A stretch of DNA of 64,000 nucleotides from a virus. The translations under genes were made by a program, and so were the position numbers. This document shows positions 1 to 64,000 of the stretch, piece after piece (positions within the stretch are counted from its first letter, which is position 1; the number at the start of each line of letters is the position of its first letter). The DNA lies in the IMG/VR virus record IMGVR_UViG_3300004369_000002, positions 1 through 64,000 of that record; one strand, written 5' to 3'. Below the pieces are notes generated by a model. That model was not told where the DNA came from. It did not search any database and saw only the letters and a program-made list of their open reading frames with translations.

Positions 1-238
1 GTTTTACGGCAACTTTGTCAGGTCCGCCTTGTATTTGCATGGCTGAGACAGTTGCGCTAACGGTCGCCATTGACCCAGCAAAACTGGTGATGTCTACGGA
101 CTGTTCTACATAGTTATAGTCGTAGGAGAAGATGATTGCGCTAGAGGTTTGAGCCTCTGCTCGCATGGCGGCTGGACCCAAAAGAACCGCAAAGATGGCG
201 ACGATCAGGAACCACCGCCGACGCAATCTTTCCCGCAT
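1..238 (-). CDS. Exported protein of unknown function, C-terminus cut by window edge
   Basis: The reading frame is open from an ATG at 238 to the left edge, giving 79 visible residues. GGAGG lies six bases before the start, a strong ribosome site. The N-terminus is a classic signal sequence: a basic stretch (MRERLRRRW), a hydrophobic core (FLIVAIFAVLLGPAA) and a likely signal-peptidase site near AEAQ-TS. What follows is polar and gives no recognisable motif. It is the last visible gene of the leftward cluster, downstream of the capsid gene and its terminator. A lysis, superinfection-exclusion or surface role is possible, but the sequence does not decide. Confidence is high that it is a gene and low on function. 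Confidence 0.6.
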   Translation of the reverse strand, partial: MRERLRRRWFLIVAIFAVLLGPAAMRAEAQTSSAIIFSYDYNYVEQSVDITSFAGSMATVSATVSAMQIQGGPDKVAVK

Positions 239-281
239 GGCAAACCTCCACCAAAGAAGATTTTACCATGCCTATTACATG

Positions 282-1091
282 TTAGCGTCGGTGAAAAAGC
301 CTATCAATCAAACTCCGAGGCTCTGAATCAGCAAGCCTCTGGGCATTCTTATAAAAAGGCCTACGAGAATCAGGAAAAGTAGAAAACTTCGTTTCCGCAA
401 ACTGCGTCATTTCCATCATCGCCTGAACCTCACGATGAGCAGGAACAGTCTTTGTCAACTTGAAATCCCGGCGAAAAGGAAAAACGTAAAACAAAGGAGT
501 TCCACGTTCAATCGTAAAAGAAGATGTCGCCTGCACACTTATCGCACAATGAAGATCATGGAAGAAATCGGTATGAACCACACCCGGCATAACCCGGTAC
601 TTGGGGTCATAGTTGAAAGGACTTGGAATAACAAGAACTGACCAGTGCTTTGGAGTCCGAACATAAAAAGGAGAAATAACCTTAGGGAAAGGCATTCGCT
701 CGGAGTTGTGTTCCGATATCGGACATTCGCCAACCTGTTCAAAATCGAATTGCGTAGCCTGAAACACCTTAGAAGGAGAATGAATCGCTGGCCCCTGATG
801 ATCCGGGTCATTCACATGAATATGAAAATCACACCAGGCATCCACCTGCCAACCATGAGCCAACAAATCATTGATCCCATAACAACGCCTAAAAGAGCCC
901 TTGTGTGAAGGAAGATCCACCCACCAATCAGGGCGACCACGCTTTAAAGCATTACCCAAAACAGGCATGTGATCCAACAAATAATCATGCTGAGTCCCAA
1001 TGATCACCTCATTACGGCGAGGCTTTGGAACATCACTATAAGAACGAACAGGACCCTTTTTCTTCAAAATACGACGAGAAATTTTGGACAT
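282..1091 (-). CDS. Hypothetical protein, DUF6065-like
   Basis: A 269-residue protein starting at ATG 1091, with AAGGTG just upstream; a GTG two codons earlier is possible but is less well placed. It is soluble, with no membrane segment. The middle reads like the DUF6065 class found in T4-like and other phages: an INDLLAHGWQVDAW stretch followed by a D-F-H-I-H strand, then FPKVISPFYVRTP, a PGVVHTD segment and IERGTPLFYVFPF. The gene at 26311-27015 has the same element order, so the window may hold two distant paralogues. It lies after the capsid terminator and so may be expressed separately. Function is unknown. The family link comes from remembered motif order, not a search. Confidence 0.6.
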   Translation of the reverse strand: MSKISRRILKKKGPVRSYSDVPKPRRNEVIIGTQHDYLLDHMPVLGNALKRGRPDWWVDLPSHKGSFRRCYGINDLLAHGWQVDAWCDFHIHVNDPDHQGPAIHSPSKVFQATQFDFEQVGECPISEHNSERMPFPKVISPFYVRTPKHWSVLVIPSPFNYDPKYRVMPGVVHTDFFHDLHCAISVQATSSFTIERGTPLFYVFPFRRDFKLTKTVPAHREVQAMMEMTQFAETKFSTFPDSRRPFYKNAQRLADSEPRSLIDRLFHRR

Positions 1092-1119
1092 AAACACACC
1101 TTAGCCCACAATGAGCAAA

Positions 1120-1143
1120 GCCCCCCGGTTTTACCCGGGGGGC
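1120..1143 (-). terminator. Hairpin terminator after the major capsid gene
   Basis: A nine-pair GC-rich stem (GCCCCCCGG paired with CCGGGGGGC) encloses a six-base loop. It lies 36 bp past the stop of the leftward capsid gene. On the minus strand the stem is followed by CTTTGCT, so the U-tract is short. Position and stability suggest it ends or attenuates the head operon transcript. Confidence 0.7.
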
Positions 1144-1178
1144 CGACTCAGCCGGACTCGGTAAGAGTCAGGTCTTTA

Positions 1179-2483
1179 TCAGGAGGGGGCTCCGTCGAAG
1201 GTGACAGCGACGAAGGCCTCCGGACGCTTGACAGCAAGTGCGAGACGCTGCTCGGCGAGGATCACGATAGCGTTGCGCACGAAGAAGTCTGCGTGCTGCT
1301 CGCTGATGCGGATCGAAGCCTGCTCACGGTCGTACAACTGAGCGCCGGTACCGAACGCACCGACGAGAGCGGTGCCCTCGGCGATAGCGGGGGTATCGAC
1401 AACCGGGATGCGCCACAAGCGGGGTTCGCCACCGAGTGCCACGGAGACAGCGACCAGGTACTGGCCGTTGGCGTCCTTGGTCAGTTCGATGTCTTCCCAG
1501 TCGTTCGGGTGGAGAACCACACCGGTCGGCTCGTAGTAAGCCAGGAACGACAGGGTAGCCGCACGACGGATCGCGTCAGCCTTGGTGTCCGGAACCGGAA
1601 GGGTTGCACCAGCCGACCACGAGTAGGTCTGAATACCCGAGGTCTGCAGCACGCCTTCCAGATTCTCACCAGCGCCGTCACCATTGAGGATCTGCTCATC
1701 CTCCTGGAGACGGAGGCCATACATCAGTTCGTTGTCGATGATGGAGCGCAACTGCGGCTCATCAGCGAGAACGTTCCGGTGGGCGGCTTCCCAGTGAGCC
1801 AAGGTGCGAACCGGAGCCTGAGCACCAGCGAAGGTGAAGCCCGACTGCGGCTTGAGGCCGAAGGCGGATCCCGAACGCTCAGCGACAGACGACGCGTTGT
1901 TGGTGAAACCGGTCATCTTGAAGTACTCAATCACCGCAGCGGTGGTGGTACGAACCGGGAACAGGTCACGAACGCGACGGGTACGCATCGGCGGAACCAC
2001 GATCGGGTCACGCTGGATGCTTCCGAAAGCGCCGGGGGTGCCGGTGGGCAGGGCCGAGTAGACGTCCTTCTTGCCGTAAGCCGTCACGTCCTGAGCGTTC
2101 AGGACGAAGGGGCTGGGCATGTTGGCACCGTTACGGCCACCGTCCAGGGCCTTGAACTCTGCCGAGTCCAGGAACACCTCTCCAAGCGAGCGACCGCGGC
2201 TGGGGGCGTAGCCCGCAACTTCGGCAGCCGACTTGGCGGCGACGCTTTCACCCTCGGCGCGCGAGCCCCAAGAGTCGACATCACGCATGGCCTCAAGACC
2301 CTCAATGAGGCCCTTGATTTCCTTGATGTCTGACATGTTCTTGTCGAAGGCGGTCTTCTGGTCGGCAGAAACCTGCACGACTCCGTCTTCAATCTTGAAT
2401 GAATCGGCGATGGCCTTGTTGTCGGCCATCTTGCCTCGTAGCGCACCCTGGAGTTCGCGGAGGCGTCCTTCGTCGAATGACAT
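1179..2483 (-). CDS. Major capsid protein, HK97 fold, with N-terminal delta-like domain
   Basis: A 434-residue HK97-type capsid protein forming the icosahedral shell. Residues 1 to about 95 are helical and charged, as in the delta domain removed by the prohead protease. The core then runs through a strand-rich E-loop and N-arm region and the P-domain spine helix. The most diagnostic stretch is near residues 228-278, with LAHWEAAHRNVLADEPQL followed by LNGDGAGENLEGVL; this L-D-E/A-P and GdGtg..L.G pattern is typical of the family. AGGAGC lies before the ATG. The gene is unusually far from the portal and protease genes: about 15 kb of other genes intervene. A terminator follows. Its own promoter probably lies in the 167 bp upstream, given the expected expression level. 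Confidence 0.93.
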   Translation of the reverse strand: MSFDEGRLRELQGALRGKMADNKAIADSFKIEDGVVQVSADQKTAFDKNMSDIKEIKGLIEGLEAMRDVDSWGSRAEGESVAAKSAAEVAGYAPSRGRSLGEVFLDSAEFKALDGGRNGANMPSPFVLNAQDVTAYGKKDVYSALPTGTPGAFGSIQRDPIVVPPMRTRRVRDLFPVRTTTAAVIEYFKMTGFTNNASSVAERSGSAFGLKPQSGFTFAGAQAPVRTLAHWEAAHRNVLADEPQLRSIIDNELMYGLRLQEDEQILNGDGAGENLEGVLQTSGIQTYSWSAGATLPVPDTKADAIRRAATLSFLAYYEPTGVVLHPNDWEDIELTKDANGQYLVAVSVALGGEPRLWRIPVVDTPAIAEGTALVGAFGTGAQLYDREQASIRISEQHADFFVRNAIVILAEQRLALAVKRPEAFVAVTFDGAPS

Positions 2484-2650
2484 GATTTGCTCCTATGAGA
2501 AAGTTGTGGTTTTTGGTGTTTGCTTTGCTGACCAGTAAGGCTCAGGTAAGCACCCAGCCACCGCAGTCACTATGTCAATGTAACACAACGTATTTAGTGT
2601 GTGGTGTAAATAGACCTATGAACCTGTCAACCAGCGATAAAATTTGCTAG
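2484..2650 (-). promoter_or_regulatory. Probable promoter region of the capsid gene
   Basis: This 167-bp non-coding gap is the largest in the left arm and precedes the capsid gene. On the minus strand it carries two TTGACA hexamers, at 2625-2630 and 2573-2578, each a perfect -35 box. A partner -10 at normal spacing is not obvious: TATTTA is only 12 bases after the first. It also holds the AGGAGC ribosome site. A promoter is expected here from context, but its exact position is not settled. Confidence 0.35.
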
Positions 2651-5143
2651 TTATGGATGGAATTCCTCACAAGTGGTTTCCGTAAACGAAGGCATTCCCT
2701 TGAGGTACGAAAGCGCCTTCGACGGCTTGATTGCCGCCATAATCTTTTTCCAGTCAGTTGAATCGTCGGACTTCTTTTTGGACATCTCTTCAAGAAGCCT
2801 CGTCATAGCGATGCTCCTGCCTCTAGTGACGTTCTGATAATCCTTCAGAATGTATTCCACAGCAAATTCTTCGGCGACAGCCTCTCGTGGGCTAACACCC
2901 GCATAACGGCTGATTCGTTTGCTATCGGCGGGCAGCGAATTGTATGTACCGGAAGGCAACCCGTCTCTAAGAGTGCGATTCCTGACGGCATTAATATTGT
3001 CTTTCTCCAACTCTTGGTTGAGTGCAGAAAATAAAGCAAGACCTGCTTTCTGTCTGAGTATGGCAGGGTCCTCATTCGGAGACTTGCTAAAAAGGTCGTC
3101 GTACATTTCCTTGTACTTTTTATCTATTTCACTATCTGGAATATCGTAATATGCCCTCACTTGAGTAAGAGCATCTGGTGACTCCAGTTCGGCAGTACGC
3201 ATTGACGAGTAATGCCAGGCGTGGCCAAACTCATGTGCCAATAGATAAGACGCGTAAAGTTCATCAAGGTCGTCATTATTTAGATCGTCACTTTCACGCT
3301 TCACAATGTAAGTCAACCCTGTTGTATTCGCGCCCTGTTTGGCTTCCCGCCGAACCGAACTCCTGTTCTTTAAAAGAACATCTTTAATAGACCCGTTCAC
3401 CCAAAGTTCCTGCCTCCACTCAAGCAGGTTTTCGTCTTCCCATTTGTCAACTTCGTAGTCAAAAAAATGACTTGCATCAGCATTCCTGATGTTTTGGAAC
3501 TTTTGTTTTTCAGGTGTCCCAGGACGAGCATCACCAATTGCTCTCAAATTCTTTGCAGTTTCAGGATGAGAAATGGACATATCAAGAAGAGTGTGTACCA
3601 CCCCTCGTTGCCCAGGAGTTAAATCGTCATCCAAAATAAACTTGATATCCGCATTAGGGAATGCCTTGCTGAGAGCCTGAGTTGCTTGTGACCGTGTTTT
3701 TACTTCACCAAATTCTTTGCTCAACCTTTCTGCACGATCAGAAAAAAGTTGTCTCACTCGCGACACTGACGGCACAGAATCAGGTTTCTCGGGTTTCGGA
3801 CCTTCAGATTGTGCAATCAACCTATTCATCTCAGCCGCAGACAACTTTGGCTTTTTCTTCTTTTTCCCGCCAGAACCAAAATCCCTAGCCAAAACTTCAT
3901 TTCGCAACTTCTTCGGCTTCTCCGCAGGCTTCTTAGGTTTCACGACACGCTGATGAATCGTCCCCTCCTGAACAATCCCATCACCATCGGCATCATCAGC
4001 ATTCGCATCAAAAGCAACCCGACTCAACGTCGGCTTCTTCCGACCAGCACCAACACGACGCCTAATCTTCTTGCCAATGCCTTTCTCCTCCCCACCAAAA
4101 GCACCAAACAAAAAACCATCAACGTCAGAACACCCGCAATCCTCACCAGACTTACGCCGACGAAGCCGACCCACCAAACGCCGCTCAGCACGCTCACGAT
4201 CCCGCCGAGCCTGAGGACCAACACCCATACGACGACGATAATCAGACATATTCGTACAAGGCATCCAAACAGTCGTACCATCGGCAGCCTGACGGCGACT
4301 GATACCTATACAACCCAACTGGCGAGAACGAAGACGCGCCGCATCAGGATTCAAGAAAACATCAGGATCTCCAACACGAGGCTTAGCCCGACCTGACAAA
4401 AACGACTTCTCCGACTGGCGAGCACGACGTCCAGCCTCACGTGCCCGTTCCGTATTCGCAACAAACTGTCTTCCTGTTCGGGAACCACGACGCTTCTTAC
4501 GATTAGTGGCCGCACGCTGAGCAGGTGTCAACTTCTCCCATGCTGAACGCGGAAGATACCGGTTCGTGCCACCTTCGCGTATAGCAGGCTTATCATCGGA
4601 TGTGGTCCAATCTTCCCTCGTCCACTTATCCAACGACCGCTGCGGCTTCTTCCGTCCACCCCTATATCCGCCGCCAGCACGACGATACTCCAAAGCCAAC
4701 AACTGTGCTTTCCGAGCAGACCACTGACCAGGCTTGCCACCACGAGAGCCAGCCATGATCCGTTTCTTGATACGTTCACGCAACTCGGGCTTCGTATAGT
4801 TAGCGGCCTTCAACTCCAATAGTTCATACGCTTCGAAATAATCATTCGAATCGGCTTTACCTGAAACAAGACCACCACCAGGCAACGAGTCAATCGAAAT
4901 CACTCCACGCTCACCCAACGGCTCATAGCCAGCAACATTTCGACCTACCCGACGACGCTTTTTCTTCTTGGGGTCATCGGTCTTTTTCTTTTTAGGTTCG
5001 GCACGATCCGAGATGCGCATGAGTTCCTCATGGGAGGAACAAGGCATGAGTTCACCATTGGGGCCCTTGTGCGTTCCCGAACACCCTAGATAGCGAGCCA
5101 TACGGGCTACCATCTCCGGGCGAGGTTCCTCTCGCTTAGCCAT
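2651..5143 (-). CDS. Large head-region protein with C-terminal HExxH metallopeptidase domain
   Basis: An 830-residue basic, multi-part protein. Residues 18-34 (LGC to MPC) and 276-296 (LGC to MPC) are two copies of a cysteine-bounded motif separated by Lys/Arg-rich linkers. Near 384-395 is DADGDGIVQEGT, a calcium-loop-like acidic motif. The C-terminal third, about 455-830, is folded and holds LLAHEFGHAW at 634-643. This zinc HExxH motif has a candidate third ligand in EAVAEEFA, about 120 residues on, as in gluzincin-type peptidases. It is probably packaged in, or attached to, the virion and may act on host proteins after injection, in the manner proposed for phage polyvalent proteins; that role is inference. 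The start codon overlaps the stop of the preceding small ORF (TAATG). Confidence 0.75.
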   Translation of the reverse strand: MAKREEPRPEMVARMARYLGCSGTHKGPNGELMPCSSHEELMRISDRAEPKKKKTDDPKKKKRRRVGRNVAGYEPLGERGVISIDSLPGGGLVSGKADSNDYFEAYELLELKAANYTKPELRERIKKRIMAGSRGGKPGQWSARKAQLLALEYRRAGGGYRGGRKKPQRSLDKWTREDWTTSDDKPAIREGGTNRYLPRSAWEKLTPAQRAATNRKKRRGSRTGRQFVANTERAREAGRRARQSEKSFLSGRAKPRVGDPDVFLNPDAARLRSRQLGCIGISRRQAADGTTVWMPCTNMSDYRRRMGVGPQARRDRERAERRLVGRLRRRKSGEDCGCSDVDGFLFGAFGGEEKGIGKKIRRRVGAGRKKPTLSRVAFDANADDADGDGIVQEGTIHQRVVKPKKPAEKPKKLRNEVLARDFGSGGKKKKKPKLSAAEMNRLIAQSEGPKPEKPDSVPSVSRVRQLFSDRAERLSKEFGEVKTRSQATQALSKAFPNADIKFILDDDLTPGQRGVVHTLLDMSISHPETAKNLRAIGDARPGTPEKQKFQNIRNADASHFFDYEVDKWEDENLLEWRQELWVNGSIKDVLLKNRSSVRREAKQGANTTGLTYIVKRESDDLNNDDLDELYASYLLAHEFGHAWHYSSMRTAELESPDALTQVRAYYDIPDSEIDKKYKEMYDDLFSKSPNEDPAILRQKAGLALFSALNQELEKDNINAVRNRTLRDGLPSGTYNSLPADSKRISRYAGVSPREAVAEEFAVEYILKDYQNVTRGRSIAMTRLLEEMSKKKSDDSTDWKKIMAAIKPSKALSYLKGMPSFTETTCEEFHP

Positions 5144-5433
5144 TAGTCATTTCTCCGGGCACGCTTCGGGTTAAGCATCTCATCGTTCAAAGCACCAAAA
5201 TCGCCTGGAATCACAAACTCGTCATAGTCGCGTTCAAGATTAGGCCAGTTCTCGGCAAGCGAATACTTATAGATCGCACTGTAGAAAGCATCGTCGTCCG
5301 GTTCATCAGCCAACGAGTAAGCAACACGAATGATTTTCCGGGCACGTTCCGGATTTGTAACACGAGCAAAGAACAACTCAATAATATTGTCTTTTTGTTT
5401 TTGAGTCAGAGCCTTAACTTTTTTACTTGCCAT
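5143..5433 (-). CDS. Small protein of unknown function
   Basis: A 96-residue protein. I prefer the ATG at 5433 (MASKKVK), which has GAGG upstream, over an in-frame ATG 24 bases earlier that lacks one. The sequence is helical and mixed-charge, with a basic start, an acidic centre and a basic end (NPKRARRND). The start lies inside the end of the previous gene and the stop overlaps the 830-residue gene, so it is translationally coupled in the head operon. No family is recognised. It could be a chaperone or small partner of one of the two large neighbours. Confidence 0.65.
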   Translation of the reverse strand: MASKKVKALTQKQKDNIIELFFARVTNPERARKIIRVAYSLADEPDDDAFYSAIYKYSLAENWPNLERDYDEFVIPGDFGALNDEMLNPKRARRND

Positions 5434-5743
5434 CGTTCTTCGCCTCGTGATCAACAACCCGAATTTTCTTTCCGTTTAACTGCATAAAAGCCTGCGCAAA
5501 CTCGTCATCACCTTCACCGGGGGCAAAAGTTTTTACGCTGGAACGCCCGTCACCAAACAGCATCCCGAAAGGATCATCAGTGGTTCGATGAGCGCTCCAC
5601 AGTTCCCCTGGGTCGGAGAAATATTCAAACCACGTATCGACCTCGGATTCATCACCAACAATCATTGTGGTTTTTCCGTCATATCTGAAAGCCCCAGTTG
5701 GCTCATCGGTATTAAGGTCCAAAAAAATGGCGTAACTGTTCAC
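5423..5743 (-). CDS. Small acidic protein of unknown function
   Basis: A 106-residue acidic protein with a GTG start that overlaps the stop of the 2454-residue gene (GTGA), a coupled arrangement. Its opening (MNSYAIFLDLNTDEPTGAF) resembles the opening of the giant protein upstream (KDINTQELYGAVIHDGK). Both run as a short strand, a polar turn, G-A and then D-G-K-[ST], so an ancient partial duplication or a shared beta-rich domain is possible. No enzymatic motif is visible. Function is unknown. Confidence 0.6.
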   Translation of the reverse strand: MNSYAIFLDLNTDEPTGAFRYDGKTTMIVGDESEVDTWFEYFSDPGELWSAHRTTDDPFGMLFGDGRSSVKTFAPGEGDDEFAQAFMQLNGKKIRVVDHEAKNDGK

Positions 5744-8700
5744 TGGGCACCTCGCGGAATGGAAAGTTTTCTCTTCAAATAATCTCTGTGCTCACTGGCA
5801 CGATCAACCTTAGTCTTCAGATGATCGTAAATTTCACCCAGTCGCTGCTCGCGGACACCCCGAACATCCGCACCGCCTACAGTGTCTGGGGCGCCGATCG
5901 ACATTCGACGAATGAACTCGTCACGTCCACCTGAAATAGCAGAACGATAACGGCTCACCATCTCATCGTAACGTTCCAACATTTCACGACGGAACCGAGT
6001 AGCCTCTGCCCGGCTTAATGACCGAACATGATCCTGCATCTCAGGGAATAGTCGCGAATCCATTGCGAACTTGTATGAGGACACAGGGGCATTCGCGCCC
6101 AGCCATTGGTATTGAGGAAGATTGCCGTAGAAACCAACTGCTACACGCCCCTGGTCGTAAGGAACAACAATCGCATTTCCGTTTTCATCAATGAATGTTC
6201 CACCATTCCTGTTATGACGGTCTGCTGAACCCAAGAAAAAGTTATGGAAGAAGTGTGCAGTTCTTGCAGGCAAGCCACGATCGGGAGCGTTGGCTAGTAA
6301 AGCCGGATCATAATCCGCCGCCCCCCGAGTCAACGGGCCATTCCCTGGGGCAAGGTTTGCTGCATGAGGAATCACCGCAAAAACCGCCTCCTCACCCTGA
6401 CCACGACCTCTCACACGCGGGTTCAACTGCGACGTACCAACATAGCCAGCACCCTCAGGCATAATTCCCACAGCAGCGGCGAGGTTATAACTGGCCACCT
6501 CGGCGTAAACGTCATCCATAATGCCTTGGCCGACTTGGTTGGGCCGAGAACCCTTGATTACGAGACCCTGGTTGGTTGGCCTACCGTCTGCATCTCGTAA
6601 CAAGAAAATACGAGTATCCGCTATGTTGCCGTCACGCGGAGGCTTCTCGTAGAACATTGAACCAGGATCAACCTCGGTTCGTGACGAGTTGGCTTGAATT
6701 GCCGAAATCCAATATTGATTTGGAACTTCGCTGAGGCTTCCGCCACTGCGCAAGAAATTGGCTGCCTGCTCGGAAGATTTGATAGAAGCATTCTCAATGA
6801 GACGTGGCTCGGGAAGGTCCCCGGGAGCAACTACAGGTGTAGCAATCTGTCCTCGGCGCTCATCCGGCGGTTGAGGACGAACAAACCCACGAAGCATGTG
6901 ACCGCCATGAACATCAACACCACGACGGTTCAATTGAACGTCAGCGGCATCAGTGGATTCATCAACAGCGTCAAATGAATGCTGGTCTAAGTACAAAGTT
7001 CCGCTACTCAACGGAGCGTTCGACCTCATCCATGCTTTAACTTTATTGATGCGAGCACGCCTGTCGTTGTCGGAACCACCATGCTCTAGAGCGTAGATAA
7101 GTTCCATACGGCTTGGTGAGGTACGACCATCATAATTTACTGCGTTTGCGCGACGAGCAAGTTCAGTGATCATTCGCGCCTGATCCTCAGTCGTAACAAT
7201 GCTGGAGCGTCCTGCACGGAACTTGAGGACTTCGTTGGCTGCTAGATTCCACAGTTCTCGCTGTGAATAACCATCACGGTATCCGACACGACCCCAGATA
7301 TAAGGACCATCAGATGCTGCACCAACTCCAACTCTGTCGAAACCGGCATCCTTCAACCAACCCCATGAATGCCCATTGAGGGCAGTGGCAACACCCATGC
7401 CTTTGAGGATGTGATGATCGTCAGGCATCGGGGTGCCGTCACTATATTTCCATACGTTCCCATCGCGCGTTACGCGTCGACCAGTGATCATGTCAATATC
7501 GCTTGTTGATGCAGTCTGGTAACTGTCGTGGCCCACAGAGAAAACAGAACTGGAAATCTTTCCATCGCTGCCGATCATGCGCGTAAAGGCGCCGACATTG
7601 TTTGACACCTCGGTTCCATCAGCCATTTTTGCAACAAGTCTTCCGTAAATGCTAATGGTGCCTCTGCTGAACTGAACATCGCTGACGACAGAACGCACGG
7701 ATGTTCCTTGTGGTCCTTCTACTTCTATTTCGTAAAGATTCTTCACCCACTCTTTAATTTTGCGTTTTTCCTCGGGTGTTCCGTTCGCCAATTTGTCAGC
7801 CATGGTCGCTGCAGTCAATGGATGTTCACCGCCATTGCGACGCTTATAGTTATCCCACGGATTACCCGTATCATTCGGATACTTCTTGCGGAAAACGGCA
7901 GTGAGCGACCGACGACGCTTCTTCTGTGCATTTTCAAGAATGCCGTCAATCATGGCAGCGGCTTCACTGTCAGTACTAATTAGATCCTGAACACCGTTAA
8001 CCACACCATTGGGCTCATTCACAACTCGCTGAGCACCAAGACCGGGATCAGGAGCCTGAGGAATACCCCACGCAGCCTGAATTGCGCGCTTACGATTCTC
8101 CAACTGCTGCCGTGTCAGCGAAGTGCGCGTCATCGACAACGCAACATATTGACCCAAATACTTTTGAAGCACATCATCTGATTGCACCCACCTACCGGCA
8201 GCAGCAATAGCACCACGGTCCAACAAATTATCAATGTCAGCCAGGCGTCGTTCATCTGCAGCCCTATCGACACCAATAGGTGCCTGATAAATATCGCGCG
8301 CACGATCAGCAACCTGACTGGCATGACCTTGAGCCAAAAGAAGTTGACGGGTCAGTTCATTGGGCGTTTCCTCAAAAAGACCCTGATCGCGTTCCCGAAG
8401 ATCTCTCTCTGACTTATACCTCTGACCCAAAGCACGCAAGAAGTTGCGCCCATCACCATCACCCTCAAGCCCCACACGCGCAGCATCAACCATCGCCTGA
8501 TACGACGCCACCCACGAATCAACATCAGACTTCAACTCATCGATACGCCCTTCAATTGTCTGAGGCATATCACCAGGAACTGTCCGGTTATACAACAACT
8601 CGCGATTTCGCCTGATATTTTCGGCATGACGTTTCATCGAAGAAGCAGCAACCGCCATACGGTTAGCGTCGTCGCGACCCATCCCTATACGACGACGCAA

Positions 8701-11700
8701 ATTATCATCCATCTCACCGCTACTGATAGATGCCATGGCAAGATACCGAATTGTTTCGGCGCGCCTGTCCGCATCCATCCCGTCCCAGCCGCCGCCCTTC
8801 CAACCGAGAATTCCCGAGAAATCCCCAGGACCGAGCGATCCACCGTTGTCTAGCCATTCCTGATTAACAAAAGAGACGACCTCATCCAAAGCACTATCTT
8901 CACGTCCTGCACCGTCGCCAATAATCGCGTTGATTCCGGCAGGGATTGCGTAGCGCTGACGGAAAAAATCCTCCCGATAATCATCGAACATCGGATGGAA
9001 AATACCTTCGTCGTATATTTCTCCACGAAGATTGATTTTTGTTTGGTCTATATCTCGGAATAGTGGCGTCGCTCCGGGAGCCATAGCGTTACGAGCCCGA
9101 TGGAGTTCCCGATAGGCTTCCTCTAGATCTGCAATTTCAGAGTTGCGCAATACGACGCGTCCATCCCAATTCGCTTCTAGACGTGCCCGAATTTGAGCCA
9201 TTTGACCCGTAATGCGTCGCTCTTCGTCTAGCAGTTCTTGAATCTCGTTTGGAGTGTCCGGTCCGGCCCCACCGTTCTGTAGACGATCGACAATGTCTTT
9301 AACTCGTCTTGCTACTGTGCCATCTCGGGCGGCTTGAATGTCGCTTTGTGCAATAGCAGGGACGTCGCCATCTGGCGCGTCAGCCGCCCGAGCCGCAGGA
9401 GCAGCATCGGGAACCGGCGGAGCAGACAGTTCACGTTCCTGCTGCTCTACTTCTGCGAGGGAAATAACCTGCTCAACCTCACGATCCTCAAGCGGACGAC
9501 CCTCAGCCTCACGGCGTTCACGTAGTTTCCGGTTTACGTAGCGTCCACGCTCGTTCAGATCGCCGTTTTCGTCGTAGTAACGATTGAATCGACGGTCGTA
9601 TTCGCGTTCACGAGTCTCGCTATAGTTCCGTCGATTACGGTCACGCCAAGTGGGCCTTGCTGGCAAACCACGCTGCCGGAACGCATTCCAAACATTACGG
9701 AAAGACCGTTCATCAGGTACGCTCCCAGAACCGAAGCCGGGCGAGTCAGGATCAGGGGCATCAACGATGCGTTCTAAGCCAGGATTCCAATCCGGATCAA
9801 CGCGCTGCAAAGATGACATCGCCAGGCGACGTGCATACGCAATGTCCTTGCGTCGTTGACGAATCTCATCGGCTTCATCAGTGAAACCGCCATCACGTAA
9901 ACGCTGTTCAAGAGCCTGCAAAGCATTCTCTCGGTCTTGATACATGTTGAAGGCTCGCTCTAGGGCATCCCTGTTGTTTCCTTCACGCCAGGAACGAACC
10001 TGCTCACCGAAATCGTCTGGCGGAGCAGGGTTATCGGCAAGAGCACGATCAACCTCTTGGCGACGACGACCAGCAGTATCGGGAGTATTCCGATTACGTC
10101 CGTTACGTCCGCCATTCTGACGTATGTTGAATTCTCCTCCAACAAGCCTGAACGCTGGATGGACATCCCTTCGCCCATCCGGACGCTCCAACTCCTCAAA
10201 GATGTCCATATTGCGGTCAACAATGTCTTGCAGACGCGCAACTTCATCATCACGAAGTTCGACCATATTGAAAGGATCGTCTTGGTCATACCGGTATCGC
10301 TGCAGACGATCACGAATCTCATCATCCGACAAGTTGTCAAGTTGACCAGGACGACGATCAGCGACATCAGGTGCATCCGCATCCCCAGGCGAACCAGCCC
10401 CATCAGGAGTCCTCGTACGATCAAAAGAACGGTTCGCTTGCTCTTCAAGCCGATCACGTTCATCCGCATCCAACGGACGGCGGGCCGCCTGCCGCTGATC
10501 CCGCAAATCGTTATTGATGTAACTGCCACGCTCGTTCAGGTTCCCATCGCGATCGTAATACCGTCCAAAACGCTCATCCATTTCGCGTTGCTTATCGCGA
10601 TCCCAGCCAGGACGATTACGGTCACGCCAATAAGCACGCTGAGGCAGACCACGATCAGGGAAACGATTACGCACATTACGCAAAGAACGCTCATCAGGAA
10701 CACTGTCTTCCCTGGGCGGTGAATCAGAACCAATTCCACGACGGTTACGTTCATCATTGATCCGCTCAACAGCAGGATGCGGCACACGGTTACGTTCACG
10801 CAATGGTTGGCGAGGACCATTGTTGGCATTAACAATCCGATTCAGACGTTCCAAATCGTCGTCAGACAGATTCTCCAAATCGTATGGGAAATCATCGCCA
10901 CGAATGAAGTTAGATAGATCATTCAAAATGTCGTCATCGCTACGGTCACCAAGACCAGCAGCAGGACGAGCCTCAGGCGCACGCTCCGCGTCAGGAACTG
11001 GAGCAGCAGCCTCTTCACGCTGTCTACGCCGGTCACGACGACGACGCTCAGCCTTCAGCCGACCAAGATTTCGACGACGTTCCTCAACAAACATGTCGAA
11101 AGTATCTGGATTCGCATTGAACTCGTCTTCTTCTAACTGAACAATCTCTTGAATTGTTTCCAACTCGTTATCGTCCAGATCCTTCAGATTCTCTGGGATG
11201 CCACGCTCTTCACGCCACTGACGATTAGCCTCCTTGCGCCACTGAGAACGATCGTCAGAATCGGGAACAACACGTTCCGCAGCACCACGAGCACGACCAT
11301 TTACATCCGTGCGATCACGACCCCGTTCCGTGCCGCGACGGCGACGCTTCGGCTTCCCCTCCTCCTGAAGCACACGTGCAGCCGCATCATCCAAAGCACG
11401 AGCAATCTGGCGGCGACGTTCATTACGACGTTCACGACGACGCTCACGGCTTTCCCCGCGACGCTCACGGAACTCACCCAGACGCTGAATAGCCTGAGCG
11501 AAGAAATCCATGATCTTCTGCATCAAAGAACGCTGCTCTTCGGATTCTTCACCCCGAGCGGAACCACGACGCTCACGACGAGGACGACGCTCACCGTCTC
11601 CTCCATCACCACGACGGCGATCACGAATTAGATCAGCAAGAACCTGAGCCCACGGACCCAATGCTTCCTTGACACGCTCACGCTCATCAGGATCCTCAAT

Positions 11701-13104
11701 AAAATCAAAAGGATCGTCACTATCCGAAGGACGATCAGCATCAGCGTCGGGAGTCGGTCGACGTTCACCTTGGGGGCGACGAGGACGGACAGGACGCTGC
11801 TCGCTAGGACGCCGACCAGGACGACGACCAGGAGCACGACCGGCTTCCGGAGCATCGGCATCGCCTGCGTCTCCTTCATCGGCTGGGCGATCCCTACCTT
11901 CTCCACGACGAAATGCTTGCTCAGCACGAATCGCCGCCTGGTTCGCTCGCTTGCGACGCTGCTCGGCTTCAGATTCTGGGTTGAAACCGATGCGCCCATC
12001 AGTGGGAGGCTTCTGCAACTCGTTACGGGCAAGTGCCTCTTCCAGTTCAGCGTCATCCATATCTGCCCAACGACGCCCAACTTCACCCCCAGGCAAAATT
12101 TCGTTAGCCGGACCATCGCGACGAACTAGGTTTCCATTTTCGTCAAACCGGTAAGCATTCAGAAGATCATCTTCCGAGCGTCGTTGATCTCGCCGCCCGC
12201 CAAGTCCAGGGACTCCTCGGGTGGGAAGGTCGCGCTGTGGGCGACGCTGAGACGGAGTGCGGTCACGACCCCCACCTCGCCCAGGTCGCGCCGGAGCAAA
12301 GTCTCCAACCAAGCGATCTGCCGCAGCATCCAAACGGTTCGCTACCGCACGACGGCCTTCACGGATGCGCTCACCACGCTCACGACGATTGACAGCAGCC
12401 TGCGTACGCCGAGCCAAACGACGAGCATCACGGCCAGCACCGACATCGTCCAGACGACGACCTGCACGCATCAACGCACGCCCAATACGACGAGTCAAGC
12501 CGCCACCACATCCACGACCAAAACGATCCGTAATCTGGCCGCCGTTCAACGTTCCGTCTGGACAACGCCATCCGCCTCCTGGACCGATGTTTGCGTCGAA
12601 CACAGCACGAACGCGCTTGACCTGAATGTTCAGGGCAGTGACTTTTTGTTCCGTGCGGAAACGGCGAGCCTTGAAGTTGAGAGCAGCCTGACGATCCTTC
12701 GCATCAATCTGATCAAGACGTGTTGAATACAGGTTGGTGCGTGTAACACCCTTCAGAGACTTCCGTCTGATACTTGTCCCCATGGTGGGATGGGTCTTGC
12801 CATCCTGAACGAACTGATCGCCGGGGATATATAGTTCAACTTTGCGGGCGAGTTCTTCGCCATACTGATCTTCGACGCTTTTAACGAAATGCCGATCGAT
12901 GTCAACGGATAGTTCTTGCTGCAAGTTGAGATCCAGCACTGCCTTGACTTCGTTGAAAGTGGCTTTAGAGTCATTGAGCCAAGCGGCCCATTCAACAGAC
13001 TTCAACGAATAGGGGATAGCGATCGCTGCCGATTTCCCGTCGTGGATTACTGCTCCGTAGAGTTCCTGAGTATTGATGTCCTTGATGACACTTGCTTTGT
13101 TCAT
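5740..13104 (-). CDS. Giant multidomain virion-associated protein with kinase-like C-terminus
   Basis: A 2454-residue ORF, the largest in the window. Residues 1-170 form a folded N-terminal domain. Near 179-200 is a cysteine motif (RCPDGTLNGGQITD then GCGGG). From about 210 to 1250 the chain is very rich in Arg, Asp and Glu, contains repeats and is probably disordered. The folded C-terminal half includes an acetyltransferase-like segment near 1890-1930 (LKGMGVATALN, then IWGRVGY). Near 2180-2320 is a kinase-like domain with VIKG (putative Lys), AEVASYNLAAAVG (putative helix-C Glu), ADRHNRN (catalytic loop) and PYDQG (metal-binding Asp). This resembles HipA and PI3/4-kinase-like folds. It is probably an injected or capsid-internal effector. 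ATGA and GTGA overlaps tie it to both neighbours. Confidence 0.75.
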   Translation of the reverse strand: MNKASVIKDINTQELYGAVIHDGKSAAIAIPYSLKSVEWAAWLNDSKATFNEVKAVLDLNLQQELSVDIDRHFVKSVEDQYGEELARKVELYIPGDQFVQDGKTHPTMGTSIRRKSLKGVTRTNLYSTRLDQIDAKDRQAALNFKARRFRTEQKVTALNIQVKRVRAVFDANIGPGGGWRCPDGTLNGGQITDRFGRGCGGGLTRRIGRALMRAGRRLDDVGAGRDARRLARRTQAAVNRRERGERIREGRRAVANRLDAAADRLVGDFAPARPGRGGGRDRTPSQRRPQRDLPTRGVPGLGGRRDQRRSEDDLLNAYRFDENGNLVRRDGPANEILPGGEVGRRWADMDDAELEEALARNELQKPPTDGRIGFNPESEAEQRRKRANQAAIRAEQAFRRGEGRDRPADEGDAGDADAPEAGRAPGRRPGRRPSEQRPVRPRRPQGERRPTPDADADRPSDSDDPFDFIEDPDERERVKEALGPWAQVLADLIRDRRRGDGGDGERRPRRERRGSARGEESEEQRSLMQKIMDFFAQAIQRLGEFRERRGESRERRRERRNERRRQIARALDDAAARVLQEEGKPKRRRRGTERGRDRTDVNGRARGAAERVVPDSDDRSQWRKEANRQWREERGIPENLKDLDDNELETIQEIVQLEEDEFNANPDTFDMFVEERRRNLGRLKAERRRRDRRRQREEAAAPVPDAERAPEARPAAGLGDRSDDDILNDLSNFIRGDDFPYDLENLSDDDLERLNRIVNANNGPRQPLRERNRVPHPAVERINDERNRRGIGSDSPPREDSVPDERSLRNVRNRFPDRGLPQRAYWRDRNRPGWDRDKQREMDERFGRYYDRDGNLNERGSYINNDLRDQRQAARRPLDADERDRLEEQANRSFDRTRTPDGAGSPGDADAPDVADRRPGQLDNLSDDEIRDRLQRYRYDQDDPFNMVELRDDEVARLQDIVDRNMDIFEELERPDGRRDVHPAFRLVGGEFNIRQNGGRNGRNRNTPDTAGRRRQEVDRALADNPAPPDDFGEQVRSWREGNNRDALERAFNMYQDRENALQALEQRLRDGGFTDEADEIRQRRKDIAYARRLAMSSLQRVDPDWNPGLERIVDAPDPDSPGFGSGSVPDERSFRNVWNAFRQRGLPARPTWRDRNRRNYSETREREYDRRFNRYYDENGDLNERGRYVNRKLRERREAEGRPLEDREVEQVISLAEVEQQERELSAPPVPDAAPAARAADAPDGDVPAIAQSDIQAARDGTVARRVKDIVDRLQNGGAGPDTPNEIQELLDEERRITGQMAQIRARLEANWDGRVVLRNSEIADLEEAYRELHRARNAMAPGATPLFRDIDQTKINLRGEIYDEGIFHPMFDDYREDFFRQRYAIPAGINAIIGDGAGREDSALDEVVSFVNQEWLDNGGSLGPGDFSGILGWKGGGWDGMDADRRAETIRYLAMASISSGEMDDNLRRRIGMGRDDANRMAVAASSMKRHAENIRRNRELLYNRTVPGDMPQTIEGRIDELKSDVDSWVASYQAMVDAARVGLEGDGDGRNFLRALGQRYKSERDLRERDQGLFEETPNELTRQLLLAQGHASQVADRARDIYQAPIGVDRAADERRLADIDNLLDRGAIAAAGRWVQSDDVLQKYLGQYVALSMTRTSLTRQQLENRKRAIQAAWGIPQAPDPGLGAQRVVNEPNGVVNGVQDLISTDSEAAAMIDGILENAQKKRRRSLTAVFRKKYPNDTGNPWDNYKRRNGGEHPLTAATMADKLANGTPEEKRKIKEWVKNLYEIEVEGPQGTSVRSVVSDVQFSRGTISIYGRLVAKMADGTEVSNNVGAFTRMIGSDGKISSSVFSVGHDSYQTASTSDIDMITGRRVTRDGNVWKYSDGTPMPDDHHILKGMGVATALNGHSWGWLKDAGFDRVGVGAASDGPYIWGRVGYRDGYSQRELWNLAANEVLKFRAGRSSIVTTEDQARMITELARRANAVNYDGRTSPSRMELIYALEHGGSDNDRRARINKVKAWMRSNAPLSSGTLYLDQHSFDAVDESTDAADVQLNRRGVDVHGGHMLRGFVRPQPPDERRGQIATPVVAPGDLPEPRLIENASIKSSEQAANFLRSGGSLSEVPNQYWISAIQANSSRTEVDPGSMFYEKPPRDGNIADTRIFLLRDADGRPTNQGLVIKGSRPNQVGQGIMDDVYAEVASYNLAAAVGIMPEGAGYVGTSQLNPRVRGRGQGEEAVFAVIPHAANLAPGNGPLTRGAADYDPALLANAPDRGLPARTAHFFHNFFLGSADRHNRNGGTFIDENGNAIVVPYDQGRVAVGFYGNLPQYQWLGANAPVSSYKFAMDSRLFPEMQDHVRSLSRAEATRFRREMLERYDEMVSRYRSAISGGRDEFIRRMSIGAPDTVGGADVRGVREQRLGEIYDHLKTKVDRASEHRDYLKRKLSIPRGAQ
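9455..9723 (-). repeat. Internal protein repeat, copy B, in the giant gene
   Basis: It encodes a segment of about 90 residues opening with SVPDERSFRNV and ending near EVEQVI. It matches copy A about 1 kb upstream in the gene. Shared blocks are SVPDERS.RNV, RGLP.R..WRDRNR, the FxRYYDxxGxLNERG core and the R.L...R end. Confidence 0.7.
10436..10704 (-). repeat. Internal protein repeat, copy A, in the giant gene
   Basis: It encodes a segment of about 90 residues opening with SVPDERSLRNV and containing FGRYYDRDGNLNERG. It is the same length as copy B and is separated from it by about 980 bp. Shorter SDDxLxxLxxIV units recur around both copies, at roughly 10230, 10330, 10840, 10930 and 11140, so the region appears to have grown by duplication. 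Confidence 0.7.
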
Positions 13105-15158
13105 GTTCCTGCGCCAATGATTTGAAGGATCAATTCACGAGACTCCCGAAGTGAAGTCAACCGTGTGTCAAAAATTTCTTTTACGATTGATAGGTGTGAC
13201 TCTTCCGCTGAAGATAGTTTACCGTCAATAGACAATTTCTCCAGGTAATCAGCCCACGAAAACTCTTCAGCACGCGAAATCAACTGGTCCAAAATTTGGA
13301 TCATCAACGCACGCTCATCCTCACCAATCTCAGCAAAAGTACGACCGTAAGCATCAGTGGTCTTACGGAAAAAGTCCTCCGGACCAATAGCCCGCCTGGC
13401 TTCCAACTCATCCGCGTCCAAACCCACCAAAGCGGCGAATGGCCCTACCCCAGCAACAAGTTCAGCCTCTTCACCAACAGTCGCAGTAAAAATCGAATTC
13501 TTCGAACGATCACGAGTATCCGTCAACCAGTCAGCCACCTGAACACCCAAAACCTGCTCCGGCGGCACAACCTCTGGGTCATAATCCTCCGTAATGCCAG
13601 CACCCTCAATCACATTGTCCGGAGACCTGTAATAGAACGGACGATCATCCCCCTCTCCAGCAAACCGAACCGACGGTGACTGAACCCCCAACTCACGCAA
13701 CATCTCCGAACTGTAATGCGCACTCAAATGCTCAAACGTCTCATTGTCCTCCTTGACAACAACACGCTTGCCATCCTCCGTCTCATACAACGTAATGTCA
13801 TCACGAAGTTTGGTGGCCTCATAAATCTCAGCCTGACCCAAAGCCTCCAACACAATCGCCGGATCAATCTCAGACAACAAACCGCCCTTATTGATGTGCT
13901 CAACAGCCTCCTTCACGGAGTCAATTCGCTCTTCAGGCTTCTTCGGAGCAACATTCTGAGGAGCAGCAGCAGGAGCAGCCTCGCCAGGCTCCGGCTCACC
14001 CTCCCCATCACTCAAATCAGCCTCTTCCTCAACCCGTGGAGTTATATCCTCACTAAACGCTTCCTTAGCCCACTTAGGCGTACCGTCATCGTCACCCTCA
14101 GGATCCTTGACGTCACCGTAATCCTTGGACATCTCAAAAGCGCCATCAGCGTTTTCCACGATGAAATCAAGCCGAGCCAAAGGATCCTTTGAAACATCCA
14201 TGTCGGCGGCAGTGTTCGCATCCTTACCAAGTTGACGACGCTCGCCGGTCGAAAGATCCCGCTTCCTATCCAAGCGAATCTGCACTCCGTTTGGAGTCAC
14301 ATAAACCAGTGAAGTGACACCAGTGTTCGACAAGAAGCGAAGTTCGTCCCCACCAAGATTCTCTGGCTTACGAACCGACTGAACGAAAGCGGCTTCTTCC
14401 ATGTTGCGGTTATCCGGAACCTCACGCAAATCTGCGGCAGACACAACAGGGACCATCACAAAACCGTCACGACGAACCAAAACACCAGAATCAGCGTCCT
14501 GATTAGTGATCGCTTCGACAGCCTGCTTGATTCCATCTTCCCGAGCCTCAACGCTCATGGGCCCAACTTCAGAGACACGCGCAGCACGACGAATCATCAA
14601 CTGGGGATTCTCATCGGCTGCTCCACCACCCAAAGCCTGAGCAGTTACAGTCGTGCCGGGAGCAACCGAACGCCGTCGGTCCCTAGTCCGATAAATCGCC
14701 TGACCGAGGGTTTCACGCAAAGACGGGATGTCGAACAACTGTTTCCCACAGGTCGAATAGTTCTCATCTGTGAAACGTCCACCAAACTGGAAACCTTCAG
14801 AACATCGATAGCCACGTTCGTCCGGACTGGGAAGATTAACCCCACGGCCCCCACCACCAGGCGTCAAAGCACGAGCAATACCAGACCGAATTGGACTACG
14901 GGCAGGGCTTACGTTCCCCGGAAGAATCATTGAACCAGCAGCCTGAGCAGCCTGCCCAGCACGCCCCCTAGACCCAACAACCCCGACAACCTTCTCTTGG
15001 ACCCTTTTCAGCGCGTTAGACCGATAAAGGCGAGCCTTGTATTCCACCAGATTCTGATCCCCATTAAGAGGCAAATAGAAAAGATCACGAGCAAAAGAAA
15101 GCGGAGTGCTCAAAGGAACTGACTTACGTTCCATACGCTCGCCGTCGTATTCGCTCAT
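13101..15158 (-). CDS. Head-region protein with degenerate kinase-like C-terminal domain
   Basis: A 685-residue protein. Near residues 115-135 it has YRCSEGFQFGGRFTD followed by STCG, a relative of the cysteine motif in the giant protein downstream. A mixed central domain (about 150-300) and an acidic Ala/Pro linker (about 350-410) follow. The C-terminal part looks kinase-like. VVVKED near 465 matches the Lys strand, SSEMLRELGV matches helix C, DTRDRSKNS near 550 matches a catalytic loop with altered spacing, and AGVGPF stands where the giant protein has PYDQG. The metal-binding Asp is therefore missing, suggesting a pseudokinase. The ATGA overlap with the giant gene argues that the two products work together. 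All functional assignments here are inference. Confidence 0.65.
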   Translation of the reverse strand: MSEYDGERMERKSVPLSTPLSFARDLFYLPLNGDQNLVEYKARLYRSNALKRVQEKVVGVVGSRGRAGQAAQAAGSMILPGNVSPARSPIRSGIARALTPGGGGRGVNLPSPDERGYRCSEGFQFGGRFTDENYSTCGKQLFDIPSLRETLGQAIYRTRDRRRSVAPGTTVTAQALGGGAADENPQLMIRRAARVSEVGPMSVEAREDGIKQAVEAITNQDADSGVLVRRDGFVMVPVVSAADLREVPDNRNMEEAAFVQSVRKPENLGGDELRFLSNTGVTSLVYVTPNGVQIRLDRKRDLSTGERRQLGKDANTAADMDVSKDPLARLDFIVENADGAFEMSKDYGDVKDPEGDDDGTPKWAKEAFSEDITPRVEEEADLSDGEGEPEPGEAAPAAAPQNVAPKKPEERIDSVKEAVEHINKGGLLSEIDPAIVLEALGQAEIYEATKLRDDITLYETEDGKRVVVKEDNETFEHLSAHYSSEMLRELGVQSPSVRFAGEGDDRPFYYRSPDNVIEGAGITEDYDPEVVPPEQVLGVQVADWLTDTRDRSKNSIFTATVGEEAELVAGVGPFAALVGLDADELEARRAIGPEDFFRKTTDAYGRTFAEIGEDERALMIQILDQLISRAEEFSWADYLEKLSIDGKLSSAEESHLSIVKEIFDTRLTSLRESRELILQIIGAGT

Positions 15159-15770
15159 TTAGTGGCAACCACAATCTTTCTCATCACTCGGCATCCATTC
15201 GTGGATAACCTCGTTGCCAAGATCATCATCACCTACATGCTCCCAGTTTTTGTCATCACGGAGAAAGTCGATGAAACCCTTCTCCATTTCAGCAAACTCC
15301 GACAAAACACTCATCGCATACTTGAAATCTGTTTCCGTAACAACGTCATAGTCAAATCCCATTTCCCCCGACTTTTTGCCACGTCGAAAACGGCGATTCA
15401 TACGGCTGTTGAACTCACGATCAGTCCACAAAGAGCCGCCAACGCCACGACGAATCTTGCCGCGACAATTCTTCATGCCAGGATGGTGGCATCCTTCGTT
15501 TGGCCACAAACCAGTTGTCTCATGGTGAAGCCAAGCGCAGATTCGCTCCAACGGATACAACTCAGGGTGATTAGCGAGGATGCGACGGCAACGACGAAAA
15601 CCACCAGGCTTACGCATAATCGGACGCCAATAGCGAAGAAGGCGCTCCAAATTTCCACGACGAGGGCCGTAGCCACGAAGAATATCTCCACTGATCCGCT
15701 CCTGCGGCAAATCCAAAACGGATTCCAAAGCAGGTGGTGTTGGTGCCTTCTCTTCAAACGCTTCAGCCAT
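15159..15770 (-). CDS. Conserved phage head-region protein, function unknown
   Basis: A 203-residue protein. I chose the ATG at 15770 (MAEAFEEK) because GGAG lies nine bases before it and it overlaps the end of the previous gene; the frame extends further upstream without a ribosome site. The centre is conserved-looking and basic, with GDILRGYGPRRGNLERLL, YWRPIMRKPGGFRRC and LYPLERICAWLHHETTG. This block recurs near capsid genes of actinophages. The His and Cys residues (HHETTG, CHHPGMKNC) could bind metal. It ends in DCGCH, a short Cys pair also seen at other virion protein ends here. Confidence 0.7.
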   Translation of the reverse strand: MAEAFEEKAPTPPALESVLDLPQERISGDILRGYGPRRGNLERLLRYWRPIMRKPGGFRRCRRILANHPELYPLERICAWLHHETTGLWPNEGCHHPGMKNCRGKIRRGVGGSLWTDREFNSRMNRRFRRGKKSGEMGFDYDVVTETDFKYAMSVLSEFAEMEKGFIDFLRDDKNWEHVGDDDLGNEVIHEWMPSDEKDCGCH

Positions 15771-16065
15771 CAGTTTCATCTCCACAGTTGCAAGGCAATT
15801 CATCAAACCAAGCGACCAAACGCTTGTACAAAGATGACCGGGATTCCTCAAATGCTCGTTGTAGAACTTCCCGGTCATCAAGTGCCGTCGACAAATCACG
15901 TTGCGACACCAGTGTTTTCTTCTTGACGTACGACAACCGACGATCACCAGTCATCACAACGTCCTCAGAATTACGAAACGACACGTCACGACGAACACGG
16001 TCGGTAAGTTGCGTAATTCGTTGAACAGAAAAGTTCACGCGCATGGAGGCGTCGTTATTCTCCAT
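15763..16065 (-). CDS. Small head-region protein
   Basis: A 100-residue charged protein with helical propensity throughout and a C-terminal CNCG motif. An AAGG-type ribosome site lies upstream of ATG 16065. It is 19 bp from the gene upstream and overlaps the next, so it belongs to the head operon. No domain is recognised. The CxC end matches those of its neighbours and may bind metal or form a disulfide. Confidence 0.65.
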   Translation of the reverse strand: MENNDASMRVNFSVQRITQLTDRVRRDVSFRNSEDVVMTGDRRLSYVKKKTLVSQRDLSTALDDREVLQRAFEESRSSLYKRLVAWFDELPCNCGDETDG

Positions 16066-16084
16066 AACGTGGCCTTTCTTTAGA

Positions 16085-17566
16085 TCAGAACTGGTCTTTT
16101 AGATCTTCTTCTGCTTCGATGATCTGGAATTCCATCAGGCTTGCAAGGAAAGCGTCATCGGACTTTTCTCCTGCTGCTTCAGCCTGGATCTTCTTCGGAA
16201 CCCACGACTCGGGAATGAGATCTTCCAAACCAAGATCCATGGCCCGCTTCATGATGTGCTTCTTAGCAGCGTCCTTGTCCTTGGCTCGGCCAAAGGCCTG
16301 GATGGCGTTGCGAAGATCGGCTTCGTCCTTGATCGGGTACGAGCCGTCCGGCAACGCTTCACCGCTTTCAGACATTGCTGACCGAGCATCCTCGTCGTAC
16401 GCTCGCTTCAATGCAATCTCGGCTGCCTCGGCCTCAATTTCCTCAACCTCATCGGCTTCGTACTCATCGATACGAATGCCGGTTCCATCGACCCCAACGA
16501 ACACGTCGTACGACTTGCCATTGAGACCGTCAACTTCGAAGACGTAAGCGTCATATCCATCCACAATGTCCGAGTCCGCCATGACAACCGAACCGGCAGT
16601 CTTGAACTCGGTGTGGAGAAGATCCAAAGCAATGTCCTCTGCCGTCTTGATGTCGACGATTCGGATTGCTTCTTCTTGGTCCAAAGACTTTTCGCCGAAT
16701 GCTGTTCCCATGTCCGAGGCATTCAAACGATGGAAGTTGATGATTTCGCCCGTTGCACCGTCAGCAAGAACCTCAACGGCACGACCATCCTTGGCGAGAA
16801 CATCCACGATGAACAGTTCCATTTCGTCGGAATATCCGGAGTAGAGAACCTTGCCACCGAACATATCCAACGTCATTCCTTCGACGTCCAACAATCCTGG
16901 CATTCCCTGCTCTGCGGCGCACCCTCCAGGGCAGTTGGCGCAAACGTCAGACTCACCCGGGTAAACCTTGCGCTCAAACTGGCAAAGGAAAGCGCCATCG
17001 GGATCGTCGAAGTCCTCGGACTTGACACCCATAGCGTTCATCGCGCGGGCACGCGAACGCTTCTTGGGCTTCATCATCCAGGTCTTGCCCTCTTCGTCTT
17101 CTTCGTCCTCGGTCATGACGTCTTCGGCGGGCATTTCCTCGTCGTCCATCATTTCCTTGGCTCCGAGGTTCTCTTCGCGCATTTCCATTTCACGCTTCTT
17201 GCGCTTCTTGAGAGTGGCGTTCACCTCGTCGGTGTAATCCTCGTCGACCTCTTCGGCTGCTTCCATGGCACCCTTTTGGGTGACAGCCATAGCGCCACAG
17301 GCACCACAAACTTTTGCGCCAGCCTTATAGCCACATTCATCACTTCCAAGACCTTTGGCGCATTTAACAACTGCACCGTCTGCGTCGATCTTTACGACGG
17401 CCTTTTCGCTGAGTTCTTCCATTTCCTCGTTCTCCTTGTACTGCATGGCCCGTGACAAGCAGCCTTTGGGATTAGAGCACCCGTCACAGGGTTCCATGAC
17501 TTTGCGTCCTGAAACCATGCAGTGGTACTTGGTTGTGATTTTTTCTAGAGATTTCTCCGTTGTCAT
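16085..17566 (-). CDS. Acidic Cys-rich head-assembly protein with PepSY-like domains
   Basis: A 493-residue, very acidic protein lying directly downstream of the protease gene, where scaffold or decoration proteins usually sit. Three cysteine clusters look zinc-binding: CDGCSNPKGC near 27-36, C..GLGSDEC...CGACG near 69-91, and a C..F...CANCPGGC cluster near 200-220. Two related alpha/beta repeats follow, with VLADGATGEIINFHRL and VFEVDGLNGKSYDVFVGVDG. They resemble PepSY units. Near 405-460 is DGSYPIKDEADLRNAIQAFG with AKKHIMKRAMDLG, a block common in phage head-assembly and protease proteins. AGGAC lies before the ATG. A scaffold or capsid-internal role is likely but not proven. Confidence 0.7.
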   Translation of the reverse strand: MTTEKSLEKITTKYHCMVSGRKVMEPCDGCSNPKGCLSRAMQYKENEEMEELSEKAVVKIDADGAVVKCAKGLGSDECGYKAGAKVCGACGAMAVTQKGAMEAAEEVDEDYTDEVNATLKKRKKREMEMREENLGAKEMMDDEEMPAEDVMTEDEEDEEGKTWMMKPKKRSRARAMNAMGVKSEDFDDPDGAFLCQFERKVYPGESDVCANCPGGCAAEQGMPGLLDVEGMTLDMFGGKVLYSGYSDEMELFIVDVLAKDGRAVEVLADGATGEIINFHRLNASDMGTAFGEKSLDQEEAIRIVDIKTAEDIALDLLHTEFKTAGSVVMADSDIVDGYDAYVFEVDGLNGKSYDVFVGVDGTGIRIDEYEADEVEEIEAEAAEIALKRAYDEDARSAMSESGEALPDGSYPIKDEADLRNAIQAFGRAKDKDAAKKHIMKRAMDLGLEDLIPESWVPKKIQAEAAGEKSDDAFLASLMEFQIIEAEEDLKDQF

Positions 17567-17627
17567 TTTACACGTCCTGGTCTATTTGTTTGTAAACACA
17601 GGTCTTGTAGACACATTAGTGGATATT

Positions 17628-19331
17628 TCATTGTGCTGTGTAGAAGTTCCGGACAGCATTTGTCAACGCCAGTTCAAGTTCGTCTCGCTGTGAAGTATTG
17701 AGGGCCTTTACTGTGATCCCGTTTTCGTGAACTTCTGCCTCAGCCTGATGATGCGACAACACTGGATCAATGAAAGAGCGAAGGTCGAATAGTTCCGACA
17801 TCTTGGCCTCAACCAAAATGGTGTCGTCCTGCTCCTTCATTTCGATTTCGGAGCGCCCGCCAGCAGCAATGATTTCCTGGAGGATTTCCATGGCCCGCTG
17901 GAGTTTCTCCAGATTGCCTGCACTGATGACGCGTCCGGCCTTGAATTCAACATCCTCGGCGTCAAGGGCTGCAAACATTTCGTCAAGGTTGGCGTAGACG
18001 TCCTTGCGCAAAGATTTGCCACACGAACATCCAGTCTTGCCATACTCCTCATCGTCGTCATCCTCATAATCGGATGGCTTAGGAATACGACGCTCCTCAC
18101 CTTCGTCATCGCCCTCGTACTCGTTGCCGTAACCAGCCTCTTCGTCGCCGTCCTCCATCTCCATGTAGACGGTACGGGCTACAACTTGTACAGGATCTCC
18201 GAACATGAACTGGCCATCTTCATAGTGGTAGCCAACCCTCATCGTCATCGGCTTTCCATCGTGCAGATGATCGAAGATGACCTGATTTTTCGACACTTGG
18301 CGCATACGAACCGGCCCGCCGAATCGTTTCCCAATCTCGGCGACTAGCGAACGCATCATGTTCATCGCGGGGGACATTGGCATCATCCCCCACCCGCCTT
18401 TTTCTTGAGCCGTTTCGTCGACCTCGGGAAGAGTCTCGTCGGCCTTTTTCTTCATATCCGACTTCTTCATAGCCTCCCGGACCACATTCTTCATGAAGTC
18501 CTCGCCCCTGCTCCCCACTGCCAGCCACTTGATCTGTGCGATCACGCCGGGAAGCCGGAAGTCTTGAGCGTGGCGGGCCACCCATGCTTCGCGCAGTTCT
18601 AGAGCGTTTACCTGGTCGGGAGTGTCCGCCAGTCCGCCGCTTTCCGCGATCTTCGTGAGGATCGCGTATTGGGCGTTCCCCTTGATATTTCCGCCTTTGG
18701 CCCAAATCTCTGGATATTCCTCTTTTATGCGAGCCGCGAATTCACGGTCGAACATCTTCCATTTGCTCTTACCAAAGGAGTCAACTTTCTGCTCGCCTGT
18801 TTCACTCTTAATCGAAATAGTACCAGTTAACTGATTAGCCCCATGAAGAACAGGGCTAACTTCGTAAAGTTCTACTTCACGTAGCAGATTTGCTTGACGG
18901 TTATTGTCATAAATGGCGTCCAAAGTCTTGTAGCCAATGCTCCATTCCTGCTCTTCACCATAGAAAGCAACATTGGCAAATGCCTCTCGCCCCTTCTCGG
19001 ACTTGAGGTTGAACTGGACTCGGGCAAAAAGGCCACCGATACCAGCAGCCTTCATTTTGCCGGGCAGACGCGGATCGCTCGCCGGAACTTCGTAGATCTC
19101 CAGAACCTTGCCGATTGGATGATTCCAGTCGTGACCCCACACGACACGAGGCTTGCGACGCTTGAGACTTTCAGTAAATGCGCCGGGCAGAACAATGTCA
19201 CCCACGGAGTCCTTATTGCCAACACCAGAAACAAAACACTCAACGATGCCTTTTGCCTCGTCAACGTTAATTTGCCCGCTGATTGCCTTGAACTCTACCG
19301 AGCCCGACTGACCTGAAATAGTGGATGGCAT
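17628..19331 (-). CDS. Prohead maturation protease with scaffold-like C-terminal region
   Basis: A 567-residue herpesvirus-type serine protease (HK97 gp4-like family). Residues 28-50 read GIVECFVSGVGNKDSVGDIV, WGHDWNHPIGK places a catalytic His at about 67, and EEQEWSIGYK places the nucleophilic Ser at about 131. Residues 200-290 carry an inserted block (YPEIWAKGGNIKGN, then LREAWVARH and VIAQIKWLA) found in many actinophage head proteins. The C-terminus has an acidic stretch, GCSCGKS, and a GRVISAGNLEKLQRAMEIL helix typical of a scaffolding segment. The protease probably assembles with the capsid protein, cuts its N-terminal domain and then itself. GAGGTGA precedes the ATG. It is longer than minimal relatives because of the fused scaffold. 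Confidence 0.9.
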   Translation of the reverse strand: MPSTISGQSGSVEFKAISGQINVDEAKGIVECFVSGVGNKDSVGDIVLPGAFTESLKRRKPRVVWGHDWNHPIGKVLEIYEVPASDPRLPGKMKAAGIGGLFARVQFNLKSEKGREAFANVAFYGEEQEWSIGYKTLDAIYDNNRQANLLREVELYEVSPVLHGANQLTGTISIKSETGEQKVDSFGKSKWKMFDREFAARIKEEYPEIWAKGGNIKGNAQYAILTKIAESGGLADTPDQVNALELREAWVARHAQDFRLPGVIAQIKWLAVGSRGEDFMKNVVREAMKKSDMKKKADETLPEVDETAQEKGGWGMMPMSPAMNMMRSLVAEIGKRFGGPVRMRQVSKNQVIFDHLHDGKPMTMRVGYHYEDGQFMFGDPVQVVARTVYMEMEDGDEEAGYGNEYEGDDEGEERRIPKPSDYEDDDDEEYGKTGCSCGKSLRKDVYANLDEMFAALDAEDVEFKAGRVISAGNLEKLQRAMEILQEIIAAGGRSEIEMKEQDDTILVEAKMSELFDLRSFIDPVLSHHQAEAEVHENGITVKALNTSQRDELELALTNAVRNFYTAQ

Positions 19332-19421
19332 AAGTCACCTCTAAAGTTGGACTTCCCCAATAATAAACAAAATAAGCAGCACACAGGGAAACCCATAGTG
19401 ACTTTACAGAAAGTCGCTAGA

Positions 19422-21641
19422 TCAGAAATCGAAACCCAAACGGCAACGACAGTTAATGGTCAAGCCGGGAGGAGCCAACGGATCGCCAGGGAACCGCAAC
19501 AAGGCACCCTCAACAGCAAACCCATCACCGATATCAACACTCTTTCCGTCCAAGAATCGGTGAGATTCACGCACACGAGCATCCTTGCGTGTCAACCACT
19601 TTTTCCTCGGAATACCGGCAGCGACACTACCCAGATAAGTGCCAGCATTGAAAGCAGACTGAGACTCATGCTCAGCGATAGTCCGCTTTCGCTTCGCCAA
19701 CAAGTTCGCAAAAATGGCAATCAAAGCGGCACGCAACATGCTTGCTTTATCGTCGTCGGAACCAGACAAAGCCATCACAACCAGAAGAGCGGCCGCCAAC
19801 TCTTCCTTGGTTGTTTCATTGGCCTGCTGAGCGCGAGCAACCTGAGCCTCCAAAACCTCTTCTAGTTCCTTCTCGGCGATAGTTCCCGTTTCGCCAATGT
19901 CTTCAGAAACAAGATTGGCTGCATCCAACAAAATGGCCTTGAACAACGGGCGAAGGTCATCGTCCATTTGCCGGTTCCACACGTCAACATCAAAAATGGC
20001 GTCCACCGACAGCAAATTCTCGCGAATCGCCTTCCGGCTCTTGGCACCCAACGCCTTCTCCAGGATCACTCGCTGCTGACGTTCGAACAGCCGATCCAAA
20101 GAGGCATCAACAATTTCGGTCCATCGGTCGGCAGTATCTTCAGCCTTCTTGTCCCAAACGGTCAGAGCCTGATTCAAAACCTTGGTCTCAATACCAGAAC
20201 GCGGTTCGCTGAGTTGCCCTTCAGGAATGGGTTCGATCGCTGCCTCCACAGGCTGACCTTCAGCGGGTTGCCCTTCCATCTCAGGCATTGCACCTGGCTG
20301 AGGCGCACCCCCTGCGGGCTGTCCTTCCATGCCAGGCATTGCTCCACCTGCACTGCCATCCGGAACAGCGCCCGCCTGAGCGATCGGCATTTGATCTTCA
20401 ATACTGAAAGGCTTTTCCGTATTGGCAATCGGAACCAAATTCGGGTTTGACAGCAACTGGTCAGCGATTTCGGACTCAACGTTTTTACGTCCAGTTCCTT
20501 CACGATACTCGTTCGCGCTGATCAGTCCGTTCCCAAACTCTTCCATCAAATATCGTTCACGTTCCTGCTTAGACAGGATGAGAATCGGAACGTCCTTGGT
20601 GTCAAAATCGACGTAGTACTTGTCGTCAAGTTCGTCCAAAGCACGGGCCAAAGGCTCCAGATGGGGAAGCATGGTTTCCATCCAGAAAACACGCAATTCT
20701 TCGGCAGCATTGGAGAAAGTTCTTCCTGAGGCATTTCCGATCACGGATTCAGGAACACCAAAAGCAGCAAGAATCTCTTCTTTGGTGATTTGACGCATTT
20801 CGACGTACGCTGCGTCACGAGGATTGGAAGCGGTGTCAATGAAATCGGCACCTTCTTCGGAACTGATTACAGAAACAGATCCCGTCCTGCTGAGATTTCC
20901 ACGGAATCGACTACGCAGTTCGTCAGCGTCGTCCGGGTCCAATTCTCCGCGAACGACAAGTAGTCCTCCAGGGCGACCGTCGTTCAACAAGAAGTTTCGA
21001 TTGTAGAGACGAGAAAGGTTTTCGATTTCGATGGCAATGCCAGCGGACTCCATTGGAGTCAAAGACAAGTAAGGATCAAGTGGGTGAGGTCGACGTACCC
21101 ACACAACTTTCTCCGGGGGAAGAACATACTTTTGGCCAGTGGGCAGATCGACCTGATATCCCGAGACGAAGCGCTTAGGGTCGGGAAGGGGCGCAGTGAA
21201 CTGCGGAGGGAGCAAGTTCAACGCAATGACACTTCCATCACGTCCAGTGACTTTTTCAATGAATACTCCACGGGTCGACATCAAAAGTTGGCTAGACAGT
21301 CGATAGCGGAACACGAAGGAGTTTTCCCCTTCGTTTGACTTGGTGTTGAGCAAGTCCAGGACACGATGCTTCTTGTTGACGACTTCCCCGTTGGGGTTGT
21401 TGTCCTTGCGGAGTATGACGGGGAGTCGGGCTTGGTTTCCGGCGATGGCGTCGATACAGCGGGAAACCCATACGACCTTTTGCAAACCTTCTCGGTATGC
21501 GCGTTCGATATCCCAGGAATCACGGTATGGCTTTCCGGCCATTGCCGGGTGAAGGGCGACGGGTGCGCCCGGACCAAGTGTTCCTGCTTTTTGCTGGCTA
21601 TTGCCACCCAGGTTCTTGGTCTGCCGAGAGTTCCATGCCAT
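19422..21641 (-). CDS. Portal protein fused to MuF-like C-terminal domain
   Basis: A 739-residue fusion. Residues 1 to about 400 are an HK97-type portal, with VSRCIDAIAGNQARLPV, a LLSTKSNEG-like turn, the YNRNFLLNDGRPGGLL helix-turn and EEILAAFGVPESVIGN. It forms the dodecameric ring for DNA entry and tail joining. A Gly/Pro/Met linker near 415-460 repeats MPxMEGQPA. The C-terminal part, from about 490, ends in WLTRKDARVRESH and a GLTINCRCRLGF finish, the signature of phage Mu F-like head morphogenesis proteins, which sit inside the capsid. The ribosome site is weak, so translation is probably coupled to the small membrane ORF two bases upstream. Fusion of portal and MuF is known in other phages. 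Confidence 0.9.
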   Translation of the reverse strand: MAWNSRQTKNLGGNSQQKAGTLGPGAPVALHPAMAGKPYRDSWDIERAYREGLQKVVWVSRCIDAIAGNQARLPVILRKDNNPNGEVVNKKHRVLDLLNTKSNEGENSFVFRYRLSSQLLMSTRGVFIEKVTGRDGSVIALNLLPPQFTAPLPDPKRFVSGYQVDLPTGQKYVLPPEKVVWVRRPHPLDPYLSLTPMESAGIAIEIENLSRLYNRNFLLNDGRPGGLLVVRGELDPDDADELRSRFRGNLSRTGSVSVISSEEGADFIDTASNPRDAAYVEMRQITKEEILAAFGVPESVIGNASGRTFSNAAEELRVFWMETMLPHLEPLARALDELDDKYYVDFDTKDVPILILSKQERERYLMEEFGNGLISANEYREGTGRKNVESEIADQLLSNPNLVPIANTEKPFSIEDQMPIAQAGAVPDGSAGGAMPGMEGQPAGGAPQPGAMPEMEGQPAEGQPVEAAIEPIPEGQLSEPRSGIETKVLNQALTVWDKKAEDTADRWTEIVDASLDRLFERQQRVILEKALGAKSRKAIRENLLSVDAIFDVDVWNRQMDDDLRPLFKAILLDAANLVSEDIGETGTIAEKELEEVLEAQVARAQQANETTKEELAAALLVVMALSGSDDDKASMLRAALIAIFANLLAKRKRTIAEHESQSAFNAGTYLGSVAAGIPRKKWLTRKDARVRESHRFLDGKSVDIGDGFAVEGALLRFPGDPLAPPGLTINCRCRLGFDF

Positions 21642-21643
21642 CT

Positions 21644-21874
21644 TTAATCAGACCCCAGTAGGTAGCCGAATAGCCCGCAGGTTATTCCTGCGGTTATAAA
21701 ACCTGCCGCAGGGAGAAGCATCGCCGCTCCTACGGATGTCATAAGTATAAAGGATAACATGAAGAAATTAGCGGTTACCGTGCGCCAAGGTACCCGACGT
21801 AGTCCTATGGACAACTTTGCAAGCATGCGTTTTGGTAGTCGTAGAATCCGCACTTTCACCTCTTGGTCGTTCAC
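21644..21874 (-). CDS. Small membrane protein at the head of the leftward operon
   Basis: A 76-residue protein with a basic N-terminus and two predicted membrane segments (FFMLSFILMTSVGAAMLL and AGFITAGITCGLFGYLL). The GTG at 21874 has no ribosome site but lies eight bases after a TAAGTT box on the minus strand, so a leaderless start is possible. An internal ATG at residue 17 also lacks a ribosome site. It ends two bases before the portal gene. It could be a holin, a membrane anchor for packaging, or a superinfection factor; the sequence does not decide. Confidence 0.55.
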   Translation of the reverse strand: MNDQEVKVRILRLPKRMLAKLSIGLRRVPWRTVTANFFMLSFILMTSVGAAMLLPAAGFITAGITCGLFGYLLGSD

Positions 21875-21899
21875 TTATACTAACTTAGAGGTAACGACC
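21865..21899. promoter_or_regulatory. Inverted repeat in the divergent intergenic region
   Basis: GGTCGTT at 21865-21871 pairs with AACGACC at 21893-21899 around a 21-bp spacer. The spacer holds -10-like sequences for both directions. The repeat covers nearly the whole 36-bp gap between the leftward head operon and the rightward terminase gene, and its left arm enters the leftward start codon region. Arm spacing of about 28 bp centre to centre would fit a dimeric regulator binding consecutive faces. Confidence 0.5.
21876..21881 (+). promoter_or_regulatory. Putative -10 box of the rightward terminase promoter
   Basis: TATACT matches the TANNNT consensus and lies 29 bp before the terminase ATG, with the GGAG ribosome site between. 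The -35 partner at 17-bp spacing (CTTTCA) is weak, so activation by a phage factor is possible. Confidence 0.45.
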
Positions 21900-21910
21900 T
21901 GGAGACCAAG

Positions 21911-23215
21911 ATGGGCGATTGGACCGCAGTCCTAAAATATTTGGAGCCCAAGTTGCCTCCGTTCTGTCCGGAAGAGCCGTCGATCACGCAGAAGGTTTTT
22001 CTGCGTACTAATGCGATTGAGGCTCTGTTTGGTGGGGCAGCGGGTGGTGGCAAATCAAGTGCTTTGTTGATGTCGGCCCTTCAGTATGTCGACACCCCGG
22101 GTTATTCGGCCATCTTGTTTCGTCGTACGTACGCCGACCTAGCCCTGCCGGGGGCCATCATGGACCGTTTCCAGCATTGGATGGCCCCATACGACGATGT
22201 GCGATGGAACGCCAATAATTACACGGCCGTTTTCCCCTCGGGAGCACGTATTTCTTTTGGTTATTTGAATAACCAGCAGGACTATCTTCGCTATAAGGGT
22301 GCTGAATTTCAATTCATAGGTATGGATGAAGTTACAGAAATCCGGGAAACTGACTATCGTTATCTATTCTCCCGTCTCCGCCGACCAGCCTCAGGACCCC
22401 TTTCCCAGGTCCCACTTAGAATGAGGGCAGCATCGAACCCCGCTCCCAACTGGGTACGACAAAGATTCATCGTGGAAGGCAAGGAAGAGGGCCGCATTTT
22501 CGTCCCCTCCAAGTTGACGGACAACCCGGGTATTGATGCCGCGTCCTACCGGCAGTCACTCCAAGCCCTGGACCCGATCGAACGGCGCAGACTGGAACTC
22601 GGTGACTGGTGGTCTACCTCGCTCGGAACCTTGTTCGAACGTGAATCATTCATCATTATCGATCAGATTGACGTTCCAGAGTTGACAAGTGCCGCCCGGG
22701 CAGTCAGATTCTGGGACCTGGCGGCCACCGAACCCTCCCAAAGCAACCCCGACCCAGACTGGACCGTCGGAACCCTCATGCTCTTCGACCAAGGAATCGC
22801 CTACGTACTGGACGTAAAAAAGGCCAGGGTGAAGGGCGAAAAAGTCGAACAACTCATCGCCCAAACCGCCTACGAAGATGGAAAAGGCATAGCCATACGA
22901 ATGGAACAAGAACCGGGATCCTCCGGTAAGGCGCTGGCGGACCAGTACGCCAGATATGTCGTCCCCGGCTACGACTTTGGCGCCATCCGGTCAACGGGCG
23001 ATAAAGTGACCCGGGCCAGACCTTTCGCCGCCGCAGTAGCCAATGGGAACGTCAGAGTCGTACGTGGCCCATTCCTGACCGATTGGTTGGATGAATTTTC
23101 TTCGTTCCCCGAAGCCGCTCACCACGATGACCAGGTAGACTCTTCTGTTGGAGCGTTCACGTTCTTGACGGGCCTCGGCCTACCACAACGTAAACGGGCC
23201 GCCATAATCATCTGA
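21911..23215 (+). CDS. terL: Terminase large subunit (packaging ATPase and nuclease)
   Basis: A 434-residue terminase that pumps DNA through the portal and cuts concatemers. The ATPase half has Walker A FGGAAGGGKSS at 40-50, Walker B FIGMDE at 135-140 and coupling residues in ASNPAPNW near 174. The RNase H-like nuclease half has RFWDLAAT (Asp 269), an EQEPGSSGK stretch near 333 and HHDDQVDS at 404-411, supplying the acidic metal ligands. GGAG precedes the ATG. No small terminase is recognised nearby. It is unusual that this gene is transcribed away from the portal and capsid genes. Confidence 0.95.
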   Translation: MGDWTAVLKYLEPKLPPFCPEEPSITQKVFLRTNAIEALFGGAAGGGKSSALLMSALQYVDTPGYSAILFRRTYADLALPGAIMDRFQHWMAPYDDVRWNANNYTAVFPSGARISFGYLNNQQDYLRYKGAEFQFIGMDEVTEIRETDYRYLFSRLRRPASGPLSQVPLRMRAASNPAPNWVRQRFIVEGKEEGRIFVPSKLTDNPGIDAASYRQSLQALDPIERRRLELGDWWSTSLGTLFERESFIIIDQIDVPELTSAARAVRFWDLAATEPSQSNPDPDWTVGTLMLFDQGIAYVLDVKKARVKGEKVEQLIAQTAYEDGKGIAIRMEQEPGSSGKALADQYARYVVPGYDFGAIRSTGDKVTRARPFAAAVANGNVRVVRGPFLTDWLDEFSSFPEAAHHDDQVDSSVGAFTFLTGLGLPQRKRAAIII

Positions 23216-23234
23216 TTTATTGAACCGAGGATAA

Positions 23235-23738
23235 ATGTCTACTGATGTACCCGCATGGGTGCACGACTTCAATCAACGTCTGCTGGACCTTGATGAGTCG
23301 GTAACCCAACTACGCCAAGAAGGCGTTGACATTCGCACTGCCGCAGAAATCTATTCACATATTCAACGATTCAAAGCCGGAATTCGCTTGATCACGGAAA
23401 CCATGGAAAACCTGCTGGTCGAACTTTTCGATGACAGCGAAGAAGTCATCGTGAGCGAAAACGGAATGGCTGTCCAGAAAGTAATGGACACCCCACGGAA
23501 GGCGTGGCGCAACCAGGAGGTTGCAACTGCTGTCGCCAACCGAATTCAGCAAATGGCCGTGGATCTTGATACCGGCGAAATTACGATGACCACGGAAGAG
23601 ATGATCGCCAAACTCTTGGACTTCGTTCAACCGTCCTACTGGAGGCTGAAGCCCCTGCGGGAAATCGGAATCAACCCTGACGATTATTGCGAAGTCGGAG
23701 AACCCAAACCCACAATCAAGTACCAGAAAGCGAAGTGA
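23235..23738 (+). CDS. Hypothetical protein upstream of the recombination genes
   Basis: A 167-residue, mostly helical acidic protein. It starts with MSTDVPAWVHDFNQRLLDLDES and ends with a compact segment (SYWRLKPLREIGINPDDYC). GAGG lies before the ATG. It is two bases from the Rad52-like gene, so it may be an accessory to that annealing system, such as a nuclease inhibitor or single-strand partner. No family motif is recognised. Confidence 0.65.
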   Translation: MSTDVPAWVHDFNQRLLDLDESVTQLRQEGVDIRTAAEIYSHIQRFKAGIRLITETMENLLVELFDDSEEVIVSENGMAVQKVMDTPRKAWRNQEVATAVANRIQQMAVDLDTGEITMTTEEMIAKLLDFVQPSYWRLKPLREIGINPDDYCEVGEPKPTIKYQKAK

Positions 23739-23739
23739 C

Positions 23740-24543
23740 ATGTCTGAAGAAAATGAGAATCTGCACATTGACAAACTTTGGTATCAACAGCGTCGCGAAA
23801 ACCACACCCTTGATTCAGAGATGGAAAAAGCGACTCTGAACAAAATCATGCGTGATCTCGCTGAACCATTTCCCGCCGAGATGGAAAGAACGCTAACTAA
23901 AAGTGGCGTTGCGTTGACCTACATCCCCGTCAGTGAAGTTATCAACCGACTCAACCGCGTTATTGGCGTGAGCAACTGGTCATCAGACATCATCAGGTGC
24001 GAACGCGACCAGCACGACCCGGACTTCATCGTTGCCCACGTTCGACTTACAGCAACGTTTCCCACGCTGAACTCCTCTGGGCGAGTCGTCAAAGATGGCA
24101 TTGGCGGCCAGAAGATCAAGCGCAATCGGAAAGACAACGAGATCATCGACCTGGGTGACGAGATGAAGGGTGCCGTATCCGACGCGTTGAAAAAAGCAGC
24201 CCAGCAGTTGGGTGTTGGCCTTTACCTGGCTCGCGATATCGACGCGATTGAAATCGATGAAGCGATGTACGCCGACGAAAAACAGCCAGTTCAGACTCAG
24301 AGCGTCTCGGTTCCCGATGAGGTAGTGGATGCTTACGAGCGGTTCCGAGAAATCCGCGACACCCTGTCGGATGATCAACGCATGAAGTTGCGCGACTTTT
24401 GGGCTGAATACAGTGGGGGACGGCCGATCCCCAAGCCAACAGAGTTCACGGTCAAGGAGTTGGATGCATTGATCGTCGAAGCGTTGCGAATTCAGTTCGA
24501 CGCCACATCGGTCGTTAATTCGGATGCCCCAGCCGTTTCCTGA
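23740..24543 (+). CDS. Rad52-like single-strand annealing protein
   Basis: A 267-residue protein of the Rad52/Rad22 family, which anneals complementary DNA strands in recombination-dependent replication and repair. The N-terminal annealing domain is clear. It has PFPAEMERTL..SGVALTYIPVSEVINRLNRVIG, then WSSDI, AHVRLTATFP and GIGGQKIKR. It closes with GDEMKGAVSDALKKAAQQLGVGLYL, a hallmark helix of the family. The C-terminal third is a variable tail with a LSDDQRMKLRDFWAEY helix. Its stop overlaps the start of the Fe-S nuclease gene, pairing an annealase with an exonuclease in the way Red- and RecET-type systems do. Confidence 0.88.
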   Translation: MSEENENLHIDKLWYQQRRENHTLDSEMEKATLNKIMRDLAEPFPAEMERTLTKSGVALTYIPVSEVINRLNRVIGVSNWSSDIIRCERDQHDPDFIVAHVRLTATFPTLNSSGRVVKDGIGGQKIKRNRKDNEIIDLGDEMKGAVSDALKKAAQQLGVGLYLARDIDAIEIDEAMYADEKQPVQTQSVSVPDEVVDAYERFREIRDTLSDDQRMKLRDFWAEYSGGRPIPKPTEFTVKELDALIVEALRIQFDATSVVNSDAPAVS

Positions 24544-25307
24544 TGGCCTATTCAGCACCGGAGTACTTGTCTCCAACATCCATTACAACCTTTGAGCAGT
24601 GCCCTCTGAAGTTCAAATACACGCGTATTGATGGCGTTCGCGAGCCACCGACAGAAGCAACCCTGCTCGGGAATTTCGTTCACGATGTATTTGAAGGCAT
24701 CTATTCGGCAGAGCCAGAAGATCGAACGATCCCAACGGCACGCAACCTGGCGCGCGATCTGTGGGAGAACAAATATCGCGAGCCGGTATCAAAGTTGGTT
24801 GCCCCTGACAAGTTGAATGACTTTCGCTGGAAGTCATGGTTCTGCATTGAGAACCTATGGAAGTTGGAAACCCCGGAAGGCAGAAAGTTTGACGGGGTGG
24901 AATTCGAACTTCTTACCGACCTGGATGGCGTCAAGGTACGCGGATTCGTTGACCGGTTTCATCTTGAGGAGGACTCCCAGATTGTTATCGGCGACTACAA
25001 AACCGGCAAGGTTCCGCAAGAACGTTATGTCCACGACAAGTTTTTCCAGTTGATCACATATGGAGCGATGTTTGAATCAATTGGGATGGGATCTACGAAA
25101 TCGGTAGAACTCATTTTCGTCAAAGGACCTAAAACCTTCAAGCGTGAAGTGTCACGGGAAGACATAACAGCAACCATTGATCGCATCAAATCTGTTTACG
25201 AAGGGATACAGAGCAGATGCGAATCGGAAACTTTTGAGCCAATCAAAACACGACTATGCGATTGGTGTTACTTCAAAACGAAATGCCCAGCCTGGAGTAG
25301 GAAATGA
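24543..25307 (+). CDS. Cas4/RecB-like PD-(D/E)XK exonuclease with Fe-S cluster
   Basis: A 254-residue nuclease. It opens with LSPTSITTFEQCPLKFKY, the RecB/Cas4-type first helix bearing Cys 20. The core has a His in NFVHDVF (47), RGFVDR (Asp 137), IGDYKTGK (Asp 151 and Lys 153) and FFQLITYG (Gln motif). The C-terminus supplies three more cysteines (CDWCYFKTKC, 239, 242, 248), so a Cas4/AddB-type 4Fe-4S cluster is expected. It probably resects DNA ends to feed the Rad52-like annealase encoded immediately upstream. ATGA-type overlaps link it to both neighbours. Confidence 0.9.
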   Translation: MAYSAPEYLSPTSITTFEQCPLKFKYTRIDGVREPPTEATLLGNFVHDVFEGIYSAEPEDRTIPTARNLARDLWENKYREPVSKLVAPDKLNDFRWKSWFCIENLWKLETPEGRKFDGVEFELLTDLDGVKVRGFVDRFHLEEDSQIVIGDYKTGKVPQERYVHDKFFQLITYGAMFESIGMGSTKSVELIFVKGPKTFKREVSREDITATIDRIKSVYEGIQSRCESETFEPIKTRLCDWCYFKTKCPAWSRK

Positions 25308-25813
25308 AAATTTCAGATGATGCGTTTGCGAAGATTGTTGCCGAGGAGGTCAAGAACAGGGCCTCCCAGGCCAATCGGGCAATTCTTCTGGACAAGGAGA
25401 ATTGGGATCGGTGGTCTCGGGCATTGCGTGCATTGATTGACAACCTGGATCAACAGTTGAGCGACATTGAGTCCGATATTGATGCGGATACGGAACGCTA
25501 TAACGCCATCGAAGAAGGCGACGTGCTGCTATCAACATCGTTAGCCGTGTACGAATCACGCAAAAAGAAAATTCAACGTTTCAAGTTCCACGTAGAAAAT
25601 CGACTCATCCAAGTCGATTCTATGATCGAAACAGGGGTGACGCCCAAGGATGAGCCAGTTGCCGCTCTCCTTCATCTACAAAACGCCATTCGTACACACA
25701 AGCGTCTAATGTATGAATTTGAACTGGAAGACACCCCACTGGATAGGGCACTATGGGCCTCCCTTGACGGCAAGTGGTTGTTTGACTCCATCAAGAGCGA
25801 GGACATCCAATGA
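25304..25813 (+). CDS. Coiled-coil protein of the recombination operon
   Basis: A 169-residue, predominantly helical protein with heptad-like acidic stretches (NLDQQLSDIESDIDADTERYNAIEE) and basic ones (YESRKKKIQRFKF). It overlaps the upstream nuclease gene by four bases and the next small gene likewise. No enzymatic motif is visible. It may be a structural or adaptor subunit. Function is unknown. Confidence 0.65.
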   Translation: MKISDDAFAKIVAEEVKNRASQANRAILLDKENWDRWSRALRALIDNLDQQLSDIESDIDADTERYNAIEEGDVLLSTSLAVYESRKKKIQRFKFHVENRLIQVDSMIETGVTPKDEPVAALLHLQNAIRTHKRLMYEFELEDTPLDRALWASLDGKWLFDSIKSEDIQ

Positions 25814-25953
25814 CTATCAACAAACATGACCGAACTGGATATGTCAGAGGTTGCAGGTGCGATATCTGTCGATCGGCCAACAGCGAATATCAGCGCCTCT
25901 ACATGAAGGAGTGGCGTCGTAAGCGTTCCGAAAAGCCAATCACCAATTCATGA
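25810..25953 (+). CDS. Small Zn-finger-like protein (GCRCDxCR motif)
   Basis: A 47-residue ORF overlapping both neighbours by four bases (ATGA). It reads GYVRGCRCDICRSANSEYQR and continues with a basic helix (MKEWRRKRSEK). The C-x-C-x2-C core followed by a basic helix is a common actinophage small-protein signature and recurs at the N-terminus of the protein starting at 29576. It is probably a metal-binding or nucleic-acid-binding peptide. The short length lowers certainty, but the perfect tiling with neighbours supports it. Confidence 0.65.
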   Translation: MTINKHDRTGYVRGCRCDICRSANSEYQRLYMKEWRRKRSEKPITNS

Positions 25954-26318
25954 AACGTGGCAAACCCCTAAAGCGGACAGGCGAACTTAAACGAGGCGGA
26001 CCGCTGAAGCCACGATCAAAGAAAAAAGAAAAGGAATACACCAAGCGCCGTCCACTGGTGGAACGACTGCTGAAAGAACGCCCCTGGTGTGAGGCATGTC
26101 CGGCATTCGCTAAACACGACAAACTTGCCGTATACATCCGACGTCCAAGTGTGGATATTCACGAACTGAAACGTCGTTCACAAGGCGGATCAATTCTGGA
26201 CGAACAGAATCTTTTAGCGGTTTGCCGTGAGTGTCATAACAGAATTGGGGCTCACCCAGCACTGGCTTTTGAACTAGGGTTGTCAATACACGGATGGGAG
26301 AAAAACGAAGATGATTAA
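25950..26318 (+). CDS. HNH endonuclease
   Basis: A 122-residue protein with a strongly basic N-terminus (KRGKPLKRTGELKRGGPLK). It has a zinc-stabilised HNH fold: CEAC near 49-52, VDIHELKRRSQGG with the catalytic His, EQNLLAVCREC with the Asn and second Cys pair, and HNRIGAHP. It overlaps the small zinc gene and the following gene. A free-standing HNH beside annealase, nuclease and resolvase genes fits recombination-intermediate processing (NinG/Rap-like use) or packaging. A homing role is less likely because there is no intron. Confidence 0.85.
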   Translation: MKRGKPLKRTGELKRGGPLKPRSKKKEKEYTKRRPLVERLLKERPWCEACPAFAKHDKLAVYIRRPSVDIHELKRRSQGGSILDEQNLLAVCRECHNRIGAHPALAFELGLSIHGWEKNEDD

Positions 26319-27015
26319 AATTGGATACGTGGCATCAGGTCCTGCTTTGGACTATTACAGCAGCCTTGCGCACCACCCAACGTTTCATCCAGTCAGAGAA
26401 GAAATCCCAGTTCGTGGGAGGGCCTTGCGTTGTCCAGCATTCAACGAATACTGCCAATCGGCATTCAATATTCATGTCCCCTACGACTTGAAGTTCCGAA
26501 TCAAACGGGCCCCACAAAACAAGGAACCGTTCATTGAGTACGATCGGTCTCAGACATCTCTTGACGAAGAGGGATGTGGCCATGCGCTTGCGTTGCAAGA
26601 CCTGGATGACGGTGTCGCCCAGTTGAGCCTACATCCGTTTTTTATGTTCCTCTCAGATACGCCAGATGTCATTATGACAGTCCTTGGCGCACAGGGCCAA
26701 ACTAACCCTGAGCCGATTCGTGGCCAATTCAACATTTACAACTGGTTTCGCGGCACATCGTACGCCTTCAAGGTAGAGGAGGAGAAGTGGTATACGATTT
26801 CACGAAGTAGCCCTATCTATCAAGTGAAGTTTTACCATCCTTCAGAAACGCATTTTCTTGTGGCCGAAGCACTCAAAACACCATTCCTTGACTCGCGCGA
26901 ATCAGGACAACGACTGCATGGAATGATTGGTCCACAGAAATGGCCATCGATTTTTGACTTCAACAAAAAGAGGCGGCCGAAGAAAGTTATTCAATTCCTG
27001 AACGAATTCGAATGA
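26311..27015 (+). CDS. Hypothetical protein, DUF6065-like
   Basis: A 234-residue soluble protein. Its ordered blocks match the DUF6065 class: RCPAFNEYCQSAFNIHVPYDLKF, then HPFFMFLSDTPDVIMTV, PIRGQFNIYNWFRG, and KWYTISRSSPIYQVKFYHP. The 282-1091 gene shows the same order with low identity. It overlaps both HNH and RuvC-like genes by a few bases, so it travels with the recombination operon. Function is unknown. The fold looks like a beta-rich single domain with possible small-molecule binding. The family call rests on motif memory. Confidence 0.6.
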   Translation: MIKIGYVASGPALDYYSSLAHHPTFHPVREEIPVRGRALRCPAFNEYCQSAFNIHVPYDLKFRIKRAPQNKEPFIEYDRSQTSLDEEGCGHALALQDLDDGVAQLSLHPFFMFLSDTPDVIMTVLGAQGQTNPEPIRGQFNIYNWFRGTSYAFKVEEEKWYTISRSSPIYQVKFYHPSETHFLVAEALKTPFLDSRESGQRLHGMIGPQKWPSIFDFNKKRRPKKVIQFLNEFE

Positions 27016-27533
27016 ACGTTATCGGCTTAGATCTTTCGTTGACATCGACGGGCGTTTCGGGCAACGGCACAATGGCCGTTATCAGCACCCCGACAAAGGG
27101 AGCGGAACGTCTACACCTAATGTCCATGATGATCATGGAACACTTCAGTGATATCAACAAAAAAGTTGCGATCATTGAGGGCTACTCTTTCGCAAGCCGA
27201 AATAGCCAAGCCCATTCCATTGGTGAGTTGGGGGGCGTTGTCCGGGTTGAATTATGGCGACGGAACATCCCATACATAGAGGTTCCGCCAACAGCGCGAG
27301 CAAAATTTGCGACAGGAAAAGGCAACGCCAGCAAAATAGAAGTGATGTCAGCCGTGTCGGCAAGGACCGGAACAGTGTGGTCAGGCCCAGGTGCTGACGA
27401 CATGTGCGATGCGTGGATACTTGAAGAAATGGGCCTATGTGCCCAAGGCCAAGAACGTTTCGAATGGCCCCACCAGAATCGGTCGGCGCTGGAGTCAATC
27501 GACTGGAGCGCACTAAGGAGTGACGATGAATAG
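27012..27533 (+). CDS. RuvC-like Holliday junction resolvase
   Basis: A 173-residue RNase H-fold nuclease. The first strand carries GLDLSLTSTG (Asp 7), the second acidic ligand lies in AIIEGYSF (Glu 56), and the C-terminal ligands are in GADDMCDAW (Asp 129, 130, 133). Between them, SIGELGGVVR and VPPTARAKFATGKG match the substrate-binding region of phage and bacterial RuvC relatives. It would cut four-way junctions from recombination-driven replication before packaging. It overlaps its neighbours by four and eight bases. Confidence 0.88.
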   Translation: MNVIGLDLSLTSTGVSGNGTMAVISTPTKGAERLHLMSMMIMEHFSDINKKVAIIEGYSFASRNSQAHSIGELGGVVRVELWRRNIPYIEVPPTARAKFATGKGNASKIEVMSAVSARTGTVWSGPGADDMCDAWILEEMGLCAQGQERFEWPHQNRSALESIDWSALRSDDE

Positions 27534-27870
27534 AAGTCAACCCATCAGCCAGGTTGAGGTTGAAGAAGAAATTCTTCGGTTGTCCGGGATGCTGGAAGAA
27601 GAAACAGAATCGTTTGAAATACTTGCTCAGGATGCGGCAGTTAAAGAAGCGATGTACAAGTCGTCGTGGGCCAAGGAGTACCTCGCCGCTAAGGGTTCAA
27701 TCAAAGAACGAGAAGCATGGGCCGATTACAAATTGGAGCAAGAAATCTATAACTGGAAAATTTCGGAAGCGTTAGTGAAGGCCAAGAGAGAAAAACTCCA
27801 TTCACTACGGACAAGTATCGATGCCTTGAGAACTATCGCTGCGAACGTAAGGGCACAGGTGAACCCATGA
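27526..27870 (+). CDS. Small coiled-coil protein
   Basis: A 114-residue, almost entirely helical, charged protein (VEVEEEILRLSGMLEEETESFE...). I use the ATG at 27526, with AAGGAG five bases upstream; a GTG two codons earlier sits on the ribosome site itself. It overlaps the resolvase and ParB-like genes. No family is recognised. It could be an adaptor for one of them. Confidence 0.6.
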   Translation: MNRSQPISQVEVEEEILRLSGMLEEETESFEILAQDAAVKEAMYKSSWAKEYLAAKGSIKEREAWADYKLEQEIYNWKISEALVKAKREKLHSLRTSIDALRTIAANVRAQVNP

Positions 27871-28658
27871 GCGACAATGCGACACACAAGGTAAGTTCGG
27901 ATCTTCATAACCTGCTGGTTCCTATTGACAGTTTAGTTCCGCTTCCAAATAACCCACGCAAGGGAAGTGTTGAAGCGATCATGGCGTCGTACGGAGAATT
28001 CGGTCAACAGAAGCCAATCGTGGTTCGACCCAACGATGACGGTACGGCGACCGTTATTGCCGGGAATCATCAGGCCGAGGCCGCACGACGTTTGGGCTGG
28101 AGTCATATTGCGGCAGTCAAAATGGAGGCCGATGACTCGCGTGCGATTGCTTTTGCTTTAGCGGATAACCGAACGAACGAGTTGGGTCATACTGATCCAG
28201 AGTTGCTCAACAACTTGTTGGATGACATCACGGATTTCTACCCTGAACTTTTGGACGGTTTGGGCTGGGACGATTTTGAGTTGGCTGCCCTGGGGGAGCA
28301 GGCAGGCAGATTGGAAAGGTCTGGGGAAACTGGATATATACCGCCAGTAATTATTTCCTCGGTTCAGGAGCCAGAGCAAGACCTGTCGGGGATGGCTGTG
28401 GATAACTCCGATGATGGCCCCCGAATTGTGCCAGCAGCGAACGTGGACGCCAAGTCTGTGGCCGCCTTGGGGAGCACCAGTATTGGTGCCTCGGGGTCAA
28501 ATAAGGCGTTAGTCCAGTACACGGTAGTTTTTGACGACACTAGCCAGCAGGAAAAATGGTATAGGTTTATGAGGTGGCTACGTAGCGATGTGTCCATCGA
28601 TGGCGATACATTTGGGGCAAAACTCATCAATTTTATTGATGCTCACGCTGACTACTAG
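27867..28658 (+). CDS. ParB-like nuclease-domain protein
   Basis: A 263-residue protein with an N-terminal ParB/Srx-type domain: VPIDSLVPLPNNPRKGS, FGQQKPIVVRP, VIAGNHQAEAARRLGW and a following DNRTNELGH segment. This fold binds or hydrolyses nucleotides and binds DNA. In phages it occurs beside methylases and terminases. The C-terminal half has a leucine-rich helix (LLNNLLDDITDFYPELLDGLGWDDFEL), a linker and a terminal domain. It is the last gene of the recombination operon before a new promoter. Its exact role (regulator, nickase or DNA-modification partner) is not determined. Confidence 0.8.
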   Translation: MSDNATHKVSSDLHNLLVPIDSLVPLPNNPRKGSVEAIMASYGEFGQQKPIVVRPNDDGTATVIAGNHQAEAARRLGWSHIAAVKMEADDSRAIAFALADNRTNELGHTDPELLNNLLDDITDFYPELLDGLGWDDFELAALGEQAGRLERSGETGYIPPVIISSVQEPEQDLSGMAVDNSDDGPRIVPAANVDAKSVAALGSTSIGASGSNKALVQYTVVFDDTSQQEKWYRFMRWLRSDVSIDGDTFGAKLINFIDAHADY

Positions 28659-28659
28659 G

Positions 28660-28688
28660 TTGTGAACATGCCTGGAACCAGGTAAGAT
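28660..28688 (+). promoter_or_regulatory. Sigma70-type promoter driving the deacetylase cassette
   Basis: TTGTGA (28660-28665) and TAAGAT (28683-28688) are spaced by exactly 17 bp. The spacer contains CCTGG-AACCAGG, a small inverted repeat. The ATG of the next gene lies seven bases after the -10 box, where transcription would start, and there is no ribosome site. A leaderless transcript, common in Actinobacteria, is therefore predicted. Confidence 0.7.
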
Positions 28689-28694
28689 GTTGAC

Positions 28695-29579
28695 ATGGAT
28701 ATTTATTACAACCCCGACTACACCGCTTCTGAATACTCGTTTGATACAACGAGGAAAGCAACCCTGATCGCCGAGGCAGCCCAACAGAGGCTGGGTGATG
28801 CCGTCCAGATCGTTTCCCCCGAGCAGTTCTACCAGGAAACCGAAGACTGGATCCGACTGACCCATTCGTCCGAATACGTCGATGCAGTCAAGACCGGAAA
28901 ACCGCGCCACCTCGCCGAAAGCCAAGGATTCAAGTGGGACGAAAAGTTCTACTCAATGGTTGTCGCCCACAATGCTGGCGTTGTCGCCGCTATGCACGAC
29001 GCCATTTATGACAACAAGACATCAATCACCCTGTCATCCGGTCTGCATCACGCACGAAAGGACTATGGCAGTGGGTTCTGCACCTTCAATGGTCTCGCTG
29101 TAGCCACGAACTATGCGCTCAACCAAGGAGTCAAGAACATTCTGATCATTGACTTCGACGCTCACGGAGGCGGAGGAACCTATTCGCTTGTCGGCGGAAA
29201 AGTCACTCACGTTGATCTCATCACCTCCCCGTTCGACGTAGCCGATGAGCATGATGGCCGGTCGCTAATTATTGTCAGCGAAACCGATGACGAAACATAC
29301 CTCGCCAACGCCGAGGCACTGTTGGCTTTCGGCACAACATTCCACCATCAGGTCGCTATCTACAACGCCGGGATGGATCCGTACAACTCTGGAGTGAGCA
29401 AAGAAGCGTTGATCGCCAGAGAGGAAATGGTTGCAAACACTCTAGGCCAGATGGGAATCCCTACGGTTGTCACAATGGCTGGCGGATACAAGAGCGGAAA
29501 GGTGATTACGATGCAGGACATCGCTGATCTTCACGTTTCAACCATTGAACAGTTTGCTCTTGTCGGAGCGAATCGATGA
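28695..29579 (+). CDS. HDAC-like deacetylase (arginase/deacetylase superfamily)
   Basis: A 294-residue zinc-dependent amidohydrolase of the histone-deacetylase / acetylpolyamine amidohydrolase / AcuC superfamily. All active-site elements are present: the His pair GLHHA (118-119), GFCTFNG (127-133), zinc ligands in DFDAH (Asp 155, His 157), NAGMDPY (Asp 228) and the transition-state Tyr in AGGY (265). Substrates in this superfamily include acetyl-lysine, acetylpolyamines and related amides; which applies here is unknown. It opens a four-gene unit joined by ATGA overlaps and has its own promoter. Intact catalysis suggests it acts on a host or phage target during infection. Deacetylases of this type are uncommon in phages. 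Confidence 0.88.
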   Translation: MDIYYNPDYTASEYSFDTTRKATLIAEAAQQRLGDAVQIVSPEQFYQETEDWIRLTHSSEYVDAVKTGKPRHLAESQGFKWDEKFYSMVVAHNAGVVAAMHDAIYDNKTSITLSSGLHHARKDYGSGFCTFNGLAVATNYALNQGVKNILIIDFDAHGGGGTYSLVGGKVTHVDLITSPFDVADEHDGRSLIIVSETDDETYLANAEALLAFGTTFHHQVAIYNAGMDPYNSGVSKEALIAREEMVANTLGQMGIPTVVTMAGGYKSGKVITMQDIADLHVSTIEQFALVGANR

Positions 29580-30112
29580 ACACTAGGCCGTTGGCCCCCC
29601 ACGGCACACACAATCGATATTCAAAAGGGTGCAGGTGCGACGAGTGTCGTGTCGCTCACCGTCTTTACGAAAGAGAACGGAACCGTATGAGAACACGAGC
29701 AAGATACGGGATTGAGCCAATGCCGGAACGTCTGGTAGATGCAACGCAAGCAAGAGAACATCTACGTTTCCTACAATCCAAGGGGATCGGTGGATACAGC
29801 ATTGCGAAGCGTGCCTACACGACACGAAACTACGTGACCGAGATTCGGGCAAATCGCGTGAAACGAATCAACAAAGAGTTGAATGAAAGACTCCTCGCAA
29901 TACCGGCGATACCCACCCTTGACGGGCAGTATGTCGATGCTGAACCTGCTCGCCAAATGGTGAAAGATCTTCTGGAAGCGGGGGTCACGAAAACAGAAAT
30001 CGTTCGGTTCATTTCAGGACCCAAGGCCAGGCAACTTGTGATCAAAGACAAGATGCGGTTGAAGCGCATGGAAAAGTTGCGGACACTTCACGGACAGATG
30101 GTTCGACGATGA
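29576..30112 (+). CDS. Zn-motif and helix-turn-helix DNA-binding protein
   Basis: A 178-residue basic protein. The N-terminus has HGTHNRYSKGCRCDECRVAHR, a C-x-C-x2-C motif like that of the 47-residue protein at 25810, followed by a basic helix. Residues about 70-115 (GIGGYSIAKRAYTTRNYVTEIRA...) look like a helix-turn-helix, and a second such unit (EAGVTKTEIVRFISG) lies near 135. It probably binds DNA and may regulate the cassette or guide its enzymes. ATGA overlaps join it to the deacetylase and the PAPS-reductase-like gene. Confidence 0.7.
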   Translation: MNTRPLAPHGTHNRYSKGCRCDECRVAHRLYERERNRMRTRARYGIEPMPERLVDATQAREHLRFLQSKGIGGYSIAKRAYTTRNYVTEIRANRVKRINKELNERLLAIPAIPTLDGQYVDAEPARQMVKDLLEAGVTKTEIVRFISGPKARQLVIKDKMRLKRMEKLRTLHGQMVRR

Positions 30113-31272
30113 CCAGACAAAGAATGTTTCTGGACATTTCATGCGTTGACGCTGCGCGAGAACGAATTCGGCATGTGTACGACACCTTTGATACGGTCTG
30201 TGTTCAATTTTCGGGAGGAAAAGACTCCACGGCAGTTTTGTACCTTGCTAAAGAAATTCACGAAGAGCGCAACCTTGGACCGGTAAAGGTTATTTTCCGT
30301 GACGAGGAGATGGTTTCGCCACTCGTATTGGATTACATCCATGAGGTTCAGAACTATGACTGGGTCGACATGGAATGGTATTGCCTCCCCCAGGGCCAAG
30401 AAATTTGGGTTCTTGGACGGCGTGAATACTGCTTATTGTGGTCTCCAGCCAGAGAAAGTGATGGGAGGCTTTATAGGCCGATCCCTGACGGCGCGATTAC
30501 AGCAAAAGATTTTGGGCTGGATCCTGCGAAACCCATTCCCGAATCAATCGACTACTACACCATGCAAGGCAAAAAGGGTCGTACGGCTTTTTTGACCGGG
30601 GTGCGGGCGAACGAATCAATGATCCGTTACCGGTCATGCGTTCAGAAGTTGCATGAGAATTACATAAATATTCCGTTCAAAATGAAAAAGTCGATTCCCT
30701 TAAGATTCGCAAAGGTGATTTATGACTGGACCACTGACGATGTTCTCAAATTCATCACGGAAGAACACAACGCCTCATACTGCGAGTACTACGATCTCGC
30801 AGCGATTACTGGGTCGAATACCAGAGTGGGTATTCCTTTGCACGCTGTTGCCATTCGCCGTATTGGTGATGTTGTTGCTACGGAGCCTGAGTTTTATGAT
30901 CGACTGTACCAATGCTTTCCGCAGATTGATGCGCAAAGGCGGTGGTGGCCAGACTTCGATGTTGAGTCGCTTATTCGATCGTATTCGGTCGATGGCTGGG
31001 ATGGAGTCCGCCGATGTGTAGAAGAGAACATTCTGACGCCTGGCTTGCGTCAACGAGGAATGGCATTTGCCGCAGAATTTCGCAAAAAGCACGTGAAGGA
31101 TCCCAATGCTTATCCGATTCACTGGCTGATTCGCAATTTGCTGATGCATGAGTTCAATATCACGTCAGTGAACCCGATCGGACCAAAAACGAAGGCGTAT
31201 GCGATGCAGCAGGAGGAAGCAGAAATCATGTCAAGTTTGGATGCCTTGGATTATCAGGATGATTCGCGATGA
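30109..31272 (+). CDS. PAPS reductase-like PP-loop enzyme, IbrA/DUF3440-like
   Basis: A 387-residue adenine-nucleotide alpha hydrolase-type protein. The PP-loop is VQFSGGKDSTAVLYLA (about 33-48), followed by VKVIFRDEEM, LTGVRANESMIRYR and YDWTTDDVLKFI. It is longer than true PAPS reductases and lacks their C-terminal cysteine signature, placing it with IbrA/DUF3440-type proteins, which typically occur with a ParB-like IbrB. That partner lies directly downstream with a four-base overlap. PP-loop relatives include DndC, which takes part in DNA phosphorothioation, so nucleotide or DNA sulfur chemistry is a reasonable hypothesis. The substrate is unknown. Confidence 0.85.
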   Translation: MTRQRMFLDISCVDAARERIRHVYDTFDTVCVQFSGGKDSTAVLYLAKEIHEERNLGPVKVIFRDEEMVSPLVLDYIHEVQNYDWVDMEWYCLPQGQEIWVLGRREYCLLWSPARESDGRLYRPIPDGAITAKDFGLDPAKPIPESIDYYTMQGKKGRTAFLTGVRANESMIRYRSCVQKLHENYINIPFKMKKSIPLRFAKVIYDWTTDDVLKFITEEHNASYCEYYDLAAITGSNTRVGIPLHAVAIRRIGDVVATEPEFYDRLYQCFPQIDAQRRWWPDFDVESLIRSYSVDGWDGVRRCVEENILTPGLRQRGMAFAAEFRKKHVKDPNAYPIHWLIRNLLMHEFNITSVNPIGPKTKAYAMQQEEAEIMSSLDALDYQDDSR

Positions 31273-31820
31273 AGAAAAAGTTTGATCGTTTGCAGGTGAC
31301 GTACATGTCGCCAGAAGATCTTAAGACGGCTGAATGGTGGAGCAATTACATGCTGAAGCCAGATCGGGATCTTTTGTTGAGGAGCGCCGAACAATATGGG
31401 ATTTTGAATCCTGTTGTTGTGCAGAAGTCGACCAACATGGTCATTGACGGGCACACCCGGCTATGGGCGGCTTTAGACCTACGTATGGAAGAGATCCCAG
31501 TTGTGTTGCAGGATGTCACCAATACAGAGGCGATGCTGATGCATCTTCAGTTAAACCGAGCCAAAGGTCAGGTAGTTGCCAAGCGAATGTCGAATGTGGT
31601 GAAGGACCTACTGCGTTCGGGCAAATATTCGGAAAATGACCTGAAGTATCACCTCGTCATGAAAAGTGATGAAATGGACCTGATGGTTGACGGCTCGCTT
31701 ATCAAGATGAGAAAAGTCCACGAACACAAGTATTCCCGAGCCTGGGTTCCCGTCGAAGCGCCAGCAAAAGCCACAGACGCCCTGGGTTTCATTGAAAGAC
31801 CACCCAACCCTGACCGTTGA
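31269..31820 (+). CDS. ParB-like partner protein, IbrB-like
   Basis: A 183-residue ParB/Srx-fold protein. Visible elements are VTYMSPEDLKTAEWWSNYM, GILNPVVVQKSTNMVIDGH and TRLWAALDLRMEEIPVVL, the last carrying the G-H-T-R-L box that binds nucleotide in this fold. Its position after the PP-loop enzyme matches the known ibrA-ibrB pairing. It is distinct from the other ParB-like protein at 27867. It ends the four-gene unit. A helical C-terminal extension may provide DNA or partner binding. Confidence 0.82.
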   Translation: MKKKFDRLQVTYMSPEDLKTAEWWSNYMLKPDRDLLLRSAEQYGILNPVVVQKSTNMVIDGHTRLWAALDLRMEEIPVVLQDVTNTEAMLMHLQLNRAKGQVVAKRMSNVVKDLLRSGKYSENDLKYHLVMKSDEMDLMVDGSLIKMRKVHEHKYSRAWVPVEAPAKATDALGFIERPPNPDR

Positions 31821-31836
31821 CCCCGGGTGGTATTAT
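31799..31836 (+). promoter_or_regulatory. Inverted repeat and extended -10 promoter
   Basis: ACCACCC (31799-31805) pairs with GGGTGGT (31825-31831). The right arm merges with an extended -10 element, TGG then TATTAT (31828-31836). The repeat overlaps the end of the upstream ORF and could be a weak terminator or an operator for the promoter. The next gene starts 24 bp downstream behind a GGAGG site. Confidence 0.45.
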
Positions 31837-31859
31837 GAGGTGTCTCCAGTGGAGGAAAA

Positions 31860-32045
31860 ATGCCTACTCCGTCAACAATCCCAGACATCGAACTTACGCC
31901 CGAAACGGACGTTCTTCCTGACGTCACTCCGCCCGCTCCCGATGCGGGCCGTCCAGGTAGACGACCGGCTTGGTGGCGGCGCGCTTTGGCGCAGACCCTC
32001 CGTGGGGCTGCTGGCGCTATTCGACCCGGAGAAGATCGCAACTAA
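31860..32045 (+). CDS. Small Pro/Arg-rich protein
   Basis: A 61-residue protein with an excellent GGAGG ribosome site and its own predicted promoter, both arguing that it is real. The first half is acidic and proline-rich (PDIELTPETDVLPDVTPP), the second basic (GRPGRRPAWWRRALAQTLRG) and possibly an amphipathic helix. It matches no family I know. Size, strong expression signals and location between the cassette and the glycosyltransferase suggest a host-directed or regulatory peptide. Confidence 0.55.
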   Translation: MPTPSTIPDIELTPETDVLPDVTPPAPDAGRPGRRPAWWRRALAQTLRGAAGAIRPGEDRN

Positions 32046-32067
32046 AGTCAATCCGCAAAAGATCTTT

Positions 32068-32076
32068 TGCTATAGT
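32068..32076 (+). promoter_or_regulatory. Extended -10 promoter before the glycosyltransferase
   Basis: TGC-TATAGT is an extended -10 element 33 bp before the glycosyltransferase ATG. No good -35 is visible, as is usual for extended -10 promoters. GGAG lies between it and the start. Confidence 0.5.
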
Positions 32077-32109
32077 CGGCGCTGGTAATAGTTCTGGCGT
32101 CGGAGATCA

Positions 32110-33183
32110 ATGCGTAATATCAAGATTGGCTATGCGTCGACCGACTGGTCGCGAACCATGATGACTCAAGATGGGCCGGTCCCTGGGGGTTCAAACTGGG
32201 TCCGCTTACAGCAGAGTCGTCCACATATCGGCTACGACAGTGTCACTGGGTTATTGGTTTTCCACAAAGATCGTGGATTTGGGATTTTGGATTGGCAGGA
32301 AAGGCCCCACTACAACTGCAATGTGATAGTTGTACAGCGCCTCATGTTCAAAGATCTCGCTGAAAAAATCGACGTCAGAAAAAAGTTCAACCAGATAATC
32401 ATCAACGACATAGATGACTGGTATTGGGGCTTACACGAAGATAACCACGCCTACAAGTTAACGCACCCCGATTTCAATAAAGACGAAAACATTGATCACT
32501 ATAAGCACATTATTCAAAACAGTGATGGGGTGACATCCTCAACCCCATTCCTTTTCGACAAGATGAAGAACGAATTTGGATGCACCAATGTGCATCTCAT
32601 TGAGAACCACGTCGAAGTAGACCGATTTAGAACTCGTCCAATCAATCTAAAGAAACCAGTAGTCGGATGGGTTGGATCAACCTCACATCGATCCGGCGAC
32701 CTGGAAACAATCGCCCCCGTTCTTCAAAACAAGAAATTTCGTCTACACCACTCAGGGCACGTAAATGGGGCGGCCTGGTTCGCCGACAAAATAGGTGTAT
32801 CGCGAGACAAAGTGACCAAATCTCCGATGTATGACCCGAGAGACTACGCTCGCCTTTCGTTTTGTTTTGATATCGGCATCGCCCCACTGAACGACATTCC
32901 CTTCAACCACGCCAAATCGTGGATCAAAGCCATTGAATACGCCTCAGCAGGGGTTCCTTTCGTTGCGACCAATATTGGAGAGTACCGTCGACTGTATGAG
33001 CAGTACGGGATTGGACGAGTGGCGTCAACACAGGAGGAATGGACCACCCACCTGGAAGAGTTGTGCGACATTCCCCTTCGGGGCAAAGAGGCCAGAGAGC
33101 AGCGGGAACGTGTCAAGGAAGTCCTTGACGTTCGCCTGATGGGCCAAAAATGGCGGTCCATCTTCGACGAGTACCTGCGATAG
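32110..33183 (+). CDS. Glycosyltransferase, GT-B fold (GT4-like)
   Basis: A 357-residue protein. The N-terminal half opens with IKIGYASTDWSRTMMTQDG and continues with VIVVQRLMF and IIINDIDDWYWG. The C-terminal half is the nucleotide-sugar domain: PVVGWVGSTSHRSGDLETIAPVL, YDPRDYARLSFCFDIGIAPLNDIPFNHAKSWIKAIEYASAGVPFVAT, matching the GT4 donor-binding region with its K..EYxAxGxPvvA pattern. It may glycosylate virion proteins, modified DNA or a host polymer; the sequence does not say which. It has its own promoter and precedes the neck genes. Confidence 0.85.
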   Translation: MRNIKIGYASTDWSRTMMTQDGPVPGGSNWVRLQQSRPHIGYDSVTGLLVFHKDRGFGILDWQERPHYNCNVIVVQRLMFKDLAEKIDVRKKFNQIIINDIDDWYWGLHEDNHAYKLTHPDFNKDENIDHYKHIIQNSDGVTSSTPFLFDKMKNEFGCTNVHLIENHVEVDRFRTRPINLKKPVVGWVGSTSHRSGDLETIAPVLQNKKFRLHHSGHVNGAAWFADKIGVSRDKVTKSPMYDPRDYARLSFCFDIGIAPLNDIPFNHAKSWIKAIEYASAGVPFVATNIGEYRRLYEQYGIGRVASTQEEWTTHLEELCDIPLRGKEAREQRERVKEVLDVRLMGQKWRSIFDEYLR

Positions 33184-33250
33184 GTGGCCAAGGTAAATAA
33201 ACCTGTCCTGTAACATATTGGTTAAGCCGATTTCGTGATAGGACGGAAAG

Positions 33251-33880
33251 ATGCTGGTTACAGAAAAAGAACTTGAACGGTATATGGACATCAAGTTCAG
33301 CAACCGCCAGTTGTATGCGGCGGAGTACGTTTTGACCGGTCTGCAAAGTGAAATGGAATCGTACCTACGTCGTCCTGTAGAAGTGCAGTCTTTCACCGAA
33401 GAATACACAGTCGAAATAAATCACCCTGGTGTGCCGTCGCACTCATACCTAAATAACTATTCGCTGGATACGACACAGCAGATTATTGAGTGGATTCAAC
33501 CCCCGTACACCCTTTATCTGAAAAATTCTCCAGTAGCCAGCGTAGCCAGCATCACGATAACCCGCCCCTTTGTCGGCGCAACCCCAGAAACCATGGTGGA
33601 GGGGACCGACTTCATCGTCAGAAAATTTGGCGTCGACATTTTCCGGGCATTTGCAAACGACACCATCAACATCACTTACACCGCTGGTCTTGATGGAGCC
33701 GAGGTCAAAATGTTCCGACTGATGATCCTTCGTGCCGCTTCACGTGAAATGCAAAATATGCACGATGACGTGGTTGGAATCAAGGATCTAGAGACGCGAA
33801 ACGTTGGCCCGCTTACGACCGGGTTCAGTCCAGAGGAACTGGCTTCCATGAAACGGTGGCGTAGGGTCCGGGTCGCCTGA
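33251..33880 (+). CDS. Head-tail connector (adaptor) protein
   Basis: A 209-residue protein. The all-helical start (LVTEKELERYMDIKFSN.QLYAAEYVLTGLQSEMESYL) followed by a strand-rich middle and a long C-terminal helix fits the gp6/gp15-type connector that binds under the portal. It is first in the neck block, followed by a TGATG overlap with the morphogenesis gene. GGACGG is the ribosome site. The assignment relies on gene order and fold pattern more than on a signature. Confidence 0.7.
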   Translation: MLVTEKELERYMDIKFSNRQLYAAEYVLTGLQSEMESYLRRPVEVQSFTEEYTVEINHPGVPSHSYLNNYSLDTTQQIIEWIQPPYTLYLKNSPVASVASITITRPFVGATPETMVEGTDFIVRKFGVDIFRAFANDTINITYTAGLDGAEVKMFRLMILRAASREMQNMHDDVVGIKDLETRNVGPLTTGFSPEELASMKRWRRVRVA

Positions 33881-34320
33881 TGGCCAGAGTTGTCAGAGTT
33901 CGGGTTAGTTGCGACGCGTCTCGGGCTATTGCCCGCCTAGAGGCAATGCAACAGCGGGCCAGAGACTTCACTCCTCTCTTTGTGTACGCCAAGGAGCAGT
34001 TGAGGCTGGCGAACGCTGAAAACTTTTCTACAGGAGGATTGCCAGTTGGCGGCTGGAGACCGCGAGATTCGGAAGAAGATTATCGATGGCCAATCCTGGA
34101 TAAGGGCGGAAAACTCAAGAGGAGCCTCATCGGCTTGTCGGGTGCTCCCAATGTGATTACTCCCAAATACGCAGAATTTGGAACTGACGTTGAGTATGCG
34201 GTGTATCACCAGTACGGAACCCGATATATGCCAGCAAGAAAGATCGTCTACGATCCGCGAGGTTTTTCGGAGGATTTGGCAAACAAGGCTGCGTCATGGG
34301 TAGCCCGAGGAGTGATCTGA
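33880..34320 (+). CDS. Virion morphogenesis / neck protein, Mu gpG-like
   Basis: A 146-residue protein. WRPRDSEEDYRWPILDKGGKLKRSLIG followed by YAVYHQYGTRYMPARKIVYD is the core of the phage virion morphogenesis family (Mu gpG, HK97 gp10-like), which joins head completion and tail attachment. It overlaps the connector gene and sits one base before the next neck gene. Confidence 0.82.
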   Translation: MARVVRVRVSCDASRAIARLEAMQQRARDFTPLFVYAKEQLRLANAENFSTGGLPVGGWRPRDSEEDYRWPILDKGGKLKRSLIGLSGAPNVITPKYAEFGTDVEYAVYHQYGTRYMPARKIVYDPRGFSEDLANKAASWVARGVI

Positions 34321-34321
34321 C

Positions 34322-34918
34322 ATGACAATGCAGGGAGCCTGGAAAGCCAAAAACTTCGTCAATGACTATTTGATGGCTGACATCCCCAAGCGGCTGTTGA
34401 CATATCGAAATGAGTGGAATCTGGATGACGAGAACATGCCAGAACCTCTCAAGTATTTGATGCACGAGCCGATTGCCTTGGATCATTGGCCCACGATTAT
34501 TACTGTTGTCATTTCCATGACGGGCCTGGAAAGGGACGATTACACAGGGCTTATGGACCCCATGTACTTCGTGAACTATTCGATGAGAACTTACGTGTGG
34601 GTCAAAGACGACAGTTCCGAGGAGTGCACCGCCAAGCGGGATCGGTTAACCACTGTTTTACGTTCGTCGATACTTGATTCTCCCTGTTTGAAGATCTTTG
34701 GTCAGCAGGACAATCTGGAAGTCCTCATCGACGAGTCAACACTCCGAGAAGAATACTCGGACCTGACATTGATCAAGGGTGAACGAGTCATGGCTGGCGC
34801 GTACCTCTCCTACAACCTCCGAATCAACGAGGTAGTACGAACCACCCCAATTGGAACAGCCACCAGTTACAACACAGAAGTCAACCCACTGGAACCACTA
34901 TTAAGAGATTTACCCTAG
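34322..34918 (+). CDS. Tail terminator / completion protein
   Basis: A 198-residue alpha/beta protein placed between the gpG-like gene and the sheath, where the tail terminator normally sits. Features are a YLMADIPKRLLTYRNEW start, central strands (IITVVISMTGL, NYSMRTYVWVKD) and an AKRDRLTTVLRSSIL helix. This pattern is typical of terminators that cap sheath and tube. Assignment is from position and topology. Confidence 0.65.
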   Translation: MTMQGAWKAKNFVNDYLMADIPKRLLTYRNEWNLDDENMPEPLKYLMHEPIALDHWPTIITVVISMTGLERDDYTGLMDPMYFVNYSMRTYVWVKDDSSEECTAKRDRLTTVLRSSILDSPCLKIFGQQDNLEVLIDESTLREEYSDLTLIKGERVMAGAYLSYNLRINEVVRTTPIGTATSYNTEVNPLEPLLRDLP

Positions 34919-34970
34919 TAAGTTCCACTACAGCGACGTCAAATGAGACAAAATAACAAAGGTGAGTACG

Positions 34971-34990
34971 TGTTCCGAATCAGCGGAACA
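34971..34990. promoter_or_regulatory. Palindrome upstream of the tail promoter
   Basis: TGTTCCG and CGGAACA are perfect seven-base inverted arms around a six-base centre. The element ends eight bases before the TATAAT box of the tail promoter and covers its -35 region, a typical operator position. It could also form a small RNA hairpin at the end of the neck transcript. Confidence 0.5.
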
Positions 34991-34998
34991 ACATTCGG

Positions 34999-35004
34999 TA
35001 TAAT
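34999..35004 (+). promoter_or_regulatory. Consensus -10 box of the tail sheath promoter
   Basis: TATAAT is a perfect -10 box, 47 bp before the sheath ATG. The -35 position is poor and lies within the palindrome, so the promoter may need an activator or be repressed. The 132-bp gap is the main non-coding space in this part of the genome. Confidence 0.6.
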
Positions 35005-35050
35005 TCGATAGTCCCCAGAAACAGAACATCTTGGGAGCGGAGGAACTTAA

Positions 35051-36499
35051 ATGCCTGGCATTGTAGTAAATACCTCGGTCCGCACAGGGCCGTCAACCAC
35101 GAACCAGTCTCCCACAGCAACATTCTTTGTTGTCGGACAGACACAGCGCGGACCGGCAGGCTCGCCCAAGTTGGTGACAAGCATCGCAGACTACGAAAGC
35201 GTCTTCGGTGACTACGTCTCCTACGGAGCCGTACACCAGCAGGTCCAGACCTTCTTCGAAGAAGGCGGTGCCCAGGTTTATGTTTCCCGAGTGATTGGCG
35301 CAAGCGCTACCGCTGGAACCATTGAACTGGTCGACACGAACGGTGACCCCTCCATCACCCTCACCGCTGTCGGCGCAGGCGACTGGTCAGGAAACCTGAA
35401 GGCATCTGTCGAAACCTCGGGAACCGGCTTTGCCATCAAGTACTTCCTGTCAGATGAACTCGTGTACAGCACGGGCGAAGTCGCTTCGGCTGCTGCGGCA
35501 GTCACTCGCATCAACTCCTCCTCCATCGCAACAAAGTACGCGACGGCAGTTGATGAAGAGAACCTCGCTCCCGTGTTGCTTGCCGCCACCGCATTTTCCG
35601 CTGGCGACGACAACCGAGGAACGATCGGATCTTCCACTTACACCGACGCCCTGTCGTCCTTCGGAACGGACTTGGGCCCAGGTGCTGTCGCCATTCCAGG
35701 ACAGAACGGTTCAACCGTCTGGAATGCGATGCTCTCGCACTGTGCCGGAACAAATCGTGTGGCACTCATGGCCTTCCCGCAGGTTTACTCTGCCGCAGAG
35801 GCCGCCGCAGACGCAGCAGGAATGAGTGCAGAGGCGAACGCCGAGTACGGCTCAATGCTCTTCCCCTGGGTGACAATGGTGAACGATGCGGGAGCAACGC
35901 TCACGATTTCGCCCGAGGGTTTCGCTGCAGCCAAGCGGTCAATCGCTCACAACACGATCGGACCCTGGCAGCCTTACGCTGGCAAGATCTCGGAGTCGGC
36001 CTTCATCACCGGAACCAGCGTTGCGGTTGACAAGGTTGCAGGTGATTACCTGGATGAGAACCGAGTCAACGCTATCCGCATCATTTCGGGCAAGGTTCGA
36101 ATCTACGGTGCACGTTCCGTGTCGAATGACGAGGACAACTACCGATTCAACATTGCTCGCGAGATGCTCAACTATGTCGTGTCTCGTTCGCAGACAGCGT
36201 TGGAGGATCTTGTGTTCTCGCCGATCGATGGCCGAGCCTCACTGTTCTCCAAGGTGGAGGCCCGTCTCGTGGCGATGCTGGAGCCGATCCGTATCGCTGG
36301 CGGCCTGTACGAGGCCTTCGATTCGACGGGCAAGCGAATTGACAATGGGTATTCAGTGCAGGTGACCGACGCAATCAACCCGCTCAGCCAGTTGGCTGGA
36401 GGTTTGGTTCGTGCGAAGGTCGGCATCCGAGTTTCCAGCGTCGGTGATCAGATCCAGGTCGATGTGACCAAGTCCAACCTCACGGCGTCAGTCGTCTGA
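35051..36499 (+). CDS. Contractile tail sheath protein
   Basis: A 482-residue sheath subunit. The N-terminus (PGIVVNTSVRTGPSTTNQSPTATFFVVG) and the SIADYESVFGDYVSYGAVHQQV segment are typical of the family. The C-terminus has the conserved order VNAIRIISGKVRIYGARSVS, NIAREMLNYVVSRSQTALEDLVF and VTDAINPLSQLAGGLVRAKVGI. It polymerises around the tube and contracts on host contact. GGAGG lies before the ATG, and a consensus promoter stands upstream, matching high late expression. This gene fixes the virion as a myovirus. Confidence 0.95.
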   Translation: MPGIVVNTSVRTGPSTTNQSPTATFFVVGQTQRGPAGSPKLVTSIADYESVFGDYVSYGAVHQQVQTFFEEGGAQVYVSRVIGASATAGTIELVDTNGDPSITLTAVGAGDWSGNLKASVETSGTGFAIKYFLSDELVYSTGEVASAAAAVTRINSSSIATKYATAVDEENLAPVLLAATAFSAGDDNRGTIGSSTYTDALSSFGTDLGPGAVAIPGQNGSTVWNAMLSHCAGTNRVALMAFPQVYSAAEAAADAAGMSAEANAEYGSMLFPWVTMVNDAGATLTISPEGFAAAKRSIAHNTIGPWQPYAGKISESAFITGTSVAVDKVAGDYLDENRVNAIRIISGKVRIYGARSVSNDEDNYRFNIAREMLNYVVSRSQTALEDLVFSPIDGRASLFSKVEARLVAMLEPIRIAGGLYEAFDSTGKRIDNGYSVQVTDAINPLSQLAGGLVRAKVGIRVSSVGDQIQVDVTKSNLTASVV

Positions 36500-36512
36500 T
36501 TAGGAGCCAGAT

Positions 36513-36965
36513 ATGAAACTAGCACAGCGCCAAATTGTCGCTTCGATCAACCCGTCGCAGGACGGCAACACTGAGGTTCCGCCTCCGGTGGGGTCTGATG
36601 GCGGTCTGGTTTACTTTGCTCAGGTGAGTGGTGGTGAAATCACTGCTTCGGTTGAGAAGATTTACATCGGCGGCAAGTTGTTCCCCGAGGTTCTTTGCGC
36701 TCCTTCGGAGATTGGTGACATCACTTTGACTCGTCACTATTCTCGTGATGTTGATGGGACGTTCTTGTCGTCTATTCGCAAGATGGTTGGTCGTGCCTAT
36801 TACGACATTCTGATTGAAGAATTGAACTGCGAGGTCAAGAACCCCCAGGGCAGCCGCAACTACCCGATGTGTTTGCTCGTTGGGTTGACGGAGCCTGAGG
36901 GTGACGCAGCGTCAGGTGCACCTGCCACCTACTCGCTGACCTTCAGCGTTTCCTCCATCGCCTGA
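36513..36965 (+). CDS. Tail tube protein
   Basis: A 150-residue protein directly after the sheath, beginning MKLAQRQIVASINPSQDGN and containing EIGDITLTRHYSRDVDG and an ending strand YSLTFSVSSIA. It matches the gp19-like tube family, whose hexameric rings form the inner tail. AGGAG precedes the ATG. A strong hairpin follows the stop. Confidence 0.88.
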   Translation: MKLAQRQIVASINPSQDGNTEVPPPVGSDGGLVYFAQVSGGEITASVEKIYIGGKLFPEVLCAPSEIGDITLTRHYSRDVDGTFLSSIRKMVGRAYYDILIEELNCEVKNPQGSRNYPMCLLVGLTEPEGDAASGAPATYSLTFSVSSIA

Positions 36966-36987
36966 ACCATCAAAATCTAAGAACTTT

Positions 36988-37022
36988 CGACAAAGGGAGT
37001 GCCACTGGCGCTCCCTTTGTCG
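36988..37022 (+). terminator. Strong hairpin after the tail tube gene
   Basis: CGACAAAGGGAG pairs perfectly with CTCCCTTTGTCG, twelve base pairs, and the 11-base loop can itself pair (GCC/GGC). There is no T-tract, so it is more likely an attenuator, processing site or 3-prime stabiliser that keeps sheath and tube mRNA above that of downstream genes. Confidence 0.6.
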
Positions 37023-37031
37023 TGCTATGGT
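37023..37031 (+). promoter_or_regulatory. Possible extended -10 before the tail chaperone
   Basis: TGC-TATGGT lies just past the hairpin. The ATG at 37039 is eight bases after the box and has no ribosome site, so a leaderless start is possible. No -35 is visible. Confidence 0.35.
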
Positions 37032-37038
37032 TCCCAGC

Positions 37039-37560
37039 ATGGCAGAAGAACTGTACGAAATTGTCGGTGACGAACCCACGAAGAAGGCGTCACCGAAAAA
37101 CCTTGTATCGTCCACACCTACAGTGTTGGAGCAACTGAAGGAAGCACTCAGCAAGAAAGTGGAACGCCCCAGCGTTTATCTGGAAGTCCCAGAACGCCCG
37201 GGAATAACACTTGAAGTGTCTCCCAACATCACACAGAACCAAATCCGCGCATGGCGTAAAAATGCTGGTGAAGACACCAAAAATGGTATGGACGCAACAA
37301 AGTTCGCTTGCGCCGTTATCGGACACACCACAATCGGCATTTTCCTCAATAGTGAACAGGCTGTTGACGACGACGGCATTCCGTTGACATTTGGTTCGGA
37401 TCTGATCCTTCAGATGACCAGCACCACTCGCCCCATCCCCGATTGCGTGCGAGCATTTTTCGGTATCGACCCCCACGTAGAGGCTGCCGCGCTGGCAATC
37501 CTGGAGGCGGCAGGGTATTCAGACTCTGTTGATACCGTGGACCCTACCAAGACGTCCTAG
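37039..37560 (+). CDS. Tail assembly chaperone, short form
   Basis: A 173-residue protein between tube and tape measure, the usual place for the gpG-type tail chaperone. It starts MAEELYEIVGDEPTKKA and has a central FxxxLxxP-like region. An in-frame ATG 12 bases earlier is an alternative; neither has a ribosome site. The gene ends at a TAG. A start-less reading frame continues in the -1 phase, indicating programmed frameshifting to a longer form. Confidence 0.75.
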   Translation: MAEELYEIVGDEPTKKASPKNLVSSTPTVLEQLKEALSKKVERPSVYLEVPERPGITLEVSPNITQNQIRAWRKNAGEDTKNGMDATKFACAVIGHTTIGIFLNSEQAVDDDGIPLTFGSDLILQMTSTTRPIPDCVRAFFGIDPHVEAAALAILEAAGYSDSVDTVDPTKTS

Positions 37561-37739
37561 ACGTTCTCGTCCAGGACCCGCGGGTACAGTCCGCAGCACG
37601 ACTAGGTGAACTATGGGGCACAGACCCCATTAGGCTTCTTGACTGTAGCGATGAAGAATGGCTGATCAGGTATGCCTGTGCTAAAGTTATTGAAGCAGAT
37701 CGTGCAGAGCAGGAGCGTAAATCGGCCCAAAATCGTTAG
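37539..37739 (+). CDS. Tail chaperone frameshift extension (-1)
   Basis: The -1 frame is open from 37533 to TAG 37737-37739 and has no ATG, GTG or TTG anywhere, so it can only be read by frameshifting from the short chaperone. The slip must occur between 37533 and 37560. The best candidate is G GAC CCT at 37539-37545, re-paired as GGA CCC, which is not the classic heptamer. The extension reads LLDCSDEEWLIRYACAKVIEADRAEQER, a charged helix typical of gpGT-type extensions that load the tape measure. Length relative to the short form and gene order both fit. Confidence 0.8.
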   Translation, partial: GPYQDVLDVLVQDPRVQSAARLGELWGTDPIRLLDCSDEEWLIRYACAKVIEADRAEQERKSAQNR

Positions 37740-37772
37740 CGGGCTATTTATTTGTTTCCGTGGAGTCCGTAG

Positions 37773-40700
37773 ATGGCAGAACGAGAAAAAGTCACAATAC
37801 GGATCGACGTCGACGCCGATACGGCGGCAATTGACAGGCTTCAAAAGCGCCTGAAAGAACTTTGCCGTCAGGCTGATCGTTGCAACGAAACGTTCAGCAA
37901 ACTGGGCAGAACGTTCGAAGACAATGAAAAAGAAGTCAACAAAAGCACCAAGTCCAACGATAAAAATCGAAAATCTCTTAGCGCATTAGCCAGGGCTGGC
38001 GACAAGGTTTCCGACGTCTTTGGGAAAACATTCAAGTTGGCTCTCAAAGGCACGGCAATCGCAACAGCCGCGCTAGCAGCAGCACTATCGTCAGTAAACC
38101 TACTGTTGAAAACAGGTCAGGTTTTGACGCGTGCCTGGAATGCATCGGTGCGTGGATTAGGAGTCGCAGCAGCCAACGCTGCGGCAGGTGTCGCCGCCCT
38201 TGCTGCGGTATTTACCCAGGCTATGCGCCAGTTTGCGGCGGCACAAAGCAGCGCAAACTATAAGGGCAGTTTTGCTGGGGCATCACAGGGTCTCCGGACA
38301 ATGCAAACCGATGTCGAATTGGCCGTATTCGGAGTTCAAAGCCTGACCTCAGCATTTGCCGCTGCATCTAGAAACTCGCCAGTTACATCCGGAACAGTCA
38401 AAAGTCTTCGGGGTTTGGCTGACTTCGCTATCGCTTCTGGCGACATGGAAAAGGGTCTGACGGCTGCAGCGAATTTGGTGTCGTTGCTTCAAAGTGGGAA
38501 GGCAGCCGGTGGTCAAGATGTGTTGGCCGCAGCCGCTGAACTTGGGCCACAGTTCGAAAAAGCCTATAAAACTGCGCTCAAGGGTGGCAAGGCAACTAAC
38601 GCTGAACTTTTAAAAATGTTTTCTTCTGGTGCGTTGGCTCAGCAGGCTGGTGTTGCTGGCACGGCAGGAAATGTTCGTGGGACTTTGCTGGGCCAGTTGA
38701 AGATGTTTGCCACCGAATTTCAAACAATCTTCGCTGACATTGGACAAAACTTTATTGAGCCTGTTCAGAGGGCGTTCAACGAAATTCGTCGTATTTTTCT
38801 TCGTACTGTTGTAGCGATTTCCGGGAATCTCGGCCAGTTCGCTCGTGGCCCATTCGTTGATACGCTCGTCAAAGTTGTAGACAAACTTGGCACGTTGACA
38901 GCGACACTATTCAACGTTTACCTTCCAAAGACAGGGGAGGTCGTCAACAATTTCGTCAACAAGTGGAATAGTTTTACCGGAGCAATAGATAAGGCGTTCA
39001 CAAAATTTGGTCGCTTCCTCAACCGGTTCTCGGACGCATCAAAGGTTCTCAACACATTTTTCGGTTCCATCCTACGAGCAATCGGTGGGGAAATTGGAAC
39101 AGGGTTCGAAAACTTCGCTGATCTCATCGTCAAAAACCAAGACGATTTCCTCAAATTCGGTGACTCACTCGGGAAATTAATCAAACAGATTGGTCGCCTT
39201 TTTTCCGAAATTCGCGACGCGTTCTTTCAGGCTCTCCCGGCAATCACCAACATTGTTAACGCGATCACACAGTTGGTTGGCGCGTTAGCAAGCCTCGTTA
39301 ATATTCTCGGTCCGCTTGGAGTTATCGCATTGCCACTGCTCGCAATGGGAATGAGCAGCAAAGGTCGTGGCCGCCTAGGAGCGGCAGGCCGATTTGTGGG
39401 AACACCTGGTGGAGGTGCTGTTACTGCAGCGATGGCCGCCCAATTGATTCCTGGTCTTGGTGGCGATCTCTTGACGGCAGGGATTCTGGGTGGCTTTGGA
39501 GGCGCAAAAATAGCGGGCAAAATGGGAGGCGCCTACGCAGGACTTCTGGGAGCGGGAGCAGGAGTTGTGGGGGGAGCAGGCGTTGTCGCATCTAACTACA
39601 CATCCCAATGGGCAGAAAACGCTTTCGGGAACACCGCTGCAACAACAGGCGTTGGTGCAGGAACCGGAGCCGCATTTGGCGCAGCCGCTGGAACAATGAT
39701 CCTTCCTGGAGTTGGCACGGCAATCGGAGCCGTTTTGGGAACAATTATCGGAGGAGTTATCGGCTGGATGAATTCTGGCAAAGCCAAAAAAGCGGCACGG
39801 CAGGGAGGCGAACGATTCGCAGAAGGCTACGCCGACAACATCACACTTGCACTACAACACGGCGCTATTCGTGAAGCCGAAACTATGAGCATGCGCTTTG
39901 ATACAAACCTGCAAAAAGCAACAGACGGCATGAACCGTGCAGGAGAAGCACGCAAAAAAGCCGACGAAGTATTCGGCAAACGAATGGAAGACATTCAACC
40001 AGTAATCGATCAATTCAACCGCAACCTTGATGACCTAACCAGAATCACCGGCAGAACCGAAGAGGAAATCATTGCTCTCGCACAATCAGCAGAAGTAGAT
40101 CTTGGATCAAACCTACTTGACTTGCAAGAGATCATGCAGAAAACCGGCCTAGCAGTCGGAAAGTTCGGTGAAGATTTCAACGCAGCAATCAACAATGTGA
40201 TCGGTGAAGCCGCATCATCTATTTACCGAACATTCGAAATTCTGGACGCTCCACGCGTCATGGATCAAGCAGCGATCGCACTTCAAGAGGCAATAGCAAG
40301 TGGCGCCGGACTAACAGATCAAGACAGAAGCCAATTCCTACAAACGCTTTTCACCCAAGCCCAACTTGTAACAGGCGGCGACCCTCTAGAAACAATCCGG
40401 TACCTACGCGAAAATATCGGAACACTAGACGCACCTGGCATTCAGTTCACCACTCCAGGTTCTCGTCTCTACGGGCTACAAGGCGACTTGCTCGGTGGTG
40501 GAGGCGCCCAAATGATGGGTGCCGCCTATGGCACTATCGGAACCGGATTGCGTGACGTTATCCGAGGAAACATCATCAGTGAAGTTGGGCGTGCTGGCGC
40601 GACAATCGATGTTGCGCAACTAGATGCGGCGTTGGCTGGAATCACAGATCTTGCTGAATTGGAACGGATCGGTGAAGCAGTTCGGCAGTCAGGTTTCATC

Positions 40701-41489
40701 ACAAACGCAACATTGAACCTGGGTCGTGGCCGTACAGCCAACATGGAAGGGACTGCAGGAAGGGACCTGGAAGAAATTCTTGGTACTGATGCTGGGCTTC
40801 GTAGAAGCGAAAACCAGGAATTTTTAGCCGAATACGGTAATGAGACCGAGCGAATGATCGCTGGCTTTGGCACTGCACTTGACCCGCTGGAACAAGGGAT
40901 GGCCACATTCAATAACAATATCAACTTGTTGATTGCTGCAGTCGGCGGCAACCCGAGCGGTTCTTCATCTAGCGCGACGACAACCAGCACATCGACGGCT
41001 AGGAACACTAGGACTGGACGGGGGCAAACAGATGGCGATACATCATCGCCCCGATGGAATATCTTGCAGACACTTGGCAAACACTCGTCATTTGATATGG
41101 GTATCGCCGGAACGCGACAGATTTCATCTGGGCTGCGTAACTACAATCTTGGCTCCTTGTCCTCCGATCATGCCATGGGACGCGCCTATGACCTGACCGG
41201 ACAAAACCTTGGCGCATACCAGTCAGCAGTGCGGGCAGCAGGAGGCCTGGCCGAGTTCCATGGCCGAGGTGGAAGCCGTCATCTACACGTTGTTCCTGGC
41301 GCTGGCCCGGTCGGTGACAGTGCGACGCCATACATGGGAGCGCCCTCGGGAGGCGGATCGATCACAACCAACGATTCATACAGCATTGTTGTGAATGCGA
41401 CGCCAGGCATGGATGTCAAGCAGTTGGCAGATGAGGTCATGAGCCGCCTGGAACGCAAGCAGCGCGACATGTACGAGAGGCGGCAGTAA
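37773..41489 (+). CDS. Tape measure protein with M15-like peptidase domain
   Basis: A 1238-residue protein that sets tail length. It begins with a charged coiled coil and has several Ala/Gly-rich hydrophobic stretches, near 95-125, 495-530 and 570-665. The last include TTGVGAGTGAAFGAAAG and IGAVLGTIIGGVIGW. A disordered Ser/Thr linker near 1065-1090 leads to a compact domain with SSDHAMGRAYDLTG at 1130-1143 and RHLHVVPG at 1169-1176. This His-Asp ... His pattern matches M15 D,D-peptidase-like domains found in phage tail proteins, so local peptidoglycan cutting during DNA entry is likely. The start has GGAG eight bases upstream. Confidence 0.92.
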   Translation: MAEREKVTIRIDVDADTAAIDRLQKRLKELCRQADRCNETFSKLGRTFEDNEKEVNKSTKSNDKNRKSLSALARAGDKVSDVFGKTFKLALKGTAIATAALAAALSSVNLLLKTGQVLTRAWNASVRGLGVAAANAAAGVAALAAVFTQAMRQFAAAQSSANYKGSFAGASQGLRTMQTDVELAVFGVQSLTSAFAAASRNSPVTSGTVKSLRGLADFAIASGDMEKGLTAAANLVSLLQSGKAAGGQDVLAAAAELGPQFEKAYKTALKGGKATNAELLKMFSSGALAQQAGVAGTAGNVRGTLLGQLKMFATEFQTIFADIGQNFIEPVQRAFNEIRRIFLRTVVAISGNLGQFARGPFVDTLVKVVDKLGTLTATLFNVYLPKTGEVVNNFVNKWNSFTGAIDKAFTKFGRFLNRFSDASKVLNTFFGSILRAIGGEIGTGFENFADLIVKNQDDFLKFGDSLGKLIKQIGRLFSEIRDAFFQALPAITNIVNAITQLVGALASLVNILGPLGVIALPLLAMGMSSKGRGRLGAAGRFVGTPGGGAVTAAMAAQLIPGLGGDLLTAGILGGFGGAKIAGKMGGAYAGLLGAGAGVVGGAGVVASNYTSQWAENAFGNTAATTGVGAGTGAAFGAAAGTMILPGVGTAIGAVLGTIIGGVIGWMNSGKAKKAARQGGERFAEGYADNITLALQHGAIREAETMSMRFDTNLQKATDGMNRAGEARKKADEVFGKRMEDIQPVIDQFNRNLDDLTRITGRTEEEIIALAQSAEVDLGSNLLDLQEIMQKTGLAVGKFGEDFNAAINNVIGEAASSIYRTFEILDAPRVMDQAAIALQEAIASGAGLTDQDRSQFLQTLFTQAQLVTGGDPLETIRYLRENIGTLDAPGIQFTTPGSRLYGLQGDLLGGGGAQMMGAAYGTIGTGLRDVIRGNIISEVGRAGATIDVAQLDAALAGITDLAELERIGEAVRQSGFITNATLNLGRGRTANMEGTAGRDLEEILGTDAGLRRSENQEFLAEYGNETERMIAGFGTALDPLEQGMATFNNNINLLIAAVGGNPSGSSSSATTTSTSTARNTRTGRGQTDGDTSSPRWNILQTLGKHSSFDMGIAGTRQISSGLRNYNLGSLSSDHAMGRAYDLTGQNLGAYQSAVRAAGGLAEFHGRGGSRHLHVVPGAGPVGDSATPYMGAPSGGGSITTNDSYSIVVNATPGMDVKQLADEVMSRLERKQRDMYERRQ

Positions 41490-42211
41490 TGGCTAGTCAG
41501 TCGTCAGATCTTCGTAAGATTCGTGTTACGCCGCAATTAGCGCGAGTGAGCGCGGGCGTCCCATCTATTCGCACACGCAATAACTCAGTCGCTCAGAAAG
41601 CATTGATCAAGTACCCGCAGATGATCGCTGCAAAAACTCAGGGTACAGAAGAAGAACTGGAGTTCACATTCCCGTTCCCTCCACAGTCTGTTTCGTATCG
41701 CGATTTAGCGCCGGAAATGTCGCAGATCGCGCGCCCTGGACGTACACCAATTGTTGCTTTTAGTCGTTACAAGGCACGCCAGGTGGATCTACAGTTTTTG
41801 GTTGCCGTGCCCACAGATGGTCTTTTTATCGATGTTGAAAACGACGTGCGGCTTTTGCAGTTTATGGCGGCAACCGGTCGTCCAGTTTGGTTTTACAACT
41901 TTGACAAGTTTCTTGGCAACACGTTCTCGGAAATTACAATCGGACAGATCACGTTTTTTTGGACGATCACCGATCTGAACTTCACGTCAATTCGTCGTAA
42001 TTCGGCGCAAAGAATTGTGCAGGCAGAAGTATCGATGAGTATTGTTGAAAATAACAATCCAAAAATTGTGGTTGCGCAGTTGCCGAAGATCACTTACGGG
42101 GAGAATCCTCCCGCTAGATCAAATCGTCCGAGCACCGCTCCGCCAGAGCAGGAGTTTGTGGAGTGGACTGACGTTTGGGAGACGGGCAACTCGCGAGCAG
42201 GATCCCCCTAA
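41489..42211 (+). CDS. Baseplate hub-proximal tail protein
   Basis: A 240-residue protein after the tape measure, overlapping its stop (TAATG). The strand-rich core (EELEFTFPFPPQSVSYRDLAPEMSQIARPGRTPIVAFSRY...) resembles the first domain of XkdP/gp53-like tail proteins that link tube and hub. No LysM is seen; the C-terminus is a proline-rich tail. Function is assigned from order and topology. Confidence 0.65.
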   Translation: MASQSSDLRKIRVTPQLARVSAGVPSIRTRNNSVAQKALIKYPQMIAAKTQGTEEELEFTFPFPPQSVSYRDLAPEMSQIARPGRTPIVAFSRYKARQVDLQFLVAVPTDGLFIDVENDVRLLQFMAATGRPVWFYNFDKFLGNTFSEITIGQITFFWTITDLNFTSIRRNSAQRIVQAEVSMSIVENNNPKIVVAQLPKITYGENPPARSNRPSTAPPEQEFVEWTDVWETGNSRAGSP

Positions 42212-42213
42212 AA

Positions 42214-43794
42214 ATGAGTTCGTTCATTCCGATCGATAAAGACTTGTTCCAGATTGGTGATATTGCCACCAATGTTATGAATGACATATCTGAATATGTT
42301 TCATCGTTTGATGTGTCGTTTAGTATGGATGGAACATCAGAATTGGCGATTGAGATAGTTGACCCGAACTTCCAGTTTGGAAACAATAATTATTTCCAGA
42401 TTCGACGTGACATCTTGTACAACCGCAATATGTTTGAAATTGCGGCAGTCGAAGTTCGTCAATCCGAGTCAGTTCATCCGGTGTACCGCATTCAGGCTAG
42501 GAATAAAGCGGTTCAGATGATGAAACGTGATAAGACGCCGGAAGCGTATCGCGGCACGTCAGCATCGGATTATGCCAGGACCGTAGCGAAACGGTTCAAC
42601 ATGGATGTCGTTATTGAGGAAACCGCCAAGAAGCAGTCCATCGTGAAAGGGCGGAGCGGGAAAAATGACGAGTCGGTTTGGGACGTTCTTCAACGGTCAG
42701 CCGGTGATGCGCAGTTCGTGTGTTTTGAAGTGGACAACATTCTCTTCTTTTGTTCTCAAACGTTCCTTCTGGGTAAATGGGGTGACCCTAAGTACAAGTG
42801 GGGTGATGGGACGTTTGTTCCTTATGGGTGGCCGAACCCAAACGAAGAAGCGTTTCCGGGAGCCACGGAAAAGTACATGTTGATCGACATGCCGACGGTT
42901 CGCCGTTCGGACGACAATCCAATGGATGCTGAAGGCATGATAAATGTTGAGCGAACCAACGGGCGTTTGCTTCGTCCGGGTATGACGATCGTATTGACTG
43001 GCATCCCAGATTTTGAGGGTTTCTTTCTTATTGACTCGGTTGATTTTGCGGAAGGTAGCCCGGACCCGGTTCGGATTTCGTTTAGGACACCTGTCAAGCC
43101 GAAAGAGGATCAGAAGAGGAACACTGGAACATCGCAAAGTAGCCAGAACAGCGGTGGAGGTTTGGCTCCTACTGCTTTGCCGACAGATATTGCGAACAAG
43201 ATTCGTGATTATGTTTCGCGAAATTATCCTCGGGCCGAGTTCACTACGCCTGATGGGTTTGCCCAAAAGATAATGGCCGCAGCCAATGAGGCGGTGGCGT
43301 GGGCAACGTTCATTTATGTCAACGGTAAGACTGTTGCTCAGCAGAACGAGTTGCTGGAGAAGTATGCGACTTCGCTGGCCGGAGGTAAGGGCAATATTCG
43401 ATGGAGGGCAGTTGCGAGCGTGAAGTCGTTGTTAAGAGGGAGCACGATCAATGCGTTGGCTCAGGCTTATGCTTCGGCGTTGCCTTCGTCGGCGTACAAC
43501 GGGATTGTTCGTTACTTTTCCAGTCAGGCAGTGGCGAGCGAACGAGACCGACTGGTTCAACTGGCCAGAATTGATGCGTACACTATTTACAAAGCGACTA
43601 CCAAGTCAGAACAAGACAAACTTTTCACTAAGTTCAGAAATCAATACGGCACTAACAGCCCCAGTTATCTCGTTCTTGTTAATATCAGAGGCACAATCTC
43701 ACGAACCGGAACCACAAATCTGGACAATGCATTCCCACCAACCACGCTAGTGGGTTCCTCCAGAAGTGGTGGCGGCGGAATCTCTTACAGGTGA
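42214..43794 (+). CDS. Baseplate hub protein (gp27/gpD-like)
   Basis: A 526-residue protein. I use ATG 42214, three bases after the previous stop, with AGGA upstream; the frame extends 13 codons further but overlaps the previous gene. It has YVSSFDVSFSMDGTSELAIEIVDPNF at the start, then KTPEAYRGTSASDYARTVAKRFNMDVV, SVWDVLQRSAGDAQFVCFE and GEGMINVERTNGRLLRPGM-like elements, the order seen in XkdQ/late-control D hub proteins. The hub forms the platform for the central spike. A helical C-terminal extension is additional. Confidence 0.8.
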   Translation: MSSFIPIDKDLFQIGDIATNVMNDISEYVSSFDVSFSMDGTSELAIEIVDPNFQFGNNNYFQIRRDILYNRNMFEIAAVEVRQSESVHPVYRIQARNKAVQMMKRDKTPEAYRGTSASDYARTVAKRFNMDVVIEETAKKQSIVKGRSGKNDESVWDVLQRSAGDAQFVCFEVDNILFFCSQTFLLGKWGDPKYKWGDGTFVPYGWPNPNEEAFPGATEKYMLIDMPTVRRSDDNPMDAEGMINVERTNGRLLRPGMTIVLTGIPDFEGFFLIDSVDFAEGSPDPVRISFRTPVKPKEDQKRNTGTSQSSQNSGGGLAPTALPTDIANKIRDYVSRNYPRAEFTTPDGFAQKIMAAANEAVAWATFIYVNGKTVAQQNELLEKYATSLAGGKGNIRWRAVASVKSLLRGSTINALAQAYASALPSSAYNGIVRYFSSQAVASERDRLVQLARIDAYTIYKATTKSEQDKLFTKFRNQYGTNSPSYLVLVNIRGTISRTGTTNLDNAFPPTTLVGSSRSGGGGISYR

Positions 43795-44231
43795 CAATCG
43801 TGTACAACCTCATTTCCCCAGATAAAGCCGCTTCCGTTGAACTGGAGAAAAACGGCCTATTTGTCGGCACCGTTACCCTGGTTGAGGACAAGAAGGTGTA
43901 CGTAGAGATTCCCCAGTTGACACCTGGGTTCAGTTACGGGCCCTGCATGGTGGTTGCCAACAACCTGAATGTGACGCTGACACGCGCTACGGCTGTAACC
44001 GAGACGGTTGAGACAACGGGAAGTGCGATCGTTTCGGTCTCGGGCGGGGGAACAAGTCCTGTGACGTCGACGTCATCGACTTTCGTCAAATCCGTAAGCG
44101 ACAACACAAATGAGTTTGTCGTTCTGGTTGACATCGAAATGGTTGTTCCGCCCGTAGGAAGTTTGGTTCTCTGCGGCTTCCTCAACAACAGCCTGGACGA
44201 AATAATCGTCCTCGGATCCATACTCTCATAG
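43791..44231 (+). CDS. Baseplate spike/OB-fold protein (gpV-like)
   Basis: A 146-residue protein with a GTG start overlapping the hub stop. FVGTVTLVEDKKVYVEIPQLTPGFSYGPCMVV and VVPPVGSLVLCGFLNNSLDEIIVLGS form an OB fold as in gpV/gp5-type spike or hub-adaptor proteins. The Ser/Thr-rich middle is a loop. No long repeat of spike beta-helix is seen, so a separate spike tip or a short one is expected. Confidence 0.75.
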   Translation: MTIVYNLISPDKAASVELEKNGLFVGTVTLVEDKKVYVEIPQLTPGFSYGPCMVVANNLNVTLTRATAVTETVETTGSAIVSVSGGGTSPVTSTSSTFVKSVSDNTNEFVVLVDIEMVVPPVGSLVLCGFLNNSLDEIIVLGSILS

Positions 44232-44242
44232 CCCTCTGGGCG

Positions 44243-44251
44243 TGGCAAAAT
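44243..44251 (+). promoter_or_regulatory. Possible -10-like element before the gp25-like gene
   Basis: TGG-CAAAAT ends seven bases before the ATG of a gene that has no ribosome site. The arrangement mirrors the leaderless promoter at 28660, though the box is imperfect. Confidence 0.3.
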
Positions 44252-44257
44252 TAAAGA

Positions 44258-44554
44258 ATGGACACCTTGCGCATTCCACTTCGTTTTCGTAACGGTGAGG
44301 CAGAAAAACTCACCGAAGGCTCAGACGAATACTTTGCGCAACTCCTGGCCCTGACCGCCCAAATTTTGCCCGGTGAACTGCCCCTGAACCCCAACTACGG
44401 GGTAGACGACCCCACGTTCAGTGAAGCGGCCCGTCGATCTTTGGCTTTCGTAGCAGGGGCTTTTATCCCAGAAATCGTATTGGAAAACGTAGAAATTATT
44501 GACACAGACTCGGGCAGGTCACAAATTGACATTGCCTTCACGGTAAGGACCTAA
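44258..44554 (+). CDS. Baseplate wedge protein, gp25-like
   Basis: A 98-residue protein of the gp25/W family, which nucleates sheath assembly. Visible elements are LTEGSDEYFAQLLALTAQILPGELPLNPNYG and a TFSEAARRSLAFVAGAFIPEIVLENVEI core, where an E-P-like turn is replaced. It lies between spike-like and J-like genes, the standard order. No ribosome site precedes the ATG. Confidence 0.85.
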   Translation: MDTLRIPLRFRNGEAEKLTEGSDEYFAQLLALTAQILPGELPLNPNYGVDDPTFSEAARRSLAFVAGAFIPEIVLENVEIIDTDSGRSQIDIAFTVRT

Positions 44555-44555
44555 A

Positions 44556-45989
44556 ATGCCGTCTCCGGATTTCAGCGAATACATTGACCTCACCATCAAC
44601 GACCTCCAACCGGAGGACGTTTACAACGGTGCCGTCGAATACGCCAGGGAGGCACTGCCGGAATTTGATCCTCGGGCAGGGACCGTTGAAGATGCGCTGC
44701 TTCAGGCCATGTCATATGTGTCTGGCGAGGTTATGGGGGCTATCAACCGTTTGCCCAATGGTTTGATGGAAGGCATTTTGCGGTTGATGGGTTTTGCCCG
44801 CTCCGAAGACACCTTTGCAACTGGTGCTGTTATTTTCACAACGATTGACGACACGGGATTGTCGATCCCCGCTGGAACCCAAGTCGCATTCACCGAAATC
44901 ACAGCAACAGGCAGCATCCAGCACATCTTCGAAACAACCGAGAGTGCACAAATAAGTTTCGGATCCACCACCTCATCCGCCGTTCCCATGGTCGCAATTG
45001 ATACAGGAGAAAAACCGGCAATTGCTGACGGAGATGGGATGATCATCTTAACCGCCTCTAACAAACTGTTTTCAGCAGTATTTTCTGGTTCCCTTACGCA
45101 AGGAGCCGTCGGAGAATCAGATTCCGACTACTTCCAGAGAGGCGTACGTTACCTGCAGAGCCTTTCCAGCGCCCTCGCCACACCCACACAAATAGCCGCC
45201 TATGTCCTCACAAACTATTTAGAGGTATACAGGGCGAACGCCATTGATTTAAGTGACCTTGATGAACTGACAGGAATCACCATCTTCGAAAGTGGAGGCC
45301 TAATTGGGGCATCTTTGACACCCAACGTGACCACGGTTGCCCCCGTAGTCAACCCAGGCGACCTGATTCGGATTTATGGGGCGACACCGGAATATTTCAA
45401 TGGCATATTCGAAATTGACAGCGTTGACCCGTATCCGGGTTCGACAATCTATTTCAGTAACACCGTTGGAGCATCGTCCGGCGAAACACACAGCGGCACG
45501 TACACCTTGGAACTGTTGGAAGGCTTGAAGAAAACGACAGCAGACAATCTGGGGTCAGTGACAGTGGTGGTCAACAGCGTCGAAGCCGGAGACCTAACAA
45601 ACACATATAGAAACACCATTAAGAGTGGCGTTTCTCAAAAAATTATTGGGGGAATAAGCCTAAAGGTAGTCAATGCCCTCATCCTTGATTTTGATGTCAA
45701 TATTACGATTGGTCTCAGATCTGGCTATGCGGAACTTGACGTGCGAACAGCAGTCGATACCGCAATCACCAACTACCTCTCCCCTCTACAGTGGGATTGG
45801 TCTGACGAAATCCGTTTGACGACATTAACCACTCTCATCGCCGAAATCGGAGGCGTTGACTACGTGGATAGTGTCTCCATGACGCTTCAAGCAGGAGAAC
45901 TGCTTGCTCAGCAGTTGGTTAACGGAAACATCCAATTCCTATACCACGGCATGCTGCCTCGCGCATCTGTAACGGTAGGCGTGGTGTGA
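44556..45989 (+). CDS. Baseplate wedge protein, J-like
   Basis: A 477-residue baseplate J-family protein. It has a helical N-terminus (YVSGEVMGAINRLPNGLMEGILRLMGFARSEDT), then the TFATGAVIFTTIDDTGLSIPAGTQV strand pair, GAVGESDSDYFQRGVRYLQSLSSALATPTQIAAYV and a VNALILDFDVNITIGLRSGYAELDVRTAV domain followed by ITNYLSPLQWDWSDEIRLTTL. These are hallmarks of gpJ/gp6-like wedges that lock the sheath to the hub. One base separates it from the gp25-like gene. Confidence 0.93.
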   Translation: MPSPDFSEYIDLTINDLQPEDVYNGAVEYAREALPEFDPRAGTVEDALLQAMSYVSGEVMGAINRLPNGLMEGILRLMGFARSEDTFATGAVIFTTIDDTGLSIPAGTQVAFTEITATGSIQHIFETTESAQISFGSTTSSAVPMVAIDTGEKPAIADGDGMIILTASNKLFSAVFSGSLTQGAVGESDSDYFQRGVRYLQSLSSALATPTQIAAYVLTNYLEVYRANAIDLSDLDELTGITIFESGGLIGASLTPNVTTVAPVVNPGDLIRIYGATPEYFNGIFEIDSVDPYPGSTIYFSNTVGASSGETHSGTYTLELLEGLKKTTADNLGSVTVVVNSVEAGDLTNTYRNTIKSGVSQKIIGGISLKVVNALILDFDVNITIGLRSGYAELDVRTAVDTAITNYLSPLQWDWSDEIRLTTLTTLIAEIGGVDYVDSVSMTLQAGELLAQQLVNGNIQFLYHGMLPRASVTVGVV

Positions 45990-45990
45990 T

Positions 45991-47472
45991 ATGGCCCACG
46001 AACTTGATGACATCGTAGATGGACCGCTGACAAGCAACAAACTGTCGGGAGATAACGCGAGTTTTGTGACTTCAGTCGGAGGCTGGACTTCCACCAACTC
46101 CAACCTTGCACCAGAATTCGATTTCAAAAAATACGACAACATCAACTCCCTGAAAATAACACCAACCGCATATGACCCAATCGTTCTTTCATTGAACGGC
46201 ACAAACACTTCTCTCAGGGAAGCGAACGACAACATCGACCTACATTTTTGGATGTGGTCCACTAATGACGTTCTGGTGACGGTGGATCTATCTCTTGGAT
46301 CGGACGAGACTTCAACCATCTCCCAAACATACGCTGGGGGAATATGGAATGTCGTACGAGCAAACCCGATCGATGTTCCACTGTCCTCTGAAACATATCC
46401 GATAGGTATAACCATCACTCTAACTAATCATGGTGGCGGAGCCGTATGGCTTTCAAACCCGGTCTTATACCAAGAATATAATTTCACTAGAAATCGGTTC
46501 GTAAGAGAAACCGTACCTTTGATACCCCGCATTTTCACGGAACTGGACAAGATTCAAACTCGTCCCACGTTCCCCATGTATCGGATGATGGAAATTGGCT
46601 TGGCATACGCCGGAGTCGCATTCGAACAACAGGAACATTTCAGATATCGGGATGTGGCAGGAGGAAAAAAAACTGCCAACCGCGAGACGTTGAGTGGGTT
46701 GGTCGACCCAACAGTTGCTGATGTAGCCATTCTTCCGTGGCTTTCCCAGTTCACGGGAACTCAGTACATCGACCCCACTATCCGCACAACACCATGGGGC
46801 AACCTGCCCGAGACCTGGCTGCAAGTCATGCAGGACATCGACGAAGCAGTCGACATCGTTCTGAACGTCACCTCTTTGACCCGTACATCAAACGTAGTTT
46901 CAGCAGTTCTAGATGGCGACGTCACAGACTACGCGATCGGCCAAACAGTTCTTGTTAGCGGTGCTGGCACATTTGATGGGCAGTTCTTAATCACAGGACA
47001 AAATATTGGGACATCTACTATCGAATGGTCGCAGGACGGCTCAGATGACACCATTTTGACAGGCACAGTGTCTCTCGTTGATCAATCGTGGATTGAACTG
47101 GAATCGTTCCGAATTGACATCACGAACCGTGTTGAGTTCCTGCGTTGGCAGGTGGAAAACCAGTATTACGGGGTGAGGGCTGGAACTTTGGAGGCTTTGG
47201 CGGAGGCCACGAAGTTTTACCTGAGCGGCACTAAGACTGTCAACATTTTTCCGAAGCATCAAGGCGTACCGTTTTTGATCAAGATCTTCACGAAAACGTC
47301 GGAAACCCCCGGTGGTGTAGAAGGTGAAGAGTCCTTGGAATTAGCCCAAGCCCTACAGAAAGCAAAGCCCGCAGGGTTTAAAATAGTCCATGAATGTAAT
47401 AGCGATGGAACGGATTCGCTATTTGTTTTGGGTAGTTCAACTGATGGACTTTTGTCTAGCAGTCTTCTGTAA
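45991..47472 (+). CDS. Tail protein I-like baseplate/fibre connector
   Basis: A 493-residue protein following the J-like gene, where gpI is found. The N-terminal half is a lectin- or jelly-roll-like strand region. The middle has FTELDKIQTRPTFPMYRMMEIG and LVDPTVADVAILPWLSQFTG, and the C-terminus has VEFLRWQVENQYYGVRAGTLEALAEATKFYLSG. The last is the typical gpI element that anchors fibres to wedges. It is followed by fibre genes. Confidence 0.8.
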   Translation: MAHELDDIVDGPLTSNKLSGDNASFVTSVGGWTSTNSNLAPEFDFKKYDNINSLKITPTAYDPIVLSLNGTNTSLREANDNIDLHFWMWSTNDVLVTVDLSLGSDETSTISQTYAGGIWNVVRANPIDVPLSSETYPIGITITLTNHGGGAVWLSNPVLYQEYNFTRNRFVRETVPLIPRIFTELDKIQTRPTFPMYRMMEIGLAYAGVAFEQQEHFRYRDVAGGKKTANRETLSGLVDPTVADVAILPWLSQFTGTQYIDPTIRTTPWGNLPETWLQVMQDIDEAVDIVLNVTSLTRTSNVVSAVLDGDVTDYAIGQTVLVSGAGTFDGQFLITGQNIGTSTIEWSQDGSDDTILTGTVSLVDQSWIELESFRIDITNRVEFLRWQVENQYYGVRAGTLEALAEATKFYLSGTKTVNIFPKHQGVPFLIKIFTKTSETPGGVEGEESLELAQALQKAKPAGFKIVHECNSDGTDSLFVLGSSTDGLLSSSLL

Positions 47473-47481
47473 GGAGTAGTT

Positions 47482-48222
47482 ATGGCTGGTGCAGGTTTTC
47501 GAACATGGGTAGACGAGGAGCCTCTATATGCGGCTGATGTCGTTTCGTATCTCATGGAGCAGTCGGTTATGGTGTTTGCGTCCACGAGTGCCAGAGATGC
47601 CGCAATCTCTGTTCCGACGGAAGGAATGATCTCCTACACCAAGGATGACAATGTGATCCGTTACTTCGATGGGACGTTGTGGAATGCCATTGGGGAGATC
47701 ACTGGTGGCTCAGGTATTTCGGTTTCAGAGTCAACATCGTCGTTCACAATTTCGTTGAATGTTGATGCTAAGGGTGATTTGCTGGTTGGTACCGCCAACG
47801 ACACGGTGGCTCGTATCCCTGTCGGTTCCGATGGTCAGGTTTTGACTGCCGCGTCAGGAGAGACAACTGGTGTGGCTTGGCAAGATGGCTTCACTTATGC
47901 GTCGCCTTTAACAACACAGACAAAGTCAGCGTCTTACACGCTTAGTTCTGCTGATGCCGGAAAGTTGTCTTGGATTGATACAACCGCTGGTGATGTGATT
48001 ATTACGCTCCCTGATGGCGCTACAGATCCTGGCTTGGATGACGGTCACCAATTCATGTTTCTAAGTATCAGTTCTGCGAACGATGTTATTTTCCAGGGCA
48101 ATGGCACATCAAATGTCGTTAGTAAAAATGCCTTTCTGACCATGAAGGGCGCATATCATGCTGTAACAGCAGTATTCTACGCTACATCTGATACTTGGAT
48201 TCTGGTAGGCGATCTGGGATAA
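47482..48222 (+). CDS. Tail fibre protein
   Basis: A 246-residue strand-rich protein. It opens with a short adaptor (GFRTWVDEEPLYAADVVSYLMEQSV) and a TEGMISYTKDDNVIRYFDGTLWNAIGE hairpin module. A GDLLVGTANDTVARIPVGSDGQVLTA module follows and recurs in three later fibre genes. The C-terminus is beta-structured. AAGGAG lies before the ATG. Confidence 0.78.
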   Translation: MAGAGFRTWVDEEPLYAADVVSYLMEQSVMVFASTSARDAAISVPTEGMISYTKDDNVIRYFDGTLWNAIGEITGGSGISVSESTSSFTISLNVDAKGDLLVGTANDTVARIPVGSDGQVLTAASGETTGVAWQDGFTYASPLTTQTKSASYTLSSADAGKLSWIDTTAGDVIITLPDGATDPGLDDGHQFMFLSISSANDVIFQGNGTSNVVSKNAFLTMKGAYHAVTAVFYATSDTWILVGDLG

Positions 48223-48224
48223 TC

Positions 48225-49853
48225 ATGCCTAACTTCTCCTATTATCTAGCGTCGCAGGCTGTTTCGGGTCGTGAAGTCAATGTGTATCTTCTCGTTCATC
48301 GACTTGATACGACTGGAACCAACAAATTAACGGATCTTGTCAATGTTGGCCCGTACGATGTAAATGGTCGCGATACCTATGATCAAGTGGCGCTAGGAAT
48401 AAAAAATGATGGAGGTTTTGATTCTGATGGTCCATTTGATTACTGGCATATTTACGCGCCCCATAGTCGTGGGGACTCATTCTGGGGTCCTCTAAGTCCA
48501 ACTGCAAACTTCAACATCAGTGCACCGCAATACGACGGAGTTTACAGCGGTGGCGCAACATCATCAGAGCCAACAACAAGACTCACAGCGCTCAATCAAA
48601 ACATGCATGTGTATCAGGCTCTGGCTCAAGAAGTTATTGCCAATAACGACTATGACATGGTTGTTCTGGCGTGGATGTACGACGACCTGGTTTTGGGGCC
48701 GCTTATTGGTGTGCCACTGTATCAATGGGGAAGAAAAATTACTGCTGGTTCAGGGGACAGGTTTTTAAGTAATTTGTATTTTGACAATTGGAATACATAC
48801 CTCTACTGGGGTTTGCACGGCACTACCACATCGCTAGGTCAGACATATATGTACCTGCGAAAGTACAACCAGTCTGGCACATTGATCTGGCATCGACGAT
48901 TGCAGTCAACCGTAACATCGCCGACTCGTAATCAGATGGGAACCTTGGCGGGTTTTGACACTGGCCGAATAGTCGTGCCAATTACTGTTGCCGCCTCGTC
49001 CACGGAATACAAGTTTGGCCTTGCTTATTATGACGCGTCAGGCAACCTAGAGGCGAACTCTATTTACTACTCTTGGGACAGCCCTGCTGTGAGTGGCTAT
49101 GCGAGTCCAGCATCATCAGTAGTTTCGTCGCGCCCAGCGTGGGATCGACAATATTTTGGTTGGCACTGGTATGACTTTGATTACACTCAGGCTCAAACAA
49201 ATTTCATCGCGGCACTTGGAGCCAGTGTTGGCACATTCTTTTTCACGCAGACCACCGCACCAGGTTTGATGGTGTCTGGTGCCATTGAGACTCTTGGTTC
49301 TGATCCGGGCGATGCAATTTTCCTCTGCCTTAACGATGAAACAGGGTTTGCTGCCACATCGCTTGTTTTGATCAAATTGGATTTTGACGGTGATGTTATT
49401 TGGCAAAGAAAACTCACTGTAAGAGGGCAGTATGAAACTGGTGGCGCAGTCACCAGTGGAACAACAACGATTTCCCAAGCGAAAATTAACTGGCGTGACG
49501 AAGAGGGATTTTCCTTGGCCCTCACAGTGAAGGAAGAATCCGGCTGGGGTGGGGATCCCGACTCTCCGGAAATTACCGCTTTCATGTCTTTCCCCTCTGA
49601 TGGTTCGGGATTGACGGGAGAGTATGTCAAACTTGAATTTGATCAGGGATTCAACTCAAGCCTAAATCCTCTGGTGTCACTAGCGTATAAATATGAAGAA
49701 TCAAACTTTGTGTTTAGTGAACCAGTATTGATCAGCGAGACTCAAGTTGGGGCGACGAGCGCTACCACCAACCCGTTTAGCCAAACTAATGTCACATCTA
49801 GTCCAACGAAGACTGAGTTTTCGGTTGAATCGGCGAACGGAGTGTATCGATGA
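48225..49853 (+). CDS. Probable adhesin or fibre protein, propeller-like
   Basis: A 542-residue protein. I use ATG 48225, next to the previous stop. It is rich in aromatic and Ser/Thr residues, with repeating W-x-R and D-x-x-G turns (GTLIWHRRLQS, GDVIWQRKLTV) suggesting a beta-propeller. No enzymatic motif is seen. It probably binds a host surface ligand. The repeating DxDGxxxW pattern is similar to that of quinoprotein-like propellers. Confidence 0.65.
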   Translation: MPNFSYYLASQAVSGREVNVYLLVHRLDTTGTNKLTDLVNVGPYDVNGRDTYDQVALGIKNDGGFDSDGPFDYWHIYAPHSRGDSFWGPLSPTANFNISAPQYDGVYSGGATSSEPTTRLTALNQNMHVYQALAQEVIANNDYDMVVLAWMYDDLVLGPLIGVPLYQWGRKITAGSGDRFLSNLYFDNWNTYLYWGLHGTTTSLGQTYMYLRKYNQSGTLIWHRRLQSTVTSPTRNQMGTLAGFDTGRIVVPITVAASSTEYKFGLAYYDASGNLEANSIYYSWDSPAVSGYASPASSVVSSRPAWDRQYFGWHWYDFDYTQAQTNFIAALGASVGTFFFTQTTAPGLMVSGAIETLGSDPGDAIFLCLNDETGFAATSLVLIKLDFDGDVIWQRKLTVRGQYETGGAVTSGTTTISQAKINWRDEEGFSLALTVKEESGWGGDPDSPEITAFMSFPSDGSGLTGEYVKLEFDQGFNSSLNPLVSLAYKYEESNFVFSEPVLISETQVGATSATTNPFSQTNVTSSPTKTEFSVESANGVYR

Positions 49854-50170
49854 GTCTTTACATGGATCCGAATGGGAATTTTCCTCGTCATTCAGGTGAT
49901 GTTCGTCTTGCTAATGGTCGTTGGAAGAAGGGTGATCCTCTGCCTGACGGTTGGAGGGAAGTTACCCAAACTCCCCCGCCACAGGTTCCAGGCAAGGTCG
50001 TCACATACGGCATTCCAGTTGAGGTTGATGGGGTACTCTCCACCACCTACGAACTCGTTGACATGAAGCCTAAGTCAATTGCGGATTTGAGCGATGACGA
50101 GATTCGTAAGGCATTGGGTCCGGAAGCCTATAGGGCTTATCAGGAACACCTAGAATCTAAACTACAATAG
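49850..50170 (+). CDS. Small protein in the fibre cluster
   Basis: A 106-residue protein overlapping the adhesin gene by four bases (ATGA). It starts MSLYMDPNGNFPRHSGDVRL and has WKKGDPLPDGWREV, followed by a polar strand region and an acidic helix (IADLSDDEIRKALGPEAYR). It could be a fibre assembly chaperone or small baseplate component, since such genes often follow a fibre gene. No family is recognised. Confidence 0.55.
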   Translation: MSLYMDPNGNFPRHSGDVRLANGRWKKGDPLPDGWREVTQTPPPQVPGKVVTYGIPVEVDGVLSTTYELVDMKPKSIADLSDDEIRKALGPEAYRAYQEHLESKLQ

Positions 50171-50190
50171 TTTCAGTGCAGGAGTAAAAA

Positions 50191-51207
50191 ATGACCGTTT
50201 CCCAGACAACCCGATTTGGTATCTACCGCTGGAGTGAAGATACTGATGCCTTCACGCGTCAGCAAATGGACTCTAGCCACGACTCCATCGAATCAAAAGG
50301 GGCCATTTTTACCTCGGGGACAACAATCCCTGCACCAAACCCCGAGCACGCCCGATCGTTCTTCTTCAAAACAGACACCCAAACGCTCTACTACTTCAAC
50401 GGCACAGATAATACGGGGTCGTGGGTGGCTATCGGCCAGTTCGGAAACACAGGCCAAATGGCCACTCTCGCATACGGCCAATCGAACAGTGCAGGCGTCG
50501 TCGATGCTGTGGCCCGAATTGACCATGTCCACGAACTGCCCACGATTGACACGACGGCTCTGATCCCAAAAAATATTTTGACAAGCAAGGGCGATCTGAT
50601 AGCCGGAGCAGGTCCCTCAACTCCAACAGTTCAGGGTGTGGGTGCGGACGGCCAGTTTCTGAAGGCTGACTCCTCATCGGCGACAGGTCTTTCTTGGGGA
50701 ACCGTAGTAACGACTGGTTTTCTGTCATCGACCGTGGTCGACGCGAAGGGCGATTTGCTGGTTGGAACAGGAAACGACACGGTTGCTCGTCGTTCTGTTG
50801 GGACAAACGGCCAACTTCTTATTGCCGACTCATTTCAATCAACCGGCTTGCGCTGGGGGAATGATCCTCAGTTCCAGAAGTACAGTGAAGGCTTGCTTTC
50901 AGTTGGCTCCTATTCTGGTTCCACTGTCGGCGATCAGGCCAACGTGTATTACATTGAATTGGGATCCAGTCAAACGTTGACCCTGTCTGCAGGTGTTGCG
51001 ACAGCAAATACTGCGTATTCGCTGTCCCTGATCATCAAGAACACGGCAGCCAGCGTCACAATGACTTTTCCTGCTTCGGTGAAATGGCCCAACGGCACGC
51101 GACCGACAGAAGATACAGGTCTTAACAAGACGAACCTGTGGACACTGATCACTTACGATCAGGGCACTACCTGGCTTGGCTTTTTGGCAGGACGAGGGTT
51201 CTCGTGA
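50191..51207 (+). CDS. Tail fibre protein with tandem repeat modules
   Basis: A 338-residue protein. The N-terminus has TTRFGIYRWSEDTDAFTRQQMD, then KTDTQTLYYFNGTDNTGSWVAIG, the hairpin module seen in other fibres. Two tandem GDL[IL]xGxG modules follow: GDLIAGAGPSTPTVQGVGADGQ and GDLLVGTGNDTVARRSVGTNGQ. The C-terminal domain is beta-rich. AGGAG is the ribosome site. Confidence 0.8.
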   Translation: MTVSQTTRFGIYRWSEDTDAFTRQQMDSSHDSIESKGAIFTSGTTIPAPNPEHARSFFFKTDTQTLYYFNGTDNTGSWVAIGQFGNTGQMATLAYGQSNSAGVVDAVARIDHVHELPTIDTTALIPKNILTSKGDLIAGAGPSTPTVQGVGADGQFLKADSSSATGLSWGTVVTTGFLSSTVVDAKGDLLVGTGNDTVARRSVGTNGQLLIADSFQSTGLRWGNDPQFQKYSEGLLSVGSYSGSTVGDQANVYYIELGSSQTLTLSAGVATANTAYSLSLIIKNTAASVTMTFPASVKWPNGTRPTEDTGLNKTNLWTLITYDQGTTWLGFLAGRGFS

Positions 51208-52181
51208 GCCATTTTGGTGTTGGTGGTGCTGGCCGTTTTAGGCCAAACATTGGGTATTTGCAGCGAAACCCTACTGCGCTTGGTTCGGGTTCCTCCATTG
51301 GAGGGGACATCGAACAAAATGGTAGTGGGGCAGCAAACCCTTACATTAGAATTGGTTCAGGTTTTAGGCCAGGGAACTCCCTGACGCAAACAAGCAACAG
51401 TCACGCTTTGTGGAATGTGTACTCGCCAAACGCTGACATTTCGTCCAACATGATTGTCCCTGATGGTAGCGGAATCTATTTCCGGTACAAAGACATCAAT
51501 AGGATGTGGCGTTTGATTATGGGCGAATATCTGTATAACTACTACACTGTTCCCGCTTTTTACCAAGAAGCGACATGCACGGGCTGCTATTTGACCAGTT
51601 ACTCAACAACACAACAAGAATTCTCATACGAGTGCACGTCAATATACTCATACGGAACCGTATACACATCCAGCAACTACAGTTACTGTAGTTATGGCGG
51701 ATACAGCCAACTATACGATTATAGTCGCGTTTGGAAATCGTATTGCGACTCATCTTGCGGATGCAACCCAACATACGCAAACCTATACGGCTGCGCAGGA
51801 AAATGCCAGGACTTTATTACCCGCACCTACTACCAGTGTACGGGCGGAACATCGGGAACATACATCGCTGGTTCACAAACACCAAACTATCGTCCCCGGC
51901 TTTTCTTGCAATACCGGAATGGCTCTTCGACGTGGACCAATCACGGAACAATCAATCTGACCGGTGCTGAGGTTGGCGGACTTAGGGTACGGCTCGTTGG
52001 TAACTCCATCGTTGTTTACAAGGGAACGTATGGTCAAACATCGGGGTGGACGCAAATCGGATCATATACGTCGTCTATTCACAATGACGGTCTCTTTCAT
52101 GGGATTGGGATAGGCAGCGAGAACCCCCAAAACCGTGGAGTAAGCAGCGGTATAGGCGCATTTACCATCGAAGGAATCTGA
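51204..52181 (+). CDS. Tail fibre protein with Tyr/Cys-rich domain
   Basis: A 325-residue protein starting at GTG 51204, which overlaps the previous stop and has an AGGACGAGGG ribosome region. The start is Gly-rich (SHFGVGGAGRFRPNIGY). Residues about 120-230 are highly unusual: about ten cysteines and many tyrosines and serines (CTGCYLTSY, SYCSYGGYSQLYDYSR, CDSSCGCNPTY). The C-terminus (NHGTINLTGAEVGGLRV...GIGAFTIEGI) looks like a lectin-type sandwich. The Cys-rich part could be disulfide- or metal-stabilised. A receptor-binding role is likely. Confidence 0.7.
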   Translation: MSHFGVGGAGRFRPNIGYLQRNPTALGSGSSIGGDIEQNGSGAANPYIRIGSGFRPGNSLTQTSNSHALWNVYSPNADISSNMIVPDGSGIYFRYKDINRMWRLIMGEYLYNYYTVPAFYQEATCTGCYLTSYSTTQQEFSYECTSIYSYGTVYTSSNYSYCSYGGYSQLYDYSRVWKSYCDSSCGCNPTYANLYGCAGKCQDFITRTYYQCTGGTSGTYIAGSQTPNYRPRLFLQYRNGSSTWTNHGTINLTGAEVGGLRVRLVGNSIVVYKGTYGQTSGWTQIGSYTSSIHNDGLFHGIGIGSENPQNRGVSSGIGAFTIEGI

Positions 52182-52182
52182 G

Positions 52183-52428
52183 ATGGCTCAAATTTTTGAG
52201 ATTTCGGACGAAACATTCCACGCAATAGCGGCCGGGGAAAAAAACGTGTACGCTATCAAAAAGTCGCGTTATAAAACGTTGGATGGGTGGGAAAAAGCGG
52301 GATCAAAAATCAGCATTTGTGTTGTCCGTGACGACTACACTGTGCGAGAGGAACTTCGGATTCCTATTTCAAAAATTGAGTCAGCACACCAGAGGTTAAG
52401 TAATGGTGATGGTACAGAAGCGCAATGA
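52183..52428 (+). CDS. Small protein of unknown function
   Basis: An 81-residue protein of mixed alpha/beta type starting right after the Cys-rich fibre gene. Its C-terminus overlaps the next gene by 26 bases. No motif is recognised. Confidence 0.5.
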   Translation: MAQIFEISDETFHAIAAGEKNVYAIKKSRYKTLDGWEKAGSKISICVVRDDYTVREELRIPISKIESAHQRLSNGDGTEAQ

Positions 52429-52813
52429 CGTCCCTGAAAAAACGTTAATTGCCATTGTTTCTGATGTAACTTTGGTTCAATTAATGGAGATGGACCACGC
52501 TGCGGTCTATTGGGGTGTTATTACGGAAGATTTCCCGCGCGAGGAATGGAATCGTGTTTCCCGAGTTATGAACTTTGTTCAACTGGGAACATATGAAGAA
52601 TTCGTTGTCGACGAGGAAGGTATTGTCACTTTTGGTTGGTCCGAAATTCGTATTATTTCAAACCGCCAGAATCTTCATTTGGATCGTCGGCTTTTGGAAG
52701 CGGACAATATTCCGACGATTTCAGCAAAACCGTCTACTAGCGAGGGTAAGCGCAAGTTCCGTTTGCCTGGGTTTATCAGAAAATCAAAACCCGATTGTGG
52801 ATGTGGAGGTTGA
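52403..52813 (+). CDS. Small protein with C-terminal CGCG motif
   Basis: A 136-residue protein. I use ATG 52403, seven bases after AGAGG. It has a strand/helix core (LIAIVSDVTLVQLMEMDHAAVYWGVI), then a basic tail ending SKPDCGCGG. That ending matches the DCGC-type tails of left-arm virion proteins. Function is unknown. Confidence 0.55.
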   Translation: MVMVQKRNDVPEKTLIAIVSDVTLVQLMEMDHAAVYWGVITEDFPREEWNRVSRVMNFVQLGTYEEFVVDEEGIVTFGWSEIRIISNRQNLHLDRRLLEADNIPTISAKPSTSEGKRKFRLPGFIRKSKPDCGCGG

Positions 52814-52815
52814 CA

Positions 52816-53055
52816 ATGGAGGGTGAACAGAACGAGGAAATGGCCAAAATGGTTGACGATGCCTTTCCCGAAAGCATGGTCCTCAACTGGATTGTCATAG
52901 CCGAAACTGTCAACAGTGATGAAAGACATCTACAAATGGCGACAAGCGACGGCATGACAACATGGCTGGCGACCGGAATGCTAAACTGTGCCAACGAGAT
53001 AGTGATCAATCAGCACTACACCAATCAAGAGGAGTTTGACGATGGCGACAACTAA
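52816..53055 (+). CDS. Small protein of unknown function
   Basis: A 79-residue acidic protein. ATG 52816 has GGAGG six bases upstream. The core (SMVLNWIVIAETVNSDERHLQMA) is alpha/beta and may be a small globular domain. It overlaps the next gene by 14 bases. Confidence 0.6.
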   Translation: MEGEQNEEMAKMVDDAFPESMVLNWIVIAETVNSDERHLQMATSDGMTTWLATGMLNCANEIVINQHYTNQEEFDDGDN

Positions 53056-53374
53056 GCGCAAGCGAGCCAAGAAGAGCCAGGTCGGAGACCAGATGGCAAA
53101 AGGCGGCATCATGGCGCTCGTGGTCTACTTTGCCAACAAGGGCGACATCGACCCGGAACTCGTTGCAATCTGCATGCCCCTGATCGCAGGAATCATGGCA
53201 GTGGTCTCAACAAAAATTGGAGACCCCGCAATCGCATCGTTCTTCGATGTGGGCAAGAAGGACGCCGCAATTCCGGCTCCTGCAGCAGCGGAAGCAGCCC
53301 CCAAGGCCGAAGAGGCAGCCGCACCCGCAAAGAAGTCCGCAGGGCGACCCAAGAAGGCCGCACCCAAGAAGTAA
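53042..53374 (+). CDS. Small membrane protein, possible holin
   Basis: A 110-residue protein. I use ATG 53042, with GAGGAG seven bases before it; a TTG two codons earlier is possible. It has a basic start, one or two membrane segments (GGIMALVVYFANKG and LVAICMPLIAGIMAVVSTKI) and a long Ala/Pro/Lys tail (AAPKAEEAAAPAKKSAGRPKKAAPKK). Short size, membrane segments and charged tail fit a holin, but no endolysin is visible next to it. A terminator follows. Confidence 0.55.
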   Translation: MATTKRKRAKKSQVGDQMAKGGIMALVVYFANKGDIDPELVAICMPLIAGIMAVVSTKIGDPAIASFFDVGKKDAAIPAPAAAEAAPKAEEAAAPAKKSAGRPKKAAPKK

Positions 53375-53400
53375 ACCAATCTCCGACAAGGGACGGTGGG

Positions 53401-53422
53401 CGAGGCAGGTTATCCTGCCTCG
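53401..53422 (+). terminator. Rho-independent-like terminator
   Basis: CGAGGCAGG and CCTGCCTCG form a perfect nine-pair stem with a TTAT loop, followed by TTTG. It lies 27 bp after the stop of the small membrane gene and separates two fibre blocks. Confidence 0.75.
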
Positions 53423-53462
53423 TTTGCCGTTATCGGCACACTAGAAGTGATCCTTCTTGGGC

Positions 53463-53468
53463 TAAAAT
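53463..53468 (+). promoter_or_regulatory. Putative -10 box after the terminator
   Basis: TAAAAT fits TANNNT and lies 31 bp before the GTG start of the next gene, whose GGAGGG site is in between. The -35 is weak. A new transcript after a terminator is expected here. Confidence 0.4.
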
Positions 53469-53498
53469 TATGCCAGGTAAACAGTTGGAGGGCTAACT

Positions 53499-53846
53499 GT
53501 GATCGCTGGCGTCTATAACATCAATCTTGACCAGGGCGCTACGTTCGAACGCCTACTCACGGTAAAAGACGCTGCCGATGCCCTCTATGACTTTACTGAC
53601 CATACGGCACGAATGCAGATTCGCGCCGAACTGGAAGACACTGATGTCCTGGCAGAACTGACGACCGAAAACGGCTACATAACGCTCGGGGGATCAGCGG
53701 GGACGATCAACCTCATGCTTCCACCCGTAGTGACGGCAACACTGGATCGTGATTGCGTCTACGACCTGGAAATCATCGACGGTCTCGGTCGCGTCTATCG
53801 ACTCCTTAAAGGAATTGTTCGTGTAGATGCCGAGGTCACCAGATGA
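53499..53846 (+). CDS. Small tail/baseplate protein, BppU-like
   Basis: A 115-residue, strand-rich protein with a GTG start and a strong GGAGGG site. It reads INLDQGATFERLLTVKDAADALYDFTDHTARMQIR, then GTINLMLPPVVTATLDRDCVYDLEI. This resembles the small beta-sandwich linkers (BppU N-terminal type) that attach fibres to baseplates. It overlaps the next gene. Confidence 0.6.
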   Translation: MIAGVYNINLDQGATFERLLTVKDAADALYDFTDHTARMQIRAELEDTDVLAELTTENGYITLGGSAGTINLMLPPVVTATLDRDCVYDLEIIDGLGRVYRLLKGIVRVDAEVTR

Positions 53847-54379
53847 GCAGCATTTCGGGATCAAAGATCGATGTAGAGGCACAAAATCTTCGCAACCGGG
53901 TCACGGTTGAAGAGCCGGAAGTTTCGGTAAATGTTGAGCAGATCAACAACATCATTTCCGTTACCGAAGAACCGACCGAAGTTCTAATCTCGCTTTTAGG
54001 GAGCCAAGGTCCTCGCGGTGGAACCATTTTGTATGGGACGACTTCTCCGCCGTCAATACAGTTGGGTGTTCCCGGGGATATTTACTTCGACCAAAACCAG
54101 TACCAGTTCTGGGGACCAAAGTATGTGGATCCTGCTGACGGCGCAGCAAAATGGCCCCAATTCCCATTTTTCACCATTTCGGTATCTCGGAGATATGTCC
54201 ACACACAAACAACCCCCAGCAACACCTGGCTGATCAACCACGACCTTGGTGGAGAACCTTCAATCTCAGTAGTGGATAGCGCAAAAACTATGGTCATCGG
54301 CGAGGTAAGATATATTAGTACAACGCAAATTGAGGTGCAATTTACCTCACCGTTTTCAGGGTTCGCATACCTAACGTAA
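53843..54379 (+). CDS. Tail fibre-associated protein
   Basis: A 178-residue protein with an N-terminal beta region, a short collagen-like GSQGPRG element and a GDIYFDQNQYQFWGP hairpin. The C-terminal domain (WLINHDLGGEPSISVVDSA...SPFSGFAYLT) is common at the ends of phage fibre proteins and may help trimerisation. It overlaps the previous gene by four bases. Confidence 0.65.
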   Translation: MSSISGSKIDVEAQNLRNRVTVEEPEVSVNVEQINNIISVTEEPTEVLISLLGSQGPRGGTILYGTTSPPSIQLGVPGDIYFDQNQYQFWGPKYVDPADGAAKWPQFPFFTISVSRRYVHTQTTPSNTWLINHDLGGEPSISVVDSAKTMVIGEVRYISTTQIEVQFTSPFSGFAYLT

Positions 54380-54395
54380 AGTGAGAGGGCGCTAA

Positions 54396-55895
54396 ATGGC
54401 GACTAGATTCGTAACAAATCTTGATCTGGTACAGAACCAGATCCTCAACGGACGCTTCGAAAGCGTTGCCAGCGACCCCAATACCGGCAACTTCGAAGGC
54501 CGGATGATCTATAACACCACCGAAGACACCATCAAGGTGTACTCGGGGTCCGCATGGCGGAAGATGCTGTGGGAAATCACCTCCGGAACCACAGCCCTCG
54601 TCCCCAGCGAAACCAACGGAAGCGTCGCCCTCACAATTGCCAATGTGACCAGCACCGTCGACGGCTTGATGTCCGCGACCGACAAGGTCAAACTGGATGC
54701 CTCCACCTCAAACAACACGGCCTCAACAATTGTTTTCCGAGATACCAACGGAGACTTCTCGGCTAATACCATCACTGCAGGAAAAGTAACTGGACTCAAC
54801 GCCCCTAGCGCTGATACGGACGCAGCCAACAAGGCCTATGTTGACGCTGCCAGGTCAGGGTTGGATGTCAAGGCATCCGTTCGCGTTGCAACGACAGGAG
54901 ACATCTCCCTGTCCAACGCCACAACCACCGTCGACAACATCACCCTAAATGACGGAGACCGAATCCTAGTCAAAGACCAGAACACAGGCTCCGAAAACGG
55001 CATCTACATCGTCTCCACCAGCGGAAACTGGTCACGAGCCACCGATGCCGATTCCAGCGCCGAAGTCACCTCCGGTTTGTTCACATTCGTTGCCGAAGGC
55101 GACGCCAACGCTGACTCCGGCTGGGTTTTGGCCACCAACGACACAATCGTCCTGGACACCACCAACCTGGTCTTCAACAAGTTCTCGGGTGCTGGCCAGA
55201 TTATCGCTGGTCTCGGCCTGTCCAAGAGCGGCGTTCAGTCTAACCAACTGGATGTGAATACCGATGGGACATCCATTGAAATCGACGGCAACGACGATGT
55301 TCGCATCGCTTCTGGGGCTGCTGGTGACGGCCTCGGTTGGAATACTGGTGTCCTGAGCATCAACATCGCCGCAACAGGTGGTTTGCAACTCACCTCGGAC
55401 GAAATTGAAATCAAACTCAACTCTGGGGTGTCGGGTCTCAACACGACCGCCAACGGTCTTGCGCTTGACTCGTCAATGGCTGGAACCGGCCTCACCTTCA
55501 CGACCGGAGTGCTGTCGGTCAACACGATTGACCTGACGAGCGCATCGGGTAACGGTGTTTCGGGTCTTCTACCCATCGCCAATGGTGGTACGAACGCTTC
55601 AACCGAGGCCGCCGCCCGAAGCACTCTTGCTTTTACCCCCGCTGGTTACAACACGAGCCAGGCAGTTCTTGCTCGTATCGCTGCGGTTGACTGCTCGGCT
55701 TCATCGGGAACCACCTCTGTCACTGCCGTGACACACAATTTCAATACCGCTGATGTTGTTGTGCAGGTATACGACACAGTTACCAACGACACAGTTATTG
55801 CTGATGTTGTTCGTGCAAACGCCAATGCGGTCACGGTCACAATCAATGGCTCGTTAATTGCCTCAGGTGACTACCGAATTGTTGTGACAGGCTAA
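54396..55895 (+). CDS. Long tail fibre protein
   Basis: A 499-residue, repetitive beta-rich fibre. The start (ATRFVTNLDLVQNQILNGRFE) leads to a YSGSAWRKM hairpin, then DTDAANKAYVDAARSGLDVKASV and TLNDGDRILVKDQNTGSENGIY. These are typical fibre repeats (NKAYVD and DRVLVKDQ types). The C-terminus contains VSGLLPIANGGTNASTEAAARS and a small beta sandwich. It probably forms a trimeric shaft. Confidence 0.82.
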   Translation: MATRFVTNLDLVQNQILNGRFESVASDPNTGNFEGRMIYNTTEDTIKVYSGSAWRKMLWEITSGTTALVPSETNGSVALTIANVTSTVDGLMSATDKVKLDASTSNNTASTIVFRDTNGDFSANTITAGKVTGLNAPSADTDAANKAYVDAARSGLDVKASVRVATTGDISLSNATTTVDNITLNDGDRILVKDQNTGSENGIYIVSTSGNWSRATDADSSAEVTSGLFTFVAEGDANADSGWVLATNDTIVLDTTNLVFNKFSGAGQIIAGLGLSKSGVQSNQLDVNTDGTSIEIDGNDDVRIASGAAGDGLGWNTGVLSINIAATGGLQLTSDEIEIKLNSGVSGLNTTANGLALDSSMAGTGLTFTTGVLSVNTIDLTSASGNGVSGLLPIANGGTNASTEAAARSTLAFTPAGYNTSQAVLARIAAVDCSASSGTTSVTAVTHNFNTADVVVQVYDTVTNDTVIADVVRANANAVTVTINGSLIASGDYRIVVTG

Positions 55896-55947
55896 GATTT
55901 CCACATAGGGCTTGAGGGCCCACTAACAAAGAGAAACGGTTGAGGTC

Positions 55948-56400
55948 GTGGCTCAGAGATTCACAACGCCAATATCTATCGCGCAGTTATCTTCTGCGTC
56001 ATCAGATGCTATCTCTGTGCTTGTCGACGGCGATGTCAGCCCTCGGGTCAAAGTAGAAGCAGGGGGACGCCTCACGTGGGGTGATGGAACATCTTCCGGC
56101 GATGTTGTTCTATATCGTGACTCTGCAAATCTCCTCAAAACTGATGACACCTTTCAGGCCACTGGCGGTGTCGCCACTATTACGAACCCCGGTCCTCCCC
56201 CGAACGCTCTTGTTCGCCCAGTCGGAACACTTCTCGTTGACTCAACCAACGACACCTTCTACTTCTATGGAACGCTCGGCTGGACGCAAATCGTCGGCGG
56301 AGAAGGCGGCGGTGGCGGTGGCGAACAAATCAATCTTGACGGTGGCGACTCCGACGAAATTTTCGGTGGCATCGTAAGCATTGATGGAGGAACCGCCTGA
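55948..56400 (+). CDS. Fibre-cluster protein, adaptor-like
   Basis: A 150-residue protein with a GTG start and a GAGG-type site. It begins with AQRFTTPISIAQLSSASSDAISVLVDGD, reads as a short fibre segment with VGTLLVDSTNDTFYFYGTLGWTQI, the shared hairpin module, and ends in a Gly-rich acidic tail. It overlaps the next gene (TGATG). Function is not certain. Confidence 0.6.
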   Translation: MAQRFTTPISIAQLSSASSDAISVLVDGDVSPRVKVEAGGRLTWGDGTSSGDVVLYRDSANLLKTDDTFQATGGVATITNPGPPPNALVRPVGTLLVDSTNDTFYFYGTLGWTQIVGGEGGGGGGEQINLDGGDSDEIFGGIVSIDGGTA

Positions 56401-58124
56401 TGGGTACCCGCATACAATTCCGTCGTGATTCATCGTCCAACTGGACAATAAATAACCCCGTTCTGGCCGAAGGAGAAATGGGGCTAGAACTTGATACACG
56501 ACGTATCAAAATCGGTAACGGTTTAGACAACTGGAACAACCTGCCGTACGGCATTGCGACTATTGGCATTGACGAACTTGTTGATGTCACAATCACCGAC
56601 CCGCAAGACGGCGAACTCATCGTTTACGACAGTGCAACTAGCACATGGGTCAATACATCAGCATCACTCGTAGCCGAACAAAATGACCTAACCGACACGG
56701 TCATCACCAACCCACAGCCGGGCCAATACCTTCAGTACGACGGCACACAATGGGTTAACGGGGTCAGCCCGACCGGTGAACCCCTGGGCCACGAGGACAG
56801 AACCACCAGTCACATTGCATTCGACTCTGGAACTCTCACGTTCTCCATTGAACCAAAGTTACCAGTAACAGAATTTGTGGTCTGGGTTGGTGGCATCAAA
56901 TACACCTACACAACCACGCAAAGCGTCACAATCCCTGATGTCACCGGCCTCTACTACTTCTACTTTAATTTGTCTGGTGCGCTGGCATACAAGACCACCT
57001 ACTTTGACTGGCCCGTTGAAGCGCCGACTGCCTACCTATACTGGAACGCAACGACAAGCACCGCAACATTCTTTGCTGACGAACGGCATGGCATCGTCCT
57101 TGACTGGCAAACCCACGAATACCTCCATCGAACACGAGGTGCGGCATTCGCAGCAGGCTTCAACATTTCGGGCGTCATCACTAATGGCGACGGAACCCTT
57201 GACACCCATGTTGAGTTCAGCCTAAGCAACGGAACATTTTTTGACGAAGACCTACAGGTCGACATCGTCGATTCAGCAACACCAACAGTTGACACCTGGG
57301 AGCAAGACCTATCCCCAGCGTCAATTCCTCTCTACTACCTGGATGGTACAGAGTGGGTGCGCGATTCAGCCAGCACTAATCCCGTCAAAAAGGGAACGAC
57401 CTTCGCTGTCTACAACGAACTTTCACTTGGCTCATGGCAACTTACAGAAGTCGCCAACGGTGCTTACGTTATTTCTTGGATTGTCGCAACAAACCAACTC
57501 AACACCCCGGTTATCGCCATCATGGGACAAGGCGAATACACCAACATCGGGGACGCCGAGGACGAAATCTGGGAAACAGTCAACCTAGACGACTTCCCAG
57601 CCTTTGAATTCCGACCGCTGTACAAACTCATCTACCAGACTGGCTCTTATGGAAATACCACAAACTCGCGGCTCAGGGGAGTCAATGACCTTCGTGGCGG
57701 AGGTACCTCAGGGAGTTCTGGGGCAGGGACAACCGACCACGGACTCCTCACTGGGTTGGCAGACGACGACCACACCCAGTACCTCAACAATTCACGGCAC
57801 AACAACCTTGACCATTCGGACGCACTGGCAACAGCCTCACTGAGCGACCTGGGCGATGTCACTCTCGCTTCTATCAACACCGATGAACTTCTTCGGTGGA
57901 GTGGTACCGCCTGGGTGAACACCGATGGCATTACGATTGCGTCCACGGGTGCTGTCACCTTCAACGGCGTCAACACCTTCCCAACCGCCGCAGGTGGACT
58001 CGGCCAGTATCTGGCATCTGATGGTGCAGGGAATCTCGTTTGGACAAACGCAGGCTCAACAGCCGGTGGAATCATTAACAGTTCCTCATCAGGTGCTGTT
58101 CTCATCATGGAGATTGGACCGTAA
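56400..58124 (+). CDS. Tail fibre protein with tropism-determinant-like N-terminus
   Basis: A 574-residue protein. Its start (MGTRIQFRRDSSSNWTINNP, then LAEGEMGLELDTRRIKIGNG) is the classic N-terminal domain of phage fibres and major-tropism-determinant-type proteins. The middle is beta-rich. Near residues 440-470 it has TTDHGLLTGLADDDHTQYLN, another fibre motif, followed by DLGDVTLASINTDELLRWSG. It is probably a receptor-binding shaft. Confidence 0.82.
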   Translation: MGTRIQFRRDSSSNWTINNPVLAEGEMGLELDTRRIKIGNGLDNWNNLPYGIATIGIDELVDVTITDPQDGELIVYDSATSTWVNTSASLVAEQNDLTDTVITNPQPGQYLQYDGTQWVNGVSPTGEPLGHEDRTTSHIAFDSGTLTFSIEPKLPVTEFVVWVGGIKYTYTTTQSVTIPDVTGLYYFYFNLSGALAYKTTYFDWPVEAPTAYLYWNATTSTATFFADERHGIVLDWQTHEYLHRTRGAAFAAGFNISGVITNGDGTLDTHVEFSLSNGTFFDEDLQVDIVDSATPTVDTWEQDLSPASIPLYYLDGTEWVRDSASTNPVKKGTTFAVYNELSLGSWQLTEVANGAYVISWIVATNQLNTPVIAIMGQGEYTNIGDAEDEIWETVNLDDFPAFEFRPLYKLIYQTGSYGNTTNSRLRGVNDLRGGGTSGSSGAGTTDHGLLTGLADDDHTQYLNNSRHNNLDHSDALATASLSDLGDVTLASINTDELLRWSGTAWVNTDGITIASTGAVTFNGVNTFPTAAGGLGQYLASDGAGNLVWTNAGSTAGGIINSSSSGAVLIMEIGP

Positions 58125-58456
58125 TGGCAGTAGGAGATCGTTCTGAACTCAGGTTGGCTGGACCGGCTGGTATCGGCACTACCACAACCACAATGATGAC
58201 TGTTCCTGCGGGGAGCGTCTATGTGACCAAGCAGGTTCTGTTCACCAACACAAACGGTATTGATGCGTATATTACTGTCGCTATAGGCGACCCGGCTACG
58301 GCATCAAATTGTATTTTCTACAACCTTCCTATAGCGGGATTTGATACAACCGTCTTTGACACGGCTTTGGTTATTGATACCGGCGAAACCATTCAGGCTT
58401 TTGCTGATCGTGCCGGTGTAAACATGACGATCACCGGTTGGGACAAGGAGGTCTAA
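58124..58456 (+). CDS. Small fibre-cluster protein
   Basis: A 110-residue beta-sandwich-like protein. It has TTMMTVPAGSVYVTKQVLFTNTNG and TVFDTALVIDTGETIQAFADRAG, a pattern found in phage carbohydrate-binding or decoration domains. The gene overlaps both neighbours by one base (TAATG). It may decorate a fibre. A similar fold appears at the start of the 60234 protein. Confidence 0.6.
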   Translation: MAVGDRSELRLAGPAGIGTTTTTMMTVPAGSVYVTKQVLFTNTNGIDAYITVAIGDPATASNCIFYNLPIAGFDTTVFDTALVIDTGETIQAFADRAGVNMTITGWDKEV

Positions 58457-59199
58457 TGCCTCTTGATTCCGCTTTGGGTTTGCCTGGACAACGTCCAGGA
58501 GTTGTCACTTCAGTTACCCGACCAGTTAATCCTTTTGTCGGTCAGATGATCGTAGAGACCGATACGGGTCGACTAATGGTTTATACCTCTTCCGGCGAAT
58601 GGCGACAGGCGACAACCGGAACAGACGTCACCGCCACCCCGCCCGCAGGAGCCATCACAGGCGACTTGTGGTTTGATAACGAGTCCGCCGCCATGTACTG
58701 CTACTACGACGGCTTTTGGGTTGAAGTCACTGGGGTGGCATCAACAGAGGTTGCGGATGGCCAGATCACTTCAGCAAAACTTGCATCTGATGTTACAACA
58801 ACTCACTACGGAAAAGTTTTTTACGATTCATTCCCTGCGGTAGTTGACAACTCTTCTGGTACAGCGGCATATCAAACTCTCACTGATATGACAACTGCTT
58901 CTGGTGAAGGTTCAATGTCCTGGAACGCCACTAACGGCGAGTGGACAATTCCAGTAGACGGAGTTTATGCAGTTGAATTCATCACCAAAATGGGTGACGG
59001 AGCAACCTACGGTGACCTGAATGTGCGTGTGGATGTAAATGGGACTCAGGCGGGTACGACACTCACTGGCTTTGAAACCAACGACACCGTTTCCGAGAAG
59101 TGGCTACTCCCCTTGAGCGCCAATGACCTGGTTTCATTTGTTTATCGTGGTCAGATGCTTTATCCGCGAGCCAACATATACAAGATTTCGGTTGGGTGA
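58456..59199 (+). CDS. Tail fibre protein with C1q-like end
   Basis: A 247-residue protein from ATG 58456, which has AGGAGG directly upstream. The N-terminal module (RPGVVTSVTRPVNPFVGQMI followed by ETDTGRLMVY) is repeated in the next gene. The C-terminal 130 residues (VDGVYAVEFITKMGDG...LPLSANDLVSFVYRG) look like a TNF/C1q-type trimeric sandwich, a common receptor-binding head. Confidence 0.7.
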   Translation: MPLDSALGLPGQRPGVVTSVTRPVNPFVGQMIVETDTGRLMVYTSSGEWRQATTGTDVTATPPAGAITGDLWFDNESAAMYCYYDGFWVEVTGVASTEVADGQITSAKLASDVTTTHYGKVFYDSFPAVVDNSSGTAAYQTLTDMTTASGEGSMSWNATNGEWTIPVDGVYAVEFITKMGDGATYGDLNVRVDVNGTQAGTTLTGFETNDTVSEKWLLPLSANDLVSFVYRGQMLYPRANIYKISVG

Positions 59200-59204
59200 T
59201 GTAA

Positions 59205-60230
59205 ATGGGCTTGAAATCAACCGTACCTAACTCCCTGGCCCAGCCTGGCGTCTGCACTTCGATCACCCGACCCCTCGCCCCCTACGAGGGTCAAATAATC
59301 TACGAAACCGACACCGACAACGCCATGGTCTGGAACGGATCTGCGTGGATATTCATCCACGACGGAGCCTGGACAGCCAAAGGTGACCTGTTCGTCGGAA
59401 CCGCCGACTCAGACGGAGACATCATTGGGGTTGGAGCCAACAACACCCTACTGACCGCAGACAACTCCACCCCAACCGGCTTGGCGTGGAAATCAGACAT
59501 CAACGTAACATCAGTTACAACGAATGTTTTGTCCGCAGCAGACATAACCGGAGCAATCAGCGGCCAGATCATTATCAACGCCGTCAACAACACTGCGTCC
59601 ACGTTGACTAAAGGCTCCATTGTTTACATTTCTGGCGTCAACGCTTCGGCAACGCCAGAAGTAGAACTGTGTGACTACAACATTTCTTCAACCCTCCCGC
59701 CAGCAGGTTTAGTGTTCGCCGATATTACGGCTGGCCAAATAGGTCATGTTGTCGTGTTCGGTTTAGTGAGCGGCTTGGATACATCAGCCTTTGCGGCAAA
59801 TACGCAATTGTGGATGGATCCTGCTGGTGGACTTTCGGTAAACCAACCGATGGGCCCGGCAGAAGACATCTACACCATTGGTCGCGTGGTTGTTTCTGAT
59901 GCCACAAATGGCTCAATTCTTGTCACAAGCGGAATACCCAAAACAATTACTCCGAACACAATTAGTGTTGACGGTCCAATAACTACAGCCCTGTCCATCA
60001 CGTCGGATACAGCAAATGTGACGACGCATATATACGGTTTGGACATTACGGCCACGGGAACAATAACTGGGGCCAACCTTGCAGCAACCAATTCGCTCAC
60101 CGTCAACTCGGTAGAAATCGACCCTACTGGCGCGGACATCGATGAGGTGCTCGTGTTTAACGGAACAAAATTCGTACCAGCAAACATCGATACAGGCGGA
60201 AAAGCATTCGCCTACTTTATGGGAGCCTAA
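59205..60230 (+). CDS. Tail fibre protein
   Basis: A 341-residue protein. It begins with the PGVCTSITRPLAPYEGQIIYE and TDTDNAMVWNGSAWIF module shared with the previous gene. A GDLFVGTADSDGDIIGVGAN module follows, then a central beta domain (STLTKGSIVYISGVNASATPEVELCDYN) like those of phage fibre surface domains. It is probably trimeric. Confidence 0.75.
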   Translation: MGLKSTVPNSLAQPGVCTSITRPLAPYEGQIIYETDTDNAMVWNGSAWIFIHDGAWTAKGDLFVGTADSDGDIIGVGANNTLLTADNSTPTGLAWKSDINVTSVTTNVLSAADITGAISGQIIINAVNNTASTLTKGSIVYISGVNASATPEVELCDYNISSTLPPAGLVFADITAGQIGHVVVFGLVSGLDTSAFAANTQLWMDPAGGLSVNQPMGPAEDIYTIGRVVVSDATNGSILVTSGIPKTITPNTISVDGPITTALSITSDTANVTTHIYGLDITATGTITGANLAATNSLTVNSVEIDPTGADIDEVLVFNGTKFVPANIDTGGKAFAYFMGA

Positions 60231-60233
60231 ACA

Positions 60234-61040
60234 ATGGCAGAAACATTCAAACTTCTCGGGTCGTTTGACTCTGCGAGCGACAACGTCTTAGATCCTTTTT
60301 ATACGGTTCCGTCTGGGCGTTCGTTTGTTGGGCGCGTATTCATAGCAAATAACTCACCGAGTGACGTGACAGTATCGCTCGCATTCAAGCCATCTAGTGG
60401 CGCACAGAAAACTGTTATTCCCAACGTCACAATCGCTGGATATTCGGTGATGGATTTCAATGGTCTTGCCGGTACTGCTGGCGACGCCATTTACGCCGAC
60501 ACGACCGCTTCCAATGTCACCTACACGGTGTTCGGCACGGAGATGTACGCGTCATCGGGCGATGTTTCAGTTGGCGGGTCGATCCTGGATTCAATCGTTA
60601 ACGCCAAGGGTGACCTGATTGTAGGATCTAGCGATAACGCTGTCGCTCGTTTCGGCGTAGGCGCTGACGGCTATGCCTTGGTGGCTGATGCTTCAACATT
60701 GTCGGGTCTTCGGTGGGATAACCTGCGCGCCCAAACGGTGTCCGTCAAGAGCACCGCGACGCACACTCTGGCCTTAGAGGATTCCAGTGAGATTTTGGAG
60801 TTCACGAACGCTGGCGGATGCCAAATCACCATCCCGACCAATGCGTCTGTCAACTTTCCAGTTGGTTCGCAAATCACGCTGGTTCAGGCGGCTGCTGGAC
60901 CGATTGAAGTCATTGCTGCTGGTGGCGTGACCCTGAACTCCAAGCAGGGGTACCGGGTTTCTGCTTTCCAATGGGTTGGTCTCGTCTTGTACCAGCGTGA
61001 AGTTGATAATTGGGTGCTGTTGGGAGACTTGGTGCCGTGA
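60234..61040 (+). CDS. Tail fibre protein
   Basis: A 268-residue protein. The N-terminal 110 residues are a beta sandwich (FYTVPSGRSFVGRVFIANNS) like the 58124 protein. A GDLIVGSSDNAVARFGVGADGYALVAD module follows, then a C-terminal domain (HTLALEDSSEILEFTNAGGCQITIPTN) of the type that ends several fibre proteins. The stop overlaps the next GTG. Confidence 0.75.
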   Translation: MAETFKLLGSFDSASDNVLDPFYTVPSGRSFVGRVFIANNSPSDVTVSLAFKPSSGAQKTVIPNVTIAGYSVMDFNGLAGTAGDAIYADTTASNVTYTVFGTEMYASSGDVSVGGSILDSIVNAKGDLIVGSSDNAVARFGVGADGYALVADASTLSGLRWDNLRAQTVSVKSTATHTLALEDSSEILEFTNAGGCQITIPTNASVNFPVGSQITLVQAAAGPIEVIAAGGVTLNSKQGYRVSAFQWVGLVLYQREVDNWVLLGDLVP

Positions 61041-61603
61041 GTGTTTTTGCCGGGATTGTAAGTTCCAGCGGCACTGATGTGCCCGCCCAGGACTGGACGC
61101 TCATTGGAGAAGACCACATTGATGCGGGTACATCCAATGAACTTGCCGTGCTAGGTGGTGCGCTTTCCTATTCGTCAGTGAAGTTCATTGCTGACATTGA
61201 TTCCTCGGCATCGCAGACTTTGACAATTCATTTCCCGGATGACCCCAGCGATGCCAAATATTACGAGCAGACAATAACTGAATCAGGAATTTCAGAGGTT
61301 GGATGGGTCATCACAACAGTCTCAACACCTGGTGGTGGGCTTGCTTGCAATTTAGATTCAGCAGGTCGATATGTAATTTTTGGGGAAATAACACAATCCG
61401 ACATTCCGGGCACTTATGGGCGGGTCGTCATAAATCTTCAGCGCACAAATAGTGCCAGTGATTATCAGATGACCACCATTGAGGGGTGGATGATGACTGC
61501 TGGGCCATGGTCAACTGCAAACTTCACGATGAGTGGTACTACAGGCTTTAAAACTGGAAGTCGACTTTCCGTTTATTCATCACCTGCGAGCGTGACGGGA
61601 TGA
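61037..61603 (+). CDS. Fibre-cluster protein
   Basis: A 188-residue beta-rich protein with a GTG start overlapping the previous stop (GTGA). It begins SVFAGIVSSSGTDVPAQDWTLIGEDH and has a polar strand-rich body. Its ending sequence and size resemble the two following genes, suggesting diverged duplicates. Function is unknown. Confidence 0.6.
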   Translation: MSVFAGIVSSSGTDVPAQDWTLIGEDHIDAGTSNELAVLGGALSYSSVKFIADIDSSASQTLTIHFPDDPSDAKYYEQTITESGISEVGWVITTVSTPGGGLACNLDSAGRYVIFGEITQSDIPGTYGRVVINLQRTNSASDYQMTTIEGWMMTAGPWSTANFTMSGTTGFKTGSRLSVYSSPASVTG

Positions 61604-62133
61604 GCGCAGTTCTTTTGGATGTTCTTGGGCCACCTGCGGCTGGCTGGGGCAACTGGGATATACCGTTGGATTATGTCGGTTTCAAACATATAGGAATCAA
61701 AGCATGTTTGAGGTCTAACGACCCAGAGGGAATTTCAATTATATTTTTGAACAGCCTATTAGACCCAATTACCCAGGTGGAGTACGGGCAAATGTCTCGC
61801 ACCAACCCTTCCTTTAATTTGCCAAACGGGATAAGCCTTGATTACCCTCCTCCAACGTTCTGTTACGTCGCTGGGTCAAGCGACCTATTTCCAACCTATC
61901 TTGATATAACAATTTATGATTTTTCAACCTCTGATACATTTTCGTCAGCCACCTGCACTGCATTGACCCCATCGGTTGACTCTACAGAGGAAATTGTATC
62001 CGGACAGGCACAACTACTGACTACGGACCCAGTGTCATACATTCGTTTACCTCACGCTAGTGAGTTTGGAGAGGGAGAAGTTCTGGGGTATGACGCACTC
62101 AGCGAAGTAAAAGTATTCGGTTACAGAGGTTAG
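61600..62133 (+). CDS. Fibre-cluster protein, beta-sandwich
   Basis: A 177-residue protein joined by ATGA to the previous gene. It has WGNWDIPLDYVGFKHIGIKACLRSNDPEGISIIF, the same order as the following protein (IGGFSNLMIIASLRSNYATSSTDGIAIRL). The two are probably distant paralogues with a small jelly-roll fold. Confidence 0.6.
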   Translation: MSAVLLDVLGPPAAGWGNWDIPLDYVGFKHIGIKACLRSNDPEGISIIFLNSLLDPITQVEYGQMSRTNPSFNLPNGISLDYPPPTFCYVAGSSDLFPTYLDITIYDFSTSDTFSSATCTALTPSVDSTEEIVSGQAQLLTTDPVSYIRLPHASEFGEGEVLGYDALSEVKVFGYRG

Positions 62134-62135
62134 TT

Positions 62136-62681
62136 ATGTCTCTTACACTCATGCAAAAAGTAGACCTATCTTCGGATACAGCAGAAATCAACTTTAGCAA
62201 TATTGGCGGTTTCTCTAATCTGATGATTATCGCGAGTCTACGAAGCAACTACGCAACATCTAGTACAGATGGTATTGCAATCCGACTTAACCAAATAGCA
62301 ACTGGATTCCAGTCAATTGACGTTAAATCTCAAGTAAGTTTTGACAGAGATCTTTTTGAGGACAACAGCACGTTCTATCAAAATGCTCCAATCATCACCA
62401 ATGAAGCCGCTGGCGGTCGAACTGCAACAGCCTTAAGTACATCAGGGGTCAAGGGAACATCTCAAATTCTCTTTCCGTCATACTCTGAATCTGGTTGGTT
62501 GAAGTGCATTATGGCTGAGTACAAGTTTTATGAATCGACTAGCACAGACTTTGTGATGGGTAAAGTTGGAACAACCTGGAACAGCACTGTCCCCATCAAC
62601 ACCATCACCCTCTACCCAGCAGACGGCTCAGCCTGGGAAGCAGGTTCTGTCGCCACCCTCTACGGACTCCAAGCATCATAA
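62136..62681 (+). CDS. Fibre-cluster protein, beta-sandwich paralogue
   Basis: A 181-residue protein, two bases after the previous gene. Its core and ending (TTWNSTVPINTITLYPADGSAWEAGSVATLYGL) are found in many phage fibre-associated proteins, where it forms a carbohydrate-binding-like sandwich. The LYP..G..W..GS..tLYGL end is characteristic. Confidence 0.68.
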   Translation: MSLTLMQKVDLSSDTAEINFSNIGGFSNLMIIASLRSNYATSSTDGIAIRLNQIATGFQSIDVKSQVSFDRDLFEDNSTFYQNAPIITNEAAGGRTATALSTSGVKGTSQILFPSYSESGWLKCIMAEYKFYESTSTDFVMGKVGTTWNSTVPINTITLYPADGSAWEAGSVATLYGLQAS

Positions 62682-62690
62682 GGATTCGCC

Positions 62691-64000
62691 ATGGCCATCA
62701 ATGTCACCCCCCAACCAGAACTTCTCAGGGACACCTATCCGCTTCCGCTTTTTGGTGTCTGGTCAAACTACAACAACAACCCAGTGATGCATGTGTACGA
62801 CTCCGACTTCGCTCCAGTGTCTATCAGTACAACACCAACCTACGCTTACACATCCATGGAATTGTATTCGGCGTTCACCACCCAGAATTACACGCAGTCC
62901 CTGGTCGGCACAAACACCTCCAACTACACCATCGCCTCCTGCTTCAACAACAGTTTTGCCGGACACCAGTTCGTTAATGGTGGTGCGTCGGGAGCGTTCT
63001 CCCACCAACATGTTGACAACGTGGCTGCATCAATCTTGGACGCCGGTAACACCCTTCATTCCGTTCCGGGCTATCGACCCGACTGGTACATCGCCCAGAA
63101 CAACCTGACCCTTCAGATGCGGACACGAAACACACACGTGCCCCTAGACAGTCTGACGATCAGTTCGACGTATGCGACAGCACCCACCGGAACCTCCAGG
63201 GGCATGGTGTGCTACAACGACACAACCCGACGTTTGATTGCGATTACGGCCCTGGATACATCTAACAACTACCGGATGCATGTCTGGACAGCACCTAACG
63301 ACCGGCTCACCGGCAAGGCAGGAGAACTCCATACTTTCCTCACCAATGCTAAAAACGAACTAAACGGAGGGTCGTACCAGTATCGCGACTTCTCGCATGC
63401 GACCACTGGCTCGGGTAACTATAACGAGTCGCGCTACCGGATGAGCGTCATCCTTGACGATTTGGGCAACGTGGGATTGGTGCGATTTACTCCATCGACA
63501 AATCTTAATTATGCGATCCTGCTCAAGGCTGGGGCGGGATGGAATACTCCAGTCGTGTATGAAACCTTGGCTGCCACGACCTCCTACGGATATGAGCAAG
63601 GCAACCGGTATGGCATTCGAAGCAATATGACCTGGGATAACAACTGGGTGGCCTCCTACGCTCCGTATTACTACTATGGCTCAGGTGTCAACGTTTTCTT
63701 CGTTGATTCCAGAAACTGTCAAAATTACTATCACTACTCAAATACCAGCACTTCAGTCGGCCACCAGTTTGCACCTGCCAAGGAATCTGGGTTTGTCATC
63801 GGAATCTCCAATAACGCTGACGGAACGGTGGGCATGAGGCACGATTTTGTTGACCTGCAAGCCATTCAGGATTCTGGTCGCTTGCCGAATGGGACGACAA
63901 TTGCGAACGGAGAAACCCTGTCATCCATCTCTAACCGTCTGTACAGCATTGACACGGGTTACAACTCCACCAACTACCCGTGCATTATCACCATGGCATC
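62691..64000 (+). CDS. Probable receptor-binding protein, cut by window edge
   Basis: The frame is open from ATG 62691 to the right edge, giving 436 residues so far with no stop. AGGA lies before the ATG. It is rich in Tyr, Asn, Ser and Thr, with propeller-like repeats (SRGMVCYNDTTRRLIAITALD, NYRMHVWTAPND) and an aromatic stretch (SYAPYYYYGSGVNVFFVD). It resembles the 48225 protein in composition. No catalytic motif is seen in the visible part. Confidence 0.7.
   Translation, partial: MAINVTPQPELLRDTYPLPLFGVWSNYNNNPVMHVYDSDFAPVSISTTPTYAYTSMELYSAFTTQNYTQSLVGTNTSNYTIASCFNNSFAGHQFVNGGASGAFSHQHVDNVAASILDAGNTLHSVPGYRPDWYIAQNNLTLQMRTRNTHVPLDSLTISSTYATAPTGTSRGMVCYNDTTRRLIAITALDTSNNYRMHVWTAPNDRLTGKAGELHTFLTNAKNELNGGSYQYRDFSHATTGSGNYNESRYRMSVILDDLGNVGLVRFTPSTNLNYAILLKAGAGWNTPVVYETLAATTSYGYEQGNRYGIRSNMTWDNNWVASYAPYYYYGSGVNVFFVDSRNCQNYYHYSNTSTSVGHQFAPAKESGFVIGISNNADGTVGMRHDFVDLQAIQDSGRLPNGTTIANGETLSSISNRLYSIDTGYNSTNYPCIITMA

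Follow-up and report, generated by a model that had tools for sequence, protein, structure and literature searches.

The window analysed here is a 64,000-nt stretch of viral DNA (positions 1 to 64,000 of IMG/VR record IMGVR_UViG_3300004369_000002). It carries consecutive genes for an HDAC-like protein, a Zn/HTH protein, a PP-loop protein and a ParB-like protein, which a first-pass annotation had described as a self-contained cassette (Table 1). We confirmed that all four ORFs are uninterrupted (294, 178, 387 and 183 aa, respectively) and joined by ATGA overlaps at 29576, 30109 and 31269. ATGA coupling is also present upstream, at 27867, and the block therefore starts at the RuvC, phrog_1389 and ParB genes.

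Table 1. Genes and predicted promoter elements of the ParB/PP-loop block and its downstream flank in the window.
Feature	Position	Strand	Basis
RuvC-like resolvase, first gene of the block	27012..27533	+	phrog_159 (E 9e-33); same place in slot loci
phrog_1389 protein, overlapping both neighbours	27520..27870	+	phrog_1389
Upstream ParB-like protein, core	27867..28658	+	phrog_723 (E 5e-38); PF02195; ATGA start
Putative promoter TTGTGA-N17-TAAGAT	28660..28688	+	Position and spacing conserved in HDAC-bearing slots
HDAC-like Zn-dependent deacylase (predicted)	28695..29579	+	PF00850; invariant catalytic residues; nearest solved structure 9gkv (VcHdaH)
Zn/HTH protein, phrog_1590	29576..30112	+	phrog_1590 (E 4e-16); alignment; AF2 model
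PP-loop (PAPS-reductase/FAD-synthase-like) ATP pyrophosphatase, core	30109..31272	+	PF01507 (E 2e-9); phrog_2302 (E 2e-68)
Downstream ParB/sulfiredoxin-fold protein, PP-loop partner	31269..31820	+	PF02195 ParB_N (E 3e-6); phrog_2159 (E 6e-23)
61-aa protein (RRPAWWRRALA...LRG; WWRR), operon tail	31860..32045	+	Homologues after ParB
Plausible extended -10, TGCTATAGT, ahead of the glycosyltransferase gene	32068..32076	+	Also in L017; looser variants in L025-L027
Glycosyltransferase-like protein, next transcription unit	32110..33183	+	phrog_7162 (E 2e-33)

Comparison of more than 150 related loci revealed a constant unit of RuvC, phrog_1389, ParB, PP-loop, ParB and small WWRR protein genes, with WWRR homologues directly behind ParB in about 28 loci. 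The PP-loop family has at least 596 viral relatives. The PP-loop gene and its downstream ParB partner are adjacent in about 35 of 79 PAPS loci; roughly half of these loci thus lack an adjacent ParB gene, and the core pairing is therefore not universal. ParB-flanked PP-loop genes also lie near the terminase gene in Arthrobacter phage Kovu (genes 5-7), Mycobacterium phage Gadjet (genes 1-5) and the M. abscessus prophage prophi79-1, and their PP-loop proteins are 33-39% identical to that of the window. RuvC is close to the block in two of these three. In contrast to the window, all three lack a deacetylase and a Zn/HTH gene at the ParB/PP-loop junction. In Kovu, an acetyltransferase gene lies two genes past the PP-loop gene. 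The block lies in the packaging/recombination region of tailed phages; these phages, like the source virus itself, probably infect actinobacteria. In our literature search we found no paper that says what the phage ParB/PAPS block does.

The junction between ParB and PP-loop (hereafter referred to as the slot) may or may not be occupied by the deacetylase and Zn/HTH genes: some loci hold the deacetylase alone, some the Zn/HTH gene alone and many neither. The full four-gene order does occur elsewhere, in a minority of loci, namely five other contigs from about four lineages (L014/L015, L016, L043 and L111). Because ParB-PP-loop-ParB is constant and the presence of HDAC and that of Zn/HTH vary independently, the four genes are not one indivisible system, and the idea of a self-contained cassette is not supported. 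The slot HDACs form one side of a single branch among 70 phage HDACs (SH-aLRT 97). Mapping HDAC gain and loss on the PP-loop tree gave three changes, with weak deep nodes, a pattern that could also reflect recombination. For the one pair tested (L014 versus L016), dN/dS was 0.063 for HDAC, 0.079 for Zn/HTH, 0.002 for PP-loop and 0.027 for ParB; judged by these ratios, the slot HDACs of that pair are under purifying selection.

The deacetylase is intact, as first annotated. It matches PF00850 (E 5e-26, 92.1 bits; gathering score 27.9) and keeps every catalytic HDAC residue, comprising the His-His dyad, the Asp-His-Asp zinc ligands and the catalytic Tyr; H118, H119, D155, H157, D228 and Y265 are invariant across our alignment of phage HDACs (A1). 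By domain and catalytic residues, the protein is a classical Zn-dependent deacylase in its predicted activity. Among solved structures, the HDAC profile placed VcHdaH on top (9gkv/9gky, 141 bits), with about 122 bits for HDAC6 (over two domains) and at most 62 bits for acetylpolyamine amidohydrolases (APAHs). VcHdaH, a bacterial classical deacylase of sub-cluster 5b (PDB 9GKV, 9GKY), has the same catalytic residues, although it is a cellular enzyme with low overall identity to the phage protein; it acts as a lysine de-decanoylase (PMC11532494). Similarity to this class of homologue argues only weakly for lysine as opposed to polyamine or small-molecule amides; the substrate would most likely be acyl-lysine in host or phage proteins, with acetyl or longer groups.

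The Zn/HTH protein belongs to a divergent set of homologues (26-44% identity), whose alignment points to a putative Zn site in the N-terminal HGTxxxYxxGCRCxxC...H. Its AF2 model (pLDDT 83.5) has two XRE-like HTH regions and gave weak Foldseek matches to XRE-family HTH, and we predict a small DNA-binding protein with two HTH regions.

The promoter with 17-nt spacing reported ahead of the deacetylase gene is indeed present. It agrees with the consensus at 8 of 12 positions, a quality reached by about 195 matches on the same strand of the window, and a generic promoter scan did not pick it up; it was found by comparison only. TTG-N20-TANNNT occupies a fixed position in all six HDAC-bearing slots (6/6), where spacer sequences have diverged, and is missing from the corresponding place in the 14 comparable HDAC-less junctions (0/14). 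Conservation in every HDAC-bearing slot makes the promoter credible. Since in the window the HDAC ATG lies 6 nt past the -10, the mRNA should be leaderless there. Promoter and deacetylase gene appear to move as one unit, with promoter activity predicted. Like a moron, the HDAC gene lies between two genes that are adjacent in relatives and has its own putative promoter; unlike one, it is translationally coupled to the downstream genes and has no terminator of its own, a plus-strand scan from 28695 to 30109 having found none.

The phage HDAC family as a whole is present on at least 242 viral contigs and has cellular members too; most of its members sit away from the slot. In the HDAC/PP-loop pairs L003/L083 and L004/L078, the two genes lie far apart on one phage contig. 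Rhodococcus phage E3 gp202, a putative histone deacetylase, is of the same family and has the same active site (42% identity over 97% of the query), but, unlike for the window HDAC, PP-loop/ParB genes were not found within 9 kb. The commonest HDAC neighbour is a dual-specificity-phosphatase-like gene, which lies directly 5' of HDAC in 21 of 77 loci and upstream of it in four cellular or MAG/SAG loci as well. A gene for a CRCxxC protein directly follows HDAC in 12 of the 77 loci, against a background of about 8 in 1350 other genes in the same loci. These recurrent neighbours suggest erasure of protein modifications. The CRCxxC module is common among actinophages, so the HDAC-CRC pairing may in part reflect shared ancestry. 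A search for a phosphatase gene on the 105-kb contig found none. Apart from giant-virus polyamine enzymes, our literature search returned no paper on phage HDAC-type deacylases. The only naming of a phage HDAC that we met was the annotation of one phage E3 gene.

The PP-loop protein gave fold matches to PAPS reductase and FAD synthase; because its AF2 model is only moderate (pLDDT 66), matches beyond the N-terminal domain were set aside. The single sequence retrieved nothing from the PDB at E 0.1, and the family profile retrieved weak FAD synthase matches only. Assimilatory PAPS reductase (CysH) has an ECGLH-type C-terminal catalytic cysteine motif, which is absent from both the PP-loop sequence and the family alignment. 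The sulfur-based DNA modification suggested in the first-pass annotation gained no positive support. DndC has a cysteine set for an Fe-S cluster; in the PP-loop family this set is absent and only C225 is invariant. The score against DndC (TIGR03183) was 26.5 bits, far under the cut-off of 290.4, with the weak match in the N-terminal 80 residues. Thus, Dnd-type modification was rejected. PP-loop and ParB/Srx superfamilies are common to the window and DndC/DndB (DNA phosphorothioation), but DndD/DndE were not noticed near the PP-loop gene. A 7-deazaguanine (Dpd-type) route was discarded as well, with no PF01702 TGT match on the 105-kb contig, which is possibly incomplete, as was an acetyl writer encoded on that contig (no GNAT PF00583 match). 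PADLOC matches were limited to weak, partial ones (DndC, BrxP and methyltransferase-ParB), and membership of a known defence system was rejected.

We propose two functional layers on one transcript, an old core block and a moron-like addition. The core probably works on DNA or nucleotides, with those of the phage as the likeliest target. Its PP-loop enzyme would adenylate a substrate and so activate it (AMP plus PPi), and binding of DNA and nucleotide would fall to the ParB/sulfiredoxin-fold proteins. Among ParB proteins, DndB and DpdB (PMC12839542) are documented to accompany DNA-modification enzymes, as are those in CmoX contexts (PMC12783734). On balance, we lean towards the deacetylase being a moron-like protein-deacylase gene riding on this older block. 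It would have entered the slot once, as promoter plus gene, often with the Zn/HTH gene; its promoter would allow expression without the upstream genes and would also drive PP-loop and ParB. The deacylase would be dispensable for core function and would most likely deacylate lysines in host or phage proteins, taking off acetyl or longer chains, and host takeover via protein deacylation fits it best. More tentatively, phages may carry a dedicated HDAC-type protein deacylase family that erases host protein modifications during infection, its members often being paired with a dual-specificity phosphatase as well as a CRCxxC Zn protein. In this lineage the deacylase would have come under a promoter of its own, leaderless in the window, within an operon of ParB and PP-loop genes for DNA handling. 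If the family does consist of protein deacylases, phages would actively erase host acyl-lysine marks. Separating the constant ParB/PP-loop/ParB genes from the optional ones narrows down where to look for what the widespread phage 'PAPS reductase' genes do.

The tight translational coupling in the window, the recurrence of the full gene order in five other contigs and the resemblance in outline to DndC plus DndB would also suit a single DNA- or nucleotide-modification pathway, in which an acylated or amidated group, once put in place by PP-loop and ParB, is the intermediate that HDAC deacetylates. We consider this unlikely: most PP-loop blocks have no HDAC, yet their PP-loop gene is highly conserved, and most HDACs lie away from PP-loop genes, among them those of phages with both genes far apart on one contig. 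Furthermore, the contig has no PF00583 acetyltransferase or TGT, and the PP-loop protein falls far under the DndC cut-off.

Similarly improbable is a role as an acetylpolyamine amidohydrolase supplying free polyamines for packaging or replication, although such enzymes belong to the HDAC superfamily and are known in giant viruses (PMC9992855). APAHs are not the closest structures, scoring far under VcHdaH and HDAC6, and solved APAHs have 341-353 aa, compared with 294 aa here; in phages the gene most often beside HDAC is protein-phosphatase-like, and in the contig PHROG annotations we noticed no polyamine gene in the vicinity of HDAC. The two XRE-like HTH regions could instead place HDAC, Zn/HTH and PP-loop in a transcriptional co-regulator group acting on phage or host promoters, like IbrA/IbrB of E. 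coli prophages. The PP-loop/ParB adjacency (4-nt overlap) bears out, in general outline only, the IbrA/IbrB layout noted in the first-pass annotation, but the DUF3440 region of IbrA has no Pfam match at E 0.1 in the window PP-loop protein, Zn/HTH is an optional and divergent gene, and we know of no biochemistry for IbrAB itself. A co-regulator role is therefore very unlikely.

Directly behind the downstream ParB gene, the next gene, to which the first-pass annotation gave its own promoter, is the conserved 61-aa ORF and not the glycosyltransferase gene. The latter, one gene further on, does have its own plausible promoter element, the extended -10 TGCTATAGT.

All four open reading frames proposed in the first-pass annotation, together with the three ATGA overlaps that join them, were confirmed exactly in the window sequence. 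The ATGA coupling also extends upstream into a second ParB gene (at 27867), and a conserved, unannotated ORF with a good ribosome-binding site lies behind the fourth gene, its homologues directly following the ParB gene in about 28 related loci. The natural operon is therefore larger than four genes.

Coordinates of features in the window and in related loci (L numbers)
Feature	Location	Strand	Description
HDAC promoter	28660-28688		TTGTGA-N17-TAAGAT
Gene 1	28695-29579		HDAC-family protein
Gene 2 (Zn/HTH)	29576-30112		HGTxxxYxxGCRCxxC...H motif; two predicted HTH regions
Gene 3	30109-31272		PP-loop protein, PAPS-reductase group (phrog_2302)
Gene 4	31269-31820		ParB/sulfiredoxin-fold protein
61-aa ORF	31860-32045	+	RRPAWWRRALA...LRG protein
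Dual-specificity-phosphatase-like gene	L117:5329-5982, L137:5471-6001, 19 other loci		Upstream of phage HDAC
Short HGTYxxYTNxKCRCxxC proteins	L132:6972-7232, L136:6933-7184, L177:6954-7226		Overlap or touch HDAC stop codon; no PP-loop gene nearby
Pyrimidine dimer DNA glycosylase (PF03013)	L040:768-1295		
Annotated acetyltransferase	L007:5694-6116		
phrog_1221 protein	L012:17484-18557	-	

Scanning viral contigs with the PP-loop protein identified at least 596 relatives; 80 of these were examined as loci, and the adjacent ParB was absent from about half of the 80. Loci with the same block kept the order RuvC, phrog_1389, ParB, slot, PP-loop, ParB. Besides the window, the slot held both the HDAC and Zn/HTH genes, and hence the four-gene order, in L014, L015, L016, L043 and L111 (the last from the HDAC scan). 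It held HDAC alone in L018 and L022, Zn/HTH alone in L017, L019, L020, L026, L039 and L095, and neither gene in others (such as L021, L027, L032, L034, L074 and L093). The proposed cassette is thus a real finding that splits in two: by locus comparison, the HDAC-type deacylase is an optional, promoter-bearing insert, with or without its Zn/HTH partner, in a conserved ParB–PP-loop–ParB block whose putative function is probably nucleic-acid-directed. On the PP-loop tree, HDAC presence requires three changes and Zn/HTH presence five, with deep branches so weak that gain, loss and recombination are indistinguishable. Among 70 phage HDACs placed on a tree, those of the slot all fall on the same side of a branch (SH-aLRT 97), which makes a single entry into the slot the simplest history. 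Slot HDACs diverge fast, with 42–50% identity to the window protein, compared with 77–86% for PP-loop proteins from the same loci; between L014 and L016, dN/dS was 0.063 for HDAC and 0.002 for PP-loop.

A TTG-N20-TANNNT element starts 1–2 bases past the ParB stop codon in all six loci with a readable ParB stop, slot and HDAC start (the window, L014, L018, L043, L111 and L149). The 17-bp spacing noted for the window recurs between the hexamers of all six; their spacer sequences have diverged, and L018 has a perfect TTGACA-N17-TATAAT. Such an element arose in 0.3–1.9% of single-sequence shuffles and occurred at the same place in 0 out of 14 HDAC-less junctions, the one chance match lying 434 bases into a 551-base gap. 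By this distribution, the predicted promoter and the HDAC gene move as a pair, like a moron. Unlike a moron, the pair is accompanied by no terminator, so that the predicted promoter would drive the PP-loop and ParB genes as well. In the other five loci the promoter is followed by roughly 30 bases of leader that include a ribosome-binding site; this leader is missing in the window, where the HDAC ATG lies 6 bases past the −10, predicting a leaderless mRNA.

An HDAC profile built from nine sequences found at least 242 viral contigs with a match and 424 matching stretches in genome contigs. The PP-loop slot holds only 7 of the 80 best viral HDAC loci, and in two phages (L003/L083 and L004/L078) the two genes lie far apart on one contig. 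The catalytic residues are invariant, and the best solved-structure match is the lysine de-decanoylase VcHdaH, well above acetylpolyamine amidohydrolases. A gene for a dual-specificity-phosphatase-like protein with HCHAG[MI]SRS lies directly upstream of HDAC in 21 of the 77 readable loci, and a C[RK]CxxC gene directly downstream in 12; about 8 of the remaining genes, some 1350 in number, carry C[RK]CxxC. Near-identical contigs inflate these neighbor counts. Both pairings also occur without a PP-loop gene nearby, and the phosphatase-like gene precedes HDAC in four cellular or MAG/SAG loci (L191, L200, L203 and L254). From the active site, the nearest homologue and the neighbors in other phages, we infer that the deacylase would deacylate lysines in proteins of the host or the phage. 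In its Zn/HTH partner, C19, C21, C24 and H28 are invariant among ten homologues, and the AF2 model (mean pLDDT 83.5) has two HTH regions, for which XRE-family regulators are weak structural matches.

The PP-loop protein retains SGGKDS, DEE and GxRAxES-type motifs and a single cysteine (C225) across phage groups. It fell a factor of ten short of the DndC cut-off and, in contrast to IbrA, the PP-loop partner of IbrB, lacks DUF3440; its well-modelled N-terminal part is related in fold to PAPS reductase, FAD synthase and FMN adenylyltransferase. Together, these features make adenylating chemistry likely and leave sulfur chemistry unproven. Leads for the role of the core are that several DNA-modification systems come with ParB-like proteins, that ParB domains may act as NTPases or nucleases (PMC5512222) and that one paper likened prophage PAPS reductases to DndC (PMC8092301). 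In a second phage group, most of whose members lack adjacent ParB genes, a PF03013 glycosylase gene is repeatedly found a short way upstream of PP-loop. Arthrobacter phage Kovu (L007) has the block without HDAC and an annotated acetyltransferase two genes past PP-loop.

The window covers the first 64,000 bases of a 104,839-base contig. Its head, portal, protease, terminase, tail sheath, tape measure and baseplate genes, recombination set (Erf-like, exonuclease, HNH and RuvC), and ribonucleotide reductase, thymidylate synthase and primase/helicase genes identify it, by gene content, as a contractile-tailed phage. Its host is presumably actinobacterial, to judge from relatives: phages of Arthrobacter and Mycobacterium carry the same block, HDAC has relatives in one Rhodococcus phage as well as in genomes of actinobacteria, and L004 has WhiB-like genes. 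In L012, a phrog_1221 protein (E 4e-60) is encoded on the opposite strand, close to the contig end.
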